A DNA stretch of 64,000 nt. Origin: an uncultured bacterium. GTDB taxonomy: Bacteria > Verrucomicrobiota > Kiritimatiellia > RFP12 > UBA1067. The DNA is taken from positions 1 through 64,000 of the forward strand of contig CACWIW010000016.1 in assembly GCA_902761035.1 (NCBI GenBank), in the 5' to 3' direction. Under the pieces are notes generated by a model. That model did not search any database. It saw nothing but the letters and a program-made list of their open reading frames with translations, and was not told where the DNA came from. Positions 1-64,000 of the stretch are shown one piece after another (position 1 is the stretch's first letter; each line of letters begins with the position of its first letter). The position numbers were made by a program, and so were the translations under genes.

Positions 1-172
1 AGGCGAATATAGTATCTCAAAAAAACGCCGATTTGTCAAGCGGGGGCGGAATCCACCGTGGCGATTGCCCTGTTCTCACCTATCTGAAATCGCCGTGGCA
101 CGCACCATTGGATTGATTGTCAGGTTTGTGCGTTCGGAAAAATCGCGGCTTGCGCGGCAGGGGCGGGTGTGC

Positions 173-178
173 TAGAAT
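173..178 (+). promoter_or_regulatory. -10 box just before the first gene
   Basis: TAGAAT lies 6 bases before the ATG at 185. A transcript starting about 7 bases after the box would be leaderless. The same geometry recurs at 12545, 36101 and 37634. Confidence 0.45.
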
Positions 179-184
179 GTCCGC

Positions 185-2959
185 ATGAGAAAAATGACAG
201 TTGTGTCCGCCCTTGTGGCGGGAGTGCTCGCCGCGTTCGGCGGCGCGAAGCAGATCGGATACATCGGCGCGAGCAGCGGCAACCAGCCGAACGCGTTGAA
301 GATCGTGGAGGTGGACGCCGAGACGGGCGCAATCGCCGTACGCGGCACGCTGCCCGTGGCGAACGCCACGTACATCGCAGTCAACCGCGCGCGGACGCGT
401 CTCTACACGTCCCTTGCGGACCGTTCCGTGCCGAAAGGGCCGAACGGCGGCGTGGCCGTGTACGCGCTCGACCCGTCCGGCTGCGCGCCCGTGCTCCTCG
501 AAAAACTCGCCACCGGACATCCCGCGCCCTGCCACCTTTCGCTTTCGCCCGACGAGAAGAAGCTCGTCTTCGCCGAGTACGGATGCGGCACGGCGGGCTG
601 GGTGGACCTCAAGGCGGACGGCACGTTCAAGAAGGAGACTCTCGCCGGAATCGTCTCGGAGGATCCCACCGGACCGAACAAGCCGCGCCAGGACCGTCCA
701 CACTGCCACTGCGCGCGCGTGACGCCCGACGGCAAGTACATCTGCATCGTCGACCTCGGCACGGACCGCGTGAAGACCTACTCGGCGGCGACAGGCGCGT
801 TCGTGCGCGACGTGATCACCACACCCGCCGGGGCGGGTCCGCGTCACATCGCGTTCCACCCGAACGGACGCTTCGCCTTCCTCCTCTTCGAACTCGAGAA
901 CTACGTGACGAGCTACCGCTACGCGGACGGACACTTCACGCCGATTCAGCAGCTCAAGCTGACCCCCGAGGACTTCACTGAATTCTCGAAGGCGGCCGCG
1001 ATCAAGCTCTCCGAGGACGCCTCCGAACTCTACTGCTCGAACCGTGGACACGAATCCATCGCCGTGTTCTCCGTCAACGCCGAAACGGGCGCGATCGCGC
1101 GGCGCGGCATCATCAAACTCGACGGTTCCTTCCCCTGGGACTTCGAGGTGCTGCCGGACGGCAAGGTGTTCGCCGTCGGTTTCCAGAAGGACGGCGCGCT
1201 CCGTACCTACCGCTACGACAAGGCCGCCTGCACGCTCACGCCGCTCGCAGCCGTGAAGGACATGGGTTCGGTTTTCTGCACGACGTTCCTTCCCGTTTCC
1301 GGAACGGCCGCATCAATCGCAGACTCCGGCGCCGTCGACCCGCGCGTGCGCACGGTCATGCCGCCAACGCGCATTGTCGCGGCATCGCAAGATCTTCGCG
1401 GCACGGAGAAGCTGTGCGGACCGCGTTTCGGACAGGTCTCCGAGGGCGCATTTGGCGCGGGTTCGGGTCCAGTGCTGAAACCGGGCGAATGGGTTGTACT
1501 CGACTTCGGACGTGAGCTGCATGGTTCGCTCCAGATCGGTTGCGGCGCGAAAAGTGGCAGAGGCGCGCGTGCGCGCGTGCGGTTTGGCGAGTCGGTGGCG
1601 GAGGCGATGAGCGAGCTCGGCGAGCGCGGCGCCTGCAACGACCACGCGATACGCGACAGTGTGATCGACCTCCCGTGGTTCGGCCAGCGGGTAATCGGCG
1701 AGTCGGGATTTCGTTTCGCGCGAATCGACAACGTGGGAAACTGCGGCCTTCAGCTTGAGTACGTGCGTGCCGTGTCGGTCATGCGCCCGATGGAGCGCCT
1801 CGGGTCCTTCCGTTCGTCGGACGAGCGGCTCAACGCCGTGTTCGAGACGGCCGTGCAGACGGTCCATCTCTGTTGCCAGTCGTATCTCTGGGATGGCATC
1901 AAGCGCGACCGCCTCGTGTGGATGGGCGATACGCACCCCGAGACGATGTCCGTCCTCGCCGTGTTCGGCGCGGCGGACGTCCTTCCCGCGTCGCTCGACT
2001 ACATGGCCGCCACGACCCCGCCGAACAAGTGGATGAACGGGATGCCCACGTACACCCTCTGGTGGCTCCGGAACGTCGCGGAATGGTACCGCCACACTGG
2101 CGACGTCAACTACCTGAAGAAACACGCGGCGTACATCTCCGCGACGTTCGACCACGTGCTGACGGGAATGAAGAACGGCGAGTGGACGGCGGGCACGTTC
2201 CTCGACTGGCCCACGCAGCACAACAAGGCGGCCGCAAAAGCCGGAACGCAGGCCCTCGCTCTCGTATGCGCGCGTGAGACGGCATTCATGGCCGACGCGA
2301 TCGGCGACGCGTCCCTCGCCGACAAGGCGCGTTCGCTCGCGGCGAAACTTGAGAAGCTGCGTCCGGAACCGTGCGGCGCGAAAAGCTCCGCCGCACTGCT
2401 CGCGCTCTCCGGCCTGCGCTCGCCCAGGGAGATGTTCGAACAGGAACTGGGCCGCGACGGACACGACAGGGTCTCCACGTTCTACGGCTACTACATGATC
2501 GAGGCGATGAGCGCGGCAGGGGAACAGCAGCGCGCGCTCGACACGGTGCGCGACTACTGGGGCGGCATGCTCGACGTGGGTGCGACGAGTTTCTGGGAGG
2601 ACTTCAACCTCTCCTGGACGAACAACTGCTTCCGCATTGACGAACTGCCCGTCGCGGGCAAGAAGGACATCCACGGCGACTATGGCGACTTCTGCTACAA
2701 GGGCTTCCGCCATTCGCTCTGCCACGGATGGTCGTCAGGCCCGGCCGCGTGGTGCATCAACCGCGTCCTCGGCATCCAGCCGCTTGAACCCGGCTGCACG
2801 ACCGTGCGCGTGAAACCGTCCCTTGGCGACCTCGCCTGGGCCGAAGGCGCGTACCCCACGCCGATGGGACCTGTGCGCGTGCGTGCGGAGAAGAAGACCG
2901 ACGGCACGGTTGAGACGACGATCAACGCGCCGGAAGGTGTGAAAATCGTCCGCGAGTGA
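185..2959 (+). CDS. Lactonase-type beta-propeller fused to a GH78-like (alpha-L-rhamnosidase-type) domain
   Basis: A 924-residue exported two-domain protein. Residues 1-20 form a signal peptide. Residues ~22-375 match the YbhE/6-phosphogluconolactonase seven-bladed propeller (PHCHCARVTPDGKY and GAGPRHIAFHPNGR are typical blade strings). From ~380 it resembles bacterial alpha-L-rhamnosidases with a six-hairpin core; WDGIKRDRLVWMGD at ~569-582 is the family signature around the catalytic acidic residues, and the C-terminal all-beta cap ends near 924. Known propeller members open sugar lactones and GH78 members release rhamnose, so the fusion suggests periplasmic or surface processing of rhamnose- or uronate-containing glycans. 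The ATG at 185 follows a -10 box by 6 bases. A TIM-barrel isomerase gene follows after 4 bases and is probably co-transcribed. The fold assignments are strong; the substrate is unknown. Confidence 0.85.
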   Translation: MRKMTVVSALVAGVLAAFGGAKQIGYIGASSGNQPNALKIVEVDAETGAIAVRGTLPVANATYIAVNRARTRLYTSLADRSVPKGPNGGVAVYALDPSGCAPVLLEKLATGHPAPCHLSLSPDEKKLVFAEYGCGTAGWVDLKADGTFKKETLAGIVSEDPTGPNKPRQDRPHCHCARVTPDGKYICIVDLGTDRVKTYSAATGAFVRDVITTPAGAGPRHIAFHPNGRFAFLLFELENYVTSYRYADGHFTPIQQLKLTPEDFTEFSKAAAIKLSEDASELYCSNRGHESIAVFSVNAETGAIARRGIIKLDGSFPWDFEVLPDGKVFAVGFQKDGALRTYRYDKAACTLTPLAAVKDMGSVFCTTFLPVSGTAASIADSGAVDPRVRTVMPPTRIVAASQDLRGTEKLCGPRFGQVSEGAFGAGSGPVLKPGEWVVLDFGRELHGSLQIGCGAKSGRGARARVRFGESVAEAMSELGERGACNDHAIRDSVIDLPWFGQRVIGESGFRFARIDNVGNCGLQLEYVRAVSVMRPMERLGSFRSSDERLNAVFETAVQTVHLCCQSYLWDGIKRDRLVWMGDTHPETMSVLAVFGAADVLPASLDYMAATTPPNKWMNGMPTYTLWWLRNVAEWYRHTGDVNYLKKHAAYISATFDHVLTGMKNGEWTAGTFLDWPTQHNKAAAKAGTQALALVCARETAFMADAIGDASLADKARSLAAKLEKLRPEPCGAKSSAALLALSGLRSPREMFEQELGRDGHDRVSTFYGYYMIEAMSAAGEQQRALDTVRDYWGGMLDVGATSFWEDFNLSWTNNCFRIDELPVAGKKDIHGDYGDFCYKGFRHSLCHGWSSGPAAWCINRVLGIQPLEPGCTTVRVKPSLGDLAWAEGAYPTPMGPVRVRAEKKTDGTVETTINAPEGVKIVRE

Positions 2960-2963
2960 CGCC

Positions 2964-3899
2964 ATGCGCATTGCCCTTTCGACAAACTGGAACAACGTAC
3001 GTCTCGACGACGGCGCGGCCATCGCCGACGAGGCGATCGCGCTTGGTTTTGACGCGCTGGAGCTTGGCTTCCGCACGATGCCTGAGCAACTGCCCGGCTT
3101 CAAGAGCCGACTCGACCAGATTCCCGTCGACTCTGTGCATGCCTACTGTCCCGTGCCCATCGGCGCGCCGAGCGGACACCCCGAGCTCCACCAGCTCGCT
3201 CACCACGACGAGGAGGAACGCGCGCTCGCGCGCCTGCTCCTGAAGAAGACGATCGAATGCGCCGTCGACCTCGGTGCGAAAGTGGTCGTGACGCACGCCG
3301 GCTACGCCGAGCTGGACGGTCTTTTCGTGAATCTCGATTCGTCCGTACTGCGCCGCCTCTCGAAAGGCATTGACGGCAAACAAGACGTGACGCGTCCTGC
3401 CTACGTCAAGCACCTTGCCAAGGCGCATGTGCGCCGCAAGAAACGCGGACGCAAACTGCTGGAAGTCTTCCGCCGCGAACTCGACGCGGTGATACCCGAA
3501 CTCGAAAAGGCGCATCTTACGCTCGCGCTTGAGAACCTACCGAGCCTCGAGGGATTCCCGAACGCGGAGGAAGCCGAGACGCTGATGAAGGATCTCGCGG
3601 GCGCACCTGTGCGCCTCTGGTTCGACACGGGCCACGCACGCGTGCGCGCCAGTTACAAGTGGGACGCCCCGGAAACGGACATCGCCAACCGTTTTGCGCC
3701 GCATGTCTGCGGCATGCACTTGAACGATGTCATGGACTTCCACGACGACCACCGCCAGCCCGGCTGGGGCAACGTCGATTTCGCCGCGCTCAAGCCACTC
3801 GCCCAGCGCGACATCCTGCGCGTGTTCGAGCCGCACGAGCCCGTGACCTTCGATGAATTGAAGACGAGCCTCGCCCTGATTCGGAAAATATGGTCGTAA
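2964..3899 (+). CDS. Xylose-isomerase-like TIM barrel protein (sugar phosphate isomerase/epimerase family)
   Basis: A 311-residue cytoplasmic protein of the AP-endonuclease-2/xylose-isomerase-like fold. It begins MRIALSTNWNN. Metal-site candidates are the Glu of LALENLP (~190), the Asp/His of WFDTGHARV (~220), His of GMHLND (~250) and the terminal RVFEPHEP (~290), which is the usual E-D-H-E order on the barrel. Family members epimerise or isomerise keto-sugars; the exact reaction cannot be read from sequence. It starts 4 bases after the propeller/rhamnosidase gene, so the two are likely one operon feeding released sugars into metabolism. The length is slightly above the usual 270-290 residues because of an inserted basic helix at ~150-165. 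Confidence 0.8.
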   Translation: MRIALSTNWNNVRLDDGAAIADEAIALGFDALELGFRTMPEQLPGFKSRLDQIPVDSVHAYCPVPIGAPSGHPELHQLAHHDEEERALARLLLKKTIECAVDLGAKVVVTHAGYAELDGLFVNLDSSVLRRLSKGIDGKQDVTRPAYVKHLAKAHVRRKKRGRKLLEVFRRELDAVIPELEKAHLTLALENLPSLEGFPNAEEAETLMKDLAGAPVRLWFDTGHARVRASYKWDAPETDIANRFAPHVCGMHLNDVMDFHDDHRQPGWGNVDFAALKPLAQRDILRVFEPHEPVTFDELKTSLALIRKIWS

Positions 3900-3918
3900 A
3901 TTGCGTCACTGTCCCATC

Positions 3919-3948
3919 TGGCACAGCGAGTGTGCCACAGTGGCACAC
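3919..3948. promoter_or_regulatory. Palindromic operator-like cluster upstream of dnaK
   Basis: TGGCACA (3919-3925), five bases, TGTGCCA (3931-3937), three bases, TGGCACA (3941-3947): two overlapping inverted repeats. The inner one, GTGTGCCA-CAG-TGGCACAC at 3930-3948, is perfect. It sits ~120-150 bp upstream of the predicted sigma-54 start site, the usual place for an enhancer-binding protein. It could instead be a weak terminator hairpin for the preceding gene, but no T-run follows. Confidence 0.5.
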
Positions 3949-4043
3949 GGACACAGTGTGTGACACGCCGTTGAAAACATAGAATTGCCAATTCGCGGAA
4001 CTTTCACGCCATTTTTTACTTATAGTCATTTTGTTTGACCGCT

Positions 4044-4059
4044 TGGCACGCATTTTGCT
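4044..4059 (+). promoter_or_regulatory. Sigma-54 (-24/-12) promoter of dnaK
   Basis: TTGGCACGCATTTTGCT (4043-4059) matches the sigma-54 consensus at every strongly conserved position, with GG at 4045-4046 and GC at 4057-4058, exactly 12 bases apart. The predicted start is near 4070, 38 bases before the dnaK ATG. No convincing sigma-70 promoter or CIRCE element is visible here. Confidence 0.75.
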
Positions 4060-4107
4060 TACTCTCAGCTGCCCACATGGAAAGAAAGTGGGCAAGGAGA
4101 AAACATT

Positions 4108-6027
<1,920 letters not shown>

Positions 6028-6073
6028 TTTGGTTGCAATCGCAAACAATAGAACCCGAAAGGAAAAACAAAAA

Positions 6074-6361
6074 ATGAAAATCAGACCCCTCGGCGATCGC
6101 GTTCTCGTTGAACCGGTCGAAGAAAAGGAACAGACGGTCGGCGGCATCATTATCCCCGACGCAGCCAAGGAGAAGCCGATTAAGGGCAAGGTGCTCGCCA
6201 TCGGCAAGAAGGTGGACAAGGAGAACAAGGAAATCCCGTTCAACGTGAAGGTCGGCGACGAGGTTCTGCTGCCGAAGTACGGCGGCACGGAAGTGAAGCT
6301 GGACGACAAGAAGCTCCAGCTCATCCGCGAGGAAGACCTCCTCGGCGTGTTGGAGAAATAA
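6074..6361 (+). CDS. groES: Co-chaperonin GroES
   Basis: A 95-residue Hsp10 beginning [17 protein letters not shown], with the mobile-loop region [13 protein letters not shown] at ~22-35 and the dome/base strands ([17 protein letters not shown]). It caps the GroEL folding chamber. The start at 6074 is chosen because it gives the canonical GroES N-terminus and follows GAAAGGAAA. It lies between dnaK and groEL in the same direction, so a dnaK-groES-groEL unit is likely. A perfect 9-bp hairpin separates it from groEL. Confidence 0.97.
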
Positions 6362-6368
6362 CAACGAC

Positions 6369-6390
6369 CGGGGGAGACCCGTCTCCCCCG
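6369..6390 (+). terminator. Hairpin between groES and groEL
   Basis: CGGGGGAGA, a 4-base loop, TCTCCCCCG form a perfect 9-bp stem. It is not followed by a T-run, so it may be an attenuator or mRNA-stability element rather than a full terminator. Confidence 0.5.
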
Positions 6391-6416
6391 AACCCCCTCA
6401 ATAAGGAATTATCATC

Positions 6417-8819
<2,403 letters not shown>

Positions 8820-8847
8820 TGTAATTTTACAAAACAAAATTTCCCAA

Positions 8848-8876
8848 TTGACCTCCCGGCGGGGATTTGATATACT
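8848..8876 (+). promoter_or_regulatory. Sigma-70 promoter of the tRNA-Val gene
   Basis: TTGACC (8848-8853), a 17-base spacer and TATACT (8871-8876) give a near-consensus promoter 14 bases before the tRNA. Confidence 0.8.
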
Positions 8877-8890
8877 ACACGCCGTTTTCC

Positions 8891-8967
8891 GGGCTATTAG
8901 CTCAGTTGGTTAGAGCGCTTCCTTGACATGGAAGAGGTCAGTAGTTCGAATCTACTATAGCCCACCA
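8891..8967 (+). tRNA. tRNA-Val (anticodon GAC)
   Basis: A cloverleaf with acceptor arms GGGCTAT and ATAGCCC, D-arm AGCTCAGTTGGTTAGAGC, anticodon loop TTGACAT with GAC at 8935-8937, T-loop GTTCGAATC, and an encoded CCA end. GAC reads the valine codons GUC/GUU. Confidence 0.97.
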
Positions 8968-9035
8968 GTCCCCCACTCTGCAATCGCAAACCGTGCCGAT
9001 TGCAATGTGCCTTCTACAGGCAAAGGAGAAGTCGA

Positions 9036-10745
9036 ATGAAGTTTGCAACACGAACCGAGAAGGCAAGAGGGTCTTTTCATGCAGCCGTTCTTCTTGCTAC
9101 AGCATGTGTGGCGTCTGGTGTGGATGCAGCCATCACACACGACTGCGATATCGTGATTTACGGTAGTACCCCAGCCGCGCTTTCGGCGGCGGTTCAGGCG
9201 AAGCGCATGGGACGGAGCGCCGTAGTCGTGTCGCCGGAGACGCGTATCGGCGGACTCACCACTGGCGGGCTTGGCGCTACGGACATCGGCAACAAGGCCG
9301 CGTTTGGTGGACTTGCACTCCAGTTCTACAAGGACGTGGCCACGTACTACGGGAATCCCGACCACCTGGTCGTCCAGTTCCCGAACGAGAAAAGGCGCAA
9401 GGCCACGTCGGCCGGCATACTCAAGGGCGAGTCGAAGTGGACGTTTGAGCCGTCCGTGGCGCTTACCATCCTGGAAGGCTGGGAGAAGCGTGACGGACTA
9501 GATATCCGCCGCAACGAGTGGCTTGACCGTGAGAAGGGCGTTGAGAAGGAAGGCGGACGCATCGTCTCCATCAAGACTCTTTCTGGTAATGTCTATCGCG
9601 GCAAGGTATTCATTGATACGACGTACGAAGGCGACCTCATGGCGGCGGCCGGCGTTTCGTACCATGTCGGACGCGAGGCGAACTCGGTTTACGGTGAGAC
9701 GCTGAACGGCAATGAACCGATGTACGCGAAATACCACCAGCTCCACAAGGGAATTGATCCTTACGTCGTGCCCGGCGATCCGAATAGCGGACTTCTCTCC
9801 TGCGTCGAACCGTACGATCCGAACTTCAAGCCCGGCGACGGAGACAAGCGCGTGCAGGCGTACTGCTTCCGCATGTGCCTCACCGACAACCCTGCGAACC
9901 GCATCCCGTTCAAGAAGCCCGCAAGGTACGACGAGAAGGACTACGAACTCATGTTCCGCCACTTGGCGCTCGGTCCGCTCGACCGCCACGGGATGCCGTG
10001 GATTAACTCTAAGATGCCAAACTGCAAGACGGACACCAACAACCGCACCGGTTTCTCAACGGACTTCATCGGACAGAACTGGAACTGGCCGGAGGCGTCC
10101 TACGCGGAGCGCGAGAAGATTCTTGCCGCCCACCTCAAATACCAACAGGGCCTAATGTGGACGCTCGCGAACCATCCGCGCGTCCCGGAGAAGATTCGCA
10201 ACGAGGTGTCGCGTTGGGGCACATGCAAGGACGAGTTCAAGGATGGTTTCGGCGACGGTTGGCAGAAACAGCTCTATGTGCGCGAAGCGCGCCGCATGGT
10301 CGGCGAATACATGATGACAGAGGCGAACTGTCGGGGTAAGGTCGTTGCCAAGCGTCCCATCGCGATGGGTGCCTATACCATGGATTCGCACCATGTGCGC
10401 CGTTACGTGACGGCAGAGGGTTATGTGCGCAACGAGGGCGACGTGGAGGTGGGCACGGACGACAAGGGCCGTCGCTTTCCGCCTTACCCGATCGACTACG
10501 GAGCAATCGTGCCGAAGCGTGCGGAGTGCGCAAACCTCTATGTGCCTGTGTGCCTCTCGGCGTCGCACATCGCGTTCGGGTCGATCCGCATGGAGCCAGT
10601 GTTCTTCGCGCTAGGTCAGGCGGCGGGCACTGCGGCGTCCATCGCCGTGGCGGACGGCGTGTCCGTCCAGGACGTGCCGTATGCGTCGCTTTCCGCAAGG
10701 CTGCGCGCCGACGGTCAGGTGCTGGAATTCGTCGGCACGCGATGA
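9036..10745 (+). CDS. Secreted FAD-dependent oxidoreductase (FAD_oxidored family)
   Basis: A 569-residue protein with a signal peptide (residues ~1-31, cleavage near GVDAA) followed by the dinucleotide-binding fold CDIVIYGSTPAALSAAVQAKRMG, an atypical glycine motif where GxGxxG is GSTPAA, as is common in this PVC/Bacteroidetes-rich family. IGGLTTGGLGATD supports FAD binding, and HIAFGSIRMEPVFFALGQAAG near the C-terminus is the closing FAD motif. Relatives are annotated as putative xanthan-lyase or glycoside-modifying flavoproteins of unproven chemistry. ATG 9036 is chosen over upstream starts because AAGGAGAA lies 6 bases ahead and a signal peptide follows at once. It stands alone between the tRNA and a converging operon. 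Confidence 0.85.
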   Translation: MKFATRTEKARGSFHAAVLLATACVASGVDAAITHDCDIVIYGSTPAALSAAVQAKRMGRSAVVVSPETRIGGLTTGGLGATDIGNKAAFGGLALQFYKDVATYYGNPDHLVVQFPNEKRRKATSAGILKGESKWTFEPSVALTILEGWEKRDGLDIRRNEWLDREKGVEKEGGRIVSIKTLSGNVYRGKVFIDTTYEGDLMAAAGVSYHVGREANSVYGETLNGNEPMYAKYHQLHKGIDPYVVPGDPNSGLLSCVEPYDPNFKPGDGDKRVQAYCFRMCLTDNPANRIPFKKPARYDEKDYELMFRHLALGPLDRHGMPWINSKMPNCKTDTNNRTGFSTDFIGQNWNWPEASYAEREKILAAHLKYQQGLMWTLANHPRVPEKIRNEVSRWGTCKDEFKDGFGDGWQKQLYVREARRMVGEYMMTEANCRGKVVAKRPIAMGAYTMDSHHVRRYVTAEGYVRNEGDVEVGTDDKGRRFPPYPIDYGAIVPKRAECANLYVPVCLSASHIAFGSIRMEPVFFALGQAAGTAASIAVADGVSVQDVPYASLSARLRADGQVLEFVGTR

Positions 10746-10758
10746 ATGGCTAAATGCC

Positions 10759-11568
10759 TTAGCGGTGCCGGCCACCACCGCCGGGGCCACGGCCCCAGCC
10801 TCTGCCGTGTCCGCCGCCAGTGGCTTCGTAGACTGCCTTGATCGCGGTTACGACCTCATGCGCCTGTTGACCGCGTAGACCGAGCGAATTGGCCGTTTGG
10901 GTGAGCAATGTATCGCGTTCGGTACGCTGCAGGTCGTGGAGCTTGTGCCCGATTTCACGCATCTCCTTGAACGCGGCCTCGCGCTGCGCATCCGTCACGT
11001 CGGTGTTGTTGGGGTTCATCAACTCGTGTAGCTCTTCCTGCCGGACGAGGAGGTCCTGATAGGTCTCGTGAACCCGCCGTTGTTCCTTTGTCATGTGCGT
11101 GGTATCCGCACTGGCGAGGATGTCGAACTGGTTCTGGAGGCGTTCCTGCCTGTGCGTGCGCCAACGGGCCATGTTGTTCGTCATCTGCGTGTAGCGTTGC
11201 GGGTCCCGCTCTCGCATCTCCTCGAAACGCGCGCGCATCTCGGCAGCTGTGGGAGGGTGTCCGAACGGACGGAATCCCTCGACGCGGTTGGTGGACGTGC
11301 CTCCAACAGGCTCTGCGGTTTCGGTCCGTTCGGCGAGCTGGCGTTCGAGGTCCTTGATCCGCGCGCGAAGGCGGTTGAGGTCGGCGTCATGTTCGCGGGA
11401 AGATTGCACGCGGGTGCGGTGGGTACGCTTTTCGGTGGTTTTCGCCTCTTCTTTCGCATTTTCCTCTGCCGGTTCGGCGGCGTTCGAGAACAGGGGCGGG
11501 ACGAAGTAGCCAAGCGCGGCTCCTACGAGGAGGGCGGCGAGGGCGATGACCGTGGATTGTGCTTTCAT
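10759..11568 (-). CDS. Membrane-anchored coiled-coil protein, paralogue of the protein at 32224
   Basis: A 269-residue protein of unknown function: one N-terminal membrane segment (residues ~5-28), a short acidic/basic linker, a coiled coil at ~60-85 (LNRLRARIKDLERQLAER), then a helical periplasmic-type domain with ILASADTTHMTKEQRRVHETYQDLL and a Gly/His/Arg-rich tail (GGGHGRGWGRGPGGGGRHR). The helical part recalls the CpxP/heavy-metal-sensor (Spy-like, LTxxQ) layout but lacks a clear LTxxQ. A second copy of the architecture is at 32224-33051 (FLASVNTDGMSDDERKNHE). Its ATG overlaps the stop of the upstream acyltransferase gene by 4 bases, implying translational coupling. Confidence 0.7.
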   Translation of the reverse strand: MKAQSTVIALAALLVGAALGYFVPPLFSNAAEPAEENAKEEAKTTEKRTHRTRVQSSREHDADLNRLRARIKDLERQLAERTETAEPVGGTSTNRVEGFRPFGHPPTAAEMRARFEEMRERDPQRYTQMTNNMARWRTHRQERLQNQFDILASADTTHMTKEQRRVHETYQDLLVRQEELHELMNPNNTDVTDAQREAAFKEMREIGHKLHDLQRTERDTLLTQTANSLGLRGQQAHEVVTAIKAVYEATGGGHGRGWGRGPGGGGRHR

Positions 11569-12497
11569 GCTGTGTGCCTCTTTTTCTTGTGTTTTTTGGG
11601 TGGCTGGAGTATCCAGCGACTGTTGTACCAAAACCACTGTTCGGGCGTCTTGCGCACGCCTTCGTCGATGAGCGACATCGCCTCGCGCATGAGGCGACGG
11701 GCCTCTTCCTTACGGTCGGGGGCATCCGGGTTCGGGCGGAGCGTGGCGAGGTGGTCGAAGGTGTGGAGGCCGTTCTCGCGGCGCATGATTGCCACCACCA
11801 CGGGCGCGCCCGTGGCGACGGCGAGCATCGCGCCGCCGTGGGAGACGTTCGCAGTGCCGTTGAGGAAGGGGACTTCCGTATCGGGGAAGGGCACGCGCAG
11901 GTCCGGGAGAATCGCGAAGGCGTGCCCGGCGGCGATGCGCGAGCGTATGTCCTGCAGCACGGTGGCGGAGCCGCGCGTGAGCACCTCGACGGAGCCGTAC
12001 TGTCGGTGCATCCAAGCCTCCACGTAGGGGTTGCGCTGGCTCGCGGCGATGGCGAAGAGCGGGATGTCGTAGCGCGCCATGGCCCAGGCGGCCATGTACC
12101 AGTTGCCGCAGTGCGGTACGAAGATGACGGCGCCGTGTCCTTCGTCCACGATTGCGCGCAGGCGGTCCGCGTACAGCTGCACGTCCTTCACGTGCTTCGA
12201 TATCCACTTCTTGTCGAGACGCGGCGCGCGGATCATCTCCACGGCGCTCTGCAGCACGTTCGCGAGGGAGTCGACGGCGATGCGGCGGCATTCGGCGGCG
12301 TCCTTCTCCGGGAACACGGACTGGATGCGCTCAAGCGTGCGGCTCCGGTGGAAGCCGCACGCGAAGGCGAAGCGCGCGAACCCGCGCGCGAACGCGCAGG
12401 CGATGCGGTAGGGCACGGCGTTCACCACCGCGCACGCGCTCCGCAGTGCCGCGTACTCGCACCAACAGGCGAATTTGGACTTCCTTTTCCGGGACAT
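11565..12497 (-). CDS. LpxL/HtrB-family lysophospholipid (lipid A) acyltransferase-like protein
   Basis: A 310-residue inner-membrane acyltransferase of the LpxL/LpxM family, which transfer acyl chains to lipid A in Gram-negative envelopes. The conserved block VPHCGNWYMAAWAM (~125) corresponds to the family HxGNWE; here the acidic catalytic residue five positions after His is Tyr, so activity may be altered. Other family strings are PDLRVPFPDTEVPFLNG, SHGGAMLAVATGAPVV and TPEQWFWYNSRW near the C-terminus. ATG 12497 is preferred over a TTG at 12506 because the minus-strand -10 box at 12513-12508 would start the RNA near 12501, leaving a leader of only a few bases. It forms an operon with the coiled-coil gene at 10759. 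Confidence 0.85.
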   Translation of the reverse strand: MSRKRKSKFACWCEYAALRSACAVVNAVPYRIACAFARGFARFAFACGFHRSRTLERIQSVFPEKDAAECRRIAVDSLANVLQSAVEMIRAPRLDKKWISKHVKDVQLYADRLRAIVDEGHGAVIFVPHCGNWYMAAWAMARYDIPLFAIAASQRNPYVEAWMHRQYGSVEVLTRGSATVLQDIRSRIAAGHAFAILPDLRVPFPDTEVPFLNGTANVSHGGAMLAVATGAPVVVAIMRRENGLHTFDHLATLRPNPDAPDRKEEARRLMREAMSLIDEGVRKTPEQWFWYNSRWILQPPKKHKKKRHTA

Positions 12498-12505
12498 GGA
12501 AGCCA

Positions 12506-12551
12506 ATATTATACCATATCGCGCGCGCCGCGCGGGAAATATGGTATAATA
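12506..12551. promoter_or_regulatory. Symmetrical divergent promoter between the acyltransferase and glutamine synthetase genes
   Basis: A TATGGTATAAT-type box occurs on each strand (minus: 12517-12508; plus: 12541-12550). The two form a perfect 15-base inverted repeat, separated by a GC-rich core (GCGCGCGCCGCGCGG). Each lies within ~15 bases of its start codon. The symmetry could also be an operator. Confidence 0.7.
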
Positions 12552-12559
12552 TTCGCTCC

Positions 12560-14701
12560 ATGAGCAAGAACAACCGCATACATGCGATCAACTCGATCGC
12601 CGAACGGGTGCCGGACGCACCGTCCGCCTCCCTGCCCGCCGATACGTCCATGGCGACGTACGGCGAGGACGTGTTCGGCGAGAAGGAAATCCGCGCCTTC
12701 CTGCCGAAGGCCACAGCCGCGAAGCTCCTCGCCACGGTCAACGAGGGCAAGCCCCTCGACCCGTCCATCGCGGACGACGTGGCGCACGCGATGAAGGACT
12801 GGGCGCTCGCGAAGGGCGCCACGCACTTCACCCACTGGTTCCAGCCCCTCACGGGCGGCACCGCCGAGAAGCACGACAGCTTCGTGGAACCGCGCGGCAC
12901 CGCTCAGGCCGTGCAGGCGTTCAGCGGCAAGAACCTGATCGGCGGCGAGGCGGACGCCTCCAGCTTTCCGTCGGGCGGTCTACGCTCCACCTTCGAGGCG
13001 CGCGGCTACACGGCGTGGGACCCCACGAGCCCCGCGTTCATCAAGCGCCACGCGAACGGCGCGACGCTCTGCATCCCTACGGCGTTCTGCTCGTACCGCG
13101 GCGAGGCGCTCGACTCGAAGACGCCGCTCCTCCGCTCCGTGCAGGCGCTCAAGAAGGCACTCCGCCGTCTCATGGCGCACTTCGGCCAGCCGGACGGACG
13201 CGTCTCGGTGACGCTCGGCGCGGAGCAGGAGTACTTCCTCATCGACCGCGGCTTCTACATGCAGCGTCCCGACCTGCTCCAGACCGGGCGCACCGTGTTC
13301 GGGGCCGCGCCCGCGAAGCACCAGCAGCTTGAGGACCACTACTACGGCGCGATCCGTCCGCGCGTCCTGAAGTTCATGACCGAGGTGGAGGACATCCTCT
13401 GGAAGCTCGGCATCCCCGCGAAGACGCGCCACAACGAGGTCGCGCCCGCGCAGTTCGAGCTCGCGCCCGTGTTCGAGGACCTCAACCTCGCCGTGGACCA
13501 CAACATGCTCATCATGGAGGTGCTGCGCCAGACGGCCGAGCGCCACGGCTTCGAGTGCCTCCTGCACGAAAAGCCGTTCGAGGGCGTCAACGGCAGCGGC
13601 AAGCACTGCAACTGGTCCATCGCCTACAACGGACGCAACCTCCTCGAGCCCGGCTCGAACCCGAAGGAGAACGCGATCTTCCTCACCGTCCTCTCCGCGA
13701 TCATCCGCGCCATCGACAAGCACGCGGACATCCTGCGCGCGATGACGGCCGGTGCCGGCAACGACCACCGCCTCGGCGCGAACGAGGCGCCGCCCGCCAT
13801 CATCTCCATCTTCCTCGGCGACGAGCTGACCGCCGTGATGAAGGCCATCGAGACGGGCACCTCCGCCCGCGCGGCGGGACGCACGAAGCTGAAGGTCGGC
13901 GTGGACACCCTGCCGCCGCTGCCGCGCGACACGACGGACCGCAACCGCACCTCGCCGTTCGCGTTCACGGGCAACAAGTTCGAGTTCCGCGCGCCCGGCT
14001 CGTCGCAGAACTGCGCGATGAACCAGATGGTGCTCAACACGATCGTCGCGGAGTCCGTGGACGCCATTTCGGACAAGCTCGACGCGATGCCGGGCGACTT
14101 CAACGCCAATCTCCAGAAACTCCTCCAGCGCCTCATCCGCGCGCACAAGCGCGTGCTGTTCTCGGGTGACGGCTATTCTGTCGACTGGCCGAAGGAGGCC
14201 GCGCGGCGCGGGCTGCCGAACCTGCCGGACACGCGGTCCGCCATCCAGCCGCTCCGCGATCCCGCGAACCAGAAGGTGTTCGCCGCCTACGGCGTGCTCA
14301 CAGAAGGGGAGCTTGCGAGCCGCTACGAGATCGCGCTCGAGGACTACCACCGCCGCATCCGCATCGAAGGGTCCGTCGCGCTCGACATCGCGCGCTCGAT
14401 GGTGCGTCCCGTGGTGGCCGACGAATTCTCGAAGCTTGCGACGGCGCTTTCCGTGGCGAAGAAGGACGGCCTCAAGACTGGCGTTGCCGGACTCAAGGCG
14501 CTCTCGGTGCGCCTCGGCGCGGGCCTCGACGACCTGCACGTCAAGTGCGAACGTCTCGACAAGGCGCTCACGAAGGGCAAGCACGAGGACCAGATCGACG
14601 CGATGCGCGACCTGCGCCACACGGTCGATGCCCTCGAACACCTCGTCGACGACGCCCGTTGGCCGCTTCCCAAATACCGCGAAATGCTCTTCATCTACTA
14701 G
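12560..14701 (+). CDS. glnN: Type III glutamine synthetase
   Basis: A 713-residue enzyme, the length typical of GSIII, which forms glutamine from glutamate, ammonia and ATP in the cytoplasm. Recognisable are THWFQPLTGGTAEKHDSF (~93), SFPSGGLRSTFEARGYTAWD, the catalytic LGAEQEYFLIDR, NEVAPAQFELAPVFE (~292), FEGVNGSGKHCNWS (~338) and the nucleotide-site GNDHRLGANEAPPAIIS. ATG 12560 starts 9 bases after an extended -10 box, so the mRNA is almost leaderless. It is transcribed away from the acyltransferase gene via the shared palindromic promoter. No nitrogen-regulatory sigma-54 box is seen here. The gene appears intact and ends just before the repeat-rich island. Confidence 0.95.
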   Translation: MSKNNRIHAINSIAERVPDAPSASLPADTSMATYGEDVFGEKEIRAFLPKATAAKLLATVNEGKPLDPSIADDVAHAMKDWALAKGATHFTHWFQPLTGGTAEKHDSFVEPRGTAQAVQAFSGKNLIGGEADASSFPSGGLRSTFEARGYTAWDPTSPAFIKRHANGATLCIPTAFCSYRGEALDSKTPLLRSVQALKKALRRLMAHFGQPDGRVSVTLGAEQEYFLIDRGFYMQRPDLLQTGRTVFGAAPAKHQQLEDHYYGAIRPRVLKFMTEVEDILWKLGIPAKTRHNEVAPAQFELAPVFEDLNLAVDHNMLIMEVLRQTAERHGFECLLHEKPFEGVNGSGKHCNWSIAYNGRNLLEPGSNPKENAIFLTVLSAIIRAIDKHADILRAMTAGAGNDHRLGANEAPPAIISIFLGDELTAVMKAIETGTSARAAGRTKLKVGVDTLPPLPRDTTDRNRTSPFAFTGNKFEFRAPGSSQNCAMNQMVLNTIVAESVDAISDKLDAMPGDFNANLQKLLQRLIRAHKRVLFSGDGYSVDWPKEAARRGLPNLPDTRSAIQPLRDPANQKVFAAYGVLTEGELASRYEIALEDYHRRIRIEGSVALDIARSMVRPVVADEFSKLATALSVAKKDGLKTGVAGLKALSVRLGAGLDDLHVKCERLDKALTKGKHEDQIDAMRDLRHTVDALEHLVDDARWPLPKYREMLFIY

Positions 14702-14710
14702 GCCAACCAT

Positions 14711-14815
14711 GCCGCTAACTGGGAACGCCGCCTTCCAGGCGGCGGGAGGGGCCGCGCTTGTCGCGGCCCATGGTGGGGCGGTTGTCCCGTCGAGCCGCCC
14801 GCCGCCCGAAAATTC
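14711..14815. repeat. REP-like GC-rich palindromic repeat
   Basis: Contains CCGCCTTCCAGGCGG and CCGCGCTTGTCGCGG hairpins followed by a GGGGCG...CGCCC stretch. Near-identical blocks occur at 17795-17880, and an inverse form at 27255-27420. Confidence 0.75.
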
Positions 14816-14841
14816 CCGTCCCCAACCCCGCCGGAAAATGG

Positions 14842-14966
14842 TATACTGTGCGCAATCCAGAAAGGTTCCCTTGAACAACAAACCTGTAGCAATGGCAGAA
14901 CCAGAAGCCCAGAACCGGATTGTCGTCTATCAACCGAACGAGACCGTCCGGCCGTGGCCGTTTTAG
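14842..14966 (+). pseudogene. Leader cassette copy 1: promoter plus truncated RhuM/ORF6N-type N-terminus
   Basis: An extended -10 box (TATACT, 14842-14847), AGAAAGG and a TTG start at 14871 encode 31 codons beginning LNNKPVAMAEPEAQ and ending at TAG 14966. The first ~27 codons are nearly the same as those at 16488 and 18232, then this copy runs off into an unrelated sequence. It appears to be a broken 5' end left upstream of the first DUF1016 gene, whose GTG start lies 17 bases further on. Confidence 0.6.
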
Positions 14967-14982
14967 CAGGATTGGAGGCAGC

Positions 14983-16176
14983 GTGAAGAAGCAGGCACTT
15001 GATTTGAGGGACATAAGAATTGCCGTCAAGACCATCAAGACGGCAATCCTGAGAAGCCGCTATATGGCAGCTCGCAAGGCGAACTTCGAGCATCTGAAAC
15101 TGTATTTTTACGTAGGCGCGTATGTCTCCGCAAATTCACGCAATGGGACATGGGGTACAGGGGCAATTGCGGCAATATCGGAACGGCTTTCGCAGGAGCT
15201 GCCTGGACTTCGTGGCTTTTCATCGACGAACATAAAGAACATGCGCATTTTCTTCGAACAATGGGCGTTTGACATAAATCGTCAGTTGTCAACTGACGAT
15301 TTGAAAGCGGTCGTTTCTGCCGAGGCGCTTCCCGAAATTCGCCAGTTGTCAACTGGCGAATTGACAGAGTCGGACATTGCTGCGTTTTTCAGCATCGGCT
15401 TTACCCACCACATGGAGATCATCTTCAAATGCCGCTCACAGGCAGAAAGGTGGTACTACATCAGAAAAACGGCGATGGAATTCTGGAACGTGGAAGACCT
15501 TAAGCGGCGGATTCGCGCTCGCGATTATGCGGTGAACGGGAAAGCCATTAACAATTTTGGTCTAACGATTCCATCCGACAGGCAAGTGTCGAGGGCCGTT
15601 CAGGCGTTCAAAAGCGAGTATCTGCTGGACTTCGTCAACATAGTCGATGCTGATGACGATGAAGAGACGATGGATGAGCCGGAATGGATGATGGAAATGG
15701 TCGCGAAGGTCCGTAAGTTCATACAGGAACTTGGACCGGACTTCTGTTTTATGAATGTCAAGAAGCGGTTCGTTGTGGGAGAATCGGAATTCTTTTCAGA
15801 TTTGGTGTTTTACCATCGAACGCTCAAGTGCATGGTTGCCGTGGAGTTGAAGAAGGGGGCGTTCAAGCCAGCTTATCTTGGGCAGTTGGATTTCTACTTG
15901 GCATGTCTCGACAAGTACGTCAAGCTTGAAGATGAGAATCCCTCGATCGGGCTTATTTTGTGTCATTCTATGGATCGACCGGTTGTGGAACTTGCCGTGC
16001 GTCGTTATTCAATGCCCCTGGGCGTGGCGACATATCGTACATCCGAAGACGTGCCGCCGGCATACAAGGCGTTGAAGCCGTTGTTGGATGGTTCGCAGAA
16101 GCTTTTGATTGAAATGAATTCCGAAATTTCCGTTTCACCGCGCAAGTCAAAGATGAAGAAAGGCGGCAGGGAATGA
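14983..16176 (+). CDS. DUF1016 (YhcG-like) PD-(D/E)XK nuclease-family protein, copy 1
   Basis: A 397-residue protein with the DUF1016 N-terminal helical domain (~40-120) and a C-terminal PD-(D/E)XK nuclease fold; the core is the Asp of EFFSDLVFYHRTL (~270) followed by VAVELKKGAF (~288), giving D...ExK. Homologues are predicted mobile-element or defence nucleases. GTG 14983 follows GGAGG by 5 bases. Between the two domains, codons at 15277-15303 (NRQLSTDDL) and 15337-15363 (IRQLSTGEL) are encoded by two perfect 27-bp palindromes, 60 bp apart, just before SIGFTHHMEII. The gene is sandwiched between a broken leader cassette and a tail fragment like that of the ORF6N gene at 18232. GC content is below that of the flanking core genes. 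Confidence 0.8.
   Translation: MKKQALDLRDIRIAVKTIKTAILRSRYMAARKANFEHLKLYFYVGAYVSANSRNGTWGTGAIAAISERLSQELPGLRGFSSTNIKNMRIFFEQWAFDINRQLSTDDLKAVVSAEALPEIRQLSTGELTESDIAAFFSIGFTHHMEIIFKCRSQAERWYYIRKTAMEFWNVEDLKRRIRARDYAVNGKAINNFGLTIPSDRQVSRAVQAFKSEYLLDFVNIVDADDDEETMDEPEWMMEMVAKVRKFIQELGPDFCFMNVKKRFVVGESEFFSDLVFYHRTLKCMVAVELKKGAFKPAYLGQLDFYLACLDKYVKLEDENPSIGLILCHSMDRPVVELAVRRYSMPLGVATYRTSEDVPPAYKALKPLLDGSQKLLIEMNSEISVSPRKSKMKKGGRE
15276..15302. repeat. In-frame perfect palindrome A in DUF1016 copy 1
   Basis: Thirteen-base arms around a single central T (core CGTCAGTTG-T-CAACTGACG). It lies entirely inside the reading frame. Confidence 0.9.
15336..15362. repeat. In-frame perfect palindrome B in DUF1016 copy 1
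   Basis: Thirteen-base arms around a central T (core CGCCAGTTG-T-CAACTGGCG). Its centre is 60 bp from palindrome A, and both share the inner CAGTTGTCAACTG. Confidence 0.9.
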
Positions 16177-16205
16177 AGATTTTCGAGAGAGGGGAACAAG
16201 CAAAT

Positions 16206-16322
16206 ATGAGCGGCAGGAGTGCGAAGATGGGCGCGGAGATCATTCCTGGGCTTCTTGAATCAATCCGCAAGGCGCCGTCGCAACTCGTGTTGTTCCGCCG
16301 TTTCGCCCAAAGCCAAAGATAA
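16206..16322 (+). pseudogene. Orphan 3' end of an ORF6N-type gene
   Basis: A 38-codon remnant containing KMGAEIIPGLLESIRKA, which matches the C-terminal KMGAEIIPGLLDSIRKA encoded at ~19065-19115 downstream of the ORF6N gene. The sequence then diverges. It lies after DUF1016 copy 1, mirroring the leader fragment before it, as if the middle of an ORF6N-type gene had been replaced by the nuclease gene. Confidence 0.6.
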
Positions 16323-16458
16323 ATCTTCGCGGGAAGGGCGCAGTTTACCGCGACCGCTGACTCGGTCACAAGTTGCGCCCCTCCCGCAGTGGGGCGAGGC
16401 GTCCCGCCGAGCCGCCCGCCGCCCGAAGATTCCCGTCCCCAACCCCGCCGGAAAATGG

Positions 16459-16742
16459 TATAATGTGCGCAATCCAGAAAGGTCCCCTTGAACAACAAAC
16501 CAACCGATGTAGCAATGCCAGAACGGGATGCCCAGAACCAGATTGTCGTCTATCAGCCGAACGAGACCGTTCGGCTGGACGTGCGTCTTGAAAACGACAC
16601 GGTGTGGTTGACTCAGGAGCAGATTGCCAATCTCTTCGGCACAAAGAGACCAGCGATCACAGGCGTGGCGAATAGGGAATGTTGTGAGTGTGAAAATGTT
16701 GCCAGTTACCAATTTCAATTCCCAATGAAGGAGACGGCATGA
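16459..16742 (+). pseudogene. Leader cassette copy 2: promoter plus truncated RhuM-family gene
   Basis: TATAAT at 16459-16464, AGAAAGG and TTG 16488 open an 84-codon frame. It begins like the other cassettes and continues with RLENDTVWLTQEQIANLFGTKRPAIT, the start of a RhuM-family (virulence-type) protein that is normally over 300 residues. After AIT the sequence is unrelated and stops at 16742. The stop overlaps the ATG of DUF1016 copy 2 by 4 bases, so the remnant may now act as a translated leader for that nuclease. Confidence 0.65.
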
Positions 16743-17788
16743 AGAAGTCAAAGGCAATGACTGCTGCTGTTGTAGAAGGCTATGAAGCGTGGATTCGTTC
16801 CATCAAGGAGCGAATTCAACGGGCGCGAATCAAGGCTTCCATGCTCGTTAATTCCGAACAGACTTTGCTTTATTGGGATATTGGTCATGAGATTCTGGAG
16901 AAACAGGAAAACGAAGGATGGGGAAGTAAGGTCGTCGAAAGGATGTCGGCAGACTTGAAGGCGGCGTTTCCAGACATGAAGGGATGGTCTCGTTCGAGTC
17001 TCATGTACATGCGTCAGTTCGCCGCAGCTTGGAGGCGAAATGAAATTGTCCAAGCGCCGCTTGGACAATTGCCGTGGTACCATCATCTGGCCTTGCTGGA
17101 GCGATTGAAGTCGCGTGGGGATCGCATCGCCTACGCCGTTCTCGCCATTGAAAACGGTTGGTCGCGTGACGTGATGGTACATCAGATAGAACTTGGATAT
17201 GCAGACCAGCATGGAACGGCGATAACCAATTTCAAGAACCTGATGCCCCCCGCTGATTCCGACATGGCAGAGCAGACGTTGAAAGGCGAGTATGACCTTG
17301 GTTTCCTTCCGGCAACGGCAAAGATGAAGGAAAACAAACTTCGGGCGATGCTTGTTGACAAGGTGGCAAAGTTCATGATTGAGCTTGGCGCGGGTTTCTC
17401 CTATGTCGGCAAGGGGTTGACCATCGACGTGGGAGGGGATGAGTTTGAAATCGACCTCCTTTTCTACCATGTGGTGCTTCATCGCTACATCGTCATTGAA
17501 CTGAAGACTGGCAAGTTCCATCCGAAAGACCTCGGACAGCTCGGGTTCTACATGACGGCGGTGGATCGACAGGTCAAGTCGGAGATAGACGGTAAGACAA
17601 TCGGCATATTGCTCTGTAAATCCCGGAACGACATCGTGGCCGAGTATTCGCTTGCCGACTTGGACAAACCGATCGGCGTATCAACGTACCGTCTCTGTCT
17701 GCCGCCGTTGGAACAGCTTCAGGTGCAGTTGCGGAAGCTTCTCATGGAAAGGAAGAAGGGCGGGTGTTCCCGCGAGCCTAAACGGTAG
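16739..17788 (+). CDS. DUF1016 (YhcG-like) PD-(D/E)XK nuclease-family protein, copy 2
   Basis: A 349-residue homologue of the nuclease at 14983 with a more canonical DUF1016 sequence. The N-terminal domain carries LLYWDIGHEILEKQENEGWGSKVVERMS (~43-70) and LPWYHHLALLERL; the nuclease core is FEIDLLFYHVVLHRYIVIELKTGKF (~235-260), giving D...ExK. The protein is predicted to be a DNA nuclease of an accessory element; its target is unknown. ATG 16739 overlaps the upstream truncated RhuM frame by 4 bases, suggesting coupling. Codons EIVQAPLGQL just before LPWYHH are encoded by a perfect 27-bp palindrome (17044-17070). Downstream lies a REP block and a 226-bp terminal-inverted-repeat element. Confidence 0.85.
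   Translation: MKKSKAMTAAVVEGYEAWIRSIKERIQRARIKASMLVNSEQTLLYWDIGHEILEKQENEGWGSKVVERMSADLKAAFPDMKGWSRSSLMYMRQFAAAWRRNEIVQAPLGQLPWYHHLALLERLKSRGDRIAYAVLAIENGWSRDVMVHQIELGYADQHGTAITNFKNLMPPADSDMAEQTLKGEYDLGFLPATAKMKENKLRAMLVDKVAKFMIELGAGFSYVGKGLTIDVGGDEFEIDLLFYHVVLHRYIVIELKTGKFHPKDLGQLGFYMTAVDRQVKSEIDGKTIGILLCKSRNDIVAEYSLADLDKPIGVSTYRLCLPPLEQLQVQLRKLLMERKKGGCSREPKR
17044..17070. repeat. In-frame perfect palindrome in DUF1016 copy 2
   Basis: Thirteen-base arms around a single central C (core GTCCAAGCG-C-CGCTTGGAC). It has the same size and odd centre as those in copy 1, but a different sequence. Confidence 0.9.
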
Positions 17789-17794
17789 GGGCGG

Positions 17795-17917
17795 CGTTCC
17801 ATCGCCGCCTGCCTTCCAGGCGGCGGGAGAGGCCGCGCTTGTCGCGGCCCATGGTGGGGCGAGGCGTCCCGCCGAGCCATCCGCCTAACTGGGAAAGCCG
17901 CCTTCCAGGCGGCGGTA
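17795..17917. repeat. REP-like GC-rich palindromic repeats
   Basis: Several hairpins including CCGCCTTCCAGGCGG (twice) and CCGCGCTTGTCGCGG, matching the block at 14711. No coding capacity is supported. Confidence 0.75.
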
Positions 17918-18143
17918 GGGCGCATCTGCGAAATTCACCGCCGAGTCTTCTGAAGATTGGAAACAACTATTTGAAACAACTGGCCTTTGGCGCGCGGGCT
18001 AACTCGCCCGCGCCCATTTGCCGATCCTCAAGCTGCCACGATTCTGAATGTTCAAGGTGCGTCCGCAGGACAATGTTGTTCTTGAAAGTTGTCTTGGTTG
18101 TTTCCAAATCCCAATACGCATGGGTGAAAAACGGAGATGAGCC
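17918..18143. mobile_element. MITE-like element R1, copy at 18 kb
   Basis: A 226-bp element starting GGGCGCATCTGCGAAATTCACC. The left end is an imperfect inverted repeat of the right end, best seen in the 60.8 kb copy. It contains a central hairpin GCGGGC-TAACTC-GCCCGC. It is ~85% similar by eye to 60806-61034. Confidence 0.75.
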
Positions 18144-18202
18144 ATTGCCCCCGCCGAGCCGCCCGCCCGCAAATTCCCGTTCCCAACCCCGCCGGAAAAT
18201 GG

Positions 18203-18208
18203 TATACT
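18203..18208 (+). promoter_or_regulatory. -10 box of leader cassette copy 3
   Basis: Extended -10 TGGTATACT, 24 bases before TTG 18232, with AGAAAGG in between. The surrounding ~170 bp is shared with 14772-14950 and 16388-16571. Confidence 0.65.
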
Positions 18209-18231
18209 GTGCGCAATCCAGAAAGGTCCCC

Positions 18232-19146
18232 TTGAACAAGAAACTAACCGATACAGTAATGGCTGAACCAGAAGCCCAGAACCAGATTGTTACGTACGAT
18301 TCGAACGATATTGTGTCGGAAGACGCAATTCGGACGATGATTATGCCTGTTCGTGGCGTACAGGTTATGTTGGACAGGGATCTGGCTGCGCTTTATGGTG
18401 TCGAAGTGAAGTATCTCAATCGTCAGGTTAAGCGCAACATAGAGAGGTTTCCGTCGGATTTCATGTTCCAGTTGACGAAGGAGGATTGTTTAAGGTGCCA
18501 AATTGGCACCTTAAACGGGAAGCGTGGCGAACATCTTAAATACATGCCATACGCTTTTACCGAGAATGGCATTGCGATGCTTAGCGGTGTGTTGCGGTCA
18601 TCAATTGCGATAGAAATCAACATCCGCATCATGCGCGCCTTTGTCGCAATGCGTCGGGTGCTTGCCAATGTTGAGCCGCTGTTGTCGCGTATCGAGTCTG
18701 TGGAACGTCGACAAATTACCGACCAGTCAAAGAACGAGGCGAGATTTGATGAAATCTTTGCGAAGATGGGCGCGGAGGATATTCCTTTGCAGAGCATCTT
18801 CTACCAGAACAAGTTCTGGGACGCGAAGTCGCTCTTGATCAAGTTCATCCGCCGGGCGAAGAAGGAGCTGATCGTGATTGACGCCGCATTCCAACGGCGA
18901 GCTGGAGGAATCGGACTTCGAGGCGTTCGGGGCGCAATGCGGCAAGTTCACGAAGACCATCTGCGGCATCTGCCACGACCGCTTCATCATCGTCGACCAG
19001 AAGGAAATCTTCTGGACCGGCGCGTCGCTGAAGGACGCTGGGCGACTCACCTTCGCCGCGGCAAAGATGGGCGCGGAGATCATCCCAGGCCTTCTCGATT
19101 CAATCCGCAAGGCGATGTCGGAACGGCGGGAATACGGCAAAGGTAA
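18232..19146 (+). CDS. ORF6N-domain protein with frameshifted C-terminus
   Basis: The product starts LNKKLTDTVMAEPEAQNQIV (cassette leader) and then carries an ORF6N DNA-binding-type domain (~35-140: VRGVQVMLDRDLAALYGVEVK, NRQVKRNIERFPSDFMFQL, YAFTENGIAMLSGVLRS). TTG 18232 is chosen because AGAAAGG lies 6 bases ahead, as in the other cassettes; ATG 18259 is the alternative. At ~18885, after LIKFIRRAKKELIVIDA, the expected continuation HSNGELEESDFEAFGAQCG appears one frame over and runs to 19186 with ICHDRFIIVD and IFWTGASLKDAG. So a deletion with frameshift has replaced the C-terminal PLD-like part by a basic out-of-frame tail ending at 19146. A perfect 29-bp palindrome at 18488-18516 encodes LRCQIGTLN within the ORF6N region. 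Function is inferred only as DNA binding. Confidence 0.7.
   Translation: MNKKLTDTVMAEPEAQNQIVTYDSNDIVSEDAIRTMIMPVRGVQVMLDRDLAALYGVEVKYLNRQVKRNIERFPSDFMFQLTKEDCLRCQIGTLNGKRGEHLKYMPYAFTENGIAMLSGVLRSSIAIEINIRIMRAFVAMRRVLANVEPLLSRIESVERRQITDQSKNEARFDEIFAKMGAEDIPLQSIFYQNKFWDAKSLLIKFIRRAKKELIVIDAAFQRRAGGIGLRGVRGAMRQVHEDHLRHLPRPLHHRRPEGNLLDRRVAEGRWATHLRRGKDGRGDHPRPSRFNPQGDVGTAGIRQR
18488..18516. repeat. In-frame perfect palindrome in the ORF6N gene
   Basis: Fourteen-base arms around a single central A (core AAGGTGCCAA-A-TTGGCACCTT). It is wholly coding. Confidence 0.9.
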
Positions 19147-19204
19147 GAAGGCGGCGCGTGGATCGGACGCGAAGGCGAGGGCGTGAAGGGAAGGAGCGTT
19201 AGTT

Positions 19205-20308
19205 ATGTCTGAAAGAAACCTACACGCAAAGGCTTTTGACGAGGGAACGCAAGAGAAGCTCACGATATACAGGGAGTATCTCCAAGAGTGGTTGCCAGTT
19301 TTCTTACATGCGAAGACGCGTCCGTCGCGAATTCAGATATTTGATTTCTTTGCCGGGCCAGGTTTCGATTTAAACGGTTGCGCCGCAAGCCCCGTGATAG
19401 CTTTGGAAGAAATTCACAACGCATTGAACAATGCCAGGAATCATGGTATTGTCCCTGTTGCCGTTGATTTATACCTCAATGAATTCAGCAAGAAGAAATA
19501 TGGGGAATTGGTAAAGAATATACAATCACATCCTTACTTCGGAGATGTTAATGTTACATTTGCGCAGAAAGATTTTCCCGTGGCGTTTGATGCATGGTAT
19601 TTACTGATGAACAGACCTGATGTTGCGAACTTCCTGTTTCTTGACCAAAATGGCGTGAAGCAAGTGTCAACGGAAATCTTTTCAAGGCTCATATCCTTGA
19701 GGCATACGGATTATATGTTCTATATTGCCTCTTCGATCGTAAATCGCTTCAAGGAAGATCCGAGAATCATAAATCCATTGCCGATAAGCGAGGCCGATCT
19801 TCAGAACATGAACGGAACAAATGTTCATGCCATTGTCAAGGATGCTTATGAGAGAATTGCGCAGGGGAAGTACCTTGCACCTTTCTCAATCAGAAAAGGT
19901 GCCAATGTTTACGGATTGATCTTTGGAACGGAACATTTGCTCGGGCTTGACAAATTTCTGACAGTTTGTTGGAAAATGGACAAGGTACATGGGCTTGCAA
20001 ACTTTGATGTAGAGAATGAGAATATCGATCCATCCGCACCGAGCTTATTTGCCGAAATGGACAGACCGAAGAAGTTAGACTTGTTTGAACGAGACCTTTT
20101 GCGCAAGTTACGCGCACATGAAATCAAAACGAATTATGAGATATATGAGTTCGCGCTTCGGTCTGGTTTCTTGTCGGTTCATGCCCGGGATGCATTGAAG
20201 TCAATGATGGAAAAGGGAGATATCCCCAAGCAAAAGATTCCAGTGTCGCGTGAGTGCATGAAAAAGGTTCCTGTACACGTAAAGTCGCAAAGCAAGGAGA
20301 GACGATGA
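19205..20308 (+). CDS. tcmP: Three-Cys-motif partner protein (TcmP family)
   Basis: A 367-residue protein beginning MSERNLHAKAFDEGTQEKL; IFDFFAGPGFD (~48) and the strand-rich N-terminal half fit the TcmP family, which recalls methyltransferase-like folds. TcmP proteins are defined by being encoded beside a three-Cys radical-SAM-like partner, and that partner follows here with a 4-base ATGA overlap. The family is found in mobile and defence contexts; its biochemical role is not established. ATG 19205 follows AGGAGCGT by 6 bases. GC content is clearly lower than the core genes, consistent with horizontal acquisition. Confidence 0.85.
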   Translation: MSERNLHAKAFDEGTQEKLTIYREYLQEWLPVFLHAKTRPSRIQIFDFFAGPGFDLNGCAASPVIALEEIHNALNNARNHGIVPVAVDLYLNEFSKKKYGELVKNIQSHPYFGDVNVTFAQKDFPVAFDAWYLLMNRPDVANFLFLDQNGVKQVSTEIFSRLISLRHTDYMFYIASSIVNRFKEDPRIINPLPISEADLQNMNGTNVHAIVKDAYERIAQGKYLAPFSIRKGANVYGLIFGTEHLLGLDKFLTVCWKMDKVHGLANFDVENENIDPSAPSLFAEMDRPKKLDLFERDLLRKLRAHEIKTNYEIYEFALRSGFLSVHARDALKSMMEKGDIPKQKIPVSRECMKKVPVHVKSQSKERR

Positions 20309-21051
20309 ACGTAATCTACGAACCGAAGGGACGGGCGAGGGAATATTCGCCGCTTGCGTGTAACCTTTACATGGGTTGCACGCATGGGTGTAAGTACTGC
20401 TACGCCCCGGCGTGTATGCACAAGAAACCAGAAGTATGGCATGAGGCGGCGCGGGCTCGCAGTGAGAATGTGTTGAAGCTGTTTGAGAGGGATTGCGCGC
20501 GGCTTGCCAAGGAGCGCATCGACGATGAAACGCGGCGCGTTTTGTTCTGTTTCTTGAGTGACCCCTATCAGCCCTTGGAAAACGAATTGCATCTGACGAG
20601 GCGTGGAATCGCGATTGCCGCGCAACATGGCATCAAGGTTGATATCCTGACGAAGGGCGACGGCACCTTGATTGAACAGGATCTGCAACTCATGCTTGAA
20701 TCGCAGACGCACCTTGGCGTCACATTGAGCTTCATCAACGATACGTCACGCCAAGAGTGGGAGCCGATGGCGTCAACCGTGCAATCCCGCTTGCGAATCC
20801 TTAAGATGGCGCATGACTTGGGGATATACACATGGGTGAGCATGGAACCGGTGATTATTCCCGATGAGGCGTTGGAAGTGATTCGCAGGGCACACAGCTA
20901 CGTGGATTTCTGGAAGGTCGGCAAGCTCAACCACAATAAAGAGGTCGAGCAGTCTGTCAATTGGCCGAAGTTTCGGGAGGACGCCATCGCGTTGCTGGAA
21001 TCGTATGGAAGCAGATACTACATCAAGGAAGACTTGCGGAGGGCCGGATGA
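20305..21051 (+). CDS. DUF5131/phage Gp37-Gp68-like radical SAM-type protein
   Basis: A 248-residue protein with the three-cysteine cluster CTHGCKYC (~24-31) in the CxxxCxxC spacing of radical SAM enzymes, just downstream of NVIYEPKGRAREYSPLACNLYMG. It continues with FLSDPYQPLE, TKGDGTL and WVSMEPVI, matching the DUF5131/spore-photolyase-like family. It probably binds a [4Fe-4S] cluster and SAM; the substrate is unknown. ATG 20305 gives the family N-terminus, follows AAGGAGAG, and overlaps the tcmP stop by 4 bases. The next small gene overlaps its stop in the same way, so the three genes form a tightly coupled operon. Confidence 0.88.
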   Translation: MNVIYEPKGRAREYSPLACNLYMGCTHGCKYCYAPACMHKKPEVWHEAARARSENVLKLFERDCARLAKERIDDETRRVLFCFLSDPYQPLENELHLTRRGIAIAAQHGIKVDILTKGDGTLIEQDLQLMLESQTHLGVTLSFINDTSRQEWEPMASTVQSRLRILKMAHDLGIYTWVSMEPVIIPDEALEVIRRAHSYVDFWKVGKLNHNKEVEQSVNWPKFREDAIALLESYGSRYYIKEDLRRAG

Positions 21052-21191
21052 AGATTGACATGACAACAACCAATCTGCAATTCGAGTCCTCTTATGTCGA
21101 GGATGACAAGGAACTCAATGTGCTTGTCTCGACGAAGATTATGCCTGACGAAAAGCCCGGCGATCCCGAACCGCGTTGGACGATTATGTAG
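21048..21191 (+). CDS. 47-residue protein of the tcmP operon
   Basis: A small acidic protein beginning MKIDMTTTNLQFES and ending EPRWTIM; no family recognised. Its ATG overlaps the stop of the radical SAM-type gene by 4 bases (ATGA), the same arrangement as between the first two genes, which argues that it is a real, translationally coupled third component. It has no membrane segment and no cysteine. It ends 37 bases before the McrB-like gene, so the operon may continue into the restriction pair. Confidence 0.65.
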   Translation: MKIDMTTTNLQFESSYVEDDKELNVLVSTKIMPDEKPGDPEPRWTIM

Positions 21192-21228
21192 ACCCAGAAA
21201 CTTGCAATCTCACCATAAAAGGTAACCC

Positions 21229-22632
21229 ATGAACAAGGAAGAACTGATTGATAAGTTGATCGAGTTGTATACCGATCCAAACATTCCTGTCACAGCAGCG
21301 GGTGGTATTTTTGCTTTTACCTACGGCGATTTGGTTGTAGACGTCTATAAGCCGACTGAATTGATGAATGCCGCCAGTAAAAAAGACGCACGTATAAACA
21401 AGCGATATGAGGCGGAACTTGGCAGTGCATTTAACATGTACCGATATTTCAGGGCGCATCCTGACCAATTTGTAGGGTACAACGCAACGAAGTCACAACG
21501 AGGGGCTGTTGAAGATTCGTACCAGCTCATCACCTATGGTGCGCCTGGAACGGGGAAGTCGTTCAATATCGATAAGATTGTCAACGACAAGGGATGTGTT
21601 CATTTCCGTACGACGTTCCATCCTGATTCGGACTACGCGAGTTTTGTTGGATGCTACAAGCCTATTGTGAAGGAATACGATAGGATTGTCGCGCTAGGGA
21701 AGAAGATAGAAAATGCCGAACTTGACGCAGGGGTACCCGATGAATTGCGTAAGGAGAGGAAGATCGAATACACGTTCGTCGAGCAGGCGTTTACAAAAGC
21801 GTATGTTGCGGCGTGGAAGAATAAAGCATCGGCGATTGCAAATGGAGGGCAAGCGGCAGAACCCGTGTATCTCATAATTGAGGAAATCAATCGCGGGAAC
21901 TGTGCACAGGTGTTCGGCGACATCTTTCAGTTGCTCGACCGCGAAGGTGGATTCTCGAAATATCCTATTTGTGCGGACGATGATCTGCACCGCCATTTAG
22001 AGGTCGTGTTTAAGGGATTGGACTTCGGTTCACAATATGCAAAAGTTCAAACAGGTGAAGAGCTGGTGCTTCCCGACAATCTCTACATCTGGGCGACGAT
22101 GAACACAAGCGATCAGTCGCTGTTTCCGATGGACAGCGCGTTCAAGCGTCGCTGGGATTGGGAGTATGTTCCGATATCGGAAGGCGTTGACGAGAATACC
22201 AAGCAGAAGCTTGATTGGAACATTGTCGTGAAGGATGTGGAGAAGCAGCCAGATGGTACGGAGAAGGAGGTAACGGTGCTGTATTCATGGTGGCAATTCC
22301 TTCAGATCATCAACACGAAGATTTACCATCTGACCGATTCTGAGGACAAGGAACTGGGCTACTTCTTTGCCAAGCCCGATTCGGCTGAAGGCATTTCGGC
22401 AAAGCTTTTCGTCAACAAGGTGGTGTTCTACCTCTGGACGGATGTTTACAAGAACTACGGTGTCGACAACATCTTCAAGGGGTCGGACAATGGCGCGACG
22501 ACCGAAGAGGAAAAGGCGAAGGGTGTGCCGTTCCGGCAGTTCTTCGACGAAGCGGGGAAGAACGCCAATATGGGCACTTTGAAAAACTTCTTCAAAGCAA
22601 TCGGCTTGAAGTCATCCCTCCCGACAGCGTAA
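21229..22632 (+). CDS. McrB-like AAA+ GTPase/ATPase of a type IV-like restriction system
   Basis: A 467-residue AAA+ protein. Walker A GAPGTGKS is at ~104-111, Walker B VYLIIEEINRGN at ~213-224 (the McrB-type signature), and sensor/arginine region WATMNTSDQSLFPMDSAFKRRWDW at ~289-312. The N-terminal ~95 residues lack a recognisable methyl-DNA reader. McrB-type motors hydrolyse nucleotide to drive DNA translocation with a nuclease partner; that partner is the next gene, 10 bases downstream. AAAAGG precedes ATG 21229. The gene is AT-richer than the core genome. It may extend the tcmP operon or form its own defence unit. Confidence 0.87.
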   Translation: MNKEELIDKLIELYTDPNIPVTAAGGIFAFTYGDLVVDVYKPTELMNAASKKDARINKRYEAELGSAFNMYRYFRAHPDQFVGYNATKSQRGAVEDSYQLITYGAPGTGKSFNIDKIVNDKGCVHFRTTFHPDSDYASFVGCYKPIVKEYDRIVALGKKIENAELDAGVPDELRKERKIEYTFVEQAFTKAYVAAWKNKASAIANGGQAAEPVYLIIEEINRGNCAQVFGDIFQLLDREGGFSKYPICADDDLHRHLEVVFKGLDFGSQYAKVQTGEELVLPDNLYIWATMNTSDQSLFPMDSAFKRRWDWEYVPISEGVDENTKQKLDWNIVVKDVEKQPDGTEKEVTVLYSWWQFLQIINTKIYHLTDSEDKELGYFFAKPDSAEGISAKLFVNKVVFYLWTDVYKNYGVDNIFKGSDNGATTEEEKAKGVPFRQFFDEAGKNANMGTLKNFFKAIGLKSSLPTA

Positions 22633-22642
22633 TGGAATCCGC

Positions 22643-24859
22643 ATGCGCGTTCTCATTGAGCAATATGCGTATGACGTCAAGTCCCTGGAACCGGGACTGA
22701 GGAAGATCGGCCTTGAGTCCAACGGCAAAATCGCCTTGGACGAGGTGGGGTATTACCTCAATTCCGACATCAAGGACTGCGTGTTCATTCTGCCCAAGGT
22801 CATTCTGTGGCTTGAGAAGGATGCGCAGGGTAATGTCGTGAAGGACGAGAACGGCGATCCCGTGGAGAAGGTGCTCGGGAAGTATTCGCCAGAGGAGTTC
22901 ATCCGCCCGGACAAATTGAATTTGTCCGCCGAGGAGCGTGGTTTCATCTACGGTTTTTCGACGTGGATATACAGGGCGCTTTGTGTTTACAACAAGACGA
23001 ATCCCAAGAACGGAATCGTGTTTGAACGGCATACGCCCCATGTTTCCCAGACGGGGAAACGGCGCAAGAGCGAGACCCTGCTTGACGTGCTTCTTTCGAT
23101 TCAGGATTTTGCCAAGGACAATCAGGACTTCTTCTTCTTTACGGTGCGAAACAGGCACAGCGGTTTCAACAAGATAAACTGGTCAAAGACTGTGTCTAAA
23201 ACGGCGGCTGCGTGGCAGGAGGATTCGCCCGTGTATGTGAAGCTCGTCAACAAGAGGCGGGAGATCGACTTCGACGAGGAACTTCTCGTTATCTTCTTCT
23301 CGATTCTCAACCACATGAAGAAACGGTACGGATTCAATGTCAAGATCGACCTTGGATATGAATTGATCACGGGCGGACGTTTTCAGTCCTACATTGAGAA
23401 AGGCATGGGCAAAAGACGGCTTTTGGCGATCAAATACAAGTACTTCTCCGACAGAGCGTTGCGGCTATGGGATTTGTGCTATGCGTTCTTCGACCTCAAC
23501 CACGGGATCTACTTGAGCGGTGATCATGAGGAGTATCTGCTGGCTCGTTCGTTCGACAGGGTGTTTGAGGCGATGATTGACGAGCTTGTGGGAGATCGCA
23601 AGACAGACCTTCCGCGCAGCCTTGTAAATCAAGATGACGGCAAGCGCGTCGATCACATGTACCTTTGGAAAGAGCTGATGGAGAATCCTTCTGGGGAACG
23701 CCAGATATTCTACATTGGCGACAGCAAGTATTACAAATACAATACTCCGTTGGGGCGCGAGGCGGTGTACAAGCAGTTCACGTACGCGAAGAACGTCATA
23801 CAGTGGCATCTGGACCTCTTTCTGGACGAATCCGGCCCTGACGCAGACAGGGAGGCGGAGAGGCAGAAATACGCCGGCTCGAGCGAACTGCGCGACAGGG
23901 TGACGGAGGGCTATAATATCGTTCCCAATTTCTTTATCAGCGCGATGATGAGTTCCGATTTGCGCGGAGGATTTCTGGATGATTCCATAACGCAGACTTC
24001 CAAGGGCAAAAAGCAATTCTTCTCGCGCCAGTTCGAGAACCGGATTTTCGACCGCGATACGTTGATTGTCGCTCATTACGATGTGAATTTCCTGTTCATC
24101 ATCTCCCTCTATGCGCAAGAGAACGCCTATCGAAAGGCGGCATGGAAGGGGAAAGTGCGTGAGCAGTTCAGAAACGAAATCAGGAAGCTTCTGACGGACT
24201 ATTATGATTTCTATGCCATGACGCCGAGGTTGATCGGACATGAAGAAGAGTTCTTGAAGTCGGATTTCGCAAAGATTCTCGGGAAAGTGTACAAGCCATT
24301 TGGGGATGTTGACGGCAGACCATATTATTCTCTCGCATTGGAGCGGGCCGATCCCGCCAAGGATAATGCAGACGTAAAAGCGTGGTTGGAGAAATGTTTT
24401 ATCGTTGAACCGTGCGCACTGGGCGAAGATCCGGTTGTGAAATTACAAGGACAGGTGGCGGCGTTGCATGGTGCCAAGGCGGGGGATACGTATTCCGAGG
24501 CTAATGTTCAGGAAACGGTCTTATTCGGCACTTGCCGGGGGAAAGATCAACTTGACTTTATCGCGAGTCACAACGTGTATCACATGTCGCTTGAGAATGC
24601 CAAGCGATTTGGTGTCTTGACTAAGGAAGATGCGGCGTCAAAGAAAGTCCTTTATATCATGCCTACGATGCGTGGTGGCGACACATTAATACATCGATTC
24701 AGAATCACGCGCTTTTCAGGGGAAGTAAGCAAGGCGAATATTATTGAGCTTGGTTGGTCAAGTCCCAGCTCGGAGAAATACTGGCTGTGGAATGTCGAAC
24801 CATTGCCGTTGGCTCCTTCATCTGTGTCGAAACAAGCTGAAGACGAAGGTACGCCATGA
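22643..24859 (+). CDS. LlaJI/McrC-like restriction nuclease subunit
   Basis: A 738-residue partner of the McrB-like motor. A PD-(D/E)XK site is visible around QIFYIGDSKYYKYN (~353-366; D-S-K) with upstream acidic residues in GKRVDHMYLWKELMEN, followed by QFTYAKNVIQWHLDLF, a typical McrC/LlaJI-type nuclease layout. The N-terminal ~200 residues (plus GYELITGGRFQSYIEKGMGKRR) probably bind the motor or DNA, and the C-terminal ~150 residues are unassigned. It is predicted to cut DNA when driven by the motor at 21229. ATG 22643 is 10 bases after the motor stop with a poor ribosome site, so coupling is likely. It could equally be described as a DUF2357-type protein. Confidence 0.75.
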   Translation: MRVLIEQYAYDVKSLEPGLRKIGLESNGKIALDEVGYYLNSDIKDCVFILPKVILWLEKDAQGNVVKDENGDPVEKVLGKYSPEEFIRPDKLNLSAEERGFIYGFSTWIYRALCVYNKTNPKNGIVFERHTPHVSQTGKRRKSETLLDVLLSIQDFAKDNQDFFFFTVRNRHSGFNKINWSKTVSKTAAAWQEDSPVYVKLVNKRREIDFDEELLVIFFSILNHMKKRYGFNVKIDLGYELITGGRFQSYIEKGMGKRRLLAIKYKYFSDRALRLWDLCYAFFDLNHGIYLSGDHEEYLLARSFDRVFEAMIDELVGDRKTDLPRSLVNQDDGKRVDHMYLWKELMENPSGERQIFYIGDSKYYKYNTPLGREAVYKQFTYAKNVIQWHLDLFLDESGPDADREAERQKYAGSSELRDRVTEGYNIVPNFFISAMMSSDLRGGFLDDSITQTSKGKKQFFSRQFENRIFDRDTLIVAHYDVNFLFIISLYAQENAYRKAAWKGKVREQFRNEIRKLLTDYYDFYAMTPRLIGHEEEFLKSDFAKILGKVYKPFGDVDGRPYYSLALERADPAKDNADVKAWLEKCFIVEPCALGEDPVVKLQGQVAALHGAKAGDTYSEANVQETVLFGTCRGKDQLDFIASHNVYHMSLENAKRFGVLTKEDAASKKVLYIMPTMRGGDTLIHRFRITRFSGEVSKANIIELGWSSPSSEKYWLWNVEPLPLAPSSVSKQAEDEGTP

Positions 24860-24862
24860 TAC

Positions 24863-24956
24863 TATGGTATAATACGGGCGGAGGACGGAAATGAACGCTG
24901 AAGAAATCAAGAACGACGCGAATAAGGGCGAAATGACGGAAACGGGAGGTGGTTGA
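24863..24956 (+). promoter_or_regulatory. Promoter and 21-codon leader peptide before the AlbA-type gene
   Basis: TATGGTATAAT (24863-24873) is followed by GGAGG and a 21-codon frame starting at ATG 24891 (MNAEEIKNDANKGEMTETGG-). It ends one base before the start of the next gene, overlapping its ribosome site. The same promoter and MNAE start recur at 26869-26915. Confidence 0.6.
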
Positions 24957-24957
24957 A

Positions 24958-26862
24958 ATGAGAATTGAAGAATACACGGCGCAAGAGCTGTTTGAGTTGC
25001 TGAACGAGCTTGACGAGACCGACTCGCTTGAGGCGAAGTCGCTCCATGAGGACTCGACGAGATCCATCATGGAGTCGGTGTGCGCGTTCTCGAACGAGCC
25101 GGGGATGGGCGGCGGGGTGATACTGCTCGGCGCGCGGGAATCGAAAGATGTTGATCGCGACGCACCGCTGTATGTGGCAGAGGGCGTGGACGACCCCGAC
25201 AAGGCCCAGCTCGACATTTCCACCCAGTGCGCGTCCATGTTCAACATCCCCGTGCGTCCGAGGATTTCCGTTGAAAAGGTCTGTGGCAGGCCGATGCTGA
25301 AGATATTCGTGCCGGAACTGCCGACGGGACGCAAGCCGCTCTATTTCAAGCGGGACGGACTGCCGTCTGGAGCATTCCGGCGCGTGGGAAGCTCTGACCA
25401 GCATTGCACGGCGGATGACATCGGTGAACTTCTGCGGAGCGAGGACGAGTCCTACGACGAGAAGCCGATGCGAGGCGTGGCATTGGCAGATATTGACGAG
25501 GCTGCGGTGTCGTTGTATCGCAAGTTGCGGAGTGACGTCAATCCCATGGCCGAGGAGCTCAAATACGACACGCCGGAACTTTTGGAATCGCTTGGTTGTC
25601 TCGACAAGGACGACAAGAATCGCCTTAATGTGGGCGGGCTTCTGCTCTTTGGATCGGCCAAGGCGCTGAGGCGCGCGATGCCGACGGTGCGGGTTGACTA
25701 TATTCGCGTGCAGGGCAACGAGTGGGTCGCGAACCCGGACGAGTCGTTCAGGTCTGTCGATATGCGCGGTTCCCTGCTGATGCTTGCGTTTCGTGTCGTC
25801 GAGGCAGTCAACGCCGATCTTCCCAAGGGGTTTCTGCTTTCCGATGAAATACAGGCGAAAAGTACCGGGTTGCCTGTCAAGGTTCTTCGTGAGGCCGTCG
25901 TCAACGCTTTGATGCATGCCGATTATCGCGTCGGGCGTCCGTTGCAGGTCATCCGTTACGACAATCGCATCGAAATCATCAATGCCGGATATTCCCTCAA
26001 GCCGGAAAACGACCTTGGCAGTCCGGGCAGCGTTATCCGCAACAAGATTATCGCTCCCGTGTTCCATGACACCAACCTTGCCGAGATGAAGGGCAGCGGC
26101 ATCCGCCGGATGCGCAGGCTGATGTCGGAGGCGCAGATGTCCGTGCCGACGTACGAATCCGACCGTATCGGGAATTCCTTTACGATGCGGCTTCTTCTGC
26201 ACCATTTTCTTGGGGAGGACGATCTTGCGTGGCTGGCGCAATTCAAGGGGGTGTCGCTCGATGACGATCAAAGGAACATCCTTGTTTTTCTGCGGGAGGT
26301 TGGAGCCGTGGACAATCGTGTCTATAGGCAGTTTGCCGGATGTGACACCTTGAAGGCGAGCGCGAAATTGAGCATGATGCGCGATGCAGGGTTGCTGGAG
26401 ATGAAGGGCAGGGGCAAAGCGACCTACTATGTGCCAGGTGATAGATTCCCTGCCGCAAAGCACGAAACTACCGCACCTCTGGCTCAAACTACACTACCTC
26501 AAGGCCAAACTACACTACCTCAAGACCAAACTACACCACCTCAGGCCCAAACTACCGCACCTCAAGGCCAAACTACCGCACCTCTGGCTCAAACTACCGC
26601 ACCTTTACCAAAAGATTTAGTGTCTGATCTTGCGGCATTGGGTAGGAAAGCACCCCGTGAACGGGTTGTGGAACTGATGGTTCGCTTATGTTCATGTCGT
26701 GCCATGACCAAAGACGATCTTGTGAAATATCTCAAGAGGAGCGACGCAACGGTTAAGCATATTGCTGCATCGCTTGTTGGAACTCGACTTTCCTATCTTT
26801 ATCCTGAAGTAATCCACCATCCGAATCAGGCTTACGTTGCCTTGGAATCAGAAGGGGAATAG
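24958..26862 (+). CDS. AlbA_2 (Schlafen-type) domain protein with C-terminal heptapeptide repeats
   Basis: A 634-residue protein. The N-terminal AlbA_2/Schlafen-type nucleic-acid domain (~10-140) includes ETDSLEAKSLHED and GGGVILLGARESK; a RecG-related HATPase_c_4 region follows (LREAVVNALMHADYRVGRPLQVIRYDNRIEIINAG, ~315-350), then winged-helix segments. Family members are predicted regulators or defence factors. At ~500-550 seven tandem heptads of the form TTxPxxQ occur (TTAPLAQ, TTLPQGQ, TTLPQDQ and so on), encoded by 21-bp repeats. A second winged-helix-like domain closes the protein. ATG 24958 has GGGAGGT 7 bases ahead. It follows the restriction pair after ~100 bases with its own promoter. 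Confidence 0.82.
   Translation: MRIEEYTAQELFELLNELDETDSLEAKSLHEDSTRSIMESVCAFSNEPGMGGGVILLGARESKDVDRDAPLYVAEGVDDPDKAQLDISTQCASMFNIPVRPRISVEKVCGRPMLKIFVPELPTGRKPLYFKRDGLPSGAFRRVGSSDQHCTADDIGELLRSEDESYDEKPMRGVALADIDEAAVSLYRKLRSDVNPMAEELKYDTPELLESLGCLDKDDKNRLNVGGLLLFGSAKALRRAMPTVRVDYIRVQGNEWVANPDESFRSVDMRGSLLMLAFRVVEAVNADLPKGFLLSDEIQAKSTGLPVKVLREAVVNALMHADYRVGRPLQVIRYDNRIEIINAGYSLKPENDLGSPGSVIRNKIIAPVFHDTNLAEMKGSGIRRMRRLMSEAQMSVPTYESDRIGNSFTMRLLLHHFLGEDDLAWLAQFKGVSLDDDQRNILVFLREVGAVDNRVYRQFAGCDTLKASAKLSMMRDAGLLEMKGRGKATYYVPGDRFPAAKHETTAPLAQTTLPQGQTTLPQDQTTPPQAQTTAPQGQTTAPLAQTTAPLPKDLVSDLAALGRKAPRERVVELMVRLCSCRAMTKDDLVKYLKRSDATVKHIAASLVGTRLSYLYPEVIHHPNQAYVALESEGE
26464..26610 (+). repeat. 21-bp coding tandem repeat in the AlbA-type gene
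   Basis: About seven units of CxAACTACxCxACCTC-type sequence, each giving a heptad starting Thr-Thr. Copy number could vary by slippage without shifting the frame. Confidence 0.85.
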
Positions 26863-26868
26863 TATAAC

Positions 26869-27508
26869 GGTAAGCGTGGTATTATAGTGGTGGAGTGCGA
26901 AAATGAACGCTGAAAAACTTGAAAAGATTGTCGTACAATGCCTTGAGGCTGCTTGCGCGTTCAAGAAGCCTGTTGCGAATGTCAAGATCGTTTCCGGTGG
27001 GCAGACGGGGGTGGATCGCGGCGTATTGGAGGCGGCGACGGCCCTTGGCCTTGATTTTGGAGGATGGTCACCGCACGGATGGATTGCAGAAGACGGGACG
27101 ATTTCGTGGGGTGTGATTGTTCCGCACCGTAATCGCACGCGGGTTTTGGGTGGTTTGCTTTGTGCCTTTTACAACGGGCGGGACGCCCGTTGTGCCAGTT
27201 GCGGGCGAGACGCCCGCCACCCCGATAACGGGCAAGATGCCCGGTGTCCCTGTTGCGCCGCCAAGATGGCGGCGTTCCCAGTTAGAGCGCGACAAGCGCG
27301 GCCCCTCCCGTGGCGGCGGTCGCGGGGGAGCGCGCCCCTCCCTGTTGCGCCGCCAAGATGGCGGCGTTCCCAGTTAGGCCTCCCGTCGCCGCCAGGATGG
27401 CGGCGTTCCCAGTCAACGCCGCTTTCCAGACAGTGTAGGAGCCTCCCATCGCAGGAAATCATTCAAAATACACGCGAAAACGTCATATCAAGACAAAAAC
27501 GATGTTAA
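26869..27508 (+). pseudogene. Truncated SLOG/YpsA-type (putative molybdenum carrier-like) gene with leader copy
   Basis: From ATG 26903 the product reads [10 protein letters not shown], then [29 protein letters not shown] and AEDGTIS, the nucleotide-binding start of the SLOG-type putative molybdenum carrier family (usually ~150-180 residues). After ~75 codons it runs into GC-rich palindromic repeats, so its C-terminal half is lost and the frame to 27508 is repeat-derived. The promoter and first codons copy the leader at 24863. SLOG proteins sense nucleotide ligands in some defence systems, which fits the island. Confidence 0.7.
27150..27430. repeat. Block of REP-like palindromes
   Basis: Consecutive hairpins: GGGCGGGACGCCC, GCGGGCGAGACGCCCGC, GGGCAAGATGCCC, and three CGCCGCCAxGATGGCGGCG units each followed by TTCCCAGT. 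The same 17-base GCGGGCGAGACGCCCGC occurs inside the coding region at 37797. Confidence 0.85.
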
Positions 27509-27523
27509 GCGCGTTGTATTTTG
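27464..27523. repeat. Long imperfect inverted repeat
   Basis: CAAAATACACGCG at 27464-27476 pairs with CGCGTTGTATTTTG at 27510-27523 (one bulge). Confidence 0.6.
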
Positions 27524-27552
27524 ATATACAGACAAGAAGGGCTGTCACATTT

Positions 27553-27593
27553 TGTCGATTTTCTGGCACACTTTTTGTGTCAGAAAATCGACA
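27553..27593. repeat. Large hairpin with 18-bp stem
   Basis: Arms TGTCGATTTTCTG and CAGAAAATCGACA pair perfectly over 13 bp and the stem extends inward by about five further pairs (one G-T) to a 5-base loop. It lies in a gene-free stretch. Confidence 0.8.
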
Positions 27594-27760
27594 GATTGTG
27601 CTATTGAATTTGGCCTTTAAATGTTATTCAAAATGATATTGCTTGCATTTAGATCAATTAAAGGCGATCTTGAATTTCCTTCTGCGATGGAGGCGCTTGC
27701 AAGAGTGCTTTGGGCGTCGTGTGAGCGCGAGACGGGCCGCGCTTCTCCCTTGGAGGGAGG

Positions 27761-27940
27761 GGGGATTTTTGAGACCTATAGAGGGTTTGGACTCCCTAGG
27801 CAAGGGGGGATTTTTGAGACCTAAGGCGGGGTTGACCTCCCTAGGAAGAGGGGATTTTTGAGACTTAGCCAGGGTTTGACTTCCCTACTAGGGATTTTGG
27901 GGTTCCCTACTAGGCCGGTTTGATCTCCCTACGAGAAGAC
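27761..27940. repeat. Four degenerate ~44-bp direct repeats
   Basis: GGGATTTTTGAGACxTA...GGGTTTG-ACTCCCTA units start near 27761, 27806, 27850 and 27890 (periods ~45, 44 and 40). The last unit is degenerate. No frame across them is convincing, and the region 27510-28140 otherwise shows no gene. Confidence 0.75.
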
Positions 27941-28028
27941 GGTTGAAGGGGTGTCGGCGGCGGCTCGCCGGGACGGCTCGCCCCACCGAGTGAAGCGGCG
28001 AGAGTGGCGAGGGCCGCGACAATCGCGG

Positions 28029-28088
28029 CACCTCCCGTTGTGGCGCGGCACCTCCCGTTGTGGCGCGGCACCTCCCGTTGCGCGGGGA
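28029..28088. repeat. 20-bp tandem repeat
   Basis: Three copies of CACCTCCCGTTGTGGCGCGG, the last incomplete. It lies upstream of the helicase promoter. Confidence 0.85.
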
Positions 28089-28143
28089 GAGGGCGGAAGA
28101 ATTTTAAAATGGCGGGTGAGGTTTTACGCGGGGGGCGAAAGAG

Positions 28144-28154
28144 TATGGTATAAT
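28144..28154 (+). promoter_or_regulatory. Extended -10 promoter of the helicase gene
   Basis: TATGGTATAAT ends immediately before an in-frame ATG at 28155, which therefore cannot be the start of translation. The next in-frame ATG at 28182 is used. Confidence 0.6.
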
Positions 28155-28181
28155 ATGCGCCGAAAACAAGCGATATCAGAC

Positions 28182-30326
28182 ATGGCCATTGATTTTTCAA
28201 GAGTCCTCAATCCGGAGCAGTGCGCTGCGGCGACGGCGCCGGACGGGCCGATGCTCGTGCTGGCGGCCGCCGGCACGGGCAAGACGCGCACGCTCGTACA
28301 CCGCGTGGCGTATTTGGTGGAGAAGGGCGTGCCGCCGGAGCGCATCCTGTTGCTCACGTTCACGAACCGCGCCGCGCGCGAGATGCTCGAGCGCGCGCAG
28401 CGTGTCGTCTCCGGCGTGACGGGCATCTGGAGCGGCACCTTCCACTCAATCTGCAACAAGTTCCTCCGCCGGTGGGGCTCGCCCCTCGGCATCAGCCCCG
28501 GCTTCACGATCCTCGACGAGGACGACCAGAAGAAGCTCATGGGACAGTGCATCAAGGACAACGTGAAGGACGTCAAGGACTTCCAGAAGAAGGAGTTCCT
28601 CCTGAAGCTCGTCTCCGACGCCGCGAACGGCGAGGAGAGCCTTGAGCGCGTGGTGAACCGCTACCAGACGAAGACCGCGCTCGGCGACGTGGAGCTGATC
28701 CTGAAGGTGTGCCGCGCCTACGCCGAGAAGAAGGCCGCCCTCGGCGCGATGGACTTTGACGACCTGCTCGTGAACGGTCTCCGTCTCCTGCGCGAAAGCG
28801 AGAAGACGCGCAACTTCCTCCAGGAGCATTTCCAGCACGTGCTCGTGGACGAGTACCAGGACACGAACAGCCTGCAGGCCGCGTTCACGGACATCCTCGC
28901 CGCGAAGCACCGCAACATCATGGTGGTGGGCGATGACTTCCAGTGCATCTACACATGGCGTGGCGCGAAGTTCGAGAACATCCGCGAGTTCCCCAGCCGC
29001 TGGCCGGACTGCAAGGTGCTCAAGCTCGAGCGCAACTACCGCAGCGTGGCCCCGATTCTCGACGTGGCGAACACGGTGATGAAGGACGTGCCGCACGAGT
29101 TCGAGAAGACGCTGCGTCCGTTCCGCACCGGCGGCGCGCCGAAGCCGCGTCTCTACAACGTGTGGGACGGACGCGCGCAGGCCGAGGCCATCGTGAAGCT
29201 CGCCACGGCGCTCCACGCGAACGGCGTCCCCTACGGCGACATCGCCGTCCTCTACCGCTCGCACTATACCTCGATCGACATCCAGATGGCGCTTACGCGC
29301 AGCCGTCTGCCGTTCCGCATCACAAGCGGCGTGGGCGTGTTCGAGCAGCTGCACGTGAAGGACGTGCTCGCGTTCCTGCGTCTCTGCATCAACCCGCGCG
29401 CGGAGATGAGCTTCATGCGCCTCATGGAACTGCTCCCTGGCGTGGGCGAGGGTACGGCACGCAAGTACTGGAAGGCGCTCGGCGGCTCGTTCGATGGCAC
29501 GAATCCGATGGAGCGGATGCACCTCGGCGAGCTGATGTGCGCGAAGGGGCGTCCCGGCTGGCAACAGATCGAGAGCGCGTTCGCGGCGGTACCGGGACAC
29601 CTCGCCGAGAAAGAGGACCGTAAGCTCGTGACCGATTTCGTCGATTTCTTCTACAGCGCGCACCTGCACCGGCAGTTCGAGCCGGAGGAGGCCGACCAAC
29701 GCGTCGACGACCTCACGGAAATCGCCGCGCAGATCGCCACCACGCAAGGCGGCGTTGGCGCGTTCCTCGACGAGGTTGCGCTCATGACGAACCTCGACGC
29801 GCGCGCGAAGGCGTCCCTCCCCGCCGACCACATGCACCTCACGACGGTGCACCAGGCGAAGGGCATGGAGTGGCCCGTCGTGATCCTGCCGTGGCTTGCG
29901 GACACCGTGTTCCCCAGTGCGCGCAGCATCGAGGACGGTAACCTCGCCGAGGAGCGGCGTCTCTTCTACGTGGCGGTCACGCGCGCGAAGGACCGTCTCT
30001 ATCTCTGCGTGCCGCGTTCGAAAAAGACGGCAGACGGCGGACAGTATCCAGTCGAGCCGTCCGTGTTCGTGCGCGAGATTCCCAAGCAGCTCATCGAGGA
30101 GCAGACGCTCTATTCCGCCCCCGAACCTTCCTACGGCCATCGCCGTTGGGATGACGACGACGATGATTACGGTGGTGGTTACGGTGGCCGAGGCGGTTAC
30201 GGTGGCCGCGGCGGTTATGGTGGCCGTGGTGGCTACGGTGGTCGTGGCGGCTACGGTGGTGGTTACGGTGGTGGAGGCCGTCGCGGCGGTGGATCGACGA
30301 CTTACAAAACGTCTTGGAGGCACTAA
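28182..30326 (+). CDS. UvrD/Rep-family helicase with a YGG/RGG-rich tail
   Basis: A 714-residue superfamily 1A DNA helicase. Motif I AAAGTGKT is at ~27-34, motif II VDEYQDTN at ~222, with ERNYRSVAPIL, LTTVHQAKGMEWPVVILP and EERRLFYVAVTRAKDRLYL further on. It is expected to unwind DNA 3'-5' in repair. The C-terminal ~50 residues after RRWDDDDDDY are almost entirely Gly/Tyr/Arg repeats (YGGRGG units), a low-complexity tail like that of RNA-binding RGG proteins and unusual for a UvrD. ATG 28182 is chosen because the -10 box overlaps the earlier ATG. It is followed after 2 bases by a membrane protein gene, with the ribosome site inside the helicase end. Confidence 0.92.
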   Translation: MAIDFSRVLNPEQCAAATAPDGPMLVLAAAGTGKTRTLVHRVAYLVEKGVPPERILLLTFTNRAAREMLERAQRVVSGVTGIWSGTFHSICNKFLRRWGSPLGISPGFTILDEDDQKKLMGQCIKDNVKDVKDFQKKEFLLKLVSDAANGEESLERVVNRYQTKTALGDVELILKVCRAYAEKKAALGAMDFDDLLVNGLRLLRESEKTRNFLQEHFQHVLVDEYQDTNSLQAAFTDILAAKHRNIMVVGDDFQCIYTWRGAKFENIREFPSRWPDCKVLKLERNYRSVAPILDVANTVMKDVPHEFEKTLRPFRTGGAPKPRLYNVWDGRAQAEAIVKLATALHANGVPYGDIAVLYRSHYTSIDIQMALTRSRLPFRITSGVGVFEQLHVKDVLAFLRLCINPRAEMSFMRLMELLPGVGEGTARKYWKALGGSFDGTNPMERMHLGELMCAKGRPGWQQIESAFAAVPGHLAEKEDRKLVTDFVDFFYSAHLHRQFEPEEADQRVDDLTEIAAQIATTQGGVGAFLDEVALMTNLDARAKASLPADHMHLTTVHQAKGMEWPVVILPWLADTVFPSARSIEDGNLAEERRLFYVAVTRAKDRLYLCVPRSKKTADGGQYPVEPSVFVREIPKQLIEEQTLYSAPEPSYGHRRWDDDDDDYGGGYGGRGGYGGRGGYGGRGGYGGRGGYGGGYGGGGRRGGGSTTYKTSWRH
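30173..30290 (+). repeat. Coding repeat of GGTGGCCGTGGCGGTTAC-type units
   Basis: About five 18-bp units plus partial copies encode the YGGRGG tail of the helicase. Confidence 0.85.
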
Positions 30327-30328
30327 CA

Positions 30329-32224
30329 ATGCAGCGGATTAAGGAATTCTTCAAACGGCCGGCGACGATCGCGGTTCTCGCGCTTACCGTGCTCTACGTC
30401 GTGTGCATGGGTGGCATCTTCTGGGGAACGTGGTCGCTCGACCGCGCGCCGGTGGAGCCTGACAACCCGACGTTCTACCCGATCAACGAGTTGGCGCAGT
30501 GGTTTCAGGCGCTTGTCGCGGGACACGACTTCGTCCCCTCCGACCTCATGCATGTCCTCGGCGGCATGTACTTCTGGCAGGAACTCCAGTACGCGTTCGC
30601 GGGCTACCTCGCCGCGCTGGGGCTGATGTTCTATCTGCGCGGGCGCGGTCTCTCGCATTTCGCCGCGGCGGCGGGCGGTGGCGCATACGGTCTCATGGGC
30701 TACACGTTCACGCTCTTCTCCGCCGGTCACCTCGGCTGGTTCATCTGGATGATATACGGTCCGTTCGCGTTCGGTCTCGCGGACCGTGCGGTGCGGAAGG
30801 GGAAGTGGCGCAACTGGGCGCTCCTCGGCGCGGTGCTCGCCTGGGGGGCCGCGCGCCAGCCGGACATGTGGCTGCTCTTCACCGCGCTCACCTTTGCATA
30901 CGGCGTGTGGACGCTTGTACGCGAATGGAAGAATGTCAAGTTCTCCCGCATTCTTGCGGGAGTCGGCGTGACGGCCGTCGTTGCGTGCGCAATCGGCATG
31001 CCGCAGTTCACGCGCGCGCTCACGCAGGATCTCGCCGGACGCGAGGCGCAGATCGCCGCGACGAGCGGGAAGGATGCGAACGAAACGGTCGACAAGTCCG
31101 CCGACGAACGGTGGCGCTTCTGCACGAGCTGGTCGTTGCCGCCGGAGGACACGCTTGAATTCATCGTTGCTGAAGTCCATGGTGGATCGAACGATCCTCG
31201 CGTGAGTCCCATCAATCCCTACAAGGGACGTCTCGGGCAGCAGATCGTAGTGCCGGCGGAAGCCGCCGGACAGAAGCACCCAGTGACGGGAGAGACGCTC
31301 AAGGCCGGCGAGACGATCTGGATGCCCTACCGGCAGCATTCACTTTACTTCGGCATCCTCACGGTTCTCTTTGCCATTGTCGGCATTGTCGGCTGGTGGC
31401 GTTACAGGAAGGACGAATCCGGGATATGTCGCGACGTGCCGTTCTGGATCGGTGCGGGCGTGCTCATGTACTTGTGCGCGCTCGGGTGTTTCACGCCGTT
31501 CTACAAGCTCGTCTTCGCGCTGCCGTTCGGCGGTTCGCTGCGTGCGCCGGTGAAGTTCGTGCATCTGCTCGAATTCTGCGTGGCAGCGCTTGCCGGATTT
31601 GGATTCGAGGCCGCATGGCGCGGTTTCCGTCGCGATGGAAAGATGGCCCCGTTCGGTTTGAAGTGCGTACTCTGCGTGTTGGCTGTTGCGAACGTCGTGA
31701 ACCTCGCCTACATCGATTCGAAGTACTGCGCCGTGGAGGATGTCTCCTTCGTGCGCCTCCCGAACGCGGCGGCGGAGGACGTGCTGGCTGCGGGCGGCGG
31801 CAAGGTGTTCGTGGCAATTGAACTTAAGGAAGGCGGAAAAGCCATCCGCGATTCGCTGGGCGCGCATCTCGCAGAGGTCTCGGACGACCCGTCCGCCCCC
31901 GACATCCGCTACTTCCTCGTCAACGGCACTACGCTCCGCAAGGACAGGGCGTTCAACGAATGGGTGCGGTCAGGGCGCCTGAAATCTGCCGGCATGTATG
32001 CCGTGTCCGCCACGGGAGGAATTACGCGCGCAACAGGGACCTCGGCGCAGCTAGCGCTGTTCGAGAGGCCGTCCGTATCCGCGCCGCCGCCAAAGGAGGC
32101 GCCTGTGCCAAACCGTGGACGGCAGGTCCAGATTGCAATTTCCGTGTTATCCACCATCGGCCTGATCGTCTGGGGCGTGTGGGGGGCGCGAGTCGTTAAA
32201 GCCAAAGCGAAAAGGAGTAAATAA
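30329..32224 (+). CDS. Polytopic membrane protein, YfhO-like/glycosyltransferase-C type
   Basis: A 631-residue protein with about ten to twelve membrane segments (IAVLALTVLYVVCMGGIF, YLAALGLMFYL, AGVGVTAVVACAIGMP, LTVLFAIVGIVGWW, VLMYLCALGCFTPFYKLVFALPFG and a C-terminal segment). Long extracytoplasmic loops follow the first helix. The layout and strings such as LRAPVKFVHLLEFCVAALAGFGFE match YfhO-like proteins, some of which transfer sugars to teichoic acids or glycans. The substrate is unknown. GGAGG lies 9 bases before ATG 30329. Its stop overlaps the next ATG by one base, so it is co-transcribed with the coiled-coil protein at 32224. Confidence 0.75.
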   Translation: MQRIKEFFKRPATIAVLALTVLYVVCMGGIFWGTWSLDRAPVEPDNPTFYPINELAQWFQALVAGHDFVPSDLMHVLGGMYFWQELQYAFAGYLAALGLMFYLRGRGLSHFAAAAGGGAYGLMGYTFTLFSAGHLGWFIWMIYGPFAFGLADRAVRKGKWRNWALLGAVLAWGAARQPDMWLLFTALTFAYGVWTLVREWKNVKFSRILAGVGVTAVVACAIGMPQFTRALTQDLAGREAQIAATSGKDANETVDKSADERWRFCTSWSLPPEDTLEFIVAEVHGGSNDPRVSPINPYKGRLGQQIVVPAEAAGQKHPVTGETLKAGETIWMPYRQHSLYFGILTVLFAIVGIVGWWRYRKDESGICRDVPFWIGAGVLMYLCALGCFTPFYKLVFALPFGGSLRAPVKFVHLLEFCVAALAGFGFEAAWRGFRRDGKMAPFGLKCVLCVLAVANVVNLAYIDSKYCAVEDVSFVRLPNAAAEDVLAAGGGKVFVAIELKEGGKAIRDSLGAHLAEVSDDPSAPDIRYFLVNGTTLRKDRAFNEWVRSGRLKSAGMYAVSATGGITRATGTSAQLALFERPSVSAPPPKEAPVPNRGRQVQIAISVLSTIGLIVWGVWGARVVKAKAKRSK

Positions 32225-33051
32225 TGAAGACGATACTTGTTGCATTGTCGGCGTTGGCGCTGGGGGCCGCTGGAGGTTTTGCAGCGGTGACGTGGCGCAG
32301 TCAGAATCCGGAGTCCGAGGCGATTCAGGAAGAGAAGCCTGCTGTGGAGAAGCCCTCTACGTCTGGTGATGCTGCGCGGCTTGCAAAAGCCCAGAAGCGC
32401 ATAGCCGAACTAGAGCGCGACCTTGCGGCGGCACGGCGTGCGGCGACTGCGCTGAAAGCCGAAAGTCAGAAAAAGGTGGCGTCTGCGCAGGCGGAGACGA
32501 ATAAAGCCGAGCGCGTGATCGCCTTGAAGGGTGACGGAAAGGATGTCCTTGGTACGCTGGAGAGCCAGCTCTCGCACGAGGAATTCTCGCAGGTCACGAA
32601 CGCGATGACGCAGCTGCGCGCACGGCTTGCCGAAAAGGCGAAGGGACGGATGGAGTTCCTTGCGTCGGTCAACACTGACGGCATGTCGGACGACGAACGC
32701 AAGAACCACGAGAAATTCATCAAGCTCATGGAACGGCGCGAGGCCATCGCGGCGAAGATGAAGGGAGGGTTCCCAGACCCGGAATCGCTTCAGCAGATGG
32801 TACAGCTTGAGGTGGAGATGGCGCCGGTCGCCAAGAAGGCGCGTTCGGCGCTTGTCGGACAGGTCGCGCGCGAGCTCGGCTACCAGGGTGAGGACGTGGA
32901 CGTGGTCCGCGACACAGTCAACACGATCTTCGATTGCACAAGCGGTGGCGGTATGGGCGGCCTAGGCGACATCATGGAAAGTGCCTGTGGTGCCCCTGGT
33001 ACGGTCGTTTCGCCTGAGGTGAAAGTCGAGACGCACGTCATCGGACTCTGA
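32224..33051 (+). CDS. Membrane-anchored coiled-coil protein, paralogue of the protein at 10759
   Basis: A 275-residue protein with one N-terminal hydrophobic segment (residues 3-22), a coiled coil at ~45-85 (RLAKAQKRIAELERDLAAARR), then the helical block EFLASVNTDGMSDDERKNHEKFIKLMERREAI that aligns with ILASADTTHMTKEQRRVHETYQDLLVRQEEL of the 10759 gene. Both have a ~100-residue C-terminal helical region ending in a Gly-rich or variable tail. It is probably a periplasmic structural or sensing protein; no enzyme motif is present. AAAGGAG precedes ATG 32224. Both paralogues sit behind envelope-related membrane genes, which hints at a common envelope role. Confidence 0.72.
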   Translation: MKTILVALSALALGAAGGFAAVTWRSQNPESEAIQEEKPAVEKPSTSGDAARLAKAQKRIAELERDLAAARRAATALKAESQKKVASAQAETNKAERVIALKGDGKDVLGTLESQLSHEEFSQVTNAMTQLRARLAEKAKGRMEFLASVNTDGMSDDERKNHEKFIKLMERREAIAAKMKGGFPDPESLQQMVQLEVEMAPVAKKARSALVGQVARELGYQGEDVDVVRDTVNTIFDCTSGGGMGGLGDIMESACGAPGTVVSPEVKVETHVIGL

Positions 33052-33056
33052 GAATG

Positions 33057-33266
33057 ATTGCTTTCGCTATTGGGAGATTGGGAGTCTTGGAGTTGAGGAG
33101 GTTTATCCATGTAGAACAGGTAGAACATGTAAAACATACATATGATTTATATGTTTTGCATGTTCTACATGGACAAACAAAAAAAGGCTGGGATATTGGA
33201 GCTATGGAAAAGTTTACAAATTCTCCCATCCTCCAAAACTCCTAAACTCCAAGCAGCGAAAGCAAT
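33057..33266. mobile_element. MITE-like element R2
   Basis: A 210-bp element with perfect 12-bp terminal inverted repeats ATTGCTTTCGCT (33057-33068 and 33255-33266). A central hairpin pairs GTAGAACATGTAAAACATA with its complement around 33120-33173 (19 bp, one mismatch). The left terminal sequence also occurs at 56738-56758. It carries no gene. Confidence 0.8.
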
Positions 33267-33332
33267 GAACGAGCATCAAAGAAAGAGAAGCTTTATAATT
33301 ACCTCGGATTAGAATCCTGAAAGGGGAAAGAA

Positions 33333-35159
33333 ATGAAAAAACTGCGTAAAAATCTTCTGACTGCTGCAACGGCATTGTCCATGCTGATTGGCGGGACGGC
33401 GTGCGGGGCGACGATCTGTCTTGAAGCCGAGCAGTTCGCCGATCTTGGCGGATGGGCGGTCGATTCGCAGTTCATCGACCAGATGGGATCGAGTTTCCTG
33501 CTTGCGCACGGCATGGGAAACCCCGTGTCCGACGCCGTCACCACGTTTGAGTGTCCGGCGGCTGGCACCTACCACGTGTGGGCGCGCACGCGCAACTGGA
33601 CCGCGCCGTGGAGCATGCACGCCGCCGGCACGTTTACGGTCAAGGTGAATGGAAAGGAGTTGCCGTGCGCCCTCGGACGCGGCGCAGGCGGCTGGTTGTG
33701 GCAGAAGGCCGGTGAGGTGAAGCTCGAGAAGGGCAAGGCGACGATCGCGCTGCACGACCTCACGGGCTTCGACGGACGCTGCGACGCCGTATGCCTCACG
33801 GCCGGTGATGCGCCGTCGCGTCCCGTCGCGCCTGCACCATCGCGTACGGTGAAGGCCGACCTCGTAGTGTGCGGCGGCGGTATCGCGGGCACGTGCGCGG
33901 CGAACTCGGCGGCGCGTCTGGGGTTGAAGGTGGCGCTCGTGCAGGATCGTCCGATGCTCGGCGGCGCGAATTCGAGCGAGGTGCGCGTACACCTCGGTGG
34001 GTCCATGAACCTCGGACCGTATCCGCGTCTCGGCGACGTAGTTTCGGAGATCGGCCCAGCGAAGGGCGGCAACGCGCAGCCGGCCGAACGTTACGAGGAT
34101 CAGCGCAAGCTCGACGTTGTGAAGGCCGAGAAAAACATCCAGCTCTTTCTCAGTACTCGGATCATCGCGGCGAAGAAGAACGGCGACCGCATCGTTTCGG
34201 TGACGGGGCAGGATGTCGTGTCGGGTGCGCGCACCGTGTTCGAGGCGCCGCTTTTCGCGGACTGCACGGGCGACGCCTGCGTGGGCGCGCTGGCCGGGGC
34301 AGACTTCCGCATGGGACGCGAGTCGAAGGCCGAGACGGGCGAGGAGATGGCACCAAAGAAAGCGGACAAGATGACGATGGGCGCTTCGGTTCAGTGGTAC
34401 ACGAAGGACGCGGGGCGCGCCGTCGCGTTTCCTGCCGAACCGTGGATGATCGCGTTCAACGAGCAGAACTGCGAACACGGTCTGCGTGGCGACTGGGACT
34501 GGGAGACGGGCATGATGCGCGACCAGGTCAGCGAGTTCGAGCGCATACGCGACTACGGAATGCTCGTTGTGTACTCGAACTGGTCCTTCCTGAAGAACAA
34601 GTCCGCGAAGCGCGCGAAGTACGAGCAGCACGAATTCGCGTGGGTGGCCTACGTGGCGGGCAAGCGCGAGAGCCGCCGACTCATGGGCGACCACATCCTC
34701 ACGCAGCAGGATATATTCGACTTTGTGCAGTACCCCGACGGCACGTGCTGCACGACGTGGGCGATCGATCTCCACTACCCGATGCCGCGCAACACGAAGC
34801 ACTACAACGGCGAGCCGTTCCGTTCCATCTGCACGCACAACAGGCACTACGCCTATCCGATTCCTTACCGATGCCTCTACTCGCGGAACGTCGCGAACCT
34901 CTTCATGGCCGGACGCAACATCTCCGTCACGCACGTCGCGCTCGGGACGACGCGCGTGATGCGCACGACTGGCATGATGGGCGAAGTGGTGGGCATGGCC
35001 GCGCGCGTGTGCAAGGACCACGGGTGCCTGCCGCGCGGCGTGTATGCGAACCACCTGGACGAGCTGAAGTCTCTTATGAAAAAAGGCGTGGGCACAGGCA
35101 AGCCGCAGCCACCGCAGAATTACAACCCCGGTTCGTTCATCTCCGGCATGCCGAAGTGA
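33333..35159 (+). CDS. Secreted FAD-dependent oxidoreductase with N-terminal carbohydrate-binding-like domain
   Basis: A 608-residue protein with a signal peptide (~1-26; LIGGTACG could also be a lipobox). Residues ~27-155 form a beta-rich domain (YHVWARTRNW, FTVKVNGKEL) like golvesin or carbohydrate-binding modules; residues ~170-600 form a FAD_oxidored-type enzyme with ADLVVCGGGIAGTCAANSAARLGLKVALVQDRPMLGG (classic GxGxxG-like) and LFMAGRNISVTHVALGTTRVMRTTGMMGE as the C-terminal FAD motif. Relatives are annotated as putative xanthan lyases, but the chemistry is unproven. ATG 33333 follows AAAGGGGAAAG. It is the second secreted flavoprotein in the window (see 9036). Confidence 0.87.
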   Translation: MKKLRKNLLTAATALSMLIGGTACGATICLEAEQFADLGGWAVDSQFIDQMGSSFLLAHGMGNPVSDAVTTFECPAAGTYHVWARTRNWTAPWSMHAAGTFTVKVNGKELPCALGRGAGGWLWQKAGEVKLEKGKATIALHDLTGFDGRCDAVCLTAGDAPSRPVAPAPSRTVKADLVVCGGGIAGTCAANSAARLGLKVALVQDRPMLGGANSSEVRVHLGGSMNLGPYPRLGDVVSEIGPAKGGNAQPAERYEDQRKLDVVKAEKNIQLFLSTRIIAAKKNGDRIVSVTGQDVVSGARTVFEAPLFADCTGDACVGALAGADFRMGRESKAETGEEMAPKKADKMTMGASVQWYTKDAGRAVAFPAEPWMIAFNEQNCEHGLRGDWDWETGMMRDQVSEFERIRDYGMLVVYSNWSFLKNKSAKRAKYEQHEFAWVAYVAGKRESRRLMGDHILTQQDIFDFVQYPDGTCCTTWAIDLHYPMPRNTKHYNGEPFRSICTHNRHYAYPIPYRCLYSRNVANLFMAGRNISVTHVALGTTRVMRTTGMMGEVVGMAARVCKDHGCLPRGVYANHLDELKSLMKKGVGTGKPQPPQNYNPGSFISGMPK

Positions 35160-35170
35160 GCTGCCAGCGG

Positions 35171-35387
35171 TAAGTCGTTGCTCAACAATAACTTGCACAC
35201 GTGTCGGCACAATTGCGATTGTTCACAAATCTCAATTGTTCACAAATGCCACCATTGCCACCAATACAAATTGGAGGGACCTCCACACCCCCACAATTGA
35301 TATTTGTGATTTGTGAACAATGATGGCAATGAAGATTTGTGAACAATACGCAAAGGTGTGTTCAAGTTATTTTTGAGTGATGACTAA
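35171..35387. mobile_element. MITE-like element R3, full copy
   Basis: A ~216-bp element whose ends TAAGTCGTTGCTCAACAATA and, inverted, TAGTCATCACTCAAAAATA form an imperfect ~28-bp terminal inverted repeat. Inner ATTGTTCACAAAT / ATTTGTGAACAAT repeats make it one large hairpin. Its right 95 bp recur at 52733-52827. It lies directly after the stop of the minus-strand protease gene and may end its transcript. Confidence 0.75.
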
Positions 35388-35392
35388 GCAGT

Positions 35393-36079
35393 TCACCAGA
35401 ACGCCCACGCGCCGCTGAAGATCACGTGGAGGGCGAGGAGCAGGTTCGTGGTGACATGCGCGATGATGGCGCTAGCGAGTCCGAAGCGGATTGCGACGAG
35501 TCCGTAAACCGCGCCCGCGAGGGCGGCGGCGAGCGGACGGTCGTGCTCTAGCGAGAAGAGGAACACCATCCAGAGAAAGGCCGAAAGGTCGAAGCGTGAG
35601 AGGGGAATTGACAGGAAGTCGCGCTTCTGGAGCCAACGGTAGAGAAAGGAACGGAAGAACACCTCCTCGACGGGGGCGATAACGAAGGCGCTGCCGACGA
35701 GCTTGGCAACGGTGAGCGTCCAGCCGCATACGGCGGGGTCGTATGGGGATGGGTCGGTGGAAGCGGCGGGCAGCGAGCCGATGGGCCAGCAGAACCATGT
35801 GCGGTAGAAGGGGGATATTTCGGGCACGATCCAGAGGACGGTCACGAGGACGCCCGCGAGAAGACCGATGGCCACCTGGTAGGGACGTTTCGCCGAAACG
35901 TCCGCATCGCGGTCGCCTCGGCGGCAATGCAACAGACACCACACGCCTACAAGCGCGGTGGCGGCTGTGCGCACGGCGTAGGCCCACGCGGTGACGGGCA
36001 GAACCATCTGCAGTCCGATCCATGTGGCGAATGGGGCGGCGTACAGAAAAATATTCCTAGTTTCTCGTTTCACGGCCAC
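35393..36079 (-). CDS. CPBP-family intramembrane metalloprotease
   Basis: A ~228-residue protein with about six to seven membrane segments. The Abi/CPBP (CAAX protease and bacteriocin-processing) motif is visible as PVEEVFFRSFLYRWL (EExxxR, ~140-150), followed by a later motif FSLEHDRP with candidate metal-ligand His and C-terminal IAHVTTN. These proteases cleave within or near the membrane; the substrate is unknown. The GTG at 36079, or the second GTG six bases on, lies 5-11 bases after a minus-strand TATAAT (36086-36081), so the transcript is leaderless or nearly so. It is divergent from the RNase gene at 36111. An R3 element follows its stop. Confidence 0.82.
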   Translation of the reverse strand: MAVKRETRNIFLYAAPFATWIGLQMVLPVTAWAYAVRTAATALVGVWCLLHCRRGDRDADVSAKRPYQVAIGLLAGVLVTVLWIVPEISPFYRTWFCWPIGSLPAASTDPSPYDPAVCGWTLTVAKLVGSAFVIAPVEEVFFRSFLYRWLQKRDFLSIPLSRFDLSAFLWMVFLFSLEHDRPLAAALAGAVYGLVAIRFGLASAIIAHVTTNLLLALHVIFSGAWAFW

Positions 36080-36080
36080 A

Positions 36081-36106
36081 GATTATACCAAAATATGCTA
36101 TACTAT
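36081..36106. promoter_or_regulatory. Divergent -10 boxes between the CPBP and beta-CASP genes
   Basis: Minus-strand GGTATAAT (36088-36081) and plus-strand TATACT (36100-36105) are only ~14 bases apart and each lies 5-6 bases from its start codon. Confidence 0.6.
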
Positions 36107-36110
36107 CCGC

Positions 36111-37511
36111 ATGAAAATTTCCTTCTACGGCGCGGCGCAGACCGTTACCGGCTCCATGCACCTTGTGGAGGCGAACGGAAAGCGGATTTTGCTAGACTGC
36201 GGGCTCTACCAGGGGCACCGCAAAGAGGCGTTCGAGCGGAACCGGAACATGCCGGTGGACCCCGCGTCCATCGACGCGGTGATCCTCTCGCACTCCCACA
36301 TCGACCATTCTGGTAACCTGCCGCAGCTCGTGCGGCGCGGGTTCCGCGGCAAGGTGTACGCACGCTCGGCCACGATCGACCTCGTAAACGTGATGCTGCG
36401 AGACAGCTGCTTCCTGCAGATGCGCGACCTTGAGTACGTGAACAAGAGGCGTCGCGCGCAGGGCAAGCACCTGTTCGAGCCGCTCTACACGGAGGAGGAC
36501 GTGGACGCGCTCATGCCGCTCTTCGAGCCGCTCCACCTGCACCAGTCGCGCGAGATCTTCAAGGGCATCACGCTCACGTTCTTCAACGCGGGGCACATCC
36601 TCGGCAGCGCGCAGGTGATGCTGGACGTCGCCGGCGGCACGGGCCACAACCACCGCTTGCTCTTCAGCGGCGACCTCGGCCAGCCGAACCAGCCGATCCT
36701 CCGCCACTACGAGTACCCGCAGGGAGCGGACATCGTGCTCATCGAATCCACCTACGCCGACCGCTTGCATCCCTCTGCGGAGGATGTGGAGGGACGCCTG
36801 AAGGGATACATCGACGACATCGTGCAGCAGCGTTCGAAGCTCATCATCCCGGCGTTCTCGGTGGGCCGCACGCAGCAGATCCTCTACTACCTCAACCGGC
36901 TCCTCGCGTCCGGCCGCATCCGCCAGATTCCCGTGTACATCGACTCGCCGCTCTCGAAGAAGGCCACGATGATCTACGAGAAGCACACTGGCTGCTACAA
37001 CGACGAGGCGATGCGCCTCCTCAATTCCGGCGTGAACCCGCTTACGTTCCCGGGGATGCAGTTTGTAGAGACGCCGCAGCAGTCGATGTCCCTCAACGAG
37101 CTGCGCGGCCCGATGGTGATCGTTGCGGCGAGCGGCATGTGCGAAGGCGGGCGCGTGGTACACCACCTGAAGGCGTCCGTGGGCGATCCCCGAAACATAG
37201 TGCTCATCGTTGGCTTCCAGGCGGAGGGCACGCTCGGCCGTCGGCTCGTGGAGCACAAGGACGACACGGTGAAGATGCTCGGCGAGGAGGTGAAGCTCGA
37301 GGCGCGCGTCCACACGATAAACGCCCTCTCGGCGCACGCGGACCGGAACGGCCTCATGGACTGGTACGACGGCGTGAAGGGCCGCGTGAAGCACGCGTTC
37401 GCGGTCCACGGCGAGCCTGACCGCGTGAAGATGATGACCGACCTTCTCGCCGAGCATGGCTGTCCGAGTCCCGTCGCGCCCGTGGAGGGTCAGAGCTTCG
37501 TGTTCGACTGA
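36111..37511 (+). CDS. Metallo-beta-lactamase/beta-CASP RNA exonuclease
   Basis: A 466-residue protein starting MKISFYGAAQTVTGSMHLVE. The metal motif SHSHIDHSG (~61-69), NAGHILGSA (~160), LLFSGDLGQ and the beta-CASP motifs PAFSVGRTQQIL, AASGMCEGGRVVHHL and INALSAHADR are all present and intact. Family members (KEFF-type predicted RNA exonucleases, CPSF73-like) degrade or process RNA with two zinc ions. ATG 36111 gives the standard N-terminus and lies 5 bases after a -10 box. It is monocistronic and divergent from the CPBP protease. Confidence 0.92.
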   Translation: MKISFYGAAQTVTGSMHLVEANGKRILLDCGLYQGHRKEAFERNRNMPVDPASIDAVILSHSHIDHSGNLPQLVRRGFRGKVYARSATIDLVNVMLRDSCFLQMRDLEYVNKRRRAQGKHLFEPLYTEEDVDALMPLFEPLHLHQSREIFKGITLTFFNAGHILGSAQVMLDVAGGTGHNHRLLFSGDLGQPNQPILRHYEYPQGADIVLIESTYADRLHPSAEDVEGRLKGYIDDIVQQRSKLIIPAFSVGRTQQILYYLNRLLASGRIRQIPVYIDSPLSKKATMIYEKHTGCYNDEAMRLLNSGVNPLTFPGMQFVETPQQSMSLNELRGPMVIVAASGMCEGGRVVHHLKASVGDPRNIVLIVGFQAEGTLGRRLVEHKDDTVKMLGEEVKLEARVHTINALSAHADRNGLMDWYDGVKGRVKHAFAVHGEPDRVKMMTDLLAEHGCPSPVAPVEGQSFVFD

Positions 37512-37633
37512 CGGCAGGGTTTGACGTTTTTCTGACAAATCCGTGACATCGTTATAACGCATGAGTGTTCGGAGTGTGGTATCATATTTGCGGTTTCGGG
37601 GCATTAGCCCTTGCACCGCGTCAATGAAAATGA

Positions 37634-37639
37634 GATAAT
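37634..37639 (+). promoter_or_regulatory. -10 box of the secretion cluster
   Basis: GATAAT lies 7 bases before ATG 37647, so a leaderless start is possible. An alternative, TGGTATCAT at ~37577-37585, would give a ~55-base leader. Confidence 0.4.
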
Positions 37640-37646
37640 ATCGCGA

Positions 37647-39224
37647 ATGGCAAAAGAAGTTACAGTGCTTGGCATCGAAGGCGCATTCCTGCGCGGCGTT
37701 CGGCTCGAGGAGCGGAACGGCGCGTTCGTGTGCGCCGAAGTTGAGTCGTGGCCGCTCGTGGCGGGGGCTGCGGACGGGGCGTCCGCAGCGGCATCTGCGG
37801 GCGAGACGCCCGCCATCCCGATGGGCGGTCAGCCTGCTACCCCGATGGGTAATCTGCCCGTCGTACCGGCTGATTCCTCCACCTCGCCCGACTTCTCTGA
37901 AGAAGCGCCCGTGGAGGCGGTCGCGGAGGAGGATAAGCCGCTTGCCCGCGCGTTGCGCGCTGCGGCGAAGCATTTCGAGCAGTCGGAGTTCACGCTGGCG
38001 ATTCCGCTTTCGAAGCTCTTGGTGAAGGGCGTGCGCATGCCCGTTGAGGCGCGCGACGAGCTACTGAGCGCGGCGAAGCTGGAGCTGGACGGCATATCGC
38101 CGTTCCCCGACGAGGACCTTGCACCAGCGGCGGAGGTCGTGGCTGAGACGGATTCCGAGATACAGGTGCTTGCCGCAGCATTGCCGGCGGCTGCTGCGTC
38201 CGAGATCGGCGCGGCGCTCACCGCCGCCCGCGTACACGTTACGCGCACGGACGCGACGGCGCTCGGCTGGCTGCGCAGCCTTTGGCCGCGTCTGAGCGAG
38301 GTAGAGGCGCATCGCCGCCTCGTGCTGCTGAATCTGGGCGACGGCTGGGACCTAGCGGTGCTTGACGACGGCGCGCCCGTGCAGCTGCGCGGCATCGGCA
38401 ACGTCGGCTCGGCGGCAGAGCTTGTCCGGGAGGTCACCCTGAGCCTGCTTGCGTGTGATGCGTACGGAGCGGACGTGGGCGACGTTGTTGTGTGCGGATT
38501 CAAGCAACCTGATGAGGTAGTGCTTGCACGTCTCTCCGTGTTTGGTCCGGTGCGCACGCTGATTGTGGACAACCCGTCCGCTGGCGTGGAGGGTTGTGCG
38601 CAGCGCGAGGCCGAGGGCGGAACGTTCGACGTGACGCCGGCCGACTGGGCTGAGGCGCGCACGGAGTCCCGCTTCCGCGGCAAGCTCAAGGCTTTTCTCG
38701 CCGTCGCCGTTGGACTTTGGGCGATCGTGATGGGCGTGCTGTTCGGATACGAGATCGTGTACAACAAGATGAGGGACCACCAGAAGGACCTCCGCAAGGG
38801 AGCGCACGCGCGCGCATACAAGGAGGTACTGGACATGACGAACCGCGTGGCGCTCATCGACCGCTACGAGGACCGGTCCACGTGCGCGCTCGAGATGCTC
38901 AAGCTCGTGTCGGACAGCCTGCCGGAGGACGAGGGGATGACGTTCGACTTCTTCCGCTTCCGCCGCGGCGACGGCGTGTTCGTGCGCGGCAAGGCGTCCG
39001 AGCGCGAAAGCTGGCGAAAGCTTGAGCAGGCGCTCCGTGCCGCGCAGGTGTCCAAGGTCAGTGAAGACGGCGAGGTGGAGACCGACGAGGACGCCCCGGC
39101 ACTGTTTTCGGAAGTGAAGCCGTCTGATTCAAGCCAGAACCGCGACGGGCTCTTCCCGTTCACCATTGAGGCCAAGTTCCCCGTCGTGGAAGAGGACAAG
39201 GCCGAGAAAGGTAGGTCAAAATGA
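37647..39224 (+). CDS. GspL-like (PilM/PilN-type) secretion inner-membrane platform protein
   Basis: A 525-residue bitopic protein. The N-terminal ~340 residues have an actin-like (PilM/GspL cytoplasmic) layout, with VTVLGIEGAFLRGVRLEE at the start and LVLLNLGDGWDLAVLDDG at ~230; a membrane segment FLAVAVGLWAIVMGVLFGYEIVY lies at ~352-374 and a periplasmic PilN/GspL-like domain follows. It should link the cytoplasmic ATPase to the pseudopilin machinery. Residues ~38-70 are a low-complexity linker encoded by REP-like palindromes (37767-37789 and 37797-37813) inserted in frame. Its stop overlaps the ATG of the next gene by 4 bases. It heads a gspL-gspM-gspD-LRR protein cluster. Confidence 0.75.
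   Translation: MAKEVTVLGIEGAFLRGVRLEERNGAFVCAEVESWPLVAGAADGASAAASAGETPAIPMGGQPATPMGNLPVVPADSSTSPDFSEEAPVEAVAEEDKPLARALRAAAKHFEQSEFTLAIPLSKLLVKGVRMPVEARDELLSAAKLELDGISPFPDEDLAPAAEVVAETDSEIQVLAAALPAAAASEIGAALTAARVHVTRTDATALGWLRSLWPRLSEVEAHRRLVLLNLGDGWDLAVLDDGAPVQLRGIGNVGSAAELVREVTLSLLACDAYGADVGDVVVCGFKQPDEVVLARLSVFGPVRTLIVDNPSAGVEGCAQREAEGGTFDVTPADWAEARTESRFRGKLKAFLAVAVGLWAIVMGVLFGYEIVYNKMRDHQKDLRKGAHARAYKEVLDMTNRVALIDRYEDRSTCALEMLKLVSDSLPEDEGMTFDFFRFRRGDGVFVRGKASERESWRKLEQALRAAQVSKVSEDGEVETDEDAPALFSEVKPSDSSQNRDGLFPFTIEAKFPVVEEDKAEKGRSK
37767..37813. repeat. REP-like palindromes within the GspL-like gene
   Basis: GCTGCGGACG-GGG-CGTCCGCAGC (37767-37789) and GCGGGCG-AGA-CGCCCGC (37797-37813). 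The second is identical to intergenic sequence at 27201-27217. Confidence 0.85.
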
Positions 39225-39796
39225 CAATGCCCGGGGCAAAGTCTCGCAGGGACCGAATGGTCATTGCCATCGTGGTCGTGGTGGCGCTCTACGCCCTTGC
39301 GGCGCTTATGTGGTTCACTGGTCGCAACAAGGCATGGGAACTTGCGCGCAAGGGCTACGAGAGGGAACTCAAGACGCTCAAGCGGGAAAAGGCCCTTATC
39401 GAAGACCGTTCCCTCTGGGAAGAGCGTGCCGAGACCAAGCGGCTGCGCATGCCGCTCGTGGACACGGGTGAGATGCCAGCCACTCGCTGGGAACGCATCA
39501 TCGAGCGCCTGGCCGCGGAATACCACGTGAGCGTGGGAAAGGGTCTGAAGGCGTCGCAGACAGAGGAGGACCATGGCGGCGTCTGGGAGATGCCCGTCGA
39601 CGTGAGGTACGACAACACCTCCCTGCAGCGCCTGGTGGAGTTTCTATTCGCCGTCAACAAGTCGGCGGATGCGATGATGGACGTGCGAGAACTCGAGATC
39701 AGCGTGCGTCCGAAGAATCCTGGCGCGCTTAACGGTAAGCTCGTGCTTACCTGCGCATACCTGAAGGGCGACGTGCCCGTGGAAAAGACGAAGTGA
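39221..39796 (+). CDS. GspM/PilO-like secretion protein
   Basis: A 191-residue protein with a basic N-terminus, one membrane helix (MVIAIVVVVALYALAALMWF, residues ~12-31), a coiled coil (ELARKGYERELKTLKREKALIEDR) and a ferredoxin-like periplasmic domain (VDVRYDNTSLQRLVEFLFAVN), which is the GspM/PilO plan. It would pair with the GspL-like protein through the coiled coil. Sequence identity to named families is too low to see directly; the call rests on layout and the position between the GspL-like and secretin genes. The ATG overlaps the upstream stop (ATGA). The secretin follows after 16 bases. Confidence 0.65.
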   Translation: MTMPGAKSRRDRMVIAIVVVVALYALAALMWFTGRNKAWELARKGYERELKTLKREKALIEDRSLWEERAETKRLRMPLVDTGEMPATRWERIIERLAAEYHVSVGKGLKASQTEEDHGGVWEMPVDVRYDNTSLQRLVEFLFAVNKSADAMMDVRELEISVRPKNPGALNGKLVLTCAYLKGDVPVEKTK

Positions 39797-39812
39797 AGGG
39801 AACTTGGATATT

Positions 39813-42716
39813 ATGAACACTAACATCAAGAAGTTTTTGGCCATTGCGGCACTGTCCGCAATTTCGGCGGTGGCGTTTGCCCAGTTTCAGCCAGGCCGTC
39901 GGCCATTGTTGCGTCCGGGCTCTAGGCTCCGCAGGGCTGGTGCGGAAACGGTGGCAACACAGCCTACTCCCGAGGCAAAACCGATTACCGAGCAGCTCAA
40001 GGAAAGTATGGAGCTTAAGGGAACGAACGGCGTGCCCATGCTCAACTTCGAGAATGCGCCGCTGGAACTTGTGCTGATGCAGTATGCTTCGCTCTCCGAG
40101 AAGGTGCTGCTGCCCGCGCCGAACCTTCCCAAGACGCAGATCACGCTCACGTCAAACGGGCGCGAACTCGATAAGGAGTCATACCTCGAGGCCATCGAGG
40201 TTGCGCTCGTGATGAATGGCGTTGTGATCGAGCCGTTCGACGAGCACTTCCTACGCGCCTTTGAGCGCAAGTCCGTGCGTACACAAGGTATCCGCACGCT
40301 AATGAACGTCTCCACGAACGGCCTTCCGGAGAAGGGCCGCGTGATCAGCCAGCTCATTAGGCTGGACAACATTACGGCGTCCGAGGCACAGGAGGCGTTG
40401 AAGGGATTCATGGATGAAAAAGGCCAATTCCAGGTGTTTGAGCGGAACAACGCGATCCTAGTCACCGATACGCAGGAGAACGTCAACCGCATGCTTGAAA
40501 TCATCAAGGAGCTCGATGTGCCTAACCCCGTCCTCGAGGAGGTCTTTGTACACGAGGTGAAGTTTGCCGTCGCGTCGGAAATCAAGGCTCGCCTAGAGGA
40601 AATCGTTACGGCGTCGGAAAAGGATGTGCAAAAATCGGCCGCAGCAGTAAAGTCAAGCGGCGGGCCTGGCTTCTCGCGGCCGTCTGCGTCCCCGCAGCCC
40701 AATCGGCTCCTCAACCTCAATAACCGCCCTGGCATAAACAAGCCAGATAATCCGGTCAGCAAGCCTAACGCCGTCCTCACGGCGGCCATTTCCGATGCCG
40801 ACCGCGGCATGATTCGCGGCAAGGTGCTAATCGTGGCCGATGATCGATCCAATAAGCTCATTGTCATAACTTCAAAGACCAACTGGAATTTCTTTAAAAG
40901 GATCATTGATAGCCTAGACGTGGAGACGGAGCCGGACGAGGCCGTCAAGGTACACCAGCTCAAACATGCGGAGGCCGAGGATGTGGCCTCGATGCTCAAT
41001 GACCTCATCGGGTCGACGACGACCCAGTCCAAGAACAATCAGAACGCTAACGCGAACCGTTCTGGTGCGGCCACGCGCAACCTCACCCAGGGGGCGCGTC
41101 CGGGGGTCACGCCTCCGCGTCCAACTTCGTCCGCCGCCAACTCCAATCTTGGCGCGCTTAACAAGGACACCGTCAAGATACTTGCCGACAAGCGCCTCAA
41201 CGCCATAGTCGTGAAGGCGCGCAAGGAGGACATGAACCTCATCCTTCACGTTATCGAGGACATGGACATCAAGCTCTCCCAGGTGCTGCTTGAGACCGTC
41301 ATCATCCAGGTTGAACTGGGCGACGACCTCCAGACGGGCGTCGACTGGGTCCAACGCGGCCGTCAGAGGACGTCTCAGCAGGTTCAGGCCACGGACTCCA
41401 ATGGGCGCAAGTTGTTCTGGCAGGAGGTCACCGATGATTCCGGCGCCACCACTACGCGTCAGACGACCGAGGACACGGGCAACCCCGTCATGAAGACGAT
41501 TACGAAGGTTACACGCGACGGTTTCTACAACAACGGCAGTTACATGCTCGGCGGCGGCGGCGGTTCCGGCACGTCCATGCTCGGCACGCTGATGAACGCT
41601 GCGGTCAACGCATCGACCAACGAGGCCGTCCTCACCGCTGCGAATCCGATCGGCGGCGGCGTGAACTACCTGCTGAAGAGCGACAAGCTCAACATCGCCT
41701 CCATTATCCAGGCCGCGAAGAGCGACAGCCGCTCTAAGGTGCTCGCCTCGCCGGTTCTCATGACGCTCGACAACAAGGAGGCCACGATCGAGGCGACGGA
41801 CATGATCTACCTCTTCAGCGGCTACCAGTACTCTGGCTCCACCTACTCCGGCACGCAGGTTCGCAACTACGAGAAGCGCGACATCGGCCTTACCGTGAAG
41901 GTGACACCTCACATCAACAAGAACGGCACCGTGATGCTCAAGATCGAGGAGAAGTTCGAGACTCAGGGTGCGGACCAGAACGTGCCGAACGAGTCGGGCG
42001 GCACGGATCCGTACGCGACCGTCACGACGCGCAAGATGTCATCGGAGGTGACGGTGGAGAATCTCCAGACTATCATGATGGGCGGCCTCACGAAGAAGTC
42101 CAACGTGCAGTCCGAGAGCGGCATCCCGCTGCTGAAGGACATCCCGTGGATAGGCAAGTGGCTGTTCGGCAGTGTGTCTATTAAAGAGGCGCGCAGCGAA
42201 CTCCTGGTGTTCATCACGCCGTACGTGCTTGACGACGCGGCTGCGTCGCAGGCGGAGGCCCTTAGGCGCAAGAAGGTACTGAGCACCACGCGTCCGTGGG
42301 ATGACAACGGCTGGTCGCTCTCTGCGCTCGCCGATCCCGTCACGAAGAAGGAACAGCTGCGCCGCAGGGCGCTCGAGTGGGCCGAGCAGGATGAGGAACA
42401 CGCCACGGGCAAGAAGCTCGAGGAGGCGAAGGAAAAGCGCATCAAGGACCTCGAGGAGAAGACCGAAAAGGAGCGCCGCGAGTGGGCCGACAAGCATGCG
42501 AAGGACGTGTTGGAAGCCCTCAACCGCTACGAGCAGGAACAGGTGGACTGGCACGAGTTCATCGACAAGCTCCGCAAGGAGAAGGAAGAGAAGGACGCTG
42601 CGAAGGCACAGGAGGCGCAGTCCGCCGCCAAAGTTCGGGAGTCTGCGGGCGAAGAGCCCGCCAAGACCCCAGAGCCGGCGAAGGAGAACCTCCTGGAAGC
42701 TCTCCAGAAAAAATAA
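39813..42716 (+). CDS. gspD: Secretin (GspD/PilQ-type outer-membrane pore)
   Basis: A 967-residue exported protein: signal peptide (1-~23), an Arg-rich segment, N0/STN-like and N1-N3 domains (~60-430; VISQLIRLDNITASEAQEALKGF, AVKVHQLKHAEAEDVASMLNDLIG, DKRLNAIVVKARKEDMNLILHVIEDMD) and the secretin beta-domain (~490-810) with IIQAAKSDSRSKVLASPVLMTLDNKEA and VQSESGIPLLKDIPWIGKWLFG, the family signature. It forms the multimeric outer-membrane channel. The last ~130 residues are a highly charged coiled coil (EEAKEKRIKDLEEKTEKERREW), not part of standard secretins, ending with a short linker encoded by a REP-like palindrome at 42645-42661. It is downstream of the GspL/GspM-like genes, with the same promoter presumed. 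Confidence 0.92.
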   Translation: MNTNIKKFLAIAALSAISAVAFAQFQPGRRPLLRPGSRLRRAGAETVATQPTPEAKPITEQLKESMELKGTNGVPMLNFENAPLELVLMQYASLSEKVLLPAPNLPKTQITLTSNGRELDKESYLEAIEVALVMNGVVIEPFDEHFLRAFERKSVRTQGIRTLMNVSTNGLPEKGRVISQLIRLDNITASEAQEALKGFMDEKGQFQVFERNNAILVTDTQENVNRMLEIIKELDVPNPVLEEVFVHEVKFAVASEIKARLEEIVTASEKDVQKSAAAVKSSGGPGFSRPSASPQPNRLLNLNNRPGINKPDNPVSKPNAVLTAAISDADRGMIRGKVLIVADDRSNKLIVITSKTNWNFFKRIIDSLDVETEPDEAVKVHQLKHAEAEDVASMLNDLIGSTTTQSKNNQNANANRSGAATRNLTQGARPGVTPPRPTSSAANSNLGALNKDTVKILADKRLNAIVVKARKEDMNLILHVIEDMDIKLSQVLLETVIIQVELGDDLQTGVDWVQRGRQRTSQQVQATDSNGRKLFWQEVTDDSGATTTRQTTEDTGNPVMKTITKVTRDGFYNNGSYMLGGGGGSGTSMLGTLMNAAVNASTNEAVLTAANPIGGGVNYLLKSDKLNIASIIQAAKSDSRSKVLASPVLMTLDNKEATIEATDMIYLFSGYQYSGSTYSGTQVRNYEKRDIGLTVKVTPHINKNGTVMLKIEEKFETQGADQNVPNESGGTDPYATVTTRKMSSEVTVENLQTIMMGGLTKKSNVQSESGIPLLKDIPWIGKWLFGSVSIKEARSELLVFITPYVLDDAAASQAEALRRKKVLSTTRPWDDNGWSLSALADPVTKKEQLRRRALEWAEQDEEHATGKKLEEAKEKRIKDLEEKTEKERREWADKHAKDVLEALNRYEQEQVDWHEFIDKLRKEKEEKDAAKAQEAQSAAKVRESAGEEPAKTPEPAKENLLEALQKK

Positions 42717-42762
42717 TGGCCGCCGAATGCGGCATGACGCCGAGACGAAAGGAGAAGGACAA

Positions 42763-45708
42763 ATGAATAAAGGCTTCCTCGTGGCAGGGCTCCTGTTCGC
42801 CTCGGCGTTCGCCGTCCAGGCGGAAAACTATTATGCCGCTCCACTAGATGATGCCCCGGTCAAGATTGACAGGCAAATAACTTTACCGGCCGTGATTACG
42901 GGAACCGTGTCGTCTGCCAGCAGCAAGCATTGGGTGTCGTTTAGCGTAGACAAAAATTACGGGCCGTTGCCAGCCGCCATATATACTTACATGGGGACTG
43001 GATCCGTGTTTCGCGCGACGCTGTCCAGGGAGGAAGTGGGCGGCGAGGGGGATGGGATTGCTCTTTCGGCGGAACGCAAGAACTGGACATTCAACACCTC
43101 GACGCCATACGTGCTCAACATCTCTGCCGCAACTTACAGGAAAGGCGCTAGTTACGCTGTGTGGTTGGGTGATTTTGGCGATTTCACAGTGACTTTCGTC
43201 GGTAACGGCGGAACGGTGTCCACGAACAAGATGACATATATTCCGGGACAAAAGTATGGCTGGCTCCCCAAGGCCACGCGTACGAACTACGTACATACGG
43301 GCTGGAGCACGGCGGCTTCGAACAATGTATATATCACTACTAACACGCTGGTGTGCGTGGGGTACAAGAAACTGTACGCCCGATGGAGGGCCAATACGCA
43401 GTCGTCAACCAACAATGTGTCAGCTGCGACAAACTCTTACTTCGTGGCCTTCAACTCCAACGGCGGTAAGGGCACGATGTCGAATCAGACAATTGCAAAA
43501 GACGTGGCGCAGGCTCTTACCGCTAATAAATTTACGCGCAGTGGATATGATTTCACTGGTTGGGCAATGTCGCCTACGGGGGCGGTCGCGTATGCGGATC
43601 GTGCTGTAGTTTCAAATTTGACAGCTGTTGGCACTACTACTACGCTTTATGCAAACTGGAAGATTTCTCAAGTAACGGTTCACACCCAGGAAGTCAACGG
43701 CGTGCTTTGGCATTATACGGTGGCCAACGGGGGGGCTACGATTTTGAACAGGTCTGGCGACACCTATGTTGCAGCAGTGGACACGTCGGTGAAGGGAACT
43801 TTGACGATTCCCTCCAGACTTGGAACCAACGAGGTGGACAAGATTGGCGAGCGCGCGTTTTCCGGCTGTTCCTCAGTGACCAACATCGTGATCCCATTCG
43901 GCGTCACGTCTATTGGCACGTGCGCCTTCGCCGGTTGCACGGGCCTTGCACCCGGCATAACGATTCCTGAAAGCGTCGATGAGATGGGCTCGTATGTGTT
44001 TACCAACTGTCCTAACCTGAAGATCGTGCGTTACCTCGGCAACTGTCCGGAAGCGGGCGAGGCGCTGTATGCCGGGGCGCCCGCATCCCTCATTTCAGGC
44101 ATACTTAGCGTCAGAACTGGCTGGCCGACGAAGGAGGTGACGTATCAAACCGTAACATCTTCCAGTAGCGGCGAAGCCAGTGGAAATGGCGATGCGGTCG
44201 ATGCGGGCGATACGGGCGATGCCGCAAATGACGCCGCAAATAACGCCGGCACTGACGCCGATAACGGCGAAGAGGCCACGGGAATTGTTTATGCACCGTG
44301 GCCAGAGGGCGCGTATTCAAGGCGAGTGTTGCTGTGGGTTACGCAGCCGCTGCACCGGGTAACGTTCTGGGCCACGCAGGGAGTTTCAAGCTCGGCTATC
44401 GTCCAATACTACGTTCCCGGACGGACGTTAGAATCGCTTCCTGATGAGCCGGAGAATGTCAACGACGGGTACACGTTTCTTGGCTGGTTCACGAAGCCGT
44501 ACGGCGGTACGGAGATAGGGGATGACGATGCCGCTGGGATAATCGTGGACAAGCCGCTTCATTTCTACGCTCACTGGCATAGGGACGACGATCCTGAAAG
44601 CCTCGCCGACGTAGAGTACGATTTTGCCAAGACGCATTCATACGTCGGCTATCTGCTGAACAGCGACGGGGATATGGCTGGAACGATCCAGTTGAAGACG
44701 TCCAAGGCACGATGGAGCCGGGCGGAAGAGGAGACGAACGTCACGGCCTCGGCGACGCTTGTTCTGCTCGGGGAGGGAAAAATCAAGTTGAAGGGTACGC
44801 TGGGTGAAGACCTTTCAGGCACTTTGACGGTCTCCACGAAGTCCGACGAACGTGAGCTTGACGTGTCGCTTAGCGGCAGCGACATGGAGGGGGCGTTTGG
44901 TAGCTACTCGGTCCTCGGCGCACGAGACATCTTCGGCAAAAAGACGTATCTCGACCGTACGAAGGCCAATGCTGTGGGGAACGACTGGAGGGGAAATTAC
45001 GTTGTGGCGCTGAAGGCGGATTCGGATGAATCAAGCCTCGGCAACGGCTACGTGGGACTGTCCGTGCAGGTGAGGGCTAACGGCAGAACCCGCGTGTCGG
45101 GGACGATGCCAGATGGTACTAGGGTGTCCTATTCGGGCCGAATGGCGGTCTTCGACGATCATTGCCTGCTGCCGGTAGTCGTGCCGCTTTATTCTGGCAA
45201 GAGGGGCGGATTTGGCTTTCTCATGGCTTTTTCGGACGAGGGAGTGTCCGCGTCAGTCGCTTCACAGTGGATCAACACAGTCGTGCCGTTCGTTTCGGAG
45301 CTAGAGGTGGAGGGGGCTGGAATGGCGGAGGGGATCTCGCAGAGCGCCACGTTCTCGCTCGAGAATTCCTTTGACGATATCGCGGCGGCTGACGACTTGT
45401 TGCCTTCGGATGTAGAGGTTTCTGTTTCCGGCTCGAGATGGAACACGCCGAAGGCCGGTAAGGTGAAGTTCAGCGCGGAGGATGGCGGCTACAGCGATGA
45501 GTCTGAAAGCGACAACCCCTCCGGGCTCAAGTTGTCCGCGTCGGCGGCGAAGGGGACGTTCAAAGGTCGCTTCAAGGTATTTTCCGTCACTGAGGCGGGG
45601 AAGTCTAAGAAGTACACGGCTACTGTGAATGGAGCCATTCTGGACGGCGTAGGCTATGGCACGGCGACCATCAAGAAGGTCGGCGCTGCCCCTGTGACGG
45701 TGAGGTGA
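42763..45708 (+). CDS. Large secreted surface protein with List-Bact and BspA-type leucine-rich repeats
   Basis: A 981-residue protein with a signal peptide (1-~20). Three Listeria-Bacteroides (InlB B-) repeats are visible: FVGNGGTVST...GWSTAASNN (~145-205), FNSNGGKGTMSNQ...GWAMSPTG (~228-290) and FWATQGVSS...GWFTKPYGG (~535-590). A BspA-type LRR block (TIPSRLGTNEVDKIGERAFSGCSSVTNIVIPFGVTSIGTCAFAGC, ~345-400) lies between them. A Ser/Asp/Gly linker at ~475-510 and a beta-rich C-terminal half follow. It is probably a surface or secreted adhesin-like protein. AAAGGAGAAGG precedes ATG 42763. Encoded 46 bases after the secretin, it is a plausible substrate of that secretion system. Confidence 0.85.
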   Translation: MNKGFLVAGLLFASAFAVQAENYYAAPLDDAPVKIDRQITLPAVITGTVSSASSKHWVSFSVDKNYGPLPAAIYTYMGTGSVFRATLSREEVGGEGDGIALSAERKNWTFNTSTPYVLNISAATYRKGASYAVWLGDFGDFTVTFVGNGGTVSTNKMTYIPGQKYGWLPKATRTNYVHTGWSTAASNNVYITTNTLVCVGYKKLYARWRANTQSSTNNVSAATNSYFVAFNSNGGKGTMSNQTIAKDVAQALTANKFTRSGYDFTGWAMSPTGAVAYADRAVVSNLTAVGTTTTLYANWKISQVTVHTQEVNGVLWHYTVANGGATILNRSGDTYVAAVDTSVKGTLTIPSRLGTNEVDKIGERAFSGCSSVTNIVIPFGVTSIGTCAFAGCTGLAPGITIPESVDEMGSYVFTNCPNLKIVRYLGNCPEAGEALYAGAPASLISGILSVRTGWPTKEVTYQTVTSSSSGEASGNGDAVDAGDTGDAANDAANNAGTDADNGEEATGIVYAPWPEGAYSRRVLLWVTQPLHRVTFWATQGVSSSAIVQYYVPGRTLESLPDEPENVNDGYTFLGWFTKPYGGTEIGDDDAAGIIVDKPLHFYAHWHRDDDPESLADVEYDFAKTHSYVGYLLNSDGDMAGTIQLKTSKARWSRAEEETNVTASATLVLLGEGKIKLKGTLGEDLSGTLTVSTKSDERELDVSLSGSDMEGAFGSYSVLGARDIFGKKTYLDRTKANAVGNDWRGNYVVALKADSDESSLGNGYVGLSVQVRANGRTRVSGTMPDGTRVSYSGRMAVFDDHCLLPVVVPLYSGKRGGFGFLMAFSDEGVSASVASQWINTVVPFVSELEVEGAGMAEGISQSATFSLENSFDDIAAADDLLPSDVEVSVSGSRWNTPKAGKVKFSAEDGGYSDESESDNPSGLKLSASAAKGTFKGRFKVFSVTEAGKSKKYTATVNGAILDGVGYGTATIKKVGAAPVTVR

Positions 45709-45715
45709 GGGCGGA

Positions 45716-46795
45716 GTGAAGCCAATCGTCGTCAAAGCCGCAGATGCGGATTCGATTGCCCGCCATTGGGGCGATCTGCGTCACGTGGACCGCCTGAGGG
45801 GCGGCGAGGTCGTGGTGCTCGACGTGTCGGCGCTGACGGGCGTAACGGCCGCGTTCGAGGCGTTTTTCGTCGCGTTAGACCGCCATGTTGCCGCGCGCGC
45901 CGCGCGGCTGGAGGCAGTTGACCCGCAGGGACTGCTCGCTCCCATCCGCGCGCGCTACGATTTCAACGCATACGACGGCGCCGCGCCTGCGCGCCGCCGA
46001 CACCGTCCGTTCCTGGTGGCCGTGGGACAGGGAGTCTGCAACTGGTGTGCGGCCGCTCACGCGAACTGCACGTTCCTCGGCGAGACGTTTGCCAACGCGC
46101 TGTCCATGATCGTTCACCCGCGTCGGTTCCGTTTCCGCGACGCATCGCTCGCCTTTGAACGGGCTGGTTTTGACGGCCTGCCAATCACCACGGCAATCGG
46201 TTTCCTCCTCGGTCTCATCCTTGCCTTCGAGAGCGCGGCGTCGCTCAGGACGTTCGGCGTGGAGGTGTACGTGGCGGATCTCATCGCGATCGGGCTCTTC
46301 CGCGAACTCGGTCCGCTCGTGACGGCGATCATCCTCGCCGGACGCAGCGGCAGCGCGTTCGCCGCAGAAATCGGCACGATGAAGGTGGACGAGGAACTCG
46401 ACGCGCTCACGACGCTCGGTCTGCCGCCCGTCCGGTTCCTCGTGATGCCGCGCGTTGTGGCCGCGACGCTCGCGATGCCCGTGCTTACGATTTTCGCGGA
46501 GCTTGCGGGCCTCGTGGGTGGATCAATCGTGCTGCAGCTGATGCGCGTGCCGCCGGTCGTATACTGGAGCCATGTGACTTCGGCGGCGTCGCTTTTCATG
46601 ATCCTCTTCGGACTTGGAAAGGCCGCGCTGTTCGGATTCCTCGTGGGCCTCATCGGCTGTTCGGCGGGGATGCGCACGCGCAACACTGCGGACGGCGTGG
46701 GCGTGGCCGCCACGGCCGCCGTGGTGGGCGGAATCGTGGCCATCGCCGTAACCGACGGGCTTCTCGCCGTCGTATGCTATCTGCTGGGGGTGTGA
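45716..46795 (+). CDS. mlaE: MlaE-type ABC permease with N-terminal STAS-like domain
   Basis: A 359-residue inner-membrane protein. Residues 1-~95 form a STAS/MlaB-like domain (VVVLDVSALTGVTAAFEAFFVAL); the rest is the MlaE permease with GLFRELGPLVTAIILAGRSGSAFAAEIGTMKVDEELDALTTLG, the family hallmark, and about five membrane segments. In the Mla system this permease works with MlaF and MlaD to move phospholipids between inner and outer membranes, consistent with a Gram-negative envelope. GTG 45716 follows GGGCGGA. mlaF starts 3 bases after the stop. The MlaB-MlaE fusion occurs in several phyla. Confidence 0.93.
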   Translation: MKPIVVKAADADSIARHWGDLRHVDRLRGGEVVVLDVSALTGVTAAFEAFFVALDRHVAARAARLEAVDPQGLLAPIRARYDFNAYDGAAPARRRHRPFLVAVGQGVCNWCAAAHANCTFLGETFANALSMIVHPRRFRFRDASLAFERAGFDGLPITTAIGFLLGLILAFESAASLRTFGVEVYVADLIAIGLFRELGPLVTAIILAGRSGSAFAAEIGTMKVDEELDALTTLGLPPVRFLVMPRVVAATLAMPVLTIFAELAGLVGGSIVLQLMRVPPVVYWSHVTSAASLFMILFGLGKAALFGFLVGLIGCSAGMRTRNTADGVGVAATAAVVGGIVAIAVTDGLLAVVCYLLGV

Positions 46796-46798
46796 CGC

Positions 46799-47539
46799 AT
46801 GGCCGATACTGTTATAGAGGTAGAGCATCTGGACGCGGGATATGTCGGCGTCCCCGTTCTGCACGACGTGAACTTCTCCGTGTCGCGCGGGGAGGTGTTT
46901 GCGCTTCTCGGTGGTAGCGGTTGCGGCAAGTCAACGATCATGAAGCACTTGATCGGGTTGAACCCCGTGCTTGGCGGTAAGGTTTCCGTGGCGGGGTTAG
47001 AGATGAATCCTGCGAATCGTGCGAGAATATTGCGGAAAATCGGCGTTATGTACCAGTCTGGCGCGCTATTTGGGTCGATGAACGTGCTTGAAAACGTGAT
47101 GCTGCCACTGGAGGAGTTCACGCGCCTTCCAGCGGCGGCGCGCCGCACGCTTGCGCTCATGCAGCTCGACCTCGTGGGACTGCGCGAAGCGGCGGATAAG
47201 ATGCCTAACGACCTTTCCGGCGGCATGAAGAAGCGCGCGGCGATTGCGCGCGCACTCGCCCTCGAACCCGAGATACTCTTCCTTGACGAGCCGAGCGCAG
47301 GCCTCGATCCGCTCACCTCAAGCGCGCTAGACGACCTCATCCTGCGTCTGCGCGATACGCGCGGCGTCACTTTCGTGGTCGTCACGCACGAATTGCCCAG
47401 CATTTTCAAAATAGCGGACCGCTGCGCGATGTTTGACCGCGCGCGCAAGGCGATGGTGGCACTTGGCCGCCCCGCCGACCTGCGCGACGGGTCGTCCGAT
47501 CCCTTTGTCCGCAAGTTCTTCACACGTGGAGGTGCATAA
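46799..47539 (+). CDS. mlaF: MlaF-type ABC transporter ATPase
   Basis: A 246-residue ABC ATPase. Walker A GGSGCGKST at ~39-47, the Q-loop YQSGALF, signature LSGGMKKRAAIARALA at ~137-152, Walker B EILFLDEPSAGLDP and H-loop VTHE are all present. LSGGMKKR is typical of MlaF/Ttg2A. It powers lipid movement through the MlaE permease at the cytoplasmic membrane. ATG 46799 is 3 bases after mlaE; its TAA shares one base with the mlaD ATG, so mlaE-F-D is one operon. Confidence 0.95.
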   Translation: MADTVIEVEHLDAGYVGVPVLHDVNFSVSRGEVFALLGGSGCGKSTIMKHLIGLNPVLGGKVSVAGLEMNPANRARILRKIGVMYQSGALFGSMNVLENVMLPLEEFTRLPAAARRTLALMQLDLVGLREAADKMPNDLSGGMKKRAAIARALALEPEILFLDEPSAGLDPLTSSALDDLILRLRDTRGVTFVVVTHELPSIFKIADRCAMFDRARKAMVALGRPADLRDGSSDPFVRKFFTRGGA

Positions 47540-48321
47540 TGGCAGCAGACAGCCAACCCAACTACGCCAAAATCGGCTTCTTTATCCTCGCCGGCATCGC
47601 CCTCGTCGTCGGTACGCTCGTCTACCTCGGCGGCTTCGGCGCGGAGCGGCACGAGTTCATAGCCGAGACGCATTTCTCGTACCCCGTCTCGGGGCTGGAC
47701 GTTGGCAGCGCCGTCAACTTCCGCGGCGTACACGTGGGGACCGTGCGGCGCATTTCCTTCATCGGCGCGGAGTACGAAGACATCGGAAACCCCAACGACC
47801 GCCGACAGATCTACGTGGAACTCGCACTCGACAAACGGCGTTTCCGCATCGGCGGCAAGGATTCCCACGTTAACGAGGCACTCGCGCGCCTTGTCGAGCG
47901 CGGCCTGCACGCCACCGTCTCCTCCTCCGGCGTGACGGGGTTATCCAAGATAGAGCTCAATTTCCCGAAAATCAAGCGCGAGGACGAGAAGATCAGCTGG
48001 CGCCCGAAGTACATCGTGATTCCACCTGCGCCCGCATTCCTCCAGAGCGCGGCCGACTCGGTCACGCAGATTCTCGACCAGCTCAACCGCATGGATTTCG
48101 TCACGGCCTGGAGCAACGTGGTGGAGGTGACAGGCACCGCAAACATACTTCTGCAGGACGTCACCACGCTCATCCAGGCGCAGAAGGGCAACGTTGGCGA
48201 GATCATGGACAACGTGCGCGAGGCCTCGATAGGGCTTCGGGCGTTCACGGATGAAATTCGCGCCAACCCCGCAAGCCTCCTCAGGTCCAGCACGCCCGAA
48301 CCGCTTGACGAGACGCGCTGA
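47539..48321 (+). CDS. mlaD: MlaD/MCE-domain substrate-binding protein
   Basis: A 260-residue protein with one N-terminal membrane segment (IGFFILAGIALVVGTLVYLGGF, ~11-32), an MCE domain (~37-125: FSYPVSGLDVGSAVNFRGVHVGTVRRISF) and a C-terminal helical region (QILDQLNRMDFVTAWSNVVEV...). MCE proteins form the periplasmic hexameric ring that binds lipid in Mla systems. It overlaps mlaF by one base. It is the last gene of the operon; a sirtuin gene converges from the other strand 7 bases beyond the stop. MlaC and MlaA are not in the window. Confidence 0.93.
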   Translation: MAADSQPNYAKIGFFILAGIALVVGTLVYLGGFGAERHEFIAETHFSYPVSGLDVGSAVNFRGVHVGTVRRISFIGAEYEDIGNPNDRRQIYVELALDKRRFRIGGKDSHVNEALARLVERGLHATVSSSGVTGLSKIELNFPKIKREDEKISWRPKYIVIPPAPAFLQSAADSVTQILDQLNRMDFVTAWSNVVEVTGTANILLQDVTTLIQAQKGNVGEIMDNVREASIGLRAFTDEIRANPASLLRSSTPEPLDETR

Positions 48322-48328
48322 CGCGCGG

Positions 48329-49051
48329 TCACATCGCGAGGACGGCGTCCGCGAACGTCTGAAGGTCGTCGTAGCGCGCGACTGCGAAGTCGTCGAGCGG
48401 CGTGGGCTGTCCGTTTACGATGAACACCTTCCCGCCCGCCTGAAGCGTGAGGCGGGGAAGTCCCGCTGCCGGGAACACGGTGAGCGACGTACCTAGAACG
48501 AGCATCACCTTCGCGCGGATGGCGAGTTCCTGCGCGGCGGCGAACGCCTTTTCGGGAAGCATTTCGCCGAAGAACGTTATGTCGGGCTTGTAGGGCCCGC
48601 CGCATTTGCAACGCGGCACTTCGGCACCGGCGTCTAGCATCGCGCAGATTTGCTCAAAGGTTTTTTCGTCGCCGCAGCGACGGCAGTGGTGGTACACGCC
48701 CGAGCCGTGGACTTCCCACACATTTGACGAACCTGCCTTTTGGTGGAGCATGTCGATGTTCTGCGTGACTATGCCGGCGAGCTTTCCGAGGTCCTCAAGG
48801 TGCTTCAGCGCGCGGTGTACGGGACCAGGCTGGAACAGCCGTAGGCCGTAGACGAGCTCGCGTGCGCCGCGATAGTATATGGACGGGTCGCGGTCGAACC
48901 AGTCAATGTCGAAGATGCGTTCGGCATCCGGCTGCTTGTAAAGTCCCTGCGGACCGCGGAAGTCGGGAATTCCGCAAAGTGTGGAAATGCCGGCACCGGT
49001 CATCGCGACCGTGCAGGGACTAGTCTTCAGCGCGTCAATCAATTTCTCCAT
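48329..49051 (-). CDS. cobB: NAD-dependent protein deacylase (sirtuin)
   Basis: A 240-residue SIR2-family enzyme that removes acyl groups from lysines using NAD. GAGISTLCGIPDFRGPQG (~20-37), TQNIDMLHQKAG (~95), VHGSG (catalytic His), a zinc site CRRC...CKC and LGTSLTVFPAAGLP are all present. ATG 49051 directly follows the stop of the ykvA-type gene at 49052; AAAGGAT lies 7 bases ahead. A minus-strand TATACT (49085-49080) inside the end of ykvA could give it a separate promoter. Otherwise it is read from the sigma-54-type promoter upstream of ykvA, linking protein deacylation to the presumed stress regulon. Confidence 0.93.
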   Translation of the reverse strand: MEKLIDALKTSPCTVAMTGAGISTLCGIPDFRGPQGLYKQPDAERIFDIDWFDRDPSIYYRGARELVYGLRLFQPGPVHRALKHLEDLGKLAGIVTQNIDMLHQKAGSSNVWEVHGSGVYHHCRRCGDEKTFEQICAMLDAGAEVPRCKCGGPYKPDITFFGEMLPEKAFAAAQELAIRAKVMLVLGTSLTVFPAAGLPRLTLQAGGKVFIVNGQPTPLDDFAVARYDDLQTFADAVLAM

Positions 49052-49456
49052 TTAATTATCCTTTCGCTTTGACGGCGAAGAGTATACCATATCCTGCGGC
49101 TGTGCGGGACTGCTTTTGAAAACATCTGCGCACTGGGAGAATATCCATGTCAGGACAATTGCGTCGTCAACAAGTCCAACAACTGGAATCACGTCGCATA
49201 CAATGTCAAGTGGCAATGCAAGATAGGCAAGGCCACCCGCGAGCAACGCTATCTTCGAGGCTGGTATCTTACGTTTCCCGCATACGTCATCGTGCAGGAT
49301 TTGATAGGCAGCAACAATTTTGTCCTTTAATCGTACAAGAGCTTTCGCGTTAAAGACTTTTTTCAAAGTCTCCTCTCGCTCGCTCTCAATCGATTCCAGG
49401 GACGGGGTGTCTCCCAACTTGTCCTTATAGGTGTTGATGATGTCATCTGCATCCAT
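49052..49456 (-). CDS. YkvA/DUF1232 protein, copy 1
   Basis: A 134-residue protein beginning MDADDIINTYKDKLG. The conserved DUF1232 core KIALLAGGLAYLALPLDIVCDVIPVVGLVDDAIVL (~75-110) is a hydrophobic helical hairpin with the family LPxDxxxDxIPxxGxxDD pattern. YkvA proteins are small, probably membrane-associated and of unknown role. ATG 49456 is chosen because AGGAAG precedes it and the copy at 51289 has the same N-terminus (MDIDKIINSYKKFVG). It is transcribed from a sigma-54-like box at 49503-49488 and is followed with no gap by the sirtuin gene. Confidence 0.85.
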   Translation of the reverse strand: MDADDIINTYKDKLGDTPSLESIESEREETLKKVFNAKALVRLKDKIVAAYQILHDDVCGKRKIPASKIALLAGGLAYLALPLDIVCDVIPVVGLVDDAIVLTWIFSQCADVFKSSPAQPQDMVYSSPSKRKDN

Positions 49457-49487
49457 TTTTCTTCCTTTCTCTTTTGCGAATCTGGGA

Positions 49488-49503
49488 GCAATTGCCATGC
49501 CAA
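49488..49503 (-). promoter_or_regulatory. Sigma-54 (-24/-12) promoter of ykvA copy 1
   Basis: On the minus strand: TTGGCATGGCAATTGC, with GG and GC 12 bases apart, and one mismatch (TGGCAT for TGGCAC). The predicted start is near 49476, 20 bases before the ATG and its AGGAAG. Confidence 0.7.
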
Positions 49504-49620
49504 AATAGAAAAGCGCATTGTTTCGCTATACTGAATTGATTTTTATAGATATGTGGTTTGACGGATCTGCGATTGTATGATAATATATACGCCGTTTCTA
49601 CCAAGAATAGGGATTGTTAT

Positions 49621-51267
49621 ATGAAATGTGATTTGAAAGGCGAAGATGTCCTTTTCTGGTTCTGCCGTGAGACAGACCAGAATCTCTCCTTCATAGAGGC
49701 TTTCTTGAGCGGTGGGCAGGAGCAGCCTGGGCTGTTCCTCTATGAAAATGTGGAGAAGGTTTTCCGTGCGGCAGAGGAGTATGCATGTTCGCGTATTCTC
49801 TTGGTGGCCGAGGAGAATAGTCGCTATGCGGCGTTTCTCAAAGCTGAGTGTGAAAAGAGGTGTGTTCACGCCGTATGCGATGTCGTTGACGAGGAGAAGT
49901 TGGATGCGCTGTTTCACGCCGCAGAGAAGGAAGTGGCATATATAGTCCTTGATGAGAAAGGGTTACCGCAGGCTTTCAATGGCATTCCCAAGTACTGGTT
50001 TGACGGCGAGAAGATGTGTCCATGGCCGAAGGGATGTTCCTTGGGGGTGTTGAGTACGAGGGAGCCTGCTTCCTGGACGCACTTTTTCCTTTTGGGTAGC
50101 CATGACCTCGCCTACCAGCTTGAGAATGTCCGTACGGTCTTGAAGCACAAAAACGAGTCCGGCGTGCCGCAGTATGTGCTGATAACCGGCGAGACGGGAA
50201 CGGGCAAGTCGTTTTTCACGCGCAATCTGCCGAGGATATGCAACGCAAAATATGATGACAGGAAGGAGCCTTTTAAAGAGCCGACGCTTGAAGAGCGCAT
50301 TGACGGCGCATACGGTTATGTGCAGGGCAACTGCGCGTCTCTTTCTCCTGCGCTGGCGGATGCTCTTCTGTTCGGTGCCGTCAAGGGTGCCTATACAGGA
50401 CGCGACAGAGACGTGGAGGGGCTAATTGAGAGTGCGGGCGAAGGGATTCTCTTTCTTGACGAAGTTGGTGACTTGCCCCTTGAGACGCAGGGCAAACTGT
50501 TGACGGCCCTTGAGGAAAAGGTTTATTATCGGCTTGGAGACACAGGGAAGGATCGGAAGTCAAGACAGGTCAAATGCGGCATCGTCTTTGGCACAAACCA
50601 CGACCTTTCCGCCGATGCGAGGGAATGGGAAAATTCGCATGGCAGATCTGGATTCAGGAAAGACCTTCTTTACCGAATCAACTCTTGCCATGTCGTGCTG
50701 CCGCCGCTTCGGGAAAGGCTGTCCGAAAAATACCGGGAACAGCGCAAGCTTCTTCTGGACGGAATAGTCGAACGCTACTGCGCGGGGATCGGGCTCTCTC
50801 TCACGGAAGGCGCACGCCGTGAGTTTGATGCATTTGCCTGTGAGTACGAATGGCCGGGAAACTTCCGCGACGTGAAGCATCTTTTCGAGGGGTTGAAGAT
50901 CAAGGCATTGGAGGAGCGCACAGGAACCGTTGTTTCCACGTACATGATGCGGAAGGCCATTGAAAGGATGGAGGACGTGAAGGGAACTGAAGCTGGTGAA
51001 GCTTCGGAAGGGCGCGATATGCCGCTTGCCGCCAAAGTGAAGAAGGGCTTCCAGAGTCCGTGCGACGTGAACGACATTGACTTCATCTTTCAAATTTGCA
51101 AGGACGCGCAGTCCTGCGCAGATGCGGGCCGCAGGTACTACGGCACGGAGAAAGAACGTAATTTTGCGGATGCATTTGGCAAACGCCTCGCGCACTTCGG
51201 CCTTGTATTCGACAAGACAGTGCCCGAACACCTGTCACTTAAGGACGTGGCGGTACAGCCGAAATGA
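49621..51267 (+). CDS. RtcR-like sigma-54-dependent transcription activator
   Basis: A 548-residue AAA+ enhancer-binding protein. Walker A GETGTGKS is at ~190-197, the sigma-54-contact loop GAYTGR at ~256-261 (family GAFTGA), Walker B GILFLDEVGDLP at ~274, sensor FGTNHDL and WPGNFRDVKHL at ~410. The C-terminus IDFIFQICKDAQSCADAGRRYYGTEKE...LAHFGL matches the RtcR DNA-binding end rather than a Fis-type HTH. The N-terminal ~180 residues are a sensor domain not clearly recognised; RtcR proteins carry a CARF-like ligand sensor there. ATG 49621 is chosen because TTGACG/TAATAT promoter elements occupy 49558-49586. It lies between ykvA copies 1 and 2, and no rtcBA genes are nearby, so its targets are probably the sigma-54 promoters in this window. 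Confidence 0.85.
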   Translation: MKCDLKGEDVLFWFCRETDQNLSFIEAFLSGGQEQPGLFLYENVEKVFRAAEEYACSRILLVAEENSRYAAFLKAECEKRCVHAVCDVVDEEKLDALFHAAEKEVAYIVLDEKGLPQAFNGIPKYWFDGEKMCPWPKGCSLGVLSTREPASWTHFFLLGSHDLAYQLENVRTVLKHKNESGVPQYVLITGETGTGKSFFTRNLPRICNAKYDDRKEPFKEPTLEERIDGAYGYVQGNCASLSPALADALLFGAVKGAYTGRDRDVEGLIESAGEGILFLDEVGDLPLETQGKLLTALEEKVYYRLGDTGKDRKSRQVKCGIVFGTNHDLSADAREWENSHGRSGFRKDLLYRINSCHVVLPPLRERLSEKYREQRKLLLDGIVERYCAGIGLSLTEGARREFDAFACEYEWPGNFRDVKHLFEGLKIKALEERTGTVVSTYMMRKAIERMEDVKGTEAGEASEGRDMPLAAKVKKGFQSPCDVNDIDFIFQICKDAQSCADAGRRYYGTEKERNFADAFGKRLAHFGLVFDKTVPEHLSLKDVAVQPK

Positions 51268-51288
51268 GAAATGCCGAAAGGAAACAAC

Positions 51289-51678
51289 ATGGACATCGAC
51301 AAAATCATTAATTCATACAAGAAGTTCGTCGGGAACGAAAAGCCCGAGGATGTCGCCCAGAAGAAGGACGACACCCTCAATAAAATCAAGAACGCCTCGG
51401 CTCTTTCGGGGCTGCTTGACAACATCCGCACGGCATACGACATGGTGGCCGATTCCGTGACTGGCAGGTACAATGGCGTGTCGAAATCCACCATTGCCCT
51501 GCTGGTCGGCGGGCTCGCCTACCTCGCGTTGCCGATCGATCTCGTCCCGGACATCATTCCGGTGGTCGGCTGGGCAGATGACGCGGCCGTCCTCACCTGG
51601 ATATTCACGCGCTGTGCCGAAGAGTTCAAGAAGTACAAGGAATTTAAGAGCCAGTCTCAGTCGAGCTCGTCTCAGTAG
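51289..51678 (+). CDS. YkvA/DUF1232 protein, copy 2
   Basis: A 129-residue protein beginning MDIDKIINSYKKFVGNEK, with the DUF1232 core STIALLVGGLAYLALPIDLVPDIIPVVGWADDAAVLTWIFTRC (~65-107), almost the same as copy 1. GAAAGG precedes ATG 51289, 21 bases after the stop of the sigma-54 activator, so it is probably co-transcribed with its presumed regulator. Its last 12 codons (Ser/Gln-rich) overlap, on the opposite strand, the 3' end of the membrane-protein gene at 51644. Function is unknown. Confidence 0.83.
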   Translation: MDIDKIINSYKKFVGNEKPEDVAQKKDDTLNKIKNASALSGLLDNIRTAYDMVADSVTGRYNGVSKSTIALLVGGLAYLALPIDLVPDIIPVVGWADDAAVLTWIFTRCAEEFKKYKEFKSQSQSSSSQ

Positions 51679-52015
51679 GGGTCTTCTTGTCCTTCTTGTC
51701 CTCTTTGTCCTTTTTGCCCTTTTGGAACAAGTCGCTTATGCGTTCCGAGATGAACACATACAGTATCCAAATGAGGATGGCGATAAAGATTACCCCCAAC
51801 GGGATGAAGATCGAGTATGCCGTCCATTTAATCACCATGGCCAAAGTCGGCATCGGCTTACCGAATAGCGAGGCGATTCCATAGATGATGGTCTTGCCGA
51901 TCAGGTCGAACAGAAACCATCCAATGAGGATGGGCAGACACCCGACGCTGTAGAGCTTGCCAGTGCCGGATGCCGGGCGGGTGTTCCTGTTCTTTGTGAC
52001 AAGGGAGTCCTTCAT
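51644..52015 (-). CDS. Small membrane protein downstream of ykvA copy 3
   Basis: A 123-residue protein beginning MKDSLVTKNRNTRPASGTG. There are two membrane segments (VGCLPILIGWFLFDLIGKTIIYGIASLF, ~25-52, and VIKWTAYSIFIPLGVIFIAILIWILYVFI, ~60-90) and a highly charged tail (KKGKKDKEDKKDKKTPTETSS). No family is recognised. Its ATG at 52015 overlaps the stop of ykvA copy 3 by 4 bases, implying coupled translation. Its end overlaps the convergent ykvA copy 2 by 35 bases, so the two transcripts could form antisense pairs. Confidence 0.72.
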   Translation of the reverse strand: MKDSLVTKNRNTRPASGTGKLYSVGCLPILIGWFLFDLIGKTIIYGIASLFGKPMPTLAMVIKWTAYSIFIPLGVIFIAILIWILYVFISERISDLFQKGKKDKEDKKDKKTPTETSSTETGS

Positions 52016-52428
52016 GCCGCCTGCTCCTTGCGGTGCGCTTTCCAGACACGGTACTTCTCGAGATCGGACTGGGCCAACTTGATGGCAAGACCGATTACGA
52101 GCGCATCGTCGAGGAAGCCGATGAATGGGATGAAGTCCAGGATCAGATCGATGGGCGAGAGCACGTAGATGAGCGCGCCCGTAAGGGCGGCAATCGTCGT
52201 CCACGGGGTTTCCTTGTAGGTGCCCGTGACGCGGTCGCGCAGAAGCTCCAGGATGTCGCACAGGTCATTGAAGTACTTTGCCAGTACCTTGACCCGCTTG
52301 AAGAGCTTTTTGATCTCATCTTCTTTGCCGAGTGTCTCCTTGACGTCGTCCGCGCCGACCTTGCTGGCGTAGCCGTCCAAGGCCTCTTTGGCCTTTTCTT
52401 CATTGATGTTCGTGTTTTCGTTTGTCAT
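52012..52428 (-). CDS. YkvA/DUF1232 protein, copy 3
   Basis: A 138-residue protein beginning MTNENTNINEEKAKEALDG. The DUF1232 core TIAALTGALIYVLSPIDLILDFIPFIGFLDDALVIGLAIKL lies at ~83-123. It is more diverged than copies 1 and 2 (IDLILDFIP versus IDLVPDIIP). AAGGAGAAAAAA lies just before ATG 52428. It sits between a 15-residue hydrophobic peptide gene (29 bases upstream) and the small membrane protein gene, all apparently driven from the sigma-54 box at 52576-52561. Confidence 0.85.
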   Translation of the reverse strand: MTNENTNINEEKAKEALDGYASKVGADDVKETLGKEDEIKKLFKRVKVLAKYFNDLCDILELLRDRVTGTYKETPWTTIAALTGALIYVLSPIDLILDFIPFIGFLDDALVIGLAIKLAQSDLEKYRVWKAHRKEQAA

Positions 52429-52457
52429 TTTTTTTCTCCTTGTGGGGTTGTTGTTCG

Positions 52458-52505
52458 TTACCTGAAAAGCCTGATCAGGAAAGTGAGCAGTAGAATTGTC
52501 AACAT
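52458..52505 (-). CDS. 15-residue hydrophobic peptide
   Basis: The frame MLTILLLTFLIRLFR is preceded by AAGGAGATACA, one of the best ribosome sites in the window. It is long enough for a short membrane helix with a basic end, like small stress-induced membrane peptides. It is the first frame behind the sigma-54 promoter at 52576 and is followed after 29 bases by ykvA copy 3. No homologue is recognised; the strong ribosome site and position are the evidence. Confidence 0.6.
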   Translation of the reverse strand: MLTILLLTFLIRLFR

Positions 52506-52824
52506 TGTATCTCCTTCATGTCATCTTGTCTTACCACCGCGGTAAGGCACCTGTATGTAAGCAAGGAGCGTGCCAAGGGTGAGGCAGGGAAATTAAAATA
52601 GTGAAAATCGTTGATTGTTTGGAAGTTATTGTGATGTTAGAAAATAATGTACTTGAATACGATATAGAGGGGTATATTATCGGTATAGTCGAGTTATAGG
52701 ACGAAAGGCGGAGGACAGGACTTATCCCATCCGCAATTGATATTTGTGATTTGTGAACAATGTTGGCAATGAAGATTTGTGAACAATACTCGATTGAGTG
52801 TTCAAGTTATTTTTGAGTGATGAC
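52506..52824. other. Gene-free stretch between the ykvA operon and the helicase
   Basis: It holds the sigma-54 promoter (52576-52561), an AT-rich segment (52590-52680) with a possible plus-strand box GGTATATTAT near 52671, and the partial R3 element (52733-52827). No coding frame is supported. Confidence 0.6.
52561..52576 (-). promoter_or_regulatory. Sigma-54 (-24/-12) promoter of the peptide-ykvA-membrane protein operon
   Basis: On the minus strand: TTGGCACGCTCCTTGC, with GG and GC exactly 12 bases apart. It is identical to the dnaK box except in the spacer. The predicted start is near 52549, followed by a TTACC...GGTAA palindrome at 52531-52545. Confidence 0.78.
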
Positions 52825-52827
52825 TTA
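52733..52827. mobile_element. MITE-like element R3, right-half copy
   Basis: About 95 bp nearly identical to 35293-35387, including ATTTGTGAACAAT repeats and the TTATTTTTGAGTGATGACT end. The left half is absent. As at 35 kb it abuts the stop codon of a minus-strand gene. Confidence 0.8.
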
Positions 52828-54717
52828 GGCGTTGGCCATTTGGAGGAAGTCGGCCAGGCGTTGGCGGGCGGACAGCGTGGACGGCTTTGCCTTGTAGCGA
52901 TTGGCGGCGGCGAAAGCATCCAGTACGAACGCGCAATCCGCTTCATCCATTTCGGCGAACACCACGAGTTTCTGCCGTGCCCGTGACGCGCCCTCATAGA
53001 ACGGCAACGCTTCATGGTTGCCGGCAAAGGCGTCTCGTCCCACGTCCACCAGCACTATTGCCGCAGCGTCGAGCCCCTTGAACTTGCGGTAGGTTGTGAA
53101 GGGATAGACCTGGTTGAATCGCCGGTCGTCGGTATCCGCATTCACCTTGAGGGAATGTTCCAGGCGACTGTGTCCTTCGCCTTCTGGCGCGCATGAGATG
53201 AGGACAATATCCTCTGGTCGATAGGACTTCCGTAACTCGGCGACAGTATGCGAAACGGCGGCGGTGAGGACATCATCGGAGGTTGCGGTGTCGAAGAAAT
53301 GGATCTCAGGTGAGGTTCCGGGAATGGCGCCACGGGCCATTTCGGGGGACTGCCCGTGCGCCAGGATTCCCCGTGCCGCCGAGGTGGCGATGGCGTTTGT
53401 GTTGCGGCAGTTTTTGTAGAGTGTCAGCTTGCAGTCGGAGTCGCGGATCACGCGCGGTAGGTCGGCGTTTTCGCCTGCGCGGAGCGATACAAGCTGGTAG
53501 GCGTCATAGAACATGAAGAACGCCGATCTGTCCCCGATTCCGTTTTCCTGCATCGTCACCACTTCACGGAGCGTCTCCATGATGCCGGAGTCCTCAATGA
53601 AGCTAATGGAGCAGTCTTGTCCCTCGTCAACAATCACCTGTGTGTAGCGGAAGTGGCCGATTTGGTCGGCAAGCGTCTCTGCGGCGGTGTTGTAGCGCGC
53701 GCGCTGCAGCGCGAGGATATCGGGTTTCGGGCGAGACTTCAGGTCTGGCGGCAGCGGTTGTCCGAGCATTGCAACGAAATCGTCCAGCGTTCGGAAGTCG
53801 ATTTGGGATGCGAGGGCGGGATTGGCCGCCGCGAACGTCGTTTCCAGATGGCGGCGCAACGCCATGTTGAAACATAAGTAGAGAATCCTTTCGCCACGTG
53901 CGGCACAACGTCTGGCACGTTCCAGCGCAACGAACGTCTTGCCCGTCCCGGCCATGCCGTTGATTACCGCGCTCTTCTGTCCCTCAAGGAAGTCAAGTAC
54001 GCGCGCCTGCTCGTCGATGAGCTGCTGGTAGATGAGGTCGTTGAAGTTTGCGGCGGTGCGGGCGGCGGGACAGAGTCCGGGAATCTGCGGCGCGAGCACA
54101 TGGGTGACGAGCCAATGGTGGTCTTCGTCGTCCAGCGCCGTCTCGATGCCGTTTGGCAGCTCCACATCGAACAGACGGTCGATTGCCGGCTGCAAGTTGG
54201 GGTACGACAGGTCGTCCTGAGCGAGGATGCGGTCGCGCGGGGCGTCCGACGGAAGGTCGAGCGCGTTGATCTCCGCGCGGCTCATGCCGTGGAACCAGAC
54301 GCCCCACACGACCTTGCAGCGCGAGGCGATGTCGCGGAACCGCGTGCCGCCCTGCAGCAGGGCGGCCTCGTCACCACGTCGCGCGAGAAGGTGGCAGATG
54401 GTGATGCGTTCGAGCTGGGCCTGCTTGAAGGGGCCGTTATGGGACATCGGCAGGCCGCTAGTGTAGCGCCACTCGCCGTTGCAATATGAGATTCCGTGTC
54501 CGTTTTTCGCCTCGATGCAGAGAATCCCCTTGTCACGGTGGTACACGAGAAAATCAATCTCCTTCTCGTAAAACACGTCCCGCGACGTCTGGTTTACGTT
54601 GAAGGAGTGGAACACCCAGTAATCGTTGTTCAGGCCTTTCCGCAGAGCCTTGAAGATCACGTCTTCGCGGCTCTTCGGGTCGAACTCGAGCATCTCTTTT
54701 GGAACCATGTGTGCCAT
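52825..54717 (-). CDS. NERD-domain superfamily 1 helicase
   Basis: A 630-residue protein. The N-terminal NERD nuclease-related domain (~15-120) has EKEIDFLVYHRDKGILCIEAKNG (D...ExK). A UvrD/Rep-like helicase follows: Walker A NGMAGTGKTFVALERA at ~250, VIVDEGQDCS (motif II) at ~365, CRNTNAIA, and FTTYRKFKGLDAAAIVLVD / YEGASRARQKLVVFAE as motifs V-VI. Such NERD helicases are predicted DNA repair or defence enzymes. ATG 54717 (next ATG 54708) follows GGAGATGG; the gene begins 19 bases after the stop of the FtsK-gamma-like gene, so the two likely form an operon. Confidence 0.88.
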   Translation of the reverse strand: MAHMVPKEMLEFDPKSREDVIFKALRKGLNNDYWVFHSFNVNQTSRDVFYEKEIDFLVYHRDKGILCIEAKNGHGISYCNGEWRYTSGLPMSHNGPFKQAQLERITICHLLARRGDEAALLQGGTRFRDIASRCKVVWGVWFHGMSRAEINALDLPSDAPRDRILAQDDLSYPNLQPAIDRLFDVELPNGIETALDDEDHHWLVTHVLAPQIPGLCPAARTAANFNDLIYQQLIDEQARVLDFLEGQKSAVINGMAGTGKTFVALERARRCAARGERILYLCFNMALRRHLETTFAAANPALASQIDFRTLDDFVAMLGQPLPPDLKSRPKPDILALQRARYNTAAETLADQIGHFRYTQVIVDEGQDCSISFIEDSGIMETLREVVTMQENGIGDRSAFFMFYDAYQLVSLRAGENADLPRVIRDSDCKLTLYKNCRNTNAIATSAARGILAHGQSPEMARGAIPGTSPEIHFFDTATSDDVLTAAVSHTVAELRKSYRPEDIVLISCAPEGEGHSRLEHSLKVNADTDDRRFNQVYPFTTYRKFKGLDAAAIVLVDVGRDAFAGNHEALPFYEGASRARQKLVVFAEMDEADCAFVLDAFAAANRYKAKPSTLSARQRLADFLQMANA

Positions 54718-54736
54718 GCGATATCCATCTCCAATG

Positions 54737-55129
54737 TCAGCCAATGGTGTCTGCTTCTATTGCACCTCGTTCCGAAAGCATATCGTGTATCTGACAGGCA
54801 TGACTGTAGCCGATACCCAGAAGCCGCTGTATCTGTCTGACGCTGATCCGGCGGTCCTTCACGCCAGCCAGCGCCTTGGCGTAATGTTCCTCGATCTTCT
54901 CCTGAAAGAGTAGCTCTATCTTAGCATCGCGCTCTTCCCTCGTTAGTGCCTCTTCCAATTTAGCCTGCGGGAAGAGCGGCGGCGCGGTCACTTCGCCGCC
55001 CGTGATCTCGGGCGAGACCACATGCGGCATGATTATGCCGCCACGCGGGAAGGGCACTGTTTCGGGACATCCGACATCGGACGGCCGACGATTGGATTTG
55101 CTGTTTTTCGGTTTGCTGGTTTTTGCCAT
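54737..55129 (-). CDS. Small FtsK-gamma-like winged-helix protein
   Basis: A 130-residue protein. The C-terminal ~50 residues (RISVRQIQRLLGIGYSHACQIHDMLSERGAIEAD) match the FtsK gamma winged helix, which in the DNA translocase reads KOPS polarity sequences; the motor domain is absent here. The N-terminal half is basic then Pro-rich (MAKTSKPKNSKSNRR), followed by an acidic helix. It may recruit the NERD helicase encoded just downstream to DNA (inference). ATG 55129 follows GGGAGAAACT. Further upstream the frame continues into REP-like sequence, which is not taken as coding. Confidence 0.72.
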   Translation of the reverse strand: MAKTSKPKNSKSNRRPSDVGCPETVPFPRGGIIMPHVVSPEITGGEVTAPPLFPQAKLEEALTREERDAKIELLFQEKIEEHYAKALAGVKDRRISVRQIQRLLGIGYSHACQIHDMLSERGAIEADTIG

Positions 55130-55330
55130 TACAGTTTCTCCCACATGCTCCACCTCGGACAGGTCGTGGCGGGCGTCCCAGTTAGTGCTTGCGCGCGGAA
55201 CCTTAACTGGGGAAGCCACCATCTTGGCGGCGACGGCCTCGCCCCACCACCTGTCTATCGCAAGAGAGATGCCGGTCGGTGAACCGTCACCGCAACGACC
55301 GATCGCCGCAACGACCGATCGCCGCGCCCG

Positions 55331-56311
55331 CTACAGATTCCCCTCGTCGTCATCGGCGTCGAGAGGAATGACCTTGGTGCGTCCACCTTCTTCTTCGATT
55401 ACGCTGTGGTCCATCGCAGAGATGGTAATGCCAAGGTATTTTTCATCAATTCCGCAGCAAGACACTTCAACTTCAATCGTGTTGTTGAAGAATCCATGAT
55501 AGTTTGCTGCCGGGGCTATTGCAAACTTACTATCTTGATTGTTGTCAGAGTATATCGCAGATCCAACTACTTTAGCCGTCTCTCCACTATTACGCATTCC
55601 ACCAGCCATGCCTATTAGGAGATCCCAGCTGTCGTTCCCAGTCACTACCTCCTTGGAAGCAGAGTAAAGGCGTGACTTATTGGCAAGATTGAACTTCTGT
55701 CCGTATTTGCGTTCAATCATTGCGGCACAGTATTGTGCTTCACGTAAAATTGCGGTTGGCTTGTATGTGGCAAAATGTTCGGCTTTTGTCTGTATTGTGA
55801 TTTTATAGAGTCGCCTATCCTTTCGTGTGAACTGCAAGTACGCTGAATCGAATAGGCGGAATTTCGATTTTAGTTTTGGTGTGGCAACGTAATATTCCAA
55901 AGTCTTCCCAGACATTTTTTCTGTGACATCCTTAAACTCATCAGCTTTGGTGCCGAAAGTGAAACCGACGAAAGACTTCTGGCTGTCAGTTTTGTCATTT
56001 TCCTTGGCGAGGTCAACGGAACCGTCAAACTTTGGCGAGACATTCTTTTCCTGCTGTGTGGTATCAGTTGACGCGACTACGGCAGGGGTATTTGGACTGC
56101 ATGAGCGGACCAGAAAGATAGTCACGAGTACGACGGCGACAAGCACGACGACTCGTTGGACGATGCTTGCGGCGTTCCAGAGTTTCTTTGCACCCTCCAC
56201 GCCCTCCTTGGCCTTGTTCTTGATGGCATCACGTCCCTCTTGCGTCTTGATGGCGTCAAACTGCGCCTTTGCCTTATCGGCAAATGTCTCTTTTTTCTCT
56301 TCGTTGTCCAT
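55331..56311 (-). CDS. Single-pass membrane protein of unknown function
   Basis: A 326-residue protein: a charged cytoplasmic N-terminus (MDNEEKKETFADKAKAQFDAIK), one membrane segment (IVQRVVVLVAVVLVTIFLV, ~50-68), a polar linker, then an extracytoplasmic domain (~95-326) with SFVGFTFGTKADEF and a beta-rich end. No family is recognised. AAAGGAG lies 7 bases before ATG 56311, and a minus-strand TGGTATAAT box (56395-56387) supports the start. AT content is higher than core genes. It is separated from the FtsK-gamma-like gene by ~200 bases of repeat-like sequence. Confidence 0.65.
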   Translation of the reverse strand: MDNEEKKETFADKAKAQFDAIKTQEGRDAIKNKAKEGVEGAKKLWNAASIVQRVVVLVAVVLVTIFLVRSCSPNTPAVVASTDTTQQEKNVSPKFDGSVDLAKENDKTDSQKSFVGFTFGTKADEFKDVTEKMSGKTLEYYVATPKLKSKFRLFDSAYLQFTRKDRRLYKITIQTKAEHFATYKPTAILREAQYCAAMIERKYGQKFNLANKSRLYSASKEVVTGNDSWDLLIGMAGGMRNSGETAKVVGSAIYSDNNQDSKFAIAPAANYHGFFNNTIEVEVSCCGIDEKYLGITISAMDHSVIEEEGGRTKVIPLDADDDEGNL

Positions 56312-56436
56312 ACGACTGCTCCTTTTGGTTGAAAACTTTTTGCGTCGAGATTTTTATACTCTGACGGCACTTGACGAACGAGATTATACCACATCATTTT
56401 TGACCTGCGCAAGTGGAAATTTTCAGCACTCCTATC

Positions 56437-56543
56437 GGCGCATCTACATAATTCACCGCCGAGCCGTCTGATTATTGGAAACAACTATTTGAAACAACTT
56501 GCCTTTGGCGCACGGGCTAACTCGCCCGTGCCAATCGGCTAAT
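56437..56543. mobile_element. MITE-like element R1, partial copy
   Basis: Shares the GGCGCATCT...ATTCACCGCCGAGCC start and the CACGGGC-TAACTC-GCCCGTG hairpin with 60806-60907, then diverges. Confidence 0.75.
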
Positions 56544-56737
56544 CTAAGACGTTGTCCAAAAATAACTTTTACGCTCTTGCGCATGTAAAAAAACGTCGAT
56601 GTCGTTCAATAATGAGCCAGCTGTAAAACCTGGCCGAGCCCCGTCGAGTCCGTCAATTCACCCAATTGGGAACTCTAAAAATAGAAGATAACCAGCCGCC
56701 TTCGCATCTCGCAGGAATGAACATGAGGACAACTTTG

Positions 56738-56758
56738 ATTGCTTTCGCTATTGGGAGA
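56738..56758. repeat. Isolated end of element R2
   Basis: ATTGCTTTCGCTATTGGGAGA is the same as the left end of the 33 kb element. No partner end is nearby. Confidence 0.65.
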
Positions 56759-56821
56759 AAAGAAGAAGCTTTGCCTTTGAACTGCTTTCCTGTTTGTTAT
56801 GACCTCTAGAGCCCCGATTTA

Positions 56822-56906
56822 TGACACCTAGGTGTCACACCCTCTGACACCTAGGTGTCACACCCTCTGACACCTAGGTGTCATAACCCGTGACACCTAG
56901 GTGTCA
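56822..56906. repeat. Four-copy array of the palindrome TGACACCTAGGTGTCA
   Basis: Perfect 16-bp palindromes start at 56822, 56845, 56868 and 56891, an exact 23-bp period (about two helical turns). The first three share the spacer CACCCTC. It looks like an array of protein-binding sites. Confidence 0.92.
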
Positions 56907-57108
56907 CGGATCACGGGAAGTGATTGTAAGCTCTTCCTTGGCGGATTTTAGCGATGCCGTAATATCGCGGTTTGGTTTTGTCATCTCGTCTGCGTGGGAC
57001 GACTGGTTTCAGACGTCGCTCAAAAAAAGTTATATCTTACCGTTGCCTAACAGAAGGTGTCTATGAGATAATACCCACCGCCAACCACTCAAAGAAGGAG
57101 AATTGAAA

Positions 57109-57282
57109 ATGGCACACAAGATTGATCAAGAGAAGTGCGTCGGATGCGGCGCGTGCAAAGAGACCTGCCCGGCCGGTGCGATTTCCGAGGCGGACGGCAA
57201 GTGCGTGATCGACGCAGGCACCTGCGTTGACTGCGGCGCGTGCGCTGGCGGCTGCCCGGTCGAAGCGATCTCAGCTGAGTAA
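57109..57282 (+). CDS. 2[4Fe-4S] ferredoxin
   Basis: A 57-residue clostridial-type ferredoxin beginning MAHKIDQEKCVGCGACKETCP. Two CxxCxxCxxxCP clusters are complete (CVGCGACKETCP at ~10-21 and CVDCGACAGGCP at ~39-50), binding two [4Fe-4S] clusters for low-potential electron transfer, as expected in an anaerobe. AAGAAGGAG precedes ATG 57109 and a GATAAT box lies ~40 bases upstream. The following signal peptidase frame is read shortly after; a small CCGCGC...GCGCGG hairpin at 57311-57327 may attenuate between them. Confidence 0.95.
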   Translation: MAHKIDQEKCVGCGACKETCPAGAISEADGKCVIDAGTCVDCGACAGGCPVEAISAE

Positions 57283-57334
57283 GACCCTGTCACTAGCTAG
57301 GTTCATATTTCCGCGCCTCACGCGCGGATTTCTT

Positions 57335-57775
57335 GTGCGGCTCGCCCTCGTGGCGGCCGCAACTTGGCTTATTGGCACATGCTTGTTGCGTCCGATGGTA
57401 GTGGACGGCGAGAGCATGGAGCCAACATACGCGGCGCATGGGTTCAATTTCTGCGTTCTCACGGCGTATCGGTCCCATGCGCCGGCGCGTGGCGACGTGG
57501 TGGTGCTGAAGTACGGCGGCACTCGCTACATGCTGCTCAAGCGCGTACTGGCGTTCGAAGGGGAGACCGTTGCGTTCAGCAACGGCGTATGCGTGGTGAA
57601 CGGACAGGCCCTCGACGAGCCGTACGTCGTAAAAAACTCCGGCTGGAACGTGCCGCCACGCACGGTTCGGCCTGGGCACATCTACGTGATGGGCGATAAC
57701 CGCTCCGTCCCTTTTGAAGTACACGTTGGCGGCGAAATCTCGCTTGCCCGCGTTGCAGGGAGACCCCTCTGGTGA
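57335..57775 (+). CDS. lepB: Signal peptidase I
   Basis: A ~146-residue (from this start) membrane peptidase that removes signal peptides from exported proteins. An N-terminal membrane helix (LVAAATWLIGTCLL) is followed by the catalytic Ser box DGESMEPT, the Lys box LLKRVLAFEGETV and GHIYVMGDNR. The start is uncertain: the frame is open back into the ferredoxin gene, and the basic stretch RFIFPRLTRGFLVR before the GTG at 57335 would suit a cytoplasmic N-terminus, but no earlier ATG/GTG/TTG outside the ferredoxin gene is convincing. The next gene overlaps its stop by 4 bases. Confidence 0.85.
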   Translation: MRLALVAAATWLIGTCLLRPMVVDGESMEPTYAAHGFNFCVLTAYRSHAPARGDVVVLKYGGTRYMLLKRVLAFEGETVAFSNGVCVVNGQALDEPYVVKNSGWNVPPRTVRPGHIYVMGDNRSVPFEVHVGGEISLARVAGRPLW

Positions 57776-58266
57776 ACAAGATTCTCATCGTTCTGGTGCT
57801 CGCCGCGCTTGCGTTCGCGGGCTGGTATTTCCTCTCGCCATCCGAAGAGGCGCGCGTGAAGGAGACTTTCGCGAAGATGTCCGCAGCCCTCGACAAGGAC
57901 GGAAACGAGCCGAACCTGGAGTCAATAGGCAAGGCCCGTCGCGCCGTAGCGCTCGTCGAACCGGGCTGCACGGTCGAGGCATTCGGCAAGACGTTCACTC
58001 TCTCCAAGGTCGTTCCGGACATCACGCAGCAGGTGGTCGCATTCCGCACGATGGCGACGCACCTACACCTGTCGTTCGAGGACATCTCCGTGAAGTTCAC
58101 GGACAAGACTACGGCAGAGGTATCATGCGATTTCTTCTACAAGGGTGACGACTTCGGCTGGTCCGTACGCGACGCACGCGTACTTGATGCCACTCTCCGC
58201 AAAGATCGGGAAAGCGGGCGTTGGCGCTTCGCGCGCGCGCGGCTCTCGAACATTCTCGAGAAGTAG
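57772..58266 (+). CDS. Small membrane-anchored protein, NTF2-like
   Basis: A 164-residue protein with an N-terminal membrane or signal segment (MNKILIVLVLAALAFAGWYFL) and an extracytoplasmic alpha+beta domain (VVAFRTMATHLHLSFEDISVKFTDKTTAEVSCDFFY ... GRWRFARARL). The pattern of a helix then strands ending in a GRWRF strand recalls NTF2/SnoaL-like folds, often found in secreted accessory proteins. No catalytic motif is seen. GTG 57772 overlaps the signal peptidase stop by 4 bases, so both are translated from one mRNA. Confidence 0.7.
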   Translation: MNKILIVLVLAALAFAGWYFLSPSEEARVKETFAKMSAALDKDGNEPNLESIGKARRAVALVEPGCTVEAFGKTFTLSKVVPDITQQVVAFRTMATHLHLSFEDISVKFTDKTTAEVSCDFFYKGDDFGWSVRDARVLDATLRKDRESGRWRFARARLSNILEK

Positions 58267-58390
58267 CGGTTTCGCTACATTTTGCATACAAAAAATAGAC
58301 AAAAAATAGACAGCCGAGAGACTGTTTCATCACAACTTTTCCCCGCGTTCTTGGTATACTGTGTGCCGACTCCAGAGGAGGAATTTGGCC

Positions 58391-59527
58391 ATGACGGAAC
58401 GAGAAGCGAGAATAGCCTTCAACATGATCCCCACGGTGGGGGCTGTGACACTTGCGCGGTTGATGCGGGAAACGCACGGCAGCGCGGCGGCAGCGTATGA
58501 ATTCTATCCCGAGAAAAAGGACTGGGAGGGTAAGGAACCCGCCTGGGAACGGGAGATAGAGCAGGCGGCGCAGCAGCATGTACGGTTGGTGACCGACCTG
58601 GACGCCGACTACCCTCCGCAGCTGCGGGAGATTGCCTCGCCGCCGCTTGTCCTCTACGTGGTGGGGGATGTCTCCGTCCTCTCCAAGCCCGGCGTGTCGC
58701 TCGTCGGCACGCGCAAGGCGACGGCATACGGACGCGAGACGGCGAAGTCGTTCGCTGCCGGATTGGCGCGCGCGGGGTGGGCGGTGTTCTCGGGACTCGC
58801 GCTGGGCATCGACGCGGCGGCGCACGAGGGCGCGCTCGCGGGCGGGGGCGTGACGGCGGGCGTGCTGGGCGGCGCGCTCGACATGTTCTACCCCGAGGCT
58901 AACCGCGCGCTCGCGCGGCGGATCGTGGAGAACGGCGGGTGCGTGGTGAGCGAGTTTCCGTTCGGACGACGTCCGGACGCGCAGACGTTCCCGCAGCGCA
59001 ACCGGATCGTCTCGGGCCTCGCGCGCGGCGTGGTGGCAGTGGAGTGTCCGCTCCGTAGCGGCACGCTCGTCACGTGCCTGCGCGCGAACGAACAGGGGCG
59101 CGCGGTGATGGCCGTGCCGGGGCGGATCGACTGGCCGTCTTCCGCCGGGTGCCTGAATCTGATTCGCGAGGGTGCGCGCATGGTGACGTGCGTGGACGAC
59201 GTGATCGAGGAGTTGACGCCGATCGCCCAGAAGAAGGTCGCGACAAGCGCGCCCCTCCCGTCGGGGAAACATCCGGTCGCGACAAGCGCGACCGGTAGGG
59301 CGGTCGCCCCGCGACCGCCGAAACCGCCGCAGCCGGCCCTTCCCGAGGTGAAGCTCTCAATCGAGGAGGCGCTCGTGTTGCGGCAGGTGCCGGCGGCGGG
59401 CGCGACGCTGGACGCGGTGGCGCGCGCCGCGCAGTTGCCGGTAGCAAAAACGAACGCGCTCCTTGTGGCTCTTCGCCTCAAGGGACGCGTCCGTTTCCTG
59501 CCCGGCAATCGCGTGGCGAGCCGGTAG
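58391..59527 (+). CDS. dprA: DNA processing protein DprA
   Basis: A 378-residue DprA/Smf protein that loads RecA on incoming single-stranded DNA during transformation. A SAM-like N-terminus (IAFNMIPTVGAVTLARLM), a Rossmann fold with VSLVGTRKATAYGRE (~107), FSGLALGIDAAAHEGAL and FPQRNRIVSGLARGVVAVE (~205), and a C-terminal winged helix (~320-378) are visible. Residues ~282-310 (VATSAPLPSGKHPVATSAT...) form a linker encoded by REP-like repeats (59236-59319) inserted in frame. GAGGAGGAA precedes ATG 58391. Confidence 0.95.
   Translation: MTEREARIAFNMIPTVGAVTLARLMRETHGSAAAAYEFYPEKKDWEGKEPAWEREIEQAAQQHVRLVTDLDADYPPQLREIASPPLVLYVVGDVSVLSKPGVSLVGTRKATAYGRETAKSFAAGLARAGWAVFSGLALGIDAAAHEGALAGGGVTAGVLGGALDMFYPEANRALARRIVENGGCVVSEFPFGRRPDAQTFPQRNRIVSGLARGVVAVECPLRSGTLVTCLRANEQGRAVMAVPGRIDWPSSAGCLNLIREGARMVTCVDDVIEELTPIAQKKVATSAPLPSGKHPVATSATGRAVAPRPPKPPQPALPEVKLSIEEALVLRQVPAAGATLDAVARAAQLPVAKTNALLVALRLKGRVRFLPGNRVASR
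59236..59319. repeat. REP-like repeats within dprA
   Basis: Two GGTCGCGACAAGCGCG units and a GGCGGTCGC-CCC-GCGACCGCC palindrome. GCGACAAGCGCG...CCCTCCCGT also occurs in the intergenic block at ~27290. Confidence 0.8.
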
Positions 59528-59528
59528 C

Positions 59529-60704
59529 CTAGCGCCGCTTCTTATCCCAGCCGCGCGCCTTGATGATTTCCTCGATCTTGGCCTTCAGCGGGCAGTTTTC
59601 GACCACCTTGTTGCGGGCTAGTACGTCGCAGGAGTGCTTGACGCCCATGATCTCGCCTTTCGCCTGGTCGAGCGCGGCGCCGTCCATGGCGTTGAGCTTG
59701 GCGATGTAGCCGCCGCAGATCTTCTTGCACGCGCCGCAGAACGGCTCGCCCTTGCAGTAGGAAACGACCTCGAGGATGGCGTTCACTTCGTTGGCGCCGC
59801 ACTTGGACGTGTCGATCTTGGCGAGCAGCTTCTCCGCCGTGGCCTTGCGCTGCGCGGCCACGTCCTGCTCCTTCGCGAGGTACGTGCCGTGCGTGGTGTT
59901 CGCGTAGCGGCTCGGCAGGTGGCGCGCCCACACGTTGCGGAAGTGGACGGGGTTGCCGTGGTCCTGGAACTGGATGGATCCCTTCGTGGCGCGGGGCTTG
60001 TCCTGGCGCGTGCGGCGCATGTGCCACGTGGGGCCTTCGATTTCCCAGTGGTCCTGCACCAGTACGCCGTTCAGGAACACGGTGAGCGAGCCGGGATGCA
60101 CGCACGTGTTGCCCTCGAACACGGGCTGGTGGAACACGATGTCGTACACCTGCCACTCGCCGGGCTTGCGCGTGGGGTTGACGAGGGGCGGGTTCTGTCC
60201 GTAGACGGCGCCGGCCTGTCCGTCGGCGTAGTTGGGGTTCTTCATGTCGGCGGGGTTGGTCTCGTAGCTGTCGAGCACCTGCACCTCGTACATGCCGCCC
60301 AGCACGAACACGCCGGAGTTGCCGCGACCCTGTCCGAAGCCGGACACCTTCACGGGCGCCTGCCATTCGACGTGGAGTTGCACGTCCCCGAACTGCTCGC
60401 GGGAGCAGATGTTGCCGGCGGAGCGCACGGACTCCATCGTGCCGTTGACGAACTTCCACTTGGTCTTGTTGCCGCGGGCGTCGGTCCAGTTCTCGTTGAA
60501 GCTCTTCTGCGTGCCGTCGAACAGCACAACGGCGTCGCTCGGCGGCTGTCCGATCTGGTCTGCTGGCGTGACCTTGACGGGATTGGGGCGGTTGTGGTCG
60601 TGTACGGCCCAGGCGTGCTTGGCGTCAGGCGTGTCGCCGTAGAGTCCGGCGTATGCCGAGGCGGCAACGGCTGCCACGGCGGAGGCGAATATCAGTTTCT
60701 TCAT
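59529..60704 (-). CDS. Secreted DUF1080 (3-keto-disaccharide hydrolase-like) protein with Cys-rich C-terminus
   Basis: A 391-residue protein with a signal peptide (MKKLIFASAVAAVAASAYA) and a DUF1080/3-keto-disaccharide hydrolase-like jelly-roll (~45-270): VVLFDGTQKSFNENW, GDVQLHVEWQAP, GNSGVFVLGGMYEVQVLDSYE, EWQVYDIVFHQP, GSIQFQDHGNPVHFRNVWAR. Related enzymes hydrolyse oxidised disaccharides. The ~110-residue C-terminal extension is helical with six cysteines (SKCGANE, SYCKGEPFCGACKKICGG, SCDV, ENCPLK), not typical of the family, and could be disulfide-bonded or metal-binding. AAAGGAGAA precedes ATG 60704; a minus-strand GGTATAAT lies at 60750-60743. Expressed alone. Confidence 0.88.
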   Translation of the reverse strand: MKKLIFASAVAAVAASAYAGLYGDTPDAKHAWAVHDHNRPNPVKVTPADQIGQPPSDAVVLFDGTQKSFNENWTDARGNKTKWKFVNGTMESVRSAGNICSREQFGDVQLHVEWQAPVKVSGFGQGRGNSGVFVLGGMYEVQVLDSYETNPADMKNPNYADGQAGAVYGQNPPLVNPTRKPGEWQVYDIVFHQPVFEGNTCVHPGSLTVFLNGVLVQDHWEIEGPTWHMRRTRQDKPRATKGSIQFQDHGNPVHFRNVWARHLPSRYANTTHGTYLAKEQDVAAQRKATAEKLLAKIDTSKCGANEVNAILEVVSYCKGEPFCGACKKICGGYIAKLNAMDGAALDQAKGEIMGVKHSCDVLARNKVVENCPLKAKIEEIIKARGWDKKRR

Positions 60705-60805
60705 TCTGTTTTCTCCTTTGGAGTGAAAGTCAATCCATGTAATTATACCGCTTTCGCCCCCCGTTTGGCAATGCCAAAAGAAAAAATGATACTCTGGTGG
60801 GGCCC

Positions 60806-61034
60806 GGGCGCATCTGCGAAATTCACCGCCGAGCCTTCTGATGATTGGAAACAACTATTTGAAACAACTTGCCTTTGGCGCACGGGCTAACTCGCCCGTG
60901 CCCATTTGACGATCCTCACAAACTGTCACGATTCTGATTGTTCAAGGTGCGCCATCAGGATAATGTTGTTCTTGAAAGTTGTCATGGTTGTTTCCAAATC
61001 CCAATACGCATGGGTGAAAAACGGAGATGCGCCC
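60806..61034. mobile_element. MITE-like element R1, full copy
   Basis: A 229-bp element with imperfect 22-bp terminal inverted repeats: left GGGCGCATCTGCGAAATTCA, right (inverted) GGGCGCATCTCCGTTTTTCA. A second, inner inverted repeat pairs ATTGGAAACAAC with GTTGTTTCCAAAT. The central hairpin CACGGGC-TAACTC-GCCCGTG differs from the 18 kb copy by a paired change. Confidence 0.8.
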
Positions 61035-61084
61035 ATGGGGCCCCCTGGGTGTGATCTTTTTCCCACAACGACGGTGATTTGTGA

Positions 61085-61190
61085 TATACTTTTTTCCGTC
61101 CTCGCGGCGCAGGTGCGCTGCGGGGGCTTAGCCGGGACGGGGGAGAAATCCCGCCCAGGTGAATCAGGTATTTTGCGCTGACACGCAACT
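61085..61190 (+). ncRNA. Possible structured leader or small RNA
   Basis: Downstream of TGATATACT come GGGACGGGGGA...TCCCGCCC and TTGCG-CTGACA-CGCAA hairpins and a GGCTTAGCC palindrome. No known riboswitch is recognised. It may be the 5' leader of the gene at 61471. Confidence 0.25.
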
Positions 61191-61470
61191 GACGTTCAAC
61201 CGGAAACTTGCAGGTTTCAAACGTACGAAAGTACGAATGTGCGAACGAAGTTTGGCGAGGTCGCGCGGACGGTTTTATACCGTCTCGCGTGCCCTTGTCT
61301 TCTCTTTCGTACATGGGCTCTGCAAGGCCTCCGGTTGAGGGAGATAGACGAGGCACGCATTTTTTGTAGTCTCGAACTTTCTCCCTCCAATCGTCTCCTT
61401 CGTGGCGGCACACGATGCCGCAACGGGAGGGACGCGCTCCGTCGCGTCCGCCTCAAACGAAAGGAGACAA

Positions 61471-61821
61471 ATGGTGTTTAGGCTACAGGCATTGCTCTTG
61501 CTGCTCTCGTTCTCCCTCTTCGCGGAGGAGATCGTCGGGCGTGTTGTTCGTGTCGCGGACGGCGACACGATCACCGTACTTTCCATTGACGCATCGGGGC
61601 GCGAAGCACCCATCGTATCGTACCCCAGTCCACAACGCTCGTACACCCCAGTCCAAGAGGCTCGTACACTCCAGTCTAAGACGCTTCTACTCTCCAGTCT
61701 AGCAAGGCTTTACACTCCAGTCGAACAAACACCTAACAGCTTCTGCGAGAACTACCGAAAGACGTACGGCTACCCCTGCCAGAAAAACGAAGGTGACCGC
61801 TGCGGGAAATGCGGAGGATGA
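61471..61821 (+). pseudogene. Truncated thermonuclease (SNase)-like secreted protein
   Basis: A 116-residue product with a signal peptide (MVFRLQALLLLLSFSLFAEE) followed by IVGRVVRVADGDTITVLSID, the first strands of an SNase-type nuclease. The conserved part then stops and is replaced by residues encoded by five ~24-bp degenerate repeats (61615-61735). It ends with a Cys-rich segment (FCENYRKTYGYPCQKN...CGKCGG). The catalytic Arg/Glu residues of SNase are missing, so it is probably inactive. AAAGGAGACAA precedes ATG 61471. The next gene starts just after the stop. Confidence 0.6.
61615..61735 (+). repeat. Degenerate ~24-bp tandem repeat
   Basis: Five units of the form TCGTACACYCCAGTCYAAGAxGC, the third fitting best. 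They lie inside the truncated nuclease-like frame. Confidence 0.75.
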
Positions 61822-61822
61822 T

Positions 61823-62293
61823 ATGAGAAAGAAAAACAGGTTAATCATTGGTTTTGTGCTTTTCACCGTGGCATGTGTCTTGCCCGTGTTGAGCATTTGG
61901 TTTTATACTGGATTTGGTTTAAGAGCGGGGACGTTTAGGATATCACAGGGCGTATGCCGTCTCCTCAACGTCGGAGATTTGGCATTGTTCTATACACAGT
62001 GGAAGATCAGTCCCGATTCTTGGTTATGGGTTCGTGAATGGTTATCAAACCATGCATGGTCGATTTTCTTTGCCCTGTCATTCGTTATAATAATACAATC
62101 TTTGTTGATTGTTAGGATGTATAAATTATCTGGGAGACATTTTGATAACATTGAAGAGAACTTTGAGATAGTAACTGAAAATCAAAGCCGCATATTGCAA
62201 AACAATCGTCTCAACACTCTTGAGTTGAAGAAGGATATTGAAGAATTGCACAATTCCATGTCAAAACACGATGTGAAGATTCAAGCAATCTAA
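61823..62293 (+). CDS. Two-helix membrane protein with coiled-coil tail
   Basis: A 156-residue protein beginning MRKKNRLIIGFVLFTVACVL. There are two membrane segments (~7-29 and ~76-98), with a loop containing FRISQGVCRLLNVGDLALFYTQWKI, then a coiled-coil tail (FDNIEENFEIVTENQSRILQNNRLNTLELKKDIEELHNS). No family is recognised. It is AT-rich compared with the core genome. ATG 61823 follows GGAGGATGAT, immediately behind the truncated nuclease-like frame. A second membrane protein follows after 17 bases, so both are likely co-transcribed. Confidence 0.65.
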   Translation: MRKKNRLIIGFVLFTVACVLPVLSIWFYTGFGLRAGTFRISQGVCRLLNVGDLALFYTQWKISPDSWLWVREWLSNHAWSIFFALSFVIIIQSLLIVRMYKLSGRHFDNIEENFEIVTENQSRILQNNRLNTLELKKDIEELHNSMSKHDVKIQAI

Positions 62294-62310
62294 AAGAAAG
62301 GTAAAAGACA

Positions 62311-63669
62311 ATGAATATCTTATGTCCTTTTTGTGCCGCGATACTAGATCTTCCGCCAGAAGCCTTGGGACGGAAGTGTGAATGTCCTGACTGCTCCCAC
62401 TCATTTCTTGTTTCGCGGAAAGGTATACCTATTGTGACTCATATTGTTCCACGTCAAGAAAGCAATGATGAAGTGCTGACGGAATCGAAAGAGAAAGAAT
62501 CAAGTCATAGTGATGAACATGATGACTCAGATTCTCTTTACTTTGCGGAATTGAGAAAGAGCAAGGATTTGTTTAAGTATAAAACCTTTTTCGTGAAATC
62601 ACCGCTGGCCGTAAAATTAGTAACGTTTTTTGTGGTGCTTCATTTTCTTTCGATGCTTACGCTTGTTATAGCGTTTGAGGGAAAGATGAATTGGCTTGGT
62701 GTTGCAATCTGGGCATGGTGTATGTCTGATCTTTTGCAACGAAAAAGAAGAGGCAGAAGGAATCTAATTATTTATCGCTGTATCATTTTAGGAATTGGAG
62801 TAGCTTGTGTAGTTTGGGCGTTCGTAGCAAAGATTCCAGCAAGCAAAGAAATGGCGATAGAATTCGCTGGCAATGCACTTCTTGATTCCATTCTTGGTAT
62901 GCCATATTTAATGATAGCCATATTTTCTTCATCTGTGAAACAGTGGGCAAACGATGTCATGTCTTTCCGATTAACCTCTGGAAATGTAACCAAGTGCCAA
63001 AGAGTGGGAAAAGCGCAAAAACACACAGAACACGATATAAAAGAAAGGGATCTAGGCGAGAAACGCGAACAAGGCAAACAAGACGAAACCCGCGAACATA
63101 ATGAACATGAACATAATGAAAATGTATTAGTCGATAATCCGATGAACAAAGTGCCTTCTAGGTGGAAGCGTCATCGCTGGCAGATTATAAGCGGATGTAT
63201 AGTCATTATTCTCTTGATACTTGTATTTCTCCCGCAATTCAGATATACGACAATCAAAGGGAATGGTAATGTTGTTTATTTCGTTGACAACTTTACGGGA
63301 AGAACAAAGGGAATAGCAGGAACAACGATATTTGATGTAAAATCCAGACGACAAGTTAGTGAACAAAAGAAATCTCGATCGCTTATTTGGGATGAATGCA
63401 AGAAGATAACTGGACGCATGGGCATTTCATACGGAAATCGTTACTATGGCACGATATATAATGGCAATGGGAAGATCCATGTCACCACCATCTCGATTGA
63501 AGTGACCACCACCATTGGAGGACAGAAAATTGCCAATGTCTATTCCACCCCATGTGACATTCCTCCAATGTCTGCAAAAGATTTGGGGTTTGACATAATT
63601 AGAGGTGACGAAGGAACACAATACCAATGGTTTGTTACGGGTGCGAAAGGGTATGAGATACGGGAGTGA
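62311..63669 (+). CDS. Zinc-ribbon multi-pass membrane protein of unknown function
   Basis: A 452-residue protein. Residues ~5-30 form a zinc ribbon (CPFCAAILDLPPEALGRKCECPDCSHSF: two Cys pairs). An acidic linker, membrane segments at ~101-122 and ~125-215 (three or four helices), a very charged stretch (HDIKERDLGEKREQGKQDETREHNEHEHNEN), a further helix (WQIISGCIVIILLILVFLP, ~292-310) and an extracytoplasmic C-terminal domain follow. No enzyme motif is seen. GAAAGGTAAAAG precedes ATG 62311. AT-rich codon use suggests acquisition; it forms a pair with the membrane protein at 61823. Confidence 0.65.
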   Translation: MNILCPFCAAILDLPPEALGRKCECPDCSHSFLVSRKGIPIVTHIVPRQESNDEVLTESKEKESSHSDEHDDSDSLYFAELRKSKDLFKYKTFFVKSPLAVKLVTFFVVLHFLSMLTLVIAFEGKMNWLGVAIWAWCMSDLLQRKRRGRRNLIIYRCIILGIGVACVVWAFVAKIPASKEMAIEFAGNALLDSILGMPYLMIAIFSSSVKQWANDVMSFRLTSGNVTKCQRVGKAQKHTEHDIKERDLGEKREQGKQDETREHNEHEHNENVLVDNPMNKVPSRWKRHRWQIISGCIVIILLILVFLPQFRYTTIKGNGNVVYFVDNFTGRTKGIAGTTIFDVKSRRQVSEQKKSRSLIWDECKKITGRMGISYGNRYYGTIYNGNGKIHVTTISIEVTTTIGGQKIANVYSTPCDIPPMSAKDLGFDIIRGDEGTQYQWFVTGAKGYEIRE

Positions 63670-63803
63670 CATTTCAAAACGAGATTAATAAACGCTTCTC
63701 CTGGGATCAGTAGAGAAGAGAGTGTCTGACCCCATTGGTGGAGTAGGAGTGGTGGAGTAGTTGTGGCCACGCAACAGAAAGACAACGTGATTAGGAGCGC
63801 AAC

Positions 63804-64000
63804 ATGCAGACGATAGATGAAGTGAGAGAACATTGCCGGTTTGTCGGCAAGGGCATCGAGAAGACCGTGCGGATGGTGAAGACCTCACCGCAAAGTTTGA
63901 GGGCACGCAGCTGATCTGGTTCAAGGTGGACAAGGACGGCGACTGCGTGAAGGTTATCGGAGGCGAAATCGGCGGCGACGATTCTGGCCTCGTCATCTCC
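63804..64000 (+). pseudogene. Frameshifted small gene at the window edge
   Basis: From ATG 63804 the frame reads MQTIDEVREHCRFVGKGIEK and stops at 63914. In another frame from ~63870, ADGEDLTAKFEGTQLIWFKV continues open to the window end. The two look like parts of one product separated by a frameshift near 63865. No family is recognised; the gene runs past the window. Confidence 0.4.

Follow-up and report, generated by a model that had tools for sequence, protein, structure and literature searches.

Four copies of one 16-bp palindrome, TGACACCTAGGTGTCA, lie at a regular spacing between positions 56,822 and 56,906 of the 64,000-nucleotide stretch analysed here (the window), which belongs to a Kiritimatiellia draft genome of 6.1 Mb in 315 contigs (the source genome, G000). 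What reads such an array, and why it is there, is the question raised by this locus. The original prediction of four identical palindromes with a 23-bp period was confirmed by an exact-match search of the window (Table 1), and the array is far beyond chance: shuffled controls gave a mean of 0.12 matches with 3 mismatches allowed, and 0 of 100 shuffles reached four. The region had also been described as free of genes, and no long ORF crosses the array. The four sites had further been placed on one face of the DNA. This does not strictly hold for neighbouring sites, since 23 bp corresponds to approximately 2.2 helical turns and rotates each site by about 70 degrees relative to the next. The linkers give the array a direction, and their consensus, YAMCCYN, is common to the source genome and to a genome of a second genus described below.

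Table 1. Features of the array and of the dispersed element that contains it, in window coordinates.
Feature	Position	Strand	Remarks
Palindromic unit 1, TGACACCTAGGTGTCA	56822..56837		Exact match; half-sites TGACAC / GTGTCA, centres 11 bp apart
Palindromic unit 2, TGACACCTAGGTGTCA	56845..56860		Exact match
Palindromic unit 3, TGACACCTAGGTGTCA	56868..56883		Exact match
Palindromic unit 4, TGACACCTAGGTGTCA	56891..56906		Exact match
Three 7-bp linkers	56838..56890	+	56838-56844 CACCCTC, 56861-56867 CACCCTC, 56884-56890 TAACCCG
Left flank of dispersed element	56768..56821	-	Over ~50 bp homologous with the HTH gene's 5' leader (contig C93)
Right flank of dispersed element (CGGATCACGGRAAGTGATTG...GATGCCGTAATA)	56907..56976	+	
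Other dispersed intergenic repeat modules around the element	56441..56767		Roughly 56441-56545, 56545-56605 and 56690-56760

Array and flanks together form a larger dispersed element (approximately 56768-56976), copies of which were seen at more than 20 examined loci, and the window from 56441 to 56976 is a mosaic of dispersed repeats. This mosaic lies in an intergenic region of 800 bp between divergent genes; the neighbours of the array are a minus-strand gene at 55331-56311 and a 4Fe-4S ferredoxin ORF at 57109-57282 on the plus strand. One of the repeat modules is present both at 56441-56545 and at approximately 60800-60900. It has one frame that reads MFPIIRRLGGE.. and was seen in about 11 of the fetched loci.

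A genome-wide search for the 16-mer, proposed beforehand as a check, returned 85 exact copies in the source genome and 113 copies with two or fewer mismatches; these form 24 arrays, and the reversed pattern, used as a control, gave 0. At least 24 arrays of 2-9 units are distributed over 24 contigs, and all are intergenic in gene calls. Two copies of the element hold a single unit (contigs C55 and C244), and in a copy on contig C45 the array has been lost entirely. Where units are present their number ranges from 1 to 9, with eroded edges. Spacing is 23 bp, with 22 bp in one variant beside the end unit. The arrays resemble BIMEs in being dispersed, intergenic and combined with other repeat modules. 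Searches for the exact array pattern in genome-contig and viral-contig collections gave no match, and no paper describing these arrays was found in the literature. Beside the arrays at two loci (L047 and L048) are runs of GGGAATT/GGGGATT heptamer-like repeats as well as a widespread module, TTTGCGTTCTTTGCGGCTAAAA, which is also present in other genomes of the genus.

Comparison of the arrays within the source genome points to constraint on the palindrome. Pairwise diversity per site between arrays is lowest in the palindrome (0.0135), intermediate in the flanks (0.13-0.18) and highest in the linker (0.29); conservation of the palindrome is therefore about 10-fold stronger than that of the flanks in these elements and about 20-fold stronger than that of the 7-bp linker. 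Across 78 internal units the palindrome is nearly invariant save for a C-to-T change at position 6, whereas free variation is seen at linker positions 17, 19, 22 and 23. Under unit duplication or gene conversion, palindrome and linker ought to become equally uniform, and the difference between them thus argues for constraint on the palindrome sequence. None of the variants among 111 units is an alternative perfect palindrome, which indicates that the sequence is kept and not symmetry alone. Quasi-palindrome repair as the sole cause of the perfect symmetry was rejected for the same reason.

The distribution of the arrays is narrow. The TGACACCTAGGTGTCA 16-mer is absent from 97 relatives, 15 other genomes of the genus among them. 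A relaxed pattern (TGACA-N6-TGTCA-N7, twice), which like the other array patterns detects only intact pairs of sites, was searched in 346 genomes of the class, compared as MAG-level assemblies, and found arrays with a 23-bp period in two: the source genome and Kiritimatiellae RGIG68 (G109), which belongs to another genus. In G109 no fewer than 11 arrays of TGACAYCCGGRTGTCA are present; their period (23 bp) and linker (YACCC) are those of the source genome, and their neighbours include ribosomal-protein-like genes. The cores differ, CTAG in the source genome and CCGG in G109, whereas the outer half-sites, linker and period are alike. A changed core within unchanged half-sites and period is what two related binding sites would look like.

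A candidate for the protein that binds these sites is encoded by the source genome itself. On contig C93 (locus L061) an array of 4 units ends 68 bp upstream of the ATG of an HTH gene (bases 11559-11825, 89 aa); the distance to a regulator gene was a further check proposed at the outset. In G109 (L117) an array lies directly upstream of the homologous HTH gene, in the same orientation as in the source genome. The G109 protein has 111 aa, the two proteins are 52-55% identical, and nothing was found in either beyond the HTH domain. The C93 protein scores above the curated cut-off of Pfam HTH_36 (PF13730), and its predicted structure is a winged HTH with three helices and a beta wing (mean pLDDT 74, from a shallow alignment of 13 sequences). 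The best Foldseek match of this model reached only E 2e-3, to general winged-HTH regulators; TubR, a winged-HTH partition protein, was among the weak fold matches. The protein had no hit in PHROGs at E 0.01 and only weak partial hits in phage and plasmid records. No obvious promoter was seen at the gene in the source genome.

Close homologs of the C93 protein were found in only two of the 346 genomes, the source genome and G109 (E 1e-57 and 4e-28; next best 1e-8). For two random genomes, the chance that HTH gene and arrays coincide in this way is approximately 1.7e-5. This is important to read with care, as the gene was found beside the arrays and its absence from the other 344 genomes is the new part. 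By a rough estimate, chance alone would place a shared gene next to an array about 0.2 times for two genomes, and the argument therefore leans on the exclusive co-occurrence and on a second system described below. According to the original prediction, absence of the array from near relatives, with no associated protein, would refute it. The arrays are indeed absent from the 15 other genomes of the genus, but a protein with the same distribution exists. An iteron-like or dense operator array for a DNA-binding protein, also suggested at the outset, fits these data well, with a candidate protein and an array before its gene in two genera. It is very probable that arrays of the window type are bound by the C93 HTH protein.

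Only one of the 24 arrays in the source genome adjoins the HTH gene. The dispersed elements and the leader of this gene share approximately 50 bp, diverging just before its ribosome-binding site. Because of this common stretch, the dispersed arrays look like copies of the control region of the HTH gene, or the gene has acquired a copy.

Parallel pairs of protein and array are present in relatives. In G020 and G139, TGACA/GACAT palindromes with a 22-bp period lie directly upstream of the gene for an HTH relative of 276-282 aa. In G034 and G138 a different sequence, TTTTAGACCA, is repeated at exactly 22 bp upstream of an HTH relative with another recognition helix (CRQRIA.A in the TTTTAGACCA branch, S..TV.RN in the other). 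TTTTAGACCA arrays occur in 8 of 115 genomes of the family and are dispersed in several; their period is always 22 bp, though 21-23 bp was allowed. They lie directly upstream of the HTH gene in four genomes (G034, G138, G142 and G057), and G057 has 5 more dispersed elsewhere. No HTH gene was found in the examined stretches of four other TTTTAGACCA genomes (G001, G008, G137 and G150). Array sequence and recognition helix thus change together across lineages, which is sequence evidence that the protein reads the array. The second protein-array pair suggests a previously unrecognised kind of genetic module. Candidate array sequences for the C93 protein and its relatives in G109, G057 and G142 are TGACACCTAGGTGTCA, TGACACCCGGGTGTCA and TTTTAGACCA.

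Several further repeats were noted in these genomes. TTTTAGACCA arrays stand at contig ends in many places (L259-L263 in G150, L265-L267 in G008) and for this reason are probably located inside longer, assembly-breaking repeated elements. At L218:1863-2160 in G020, an O-like initiator gene, TGACA-N3-TGTCA units and an AT-rich stretch lie together between ordinary chromosomal genes, and the locus has a second array of about seven 22-bp repeats of the ACCGGATGATTATAG type. This stretch looks like a minimal replication origin islet. A second family of tandem palindromes, TGGTGCGCACCA, with a period of 21-23 bp, is dispersed in the source genome (L091:1699-1780, L092, L093, L096, L057 and L089) and was also seen in L262 of G150, another genus, beside TTTTAGACCA arrays. 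Another group of HTH relatives, 'MKHRATG..RGRPP' (L221 and others), might read TGGTGCGCACCA; no arrays were seen upstream of their genes.

The longer HTH relatives connect the candidate protein to phage replication. They match the PHROGs families annotated 'replication initiation O-like' (phrog_391/270; best E values 7e-11 and 3e-9); for one small relative there is a weak match to a replication initiation family. The O-like link of the C93 protein comes via these longer relatives, and the homology covers the DNA-binding domain only. Lambda O binds tandem inverted-repeat iterons as dimers (PMC7466680), and the resemblance of the longer relatives to iteron-binding initiators is further evidence for the iteron-like part of the original prediction. 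In viral contigs (L172-L198), the coding sequence for an HTH_36 replication-type protein, whose helix reads SERTV(I/M)RKV, contains TGACA-N6-TGTCA repeated every 24 bp. This 24-bp version, present as iterons inside phage replication genes, is the commoner one in viral contigs. In L177 and L183, two of the contigs, the same site lies in the genes of different HTH proteins.

TGACA-N6-TGTCA arrays were also encountered in Bacteroidales, Planctomycetes, Desulfobulbus and phages, and a single system across phyla is not claimed. No such arrays were found in 392 other Bacteroidales genomes, and other half-sites tested also give a few viral-contig arrays, so that TGACA at 23 bp is not special by itself. 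In Planctomycetes (L119, L122, L126, L129 and L135) a pair of these palindromes at 23 bp lies near the same methyltransferase-like gene in several species, and near a sigma-54 activator-like gene in L122; this pair may be a conserved operator.

The existence of a parallel HTH-array pair, the dispersal of the arrays, the conservation of the palindrome and the exclusive co-occurrence with the HTH gene together argue for binding sites. The array is probably one of many tandem iteron/operator arrays, seeded across the chromosome, for an autoregulated, O-like winged-HTH (HTH_36) protein. A protein dimer would occupy each 16-bp palindrome through a pair of TGACAY half-sites spaced by one helical turn, with further dimers packed along the array, one per 23 bp. 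At the protein's own gene the array lies in the upstream control region, through which the protein would autoregulate. The other arrays, including that of the window, would be copies of this control region (array plus leader of about 50 bp) scattered in intergenic DNA, where they could serve as extra binding sites, drawing the protein away by titration or acting on promoters close by. Binding, autoregulation and any effect of the dispersed copies are what we infer from these patterns.

Other readings were weighed against this proposal. The HTH protein could be a global regulator with the arrays as operators of the neighbouring genes. Of 22 right-hand genes that could be scored, 17 are co-directional with the array, a moderate bias given the crude gene calls, and many right-hand genes code for secreted proteins, as such a regulon might have. 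However, the neighbours lack a shared theme: judged by eye rather than by systematic family annotation, genes flanking the other arrays are functionally heterogeneous and include those for a YchF-like GTPase, ferredoxin, sugar enzymes, oxidoreductases and large surface proteins. Many arrays are also more than 200 bp from a start codon, with distances often of 200-850 bp, and the regulon is possible but doubtful. A PEP-CTERM/sigma-54 regulon was considered separately and rejected, as only one PEP-CTERM-like neighbour was seen, on the wrong side, and the right flank has no fixed GG-N10-GC motif. The same protein might instead belong to a centromere-like or nucleoid-organising system in which the arrays are anchoring sites, as are parS, Noc, SlmA and MatP sites. 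Many dispersed, strictly conserved palindromes for one small protein would suit this role, as would TubR among the weak fold matches, but presence in 2 of 346 genomes is odd for chromosome maintenance, and among the ORFs beside the HTH genes, inspected by eye and not by family search, none was recognised as ParA-, ParM- or TubZ-like. With arrays at 24 scattered places and no ParA-type partner recognised by eye, the centromere-like function once suggested for the array is unsupported, and little probability is given to a system of this kind. An unlikely reading is a replicon-derived element or immunity system made of chromosomal stand-alone origin-binding domains and dispersed iteron arrays in lineage-specific pairs (TGACA, TTTTAGACCA, perhaps GGTGCGCACC). 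The dispersed arrays may then be decoy origins that draw off initiators when phages or plasmids invade, or they may derive, as non-autonomous copies, from a minimal self-replicating islet like that of L218. Ectopic lambda origins are reported to act as such decoys in the laboratory (PMC4488673).

The remaining readings need no cognate protein or place the function in RNA. A REP/BIME/MITE-like repeat containing a palindromic minisatellite could have spread by copying and slippage, with the HTH gene capturing a copy as its promoter region. The setting of the arrays inside mosaics of other dispersed repeats, the varying unit number with eroded edges and the absence from other genomes of the genus are all in keeping with this. 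It is nevertheless decidedly unlikely, given that the palindrome is conserved while linkers and flanks drift, that HTH gene and arrays have the same distribution in 346 genomes, and that unrelated repeat sequences precede related HTH genes in several genera. Tandem hairpins (UGACAC-CUAG-GUGUCA) acting in RNA as a terminator, attenuator or stability element are highly improbable. Strong hairpins are predicted, the arrays tend to be co-directional with the right-hand gene, and C6T, which gives a U-G wobble on one strand, by far outnumbers the mirror change G11A (21 against 1 of 111 units in the source genome). In one G109 array, however, the first unit has C6/A11 and the last T6/G11, and these imperfect units in both senses indicate no strand preference. 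This speaks for a dimer that binds the duplex and against a hairpin in RNA. Six array loci gave 0 matches in Rfam, and there are no convergent gene placements around the source-genome arrays, where terminators would sit.

Palindromic repeats scattered through the intergenic DNA of bacteria are usually written off as REP-like debris. In this case sequence alone points to a specific partner protein for chromosomal repeats, and the pairing recurs in other genomes with a different site sequence. If the proposed iteron/operator array is correct, chromosomal repeats of this class would be tied to the DNA-binding domains of initiators of phage replication, and a natural set of protein-site pairs would be at hand for an HTH_36 recognition code. 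Titration of the HTH protein and decoying of phage-type initiators are possible alternatives for the dispersed copies, whose role would then become testable with one 89-residue protein.

The arrays share features with several known systems. Like REP/BIME sequences and their RAYT (Y1 transposase), they are dispersed extragenic palindromes in mosaic clusters, but here the palindrome is tandem with a fixed 23-bp period. Y1_Tnp (PF01797) has 4 matches in the source genome and 0 in G109 (70% complete), and occurs in 90 of 115 genomes of the family whether or not they have arrays; a RAYT/REP transposase was rejected as array partner, being absent from G109 and widespread in genomes without arrays. 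As with an autoregulated repressor with tandem operators, the sites lie in the putative regulator's own control region, upstream of the HTH gene, with half-sites one turn apart. Unlike in that case, copies of what looks like the entire control region stand at many loci whose neighbours are functionally unrelated. As for parS, Noc, SlmA and MatP, one protein would have many strictly conserved palindromic sites. Those sites are single and belong to conserved chromosome systems, whereas the present ones form tandem arrays and their presence is sporadic.

The closest likeness is to the lambda origin and O protein, with tandem inverted-repeat sites of 16-19 bp, about two turns apart, for dimers of an O-like winged-HTH protein (lambda side: PMC7466680). 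Iterons of the lambda-O type are regular tandem inverted repeats of approximately 18-20 bp; the palindromes here are 16 bp with a period of 23 bp, against 22 bp in relatives and 24 bp in phage homologs. An O-like winged-HTH domain is indicated by the PF13730 match, the PHROGs match of the long relatives and the winged-HTH model. Unlike lambda O, the source-genome protein of 89 aa consists of the DNA-binding domain alone, without the C-terminal helicase-loading domain, and next to the window array no AT-rich region for unwinding was recognised. The arrays also differ from lambda in being upstream of the HTH gene (G000, G109, G034, G138, G142 and G057), and inside the gene only in phages, and in being spread over the chromosome at no fewer than 24 places. 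With these likenesses and differences, the window array most likely works like an iteron array.
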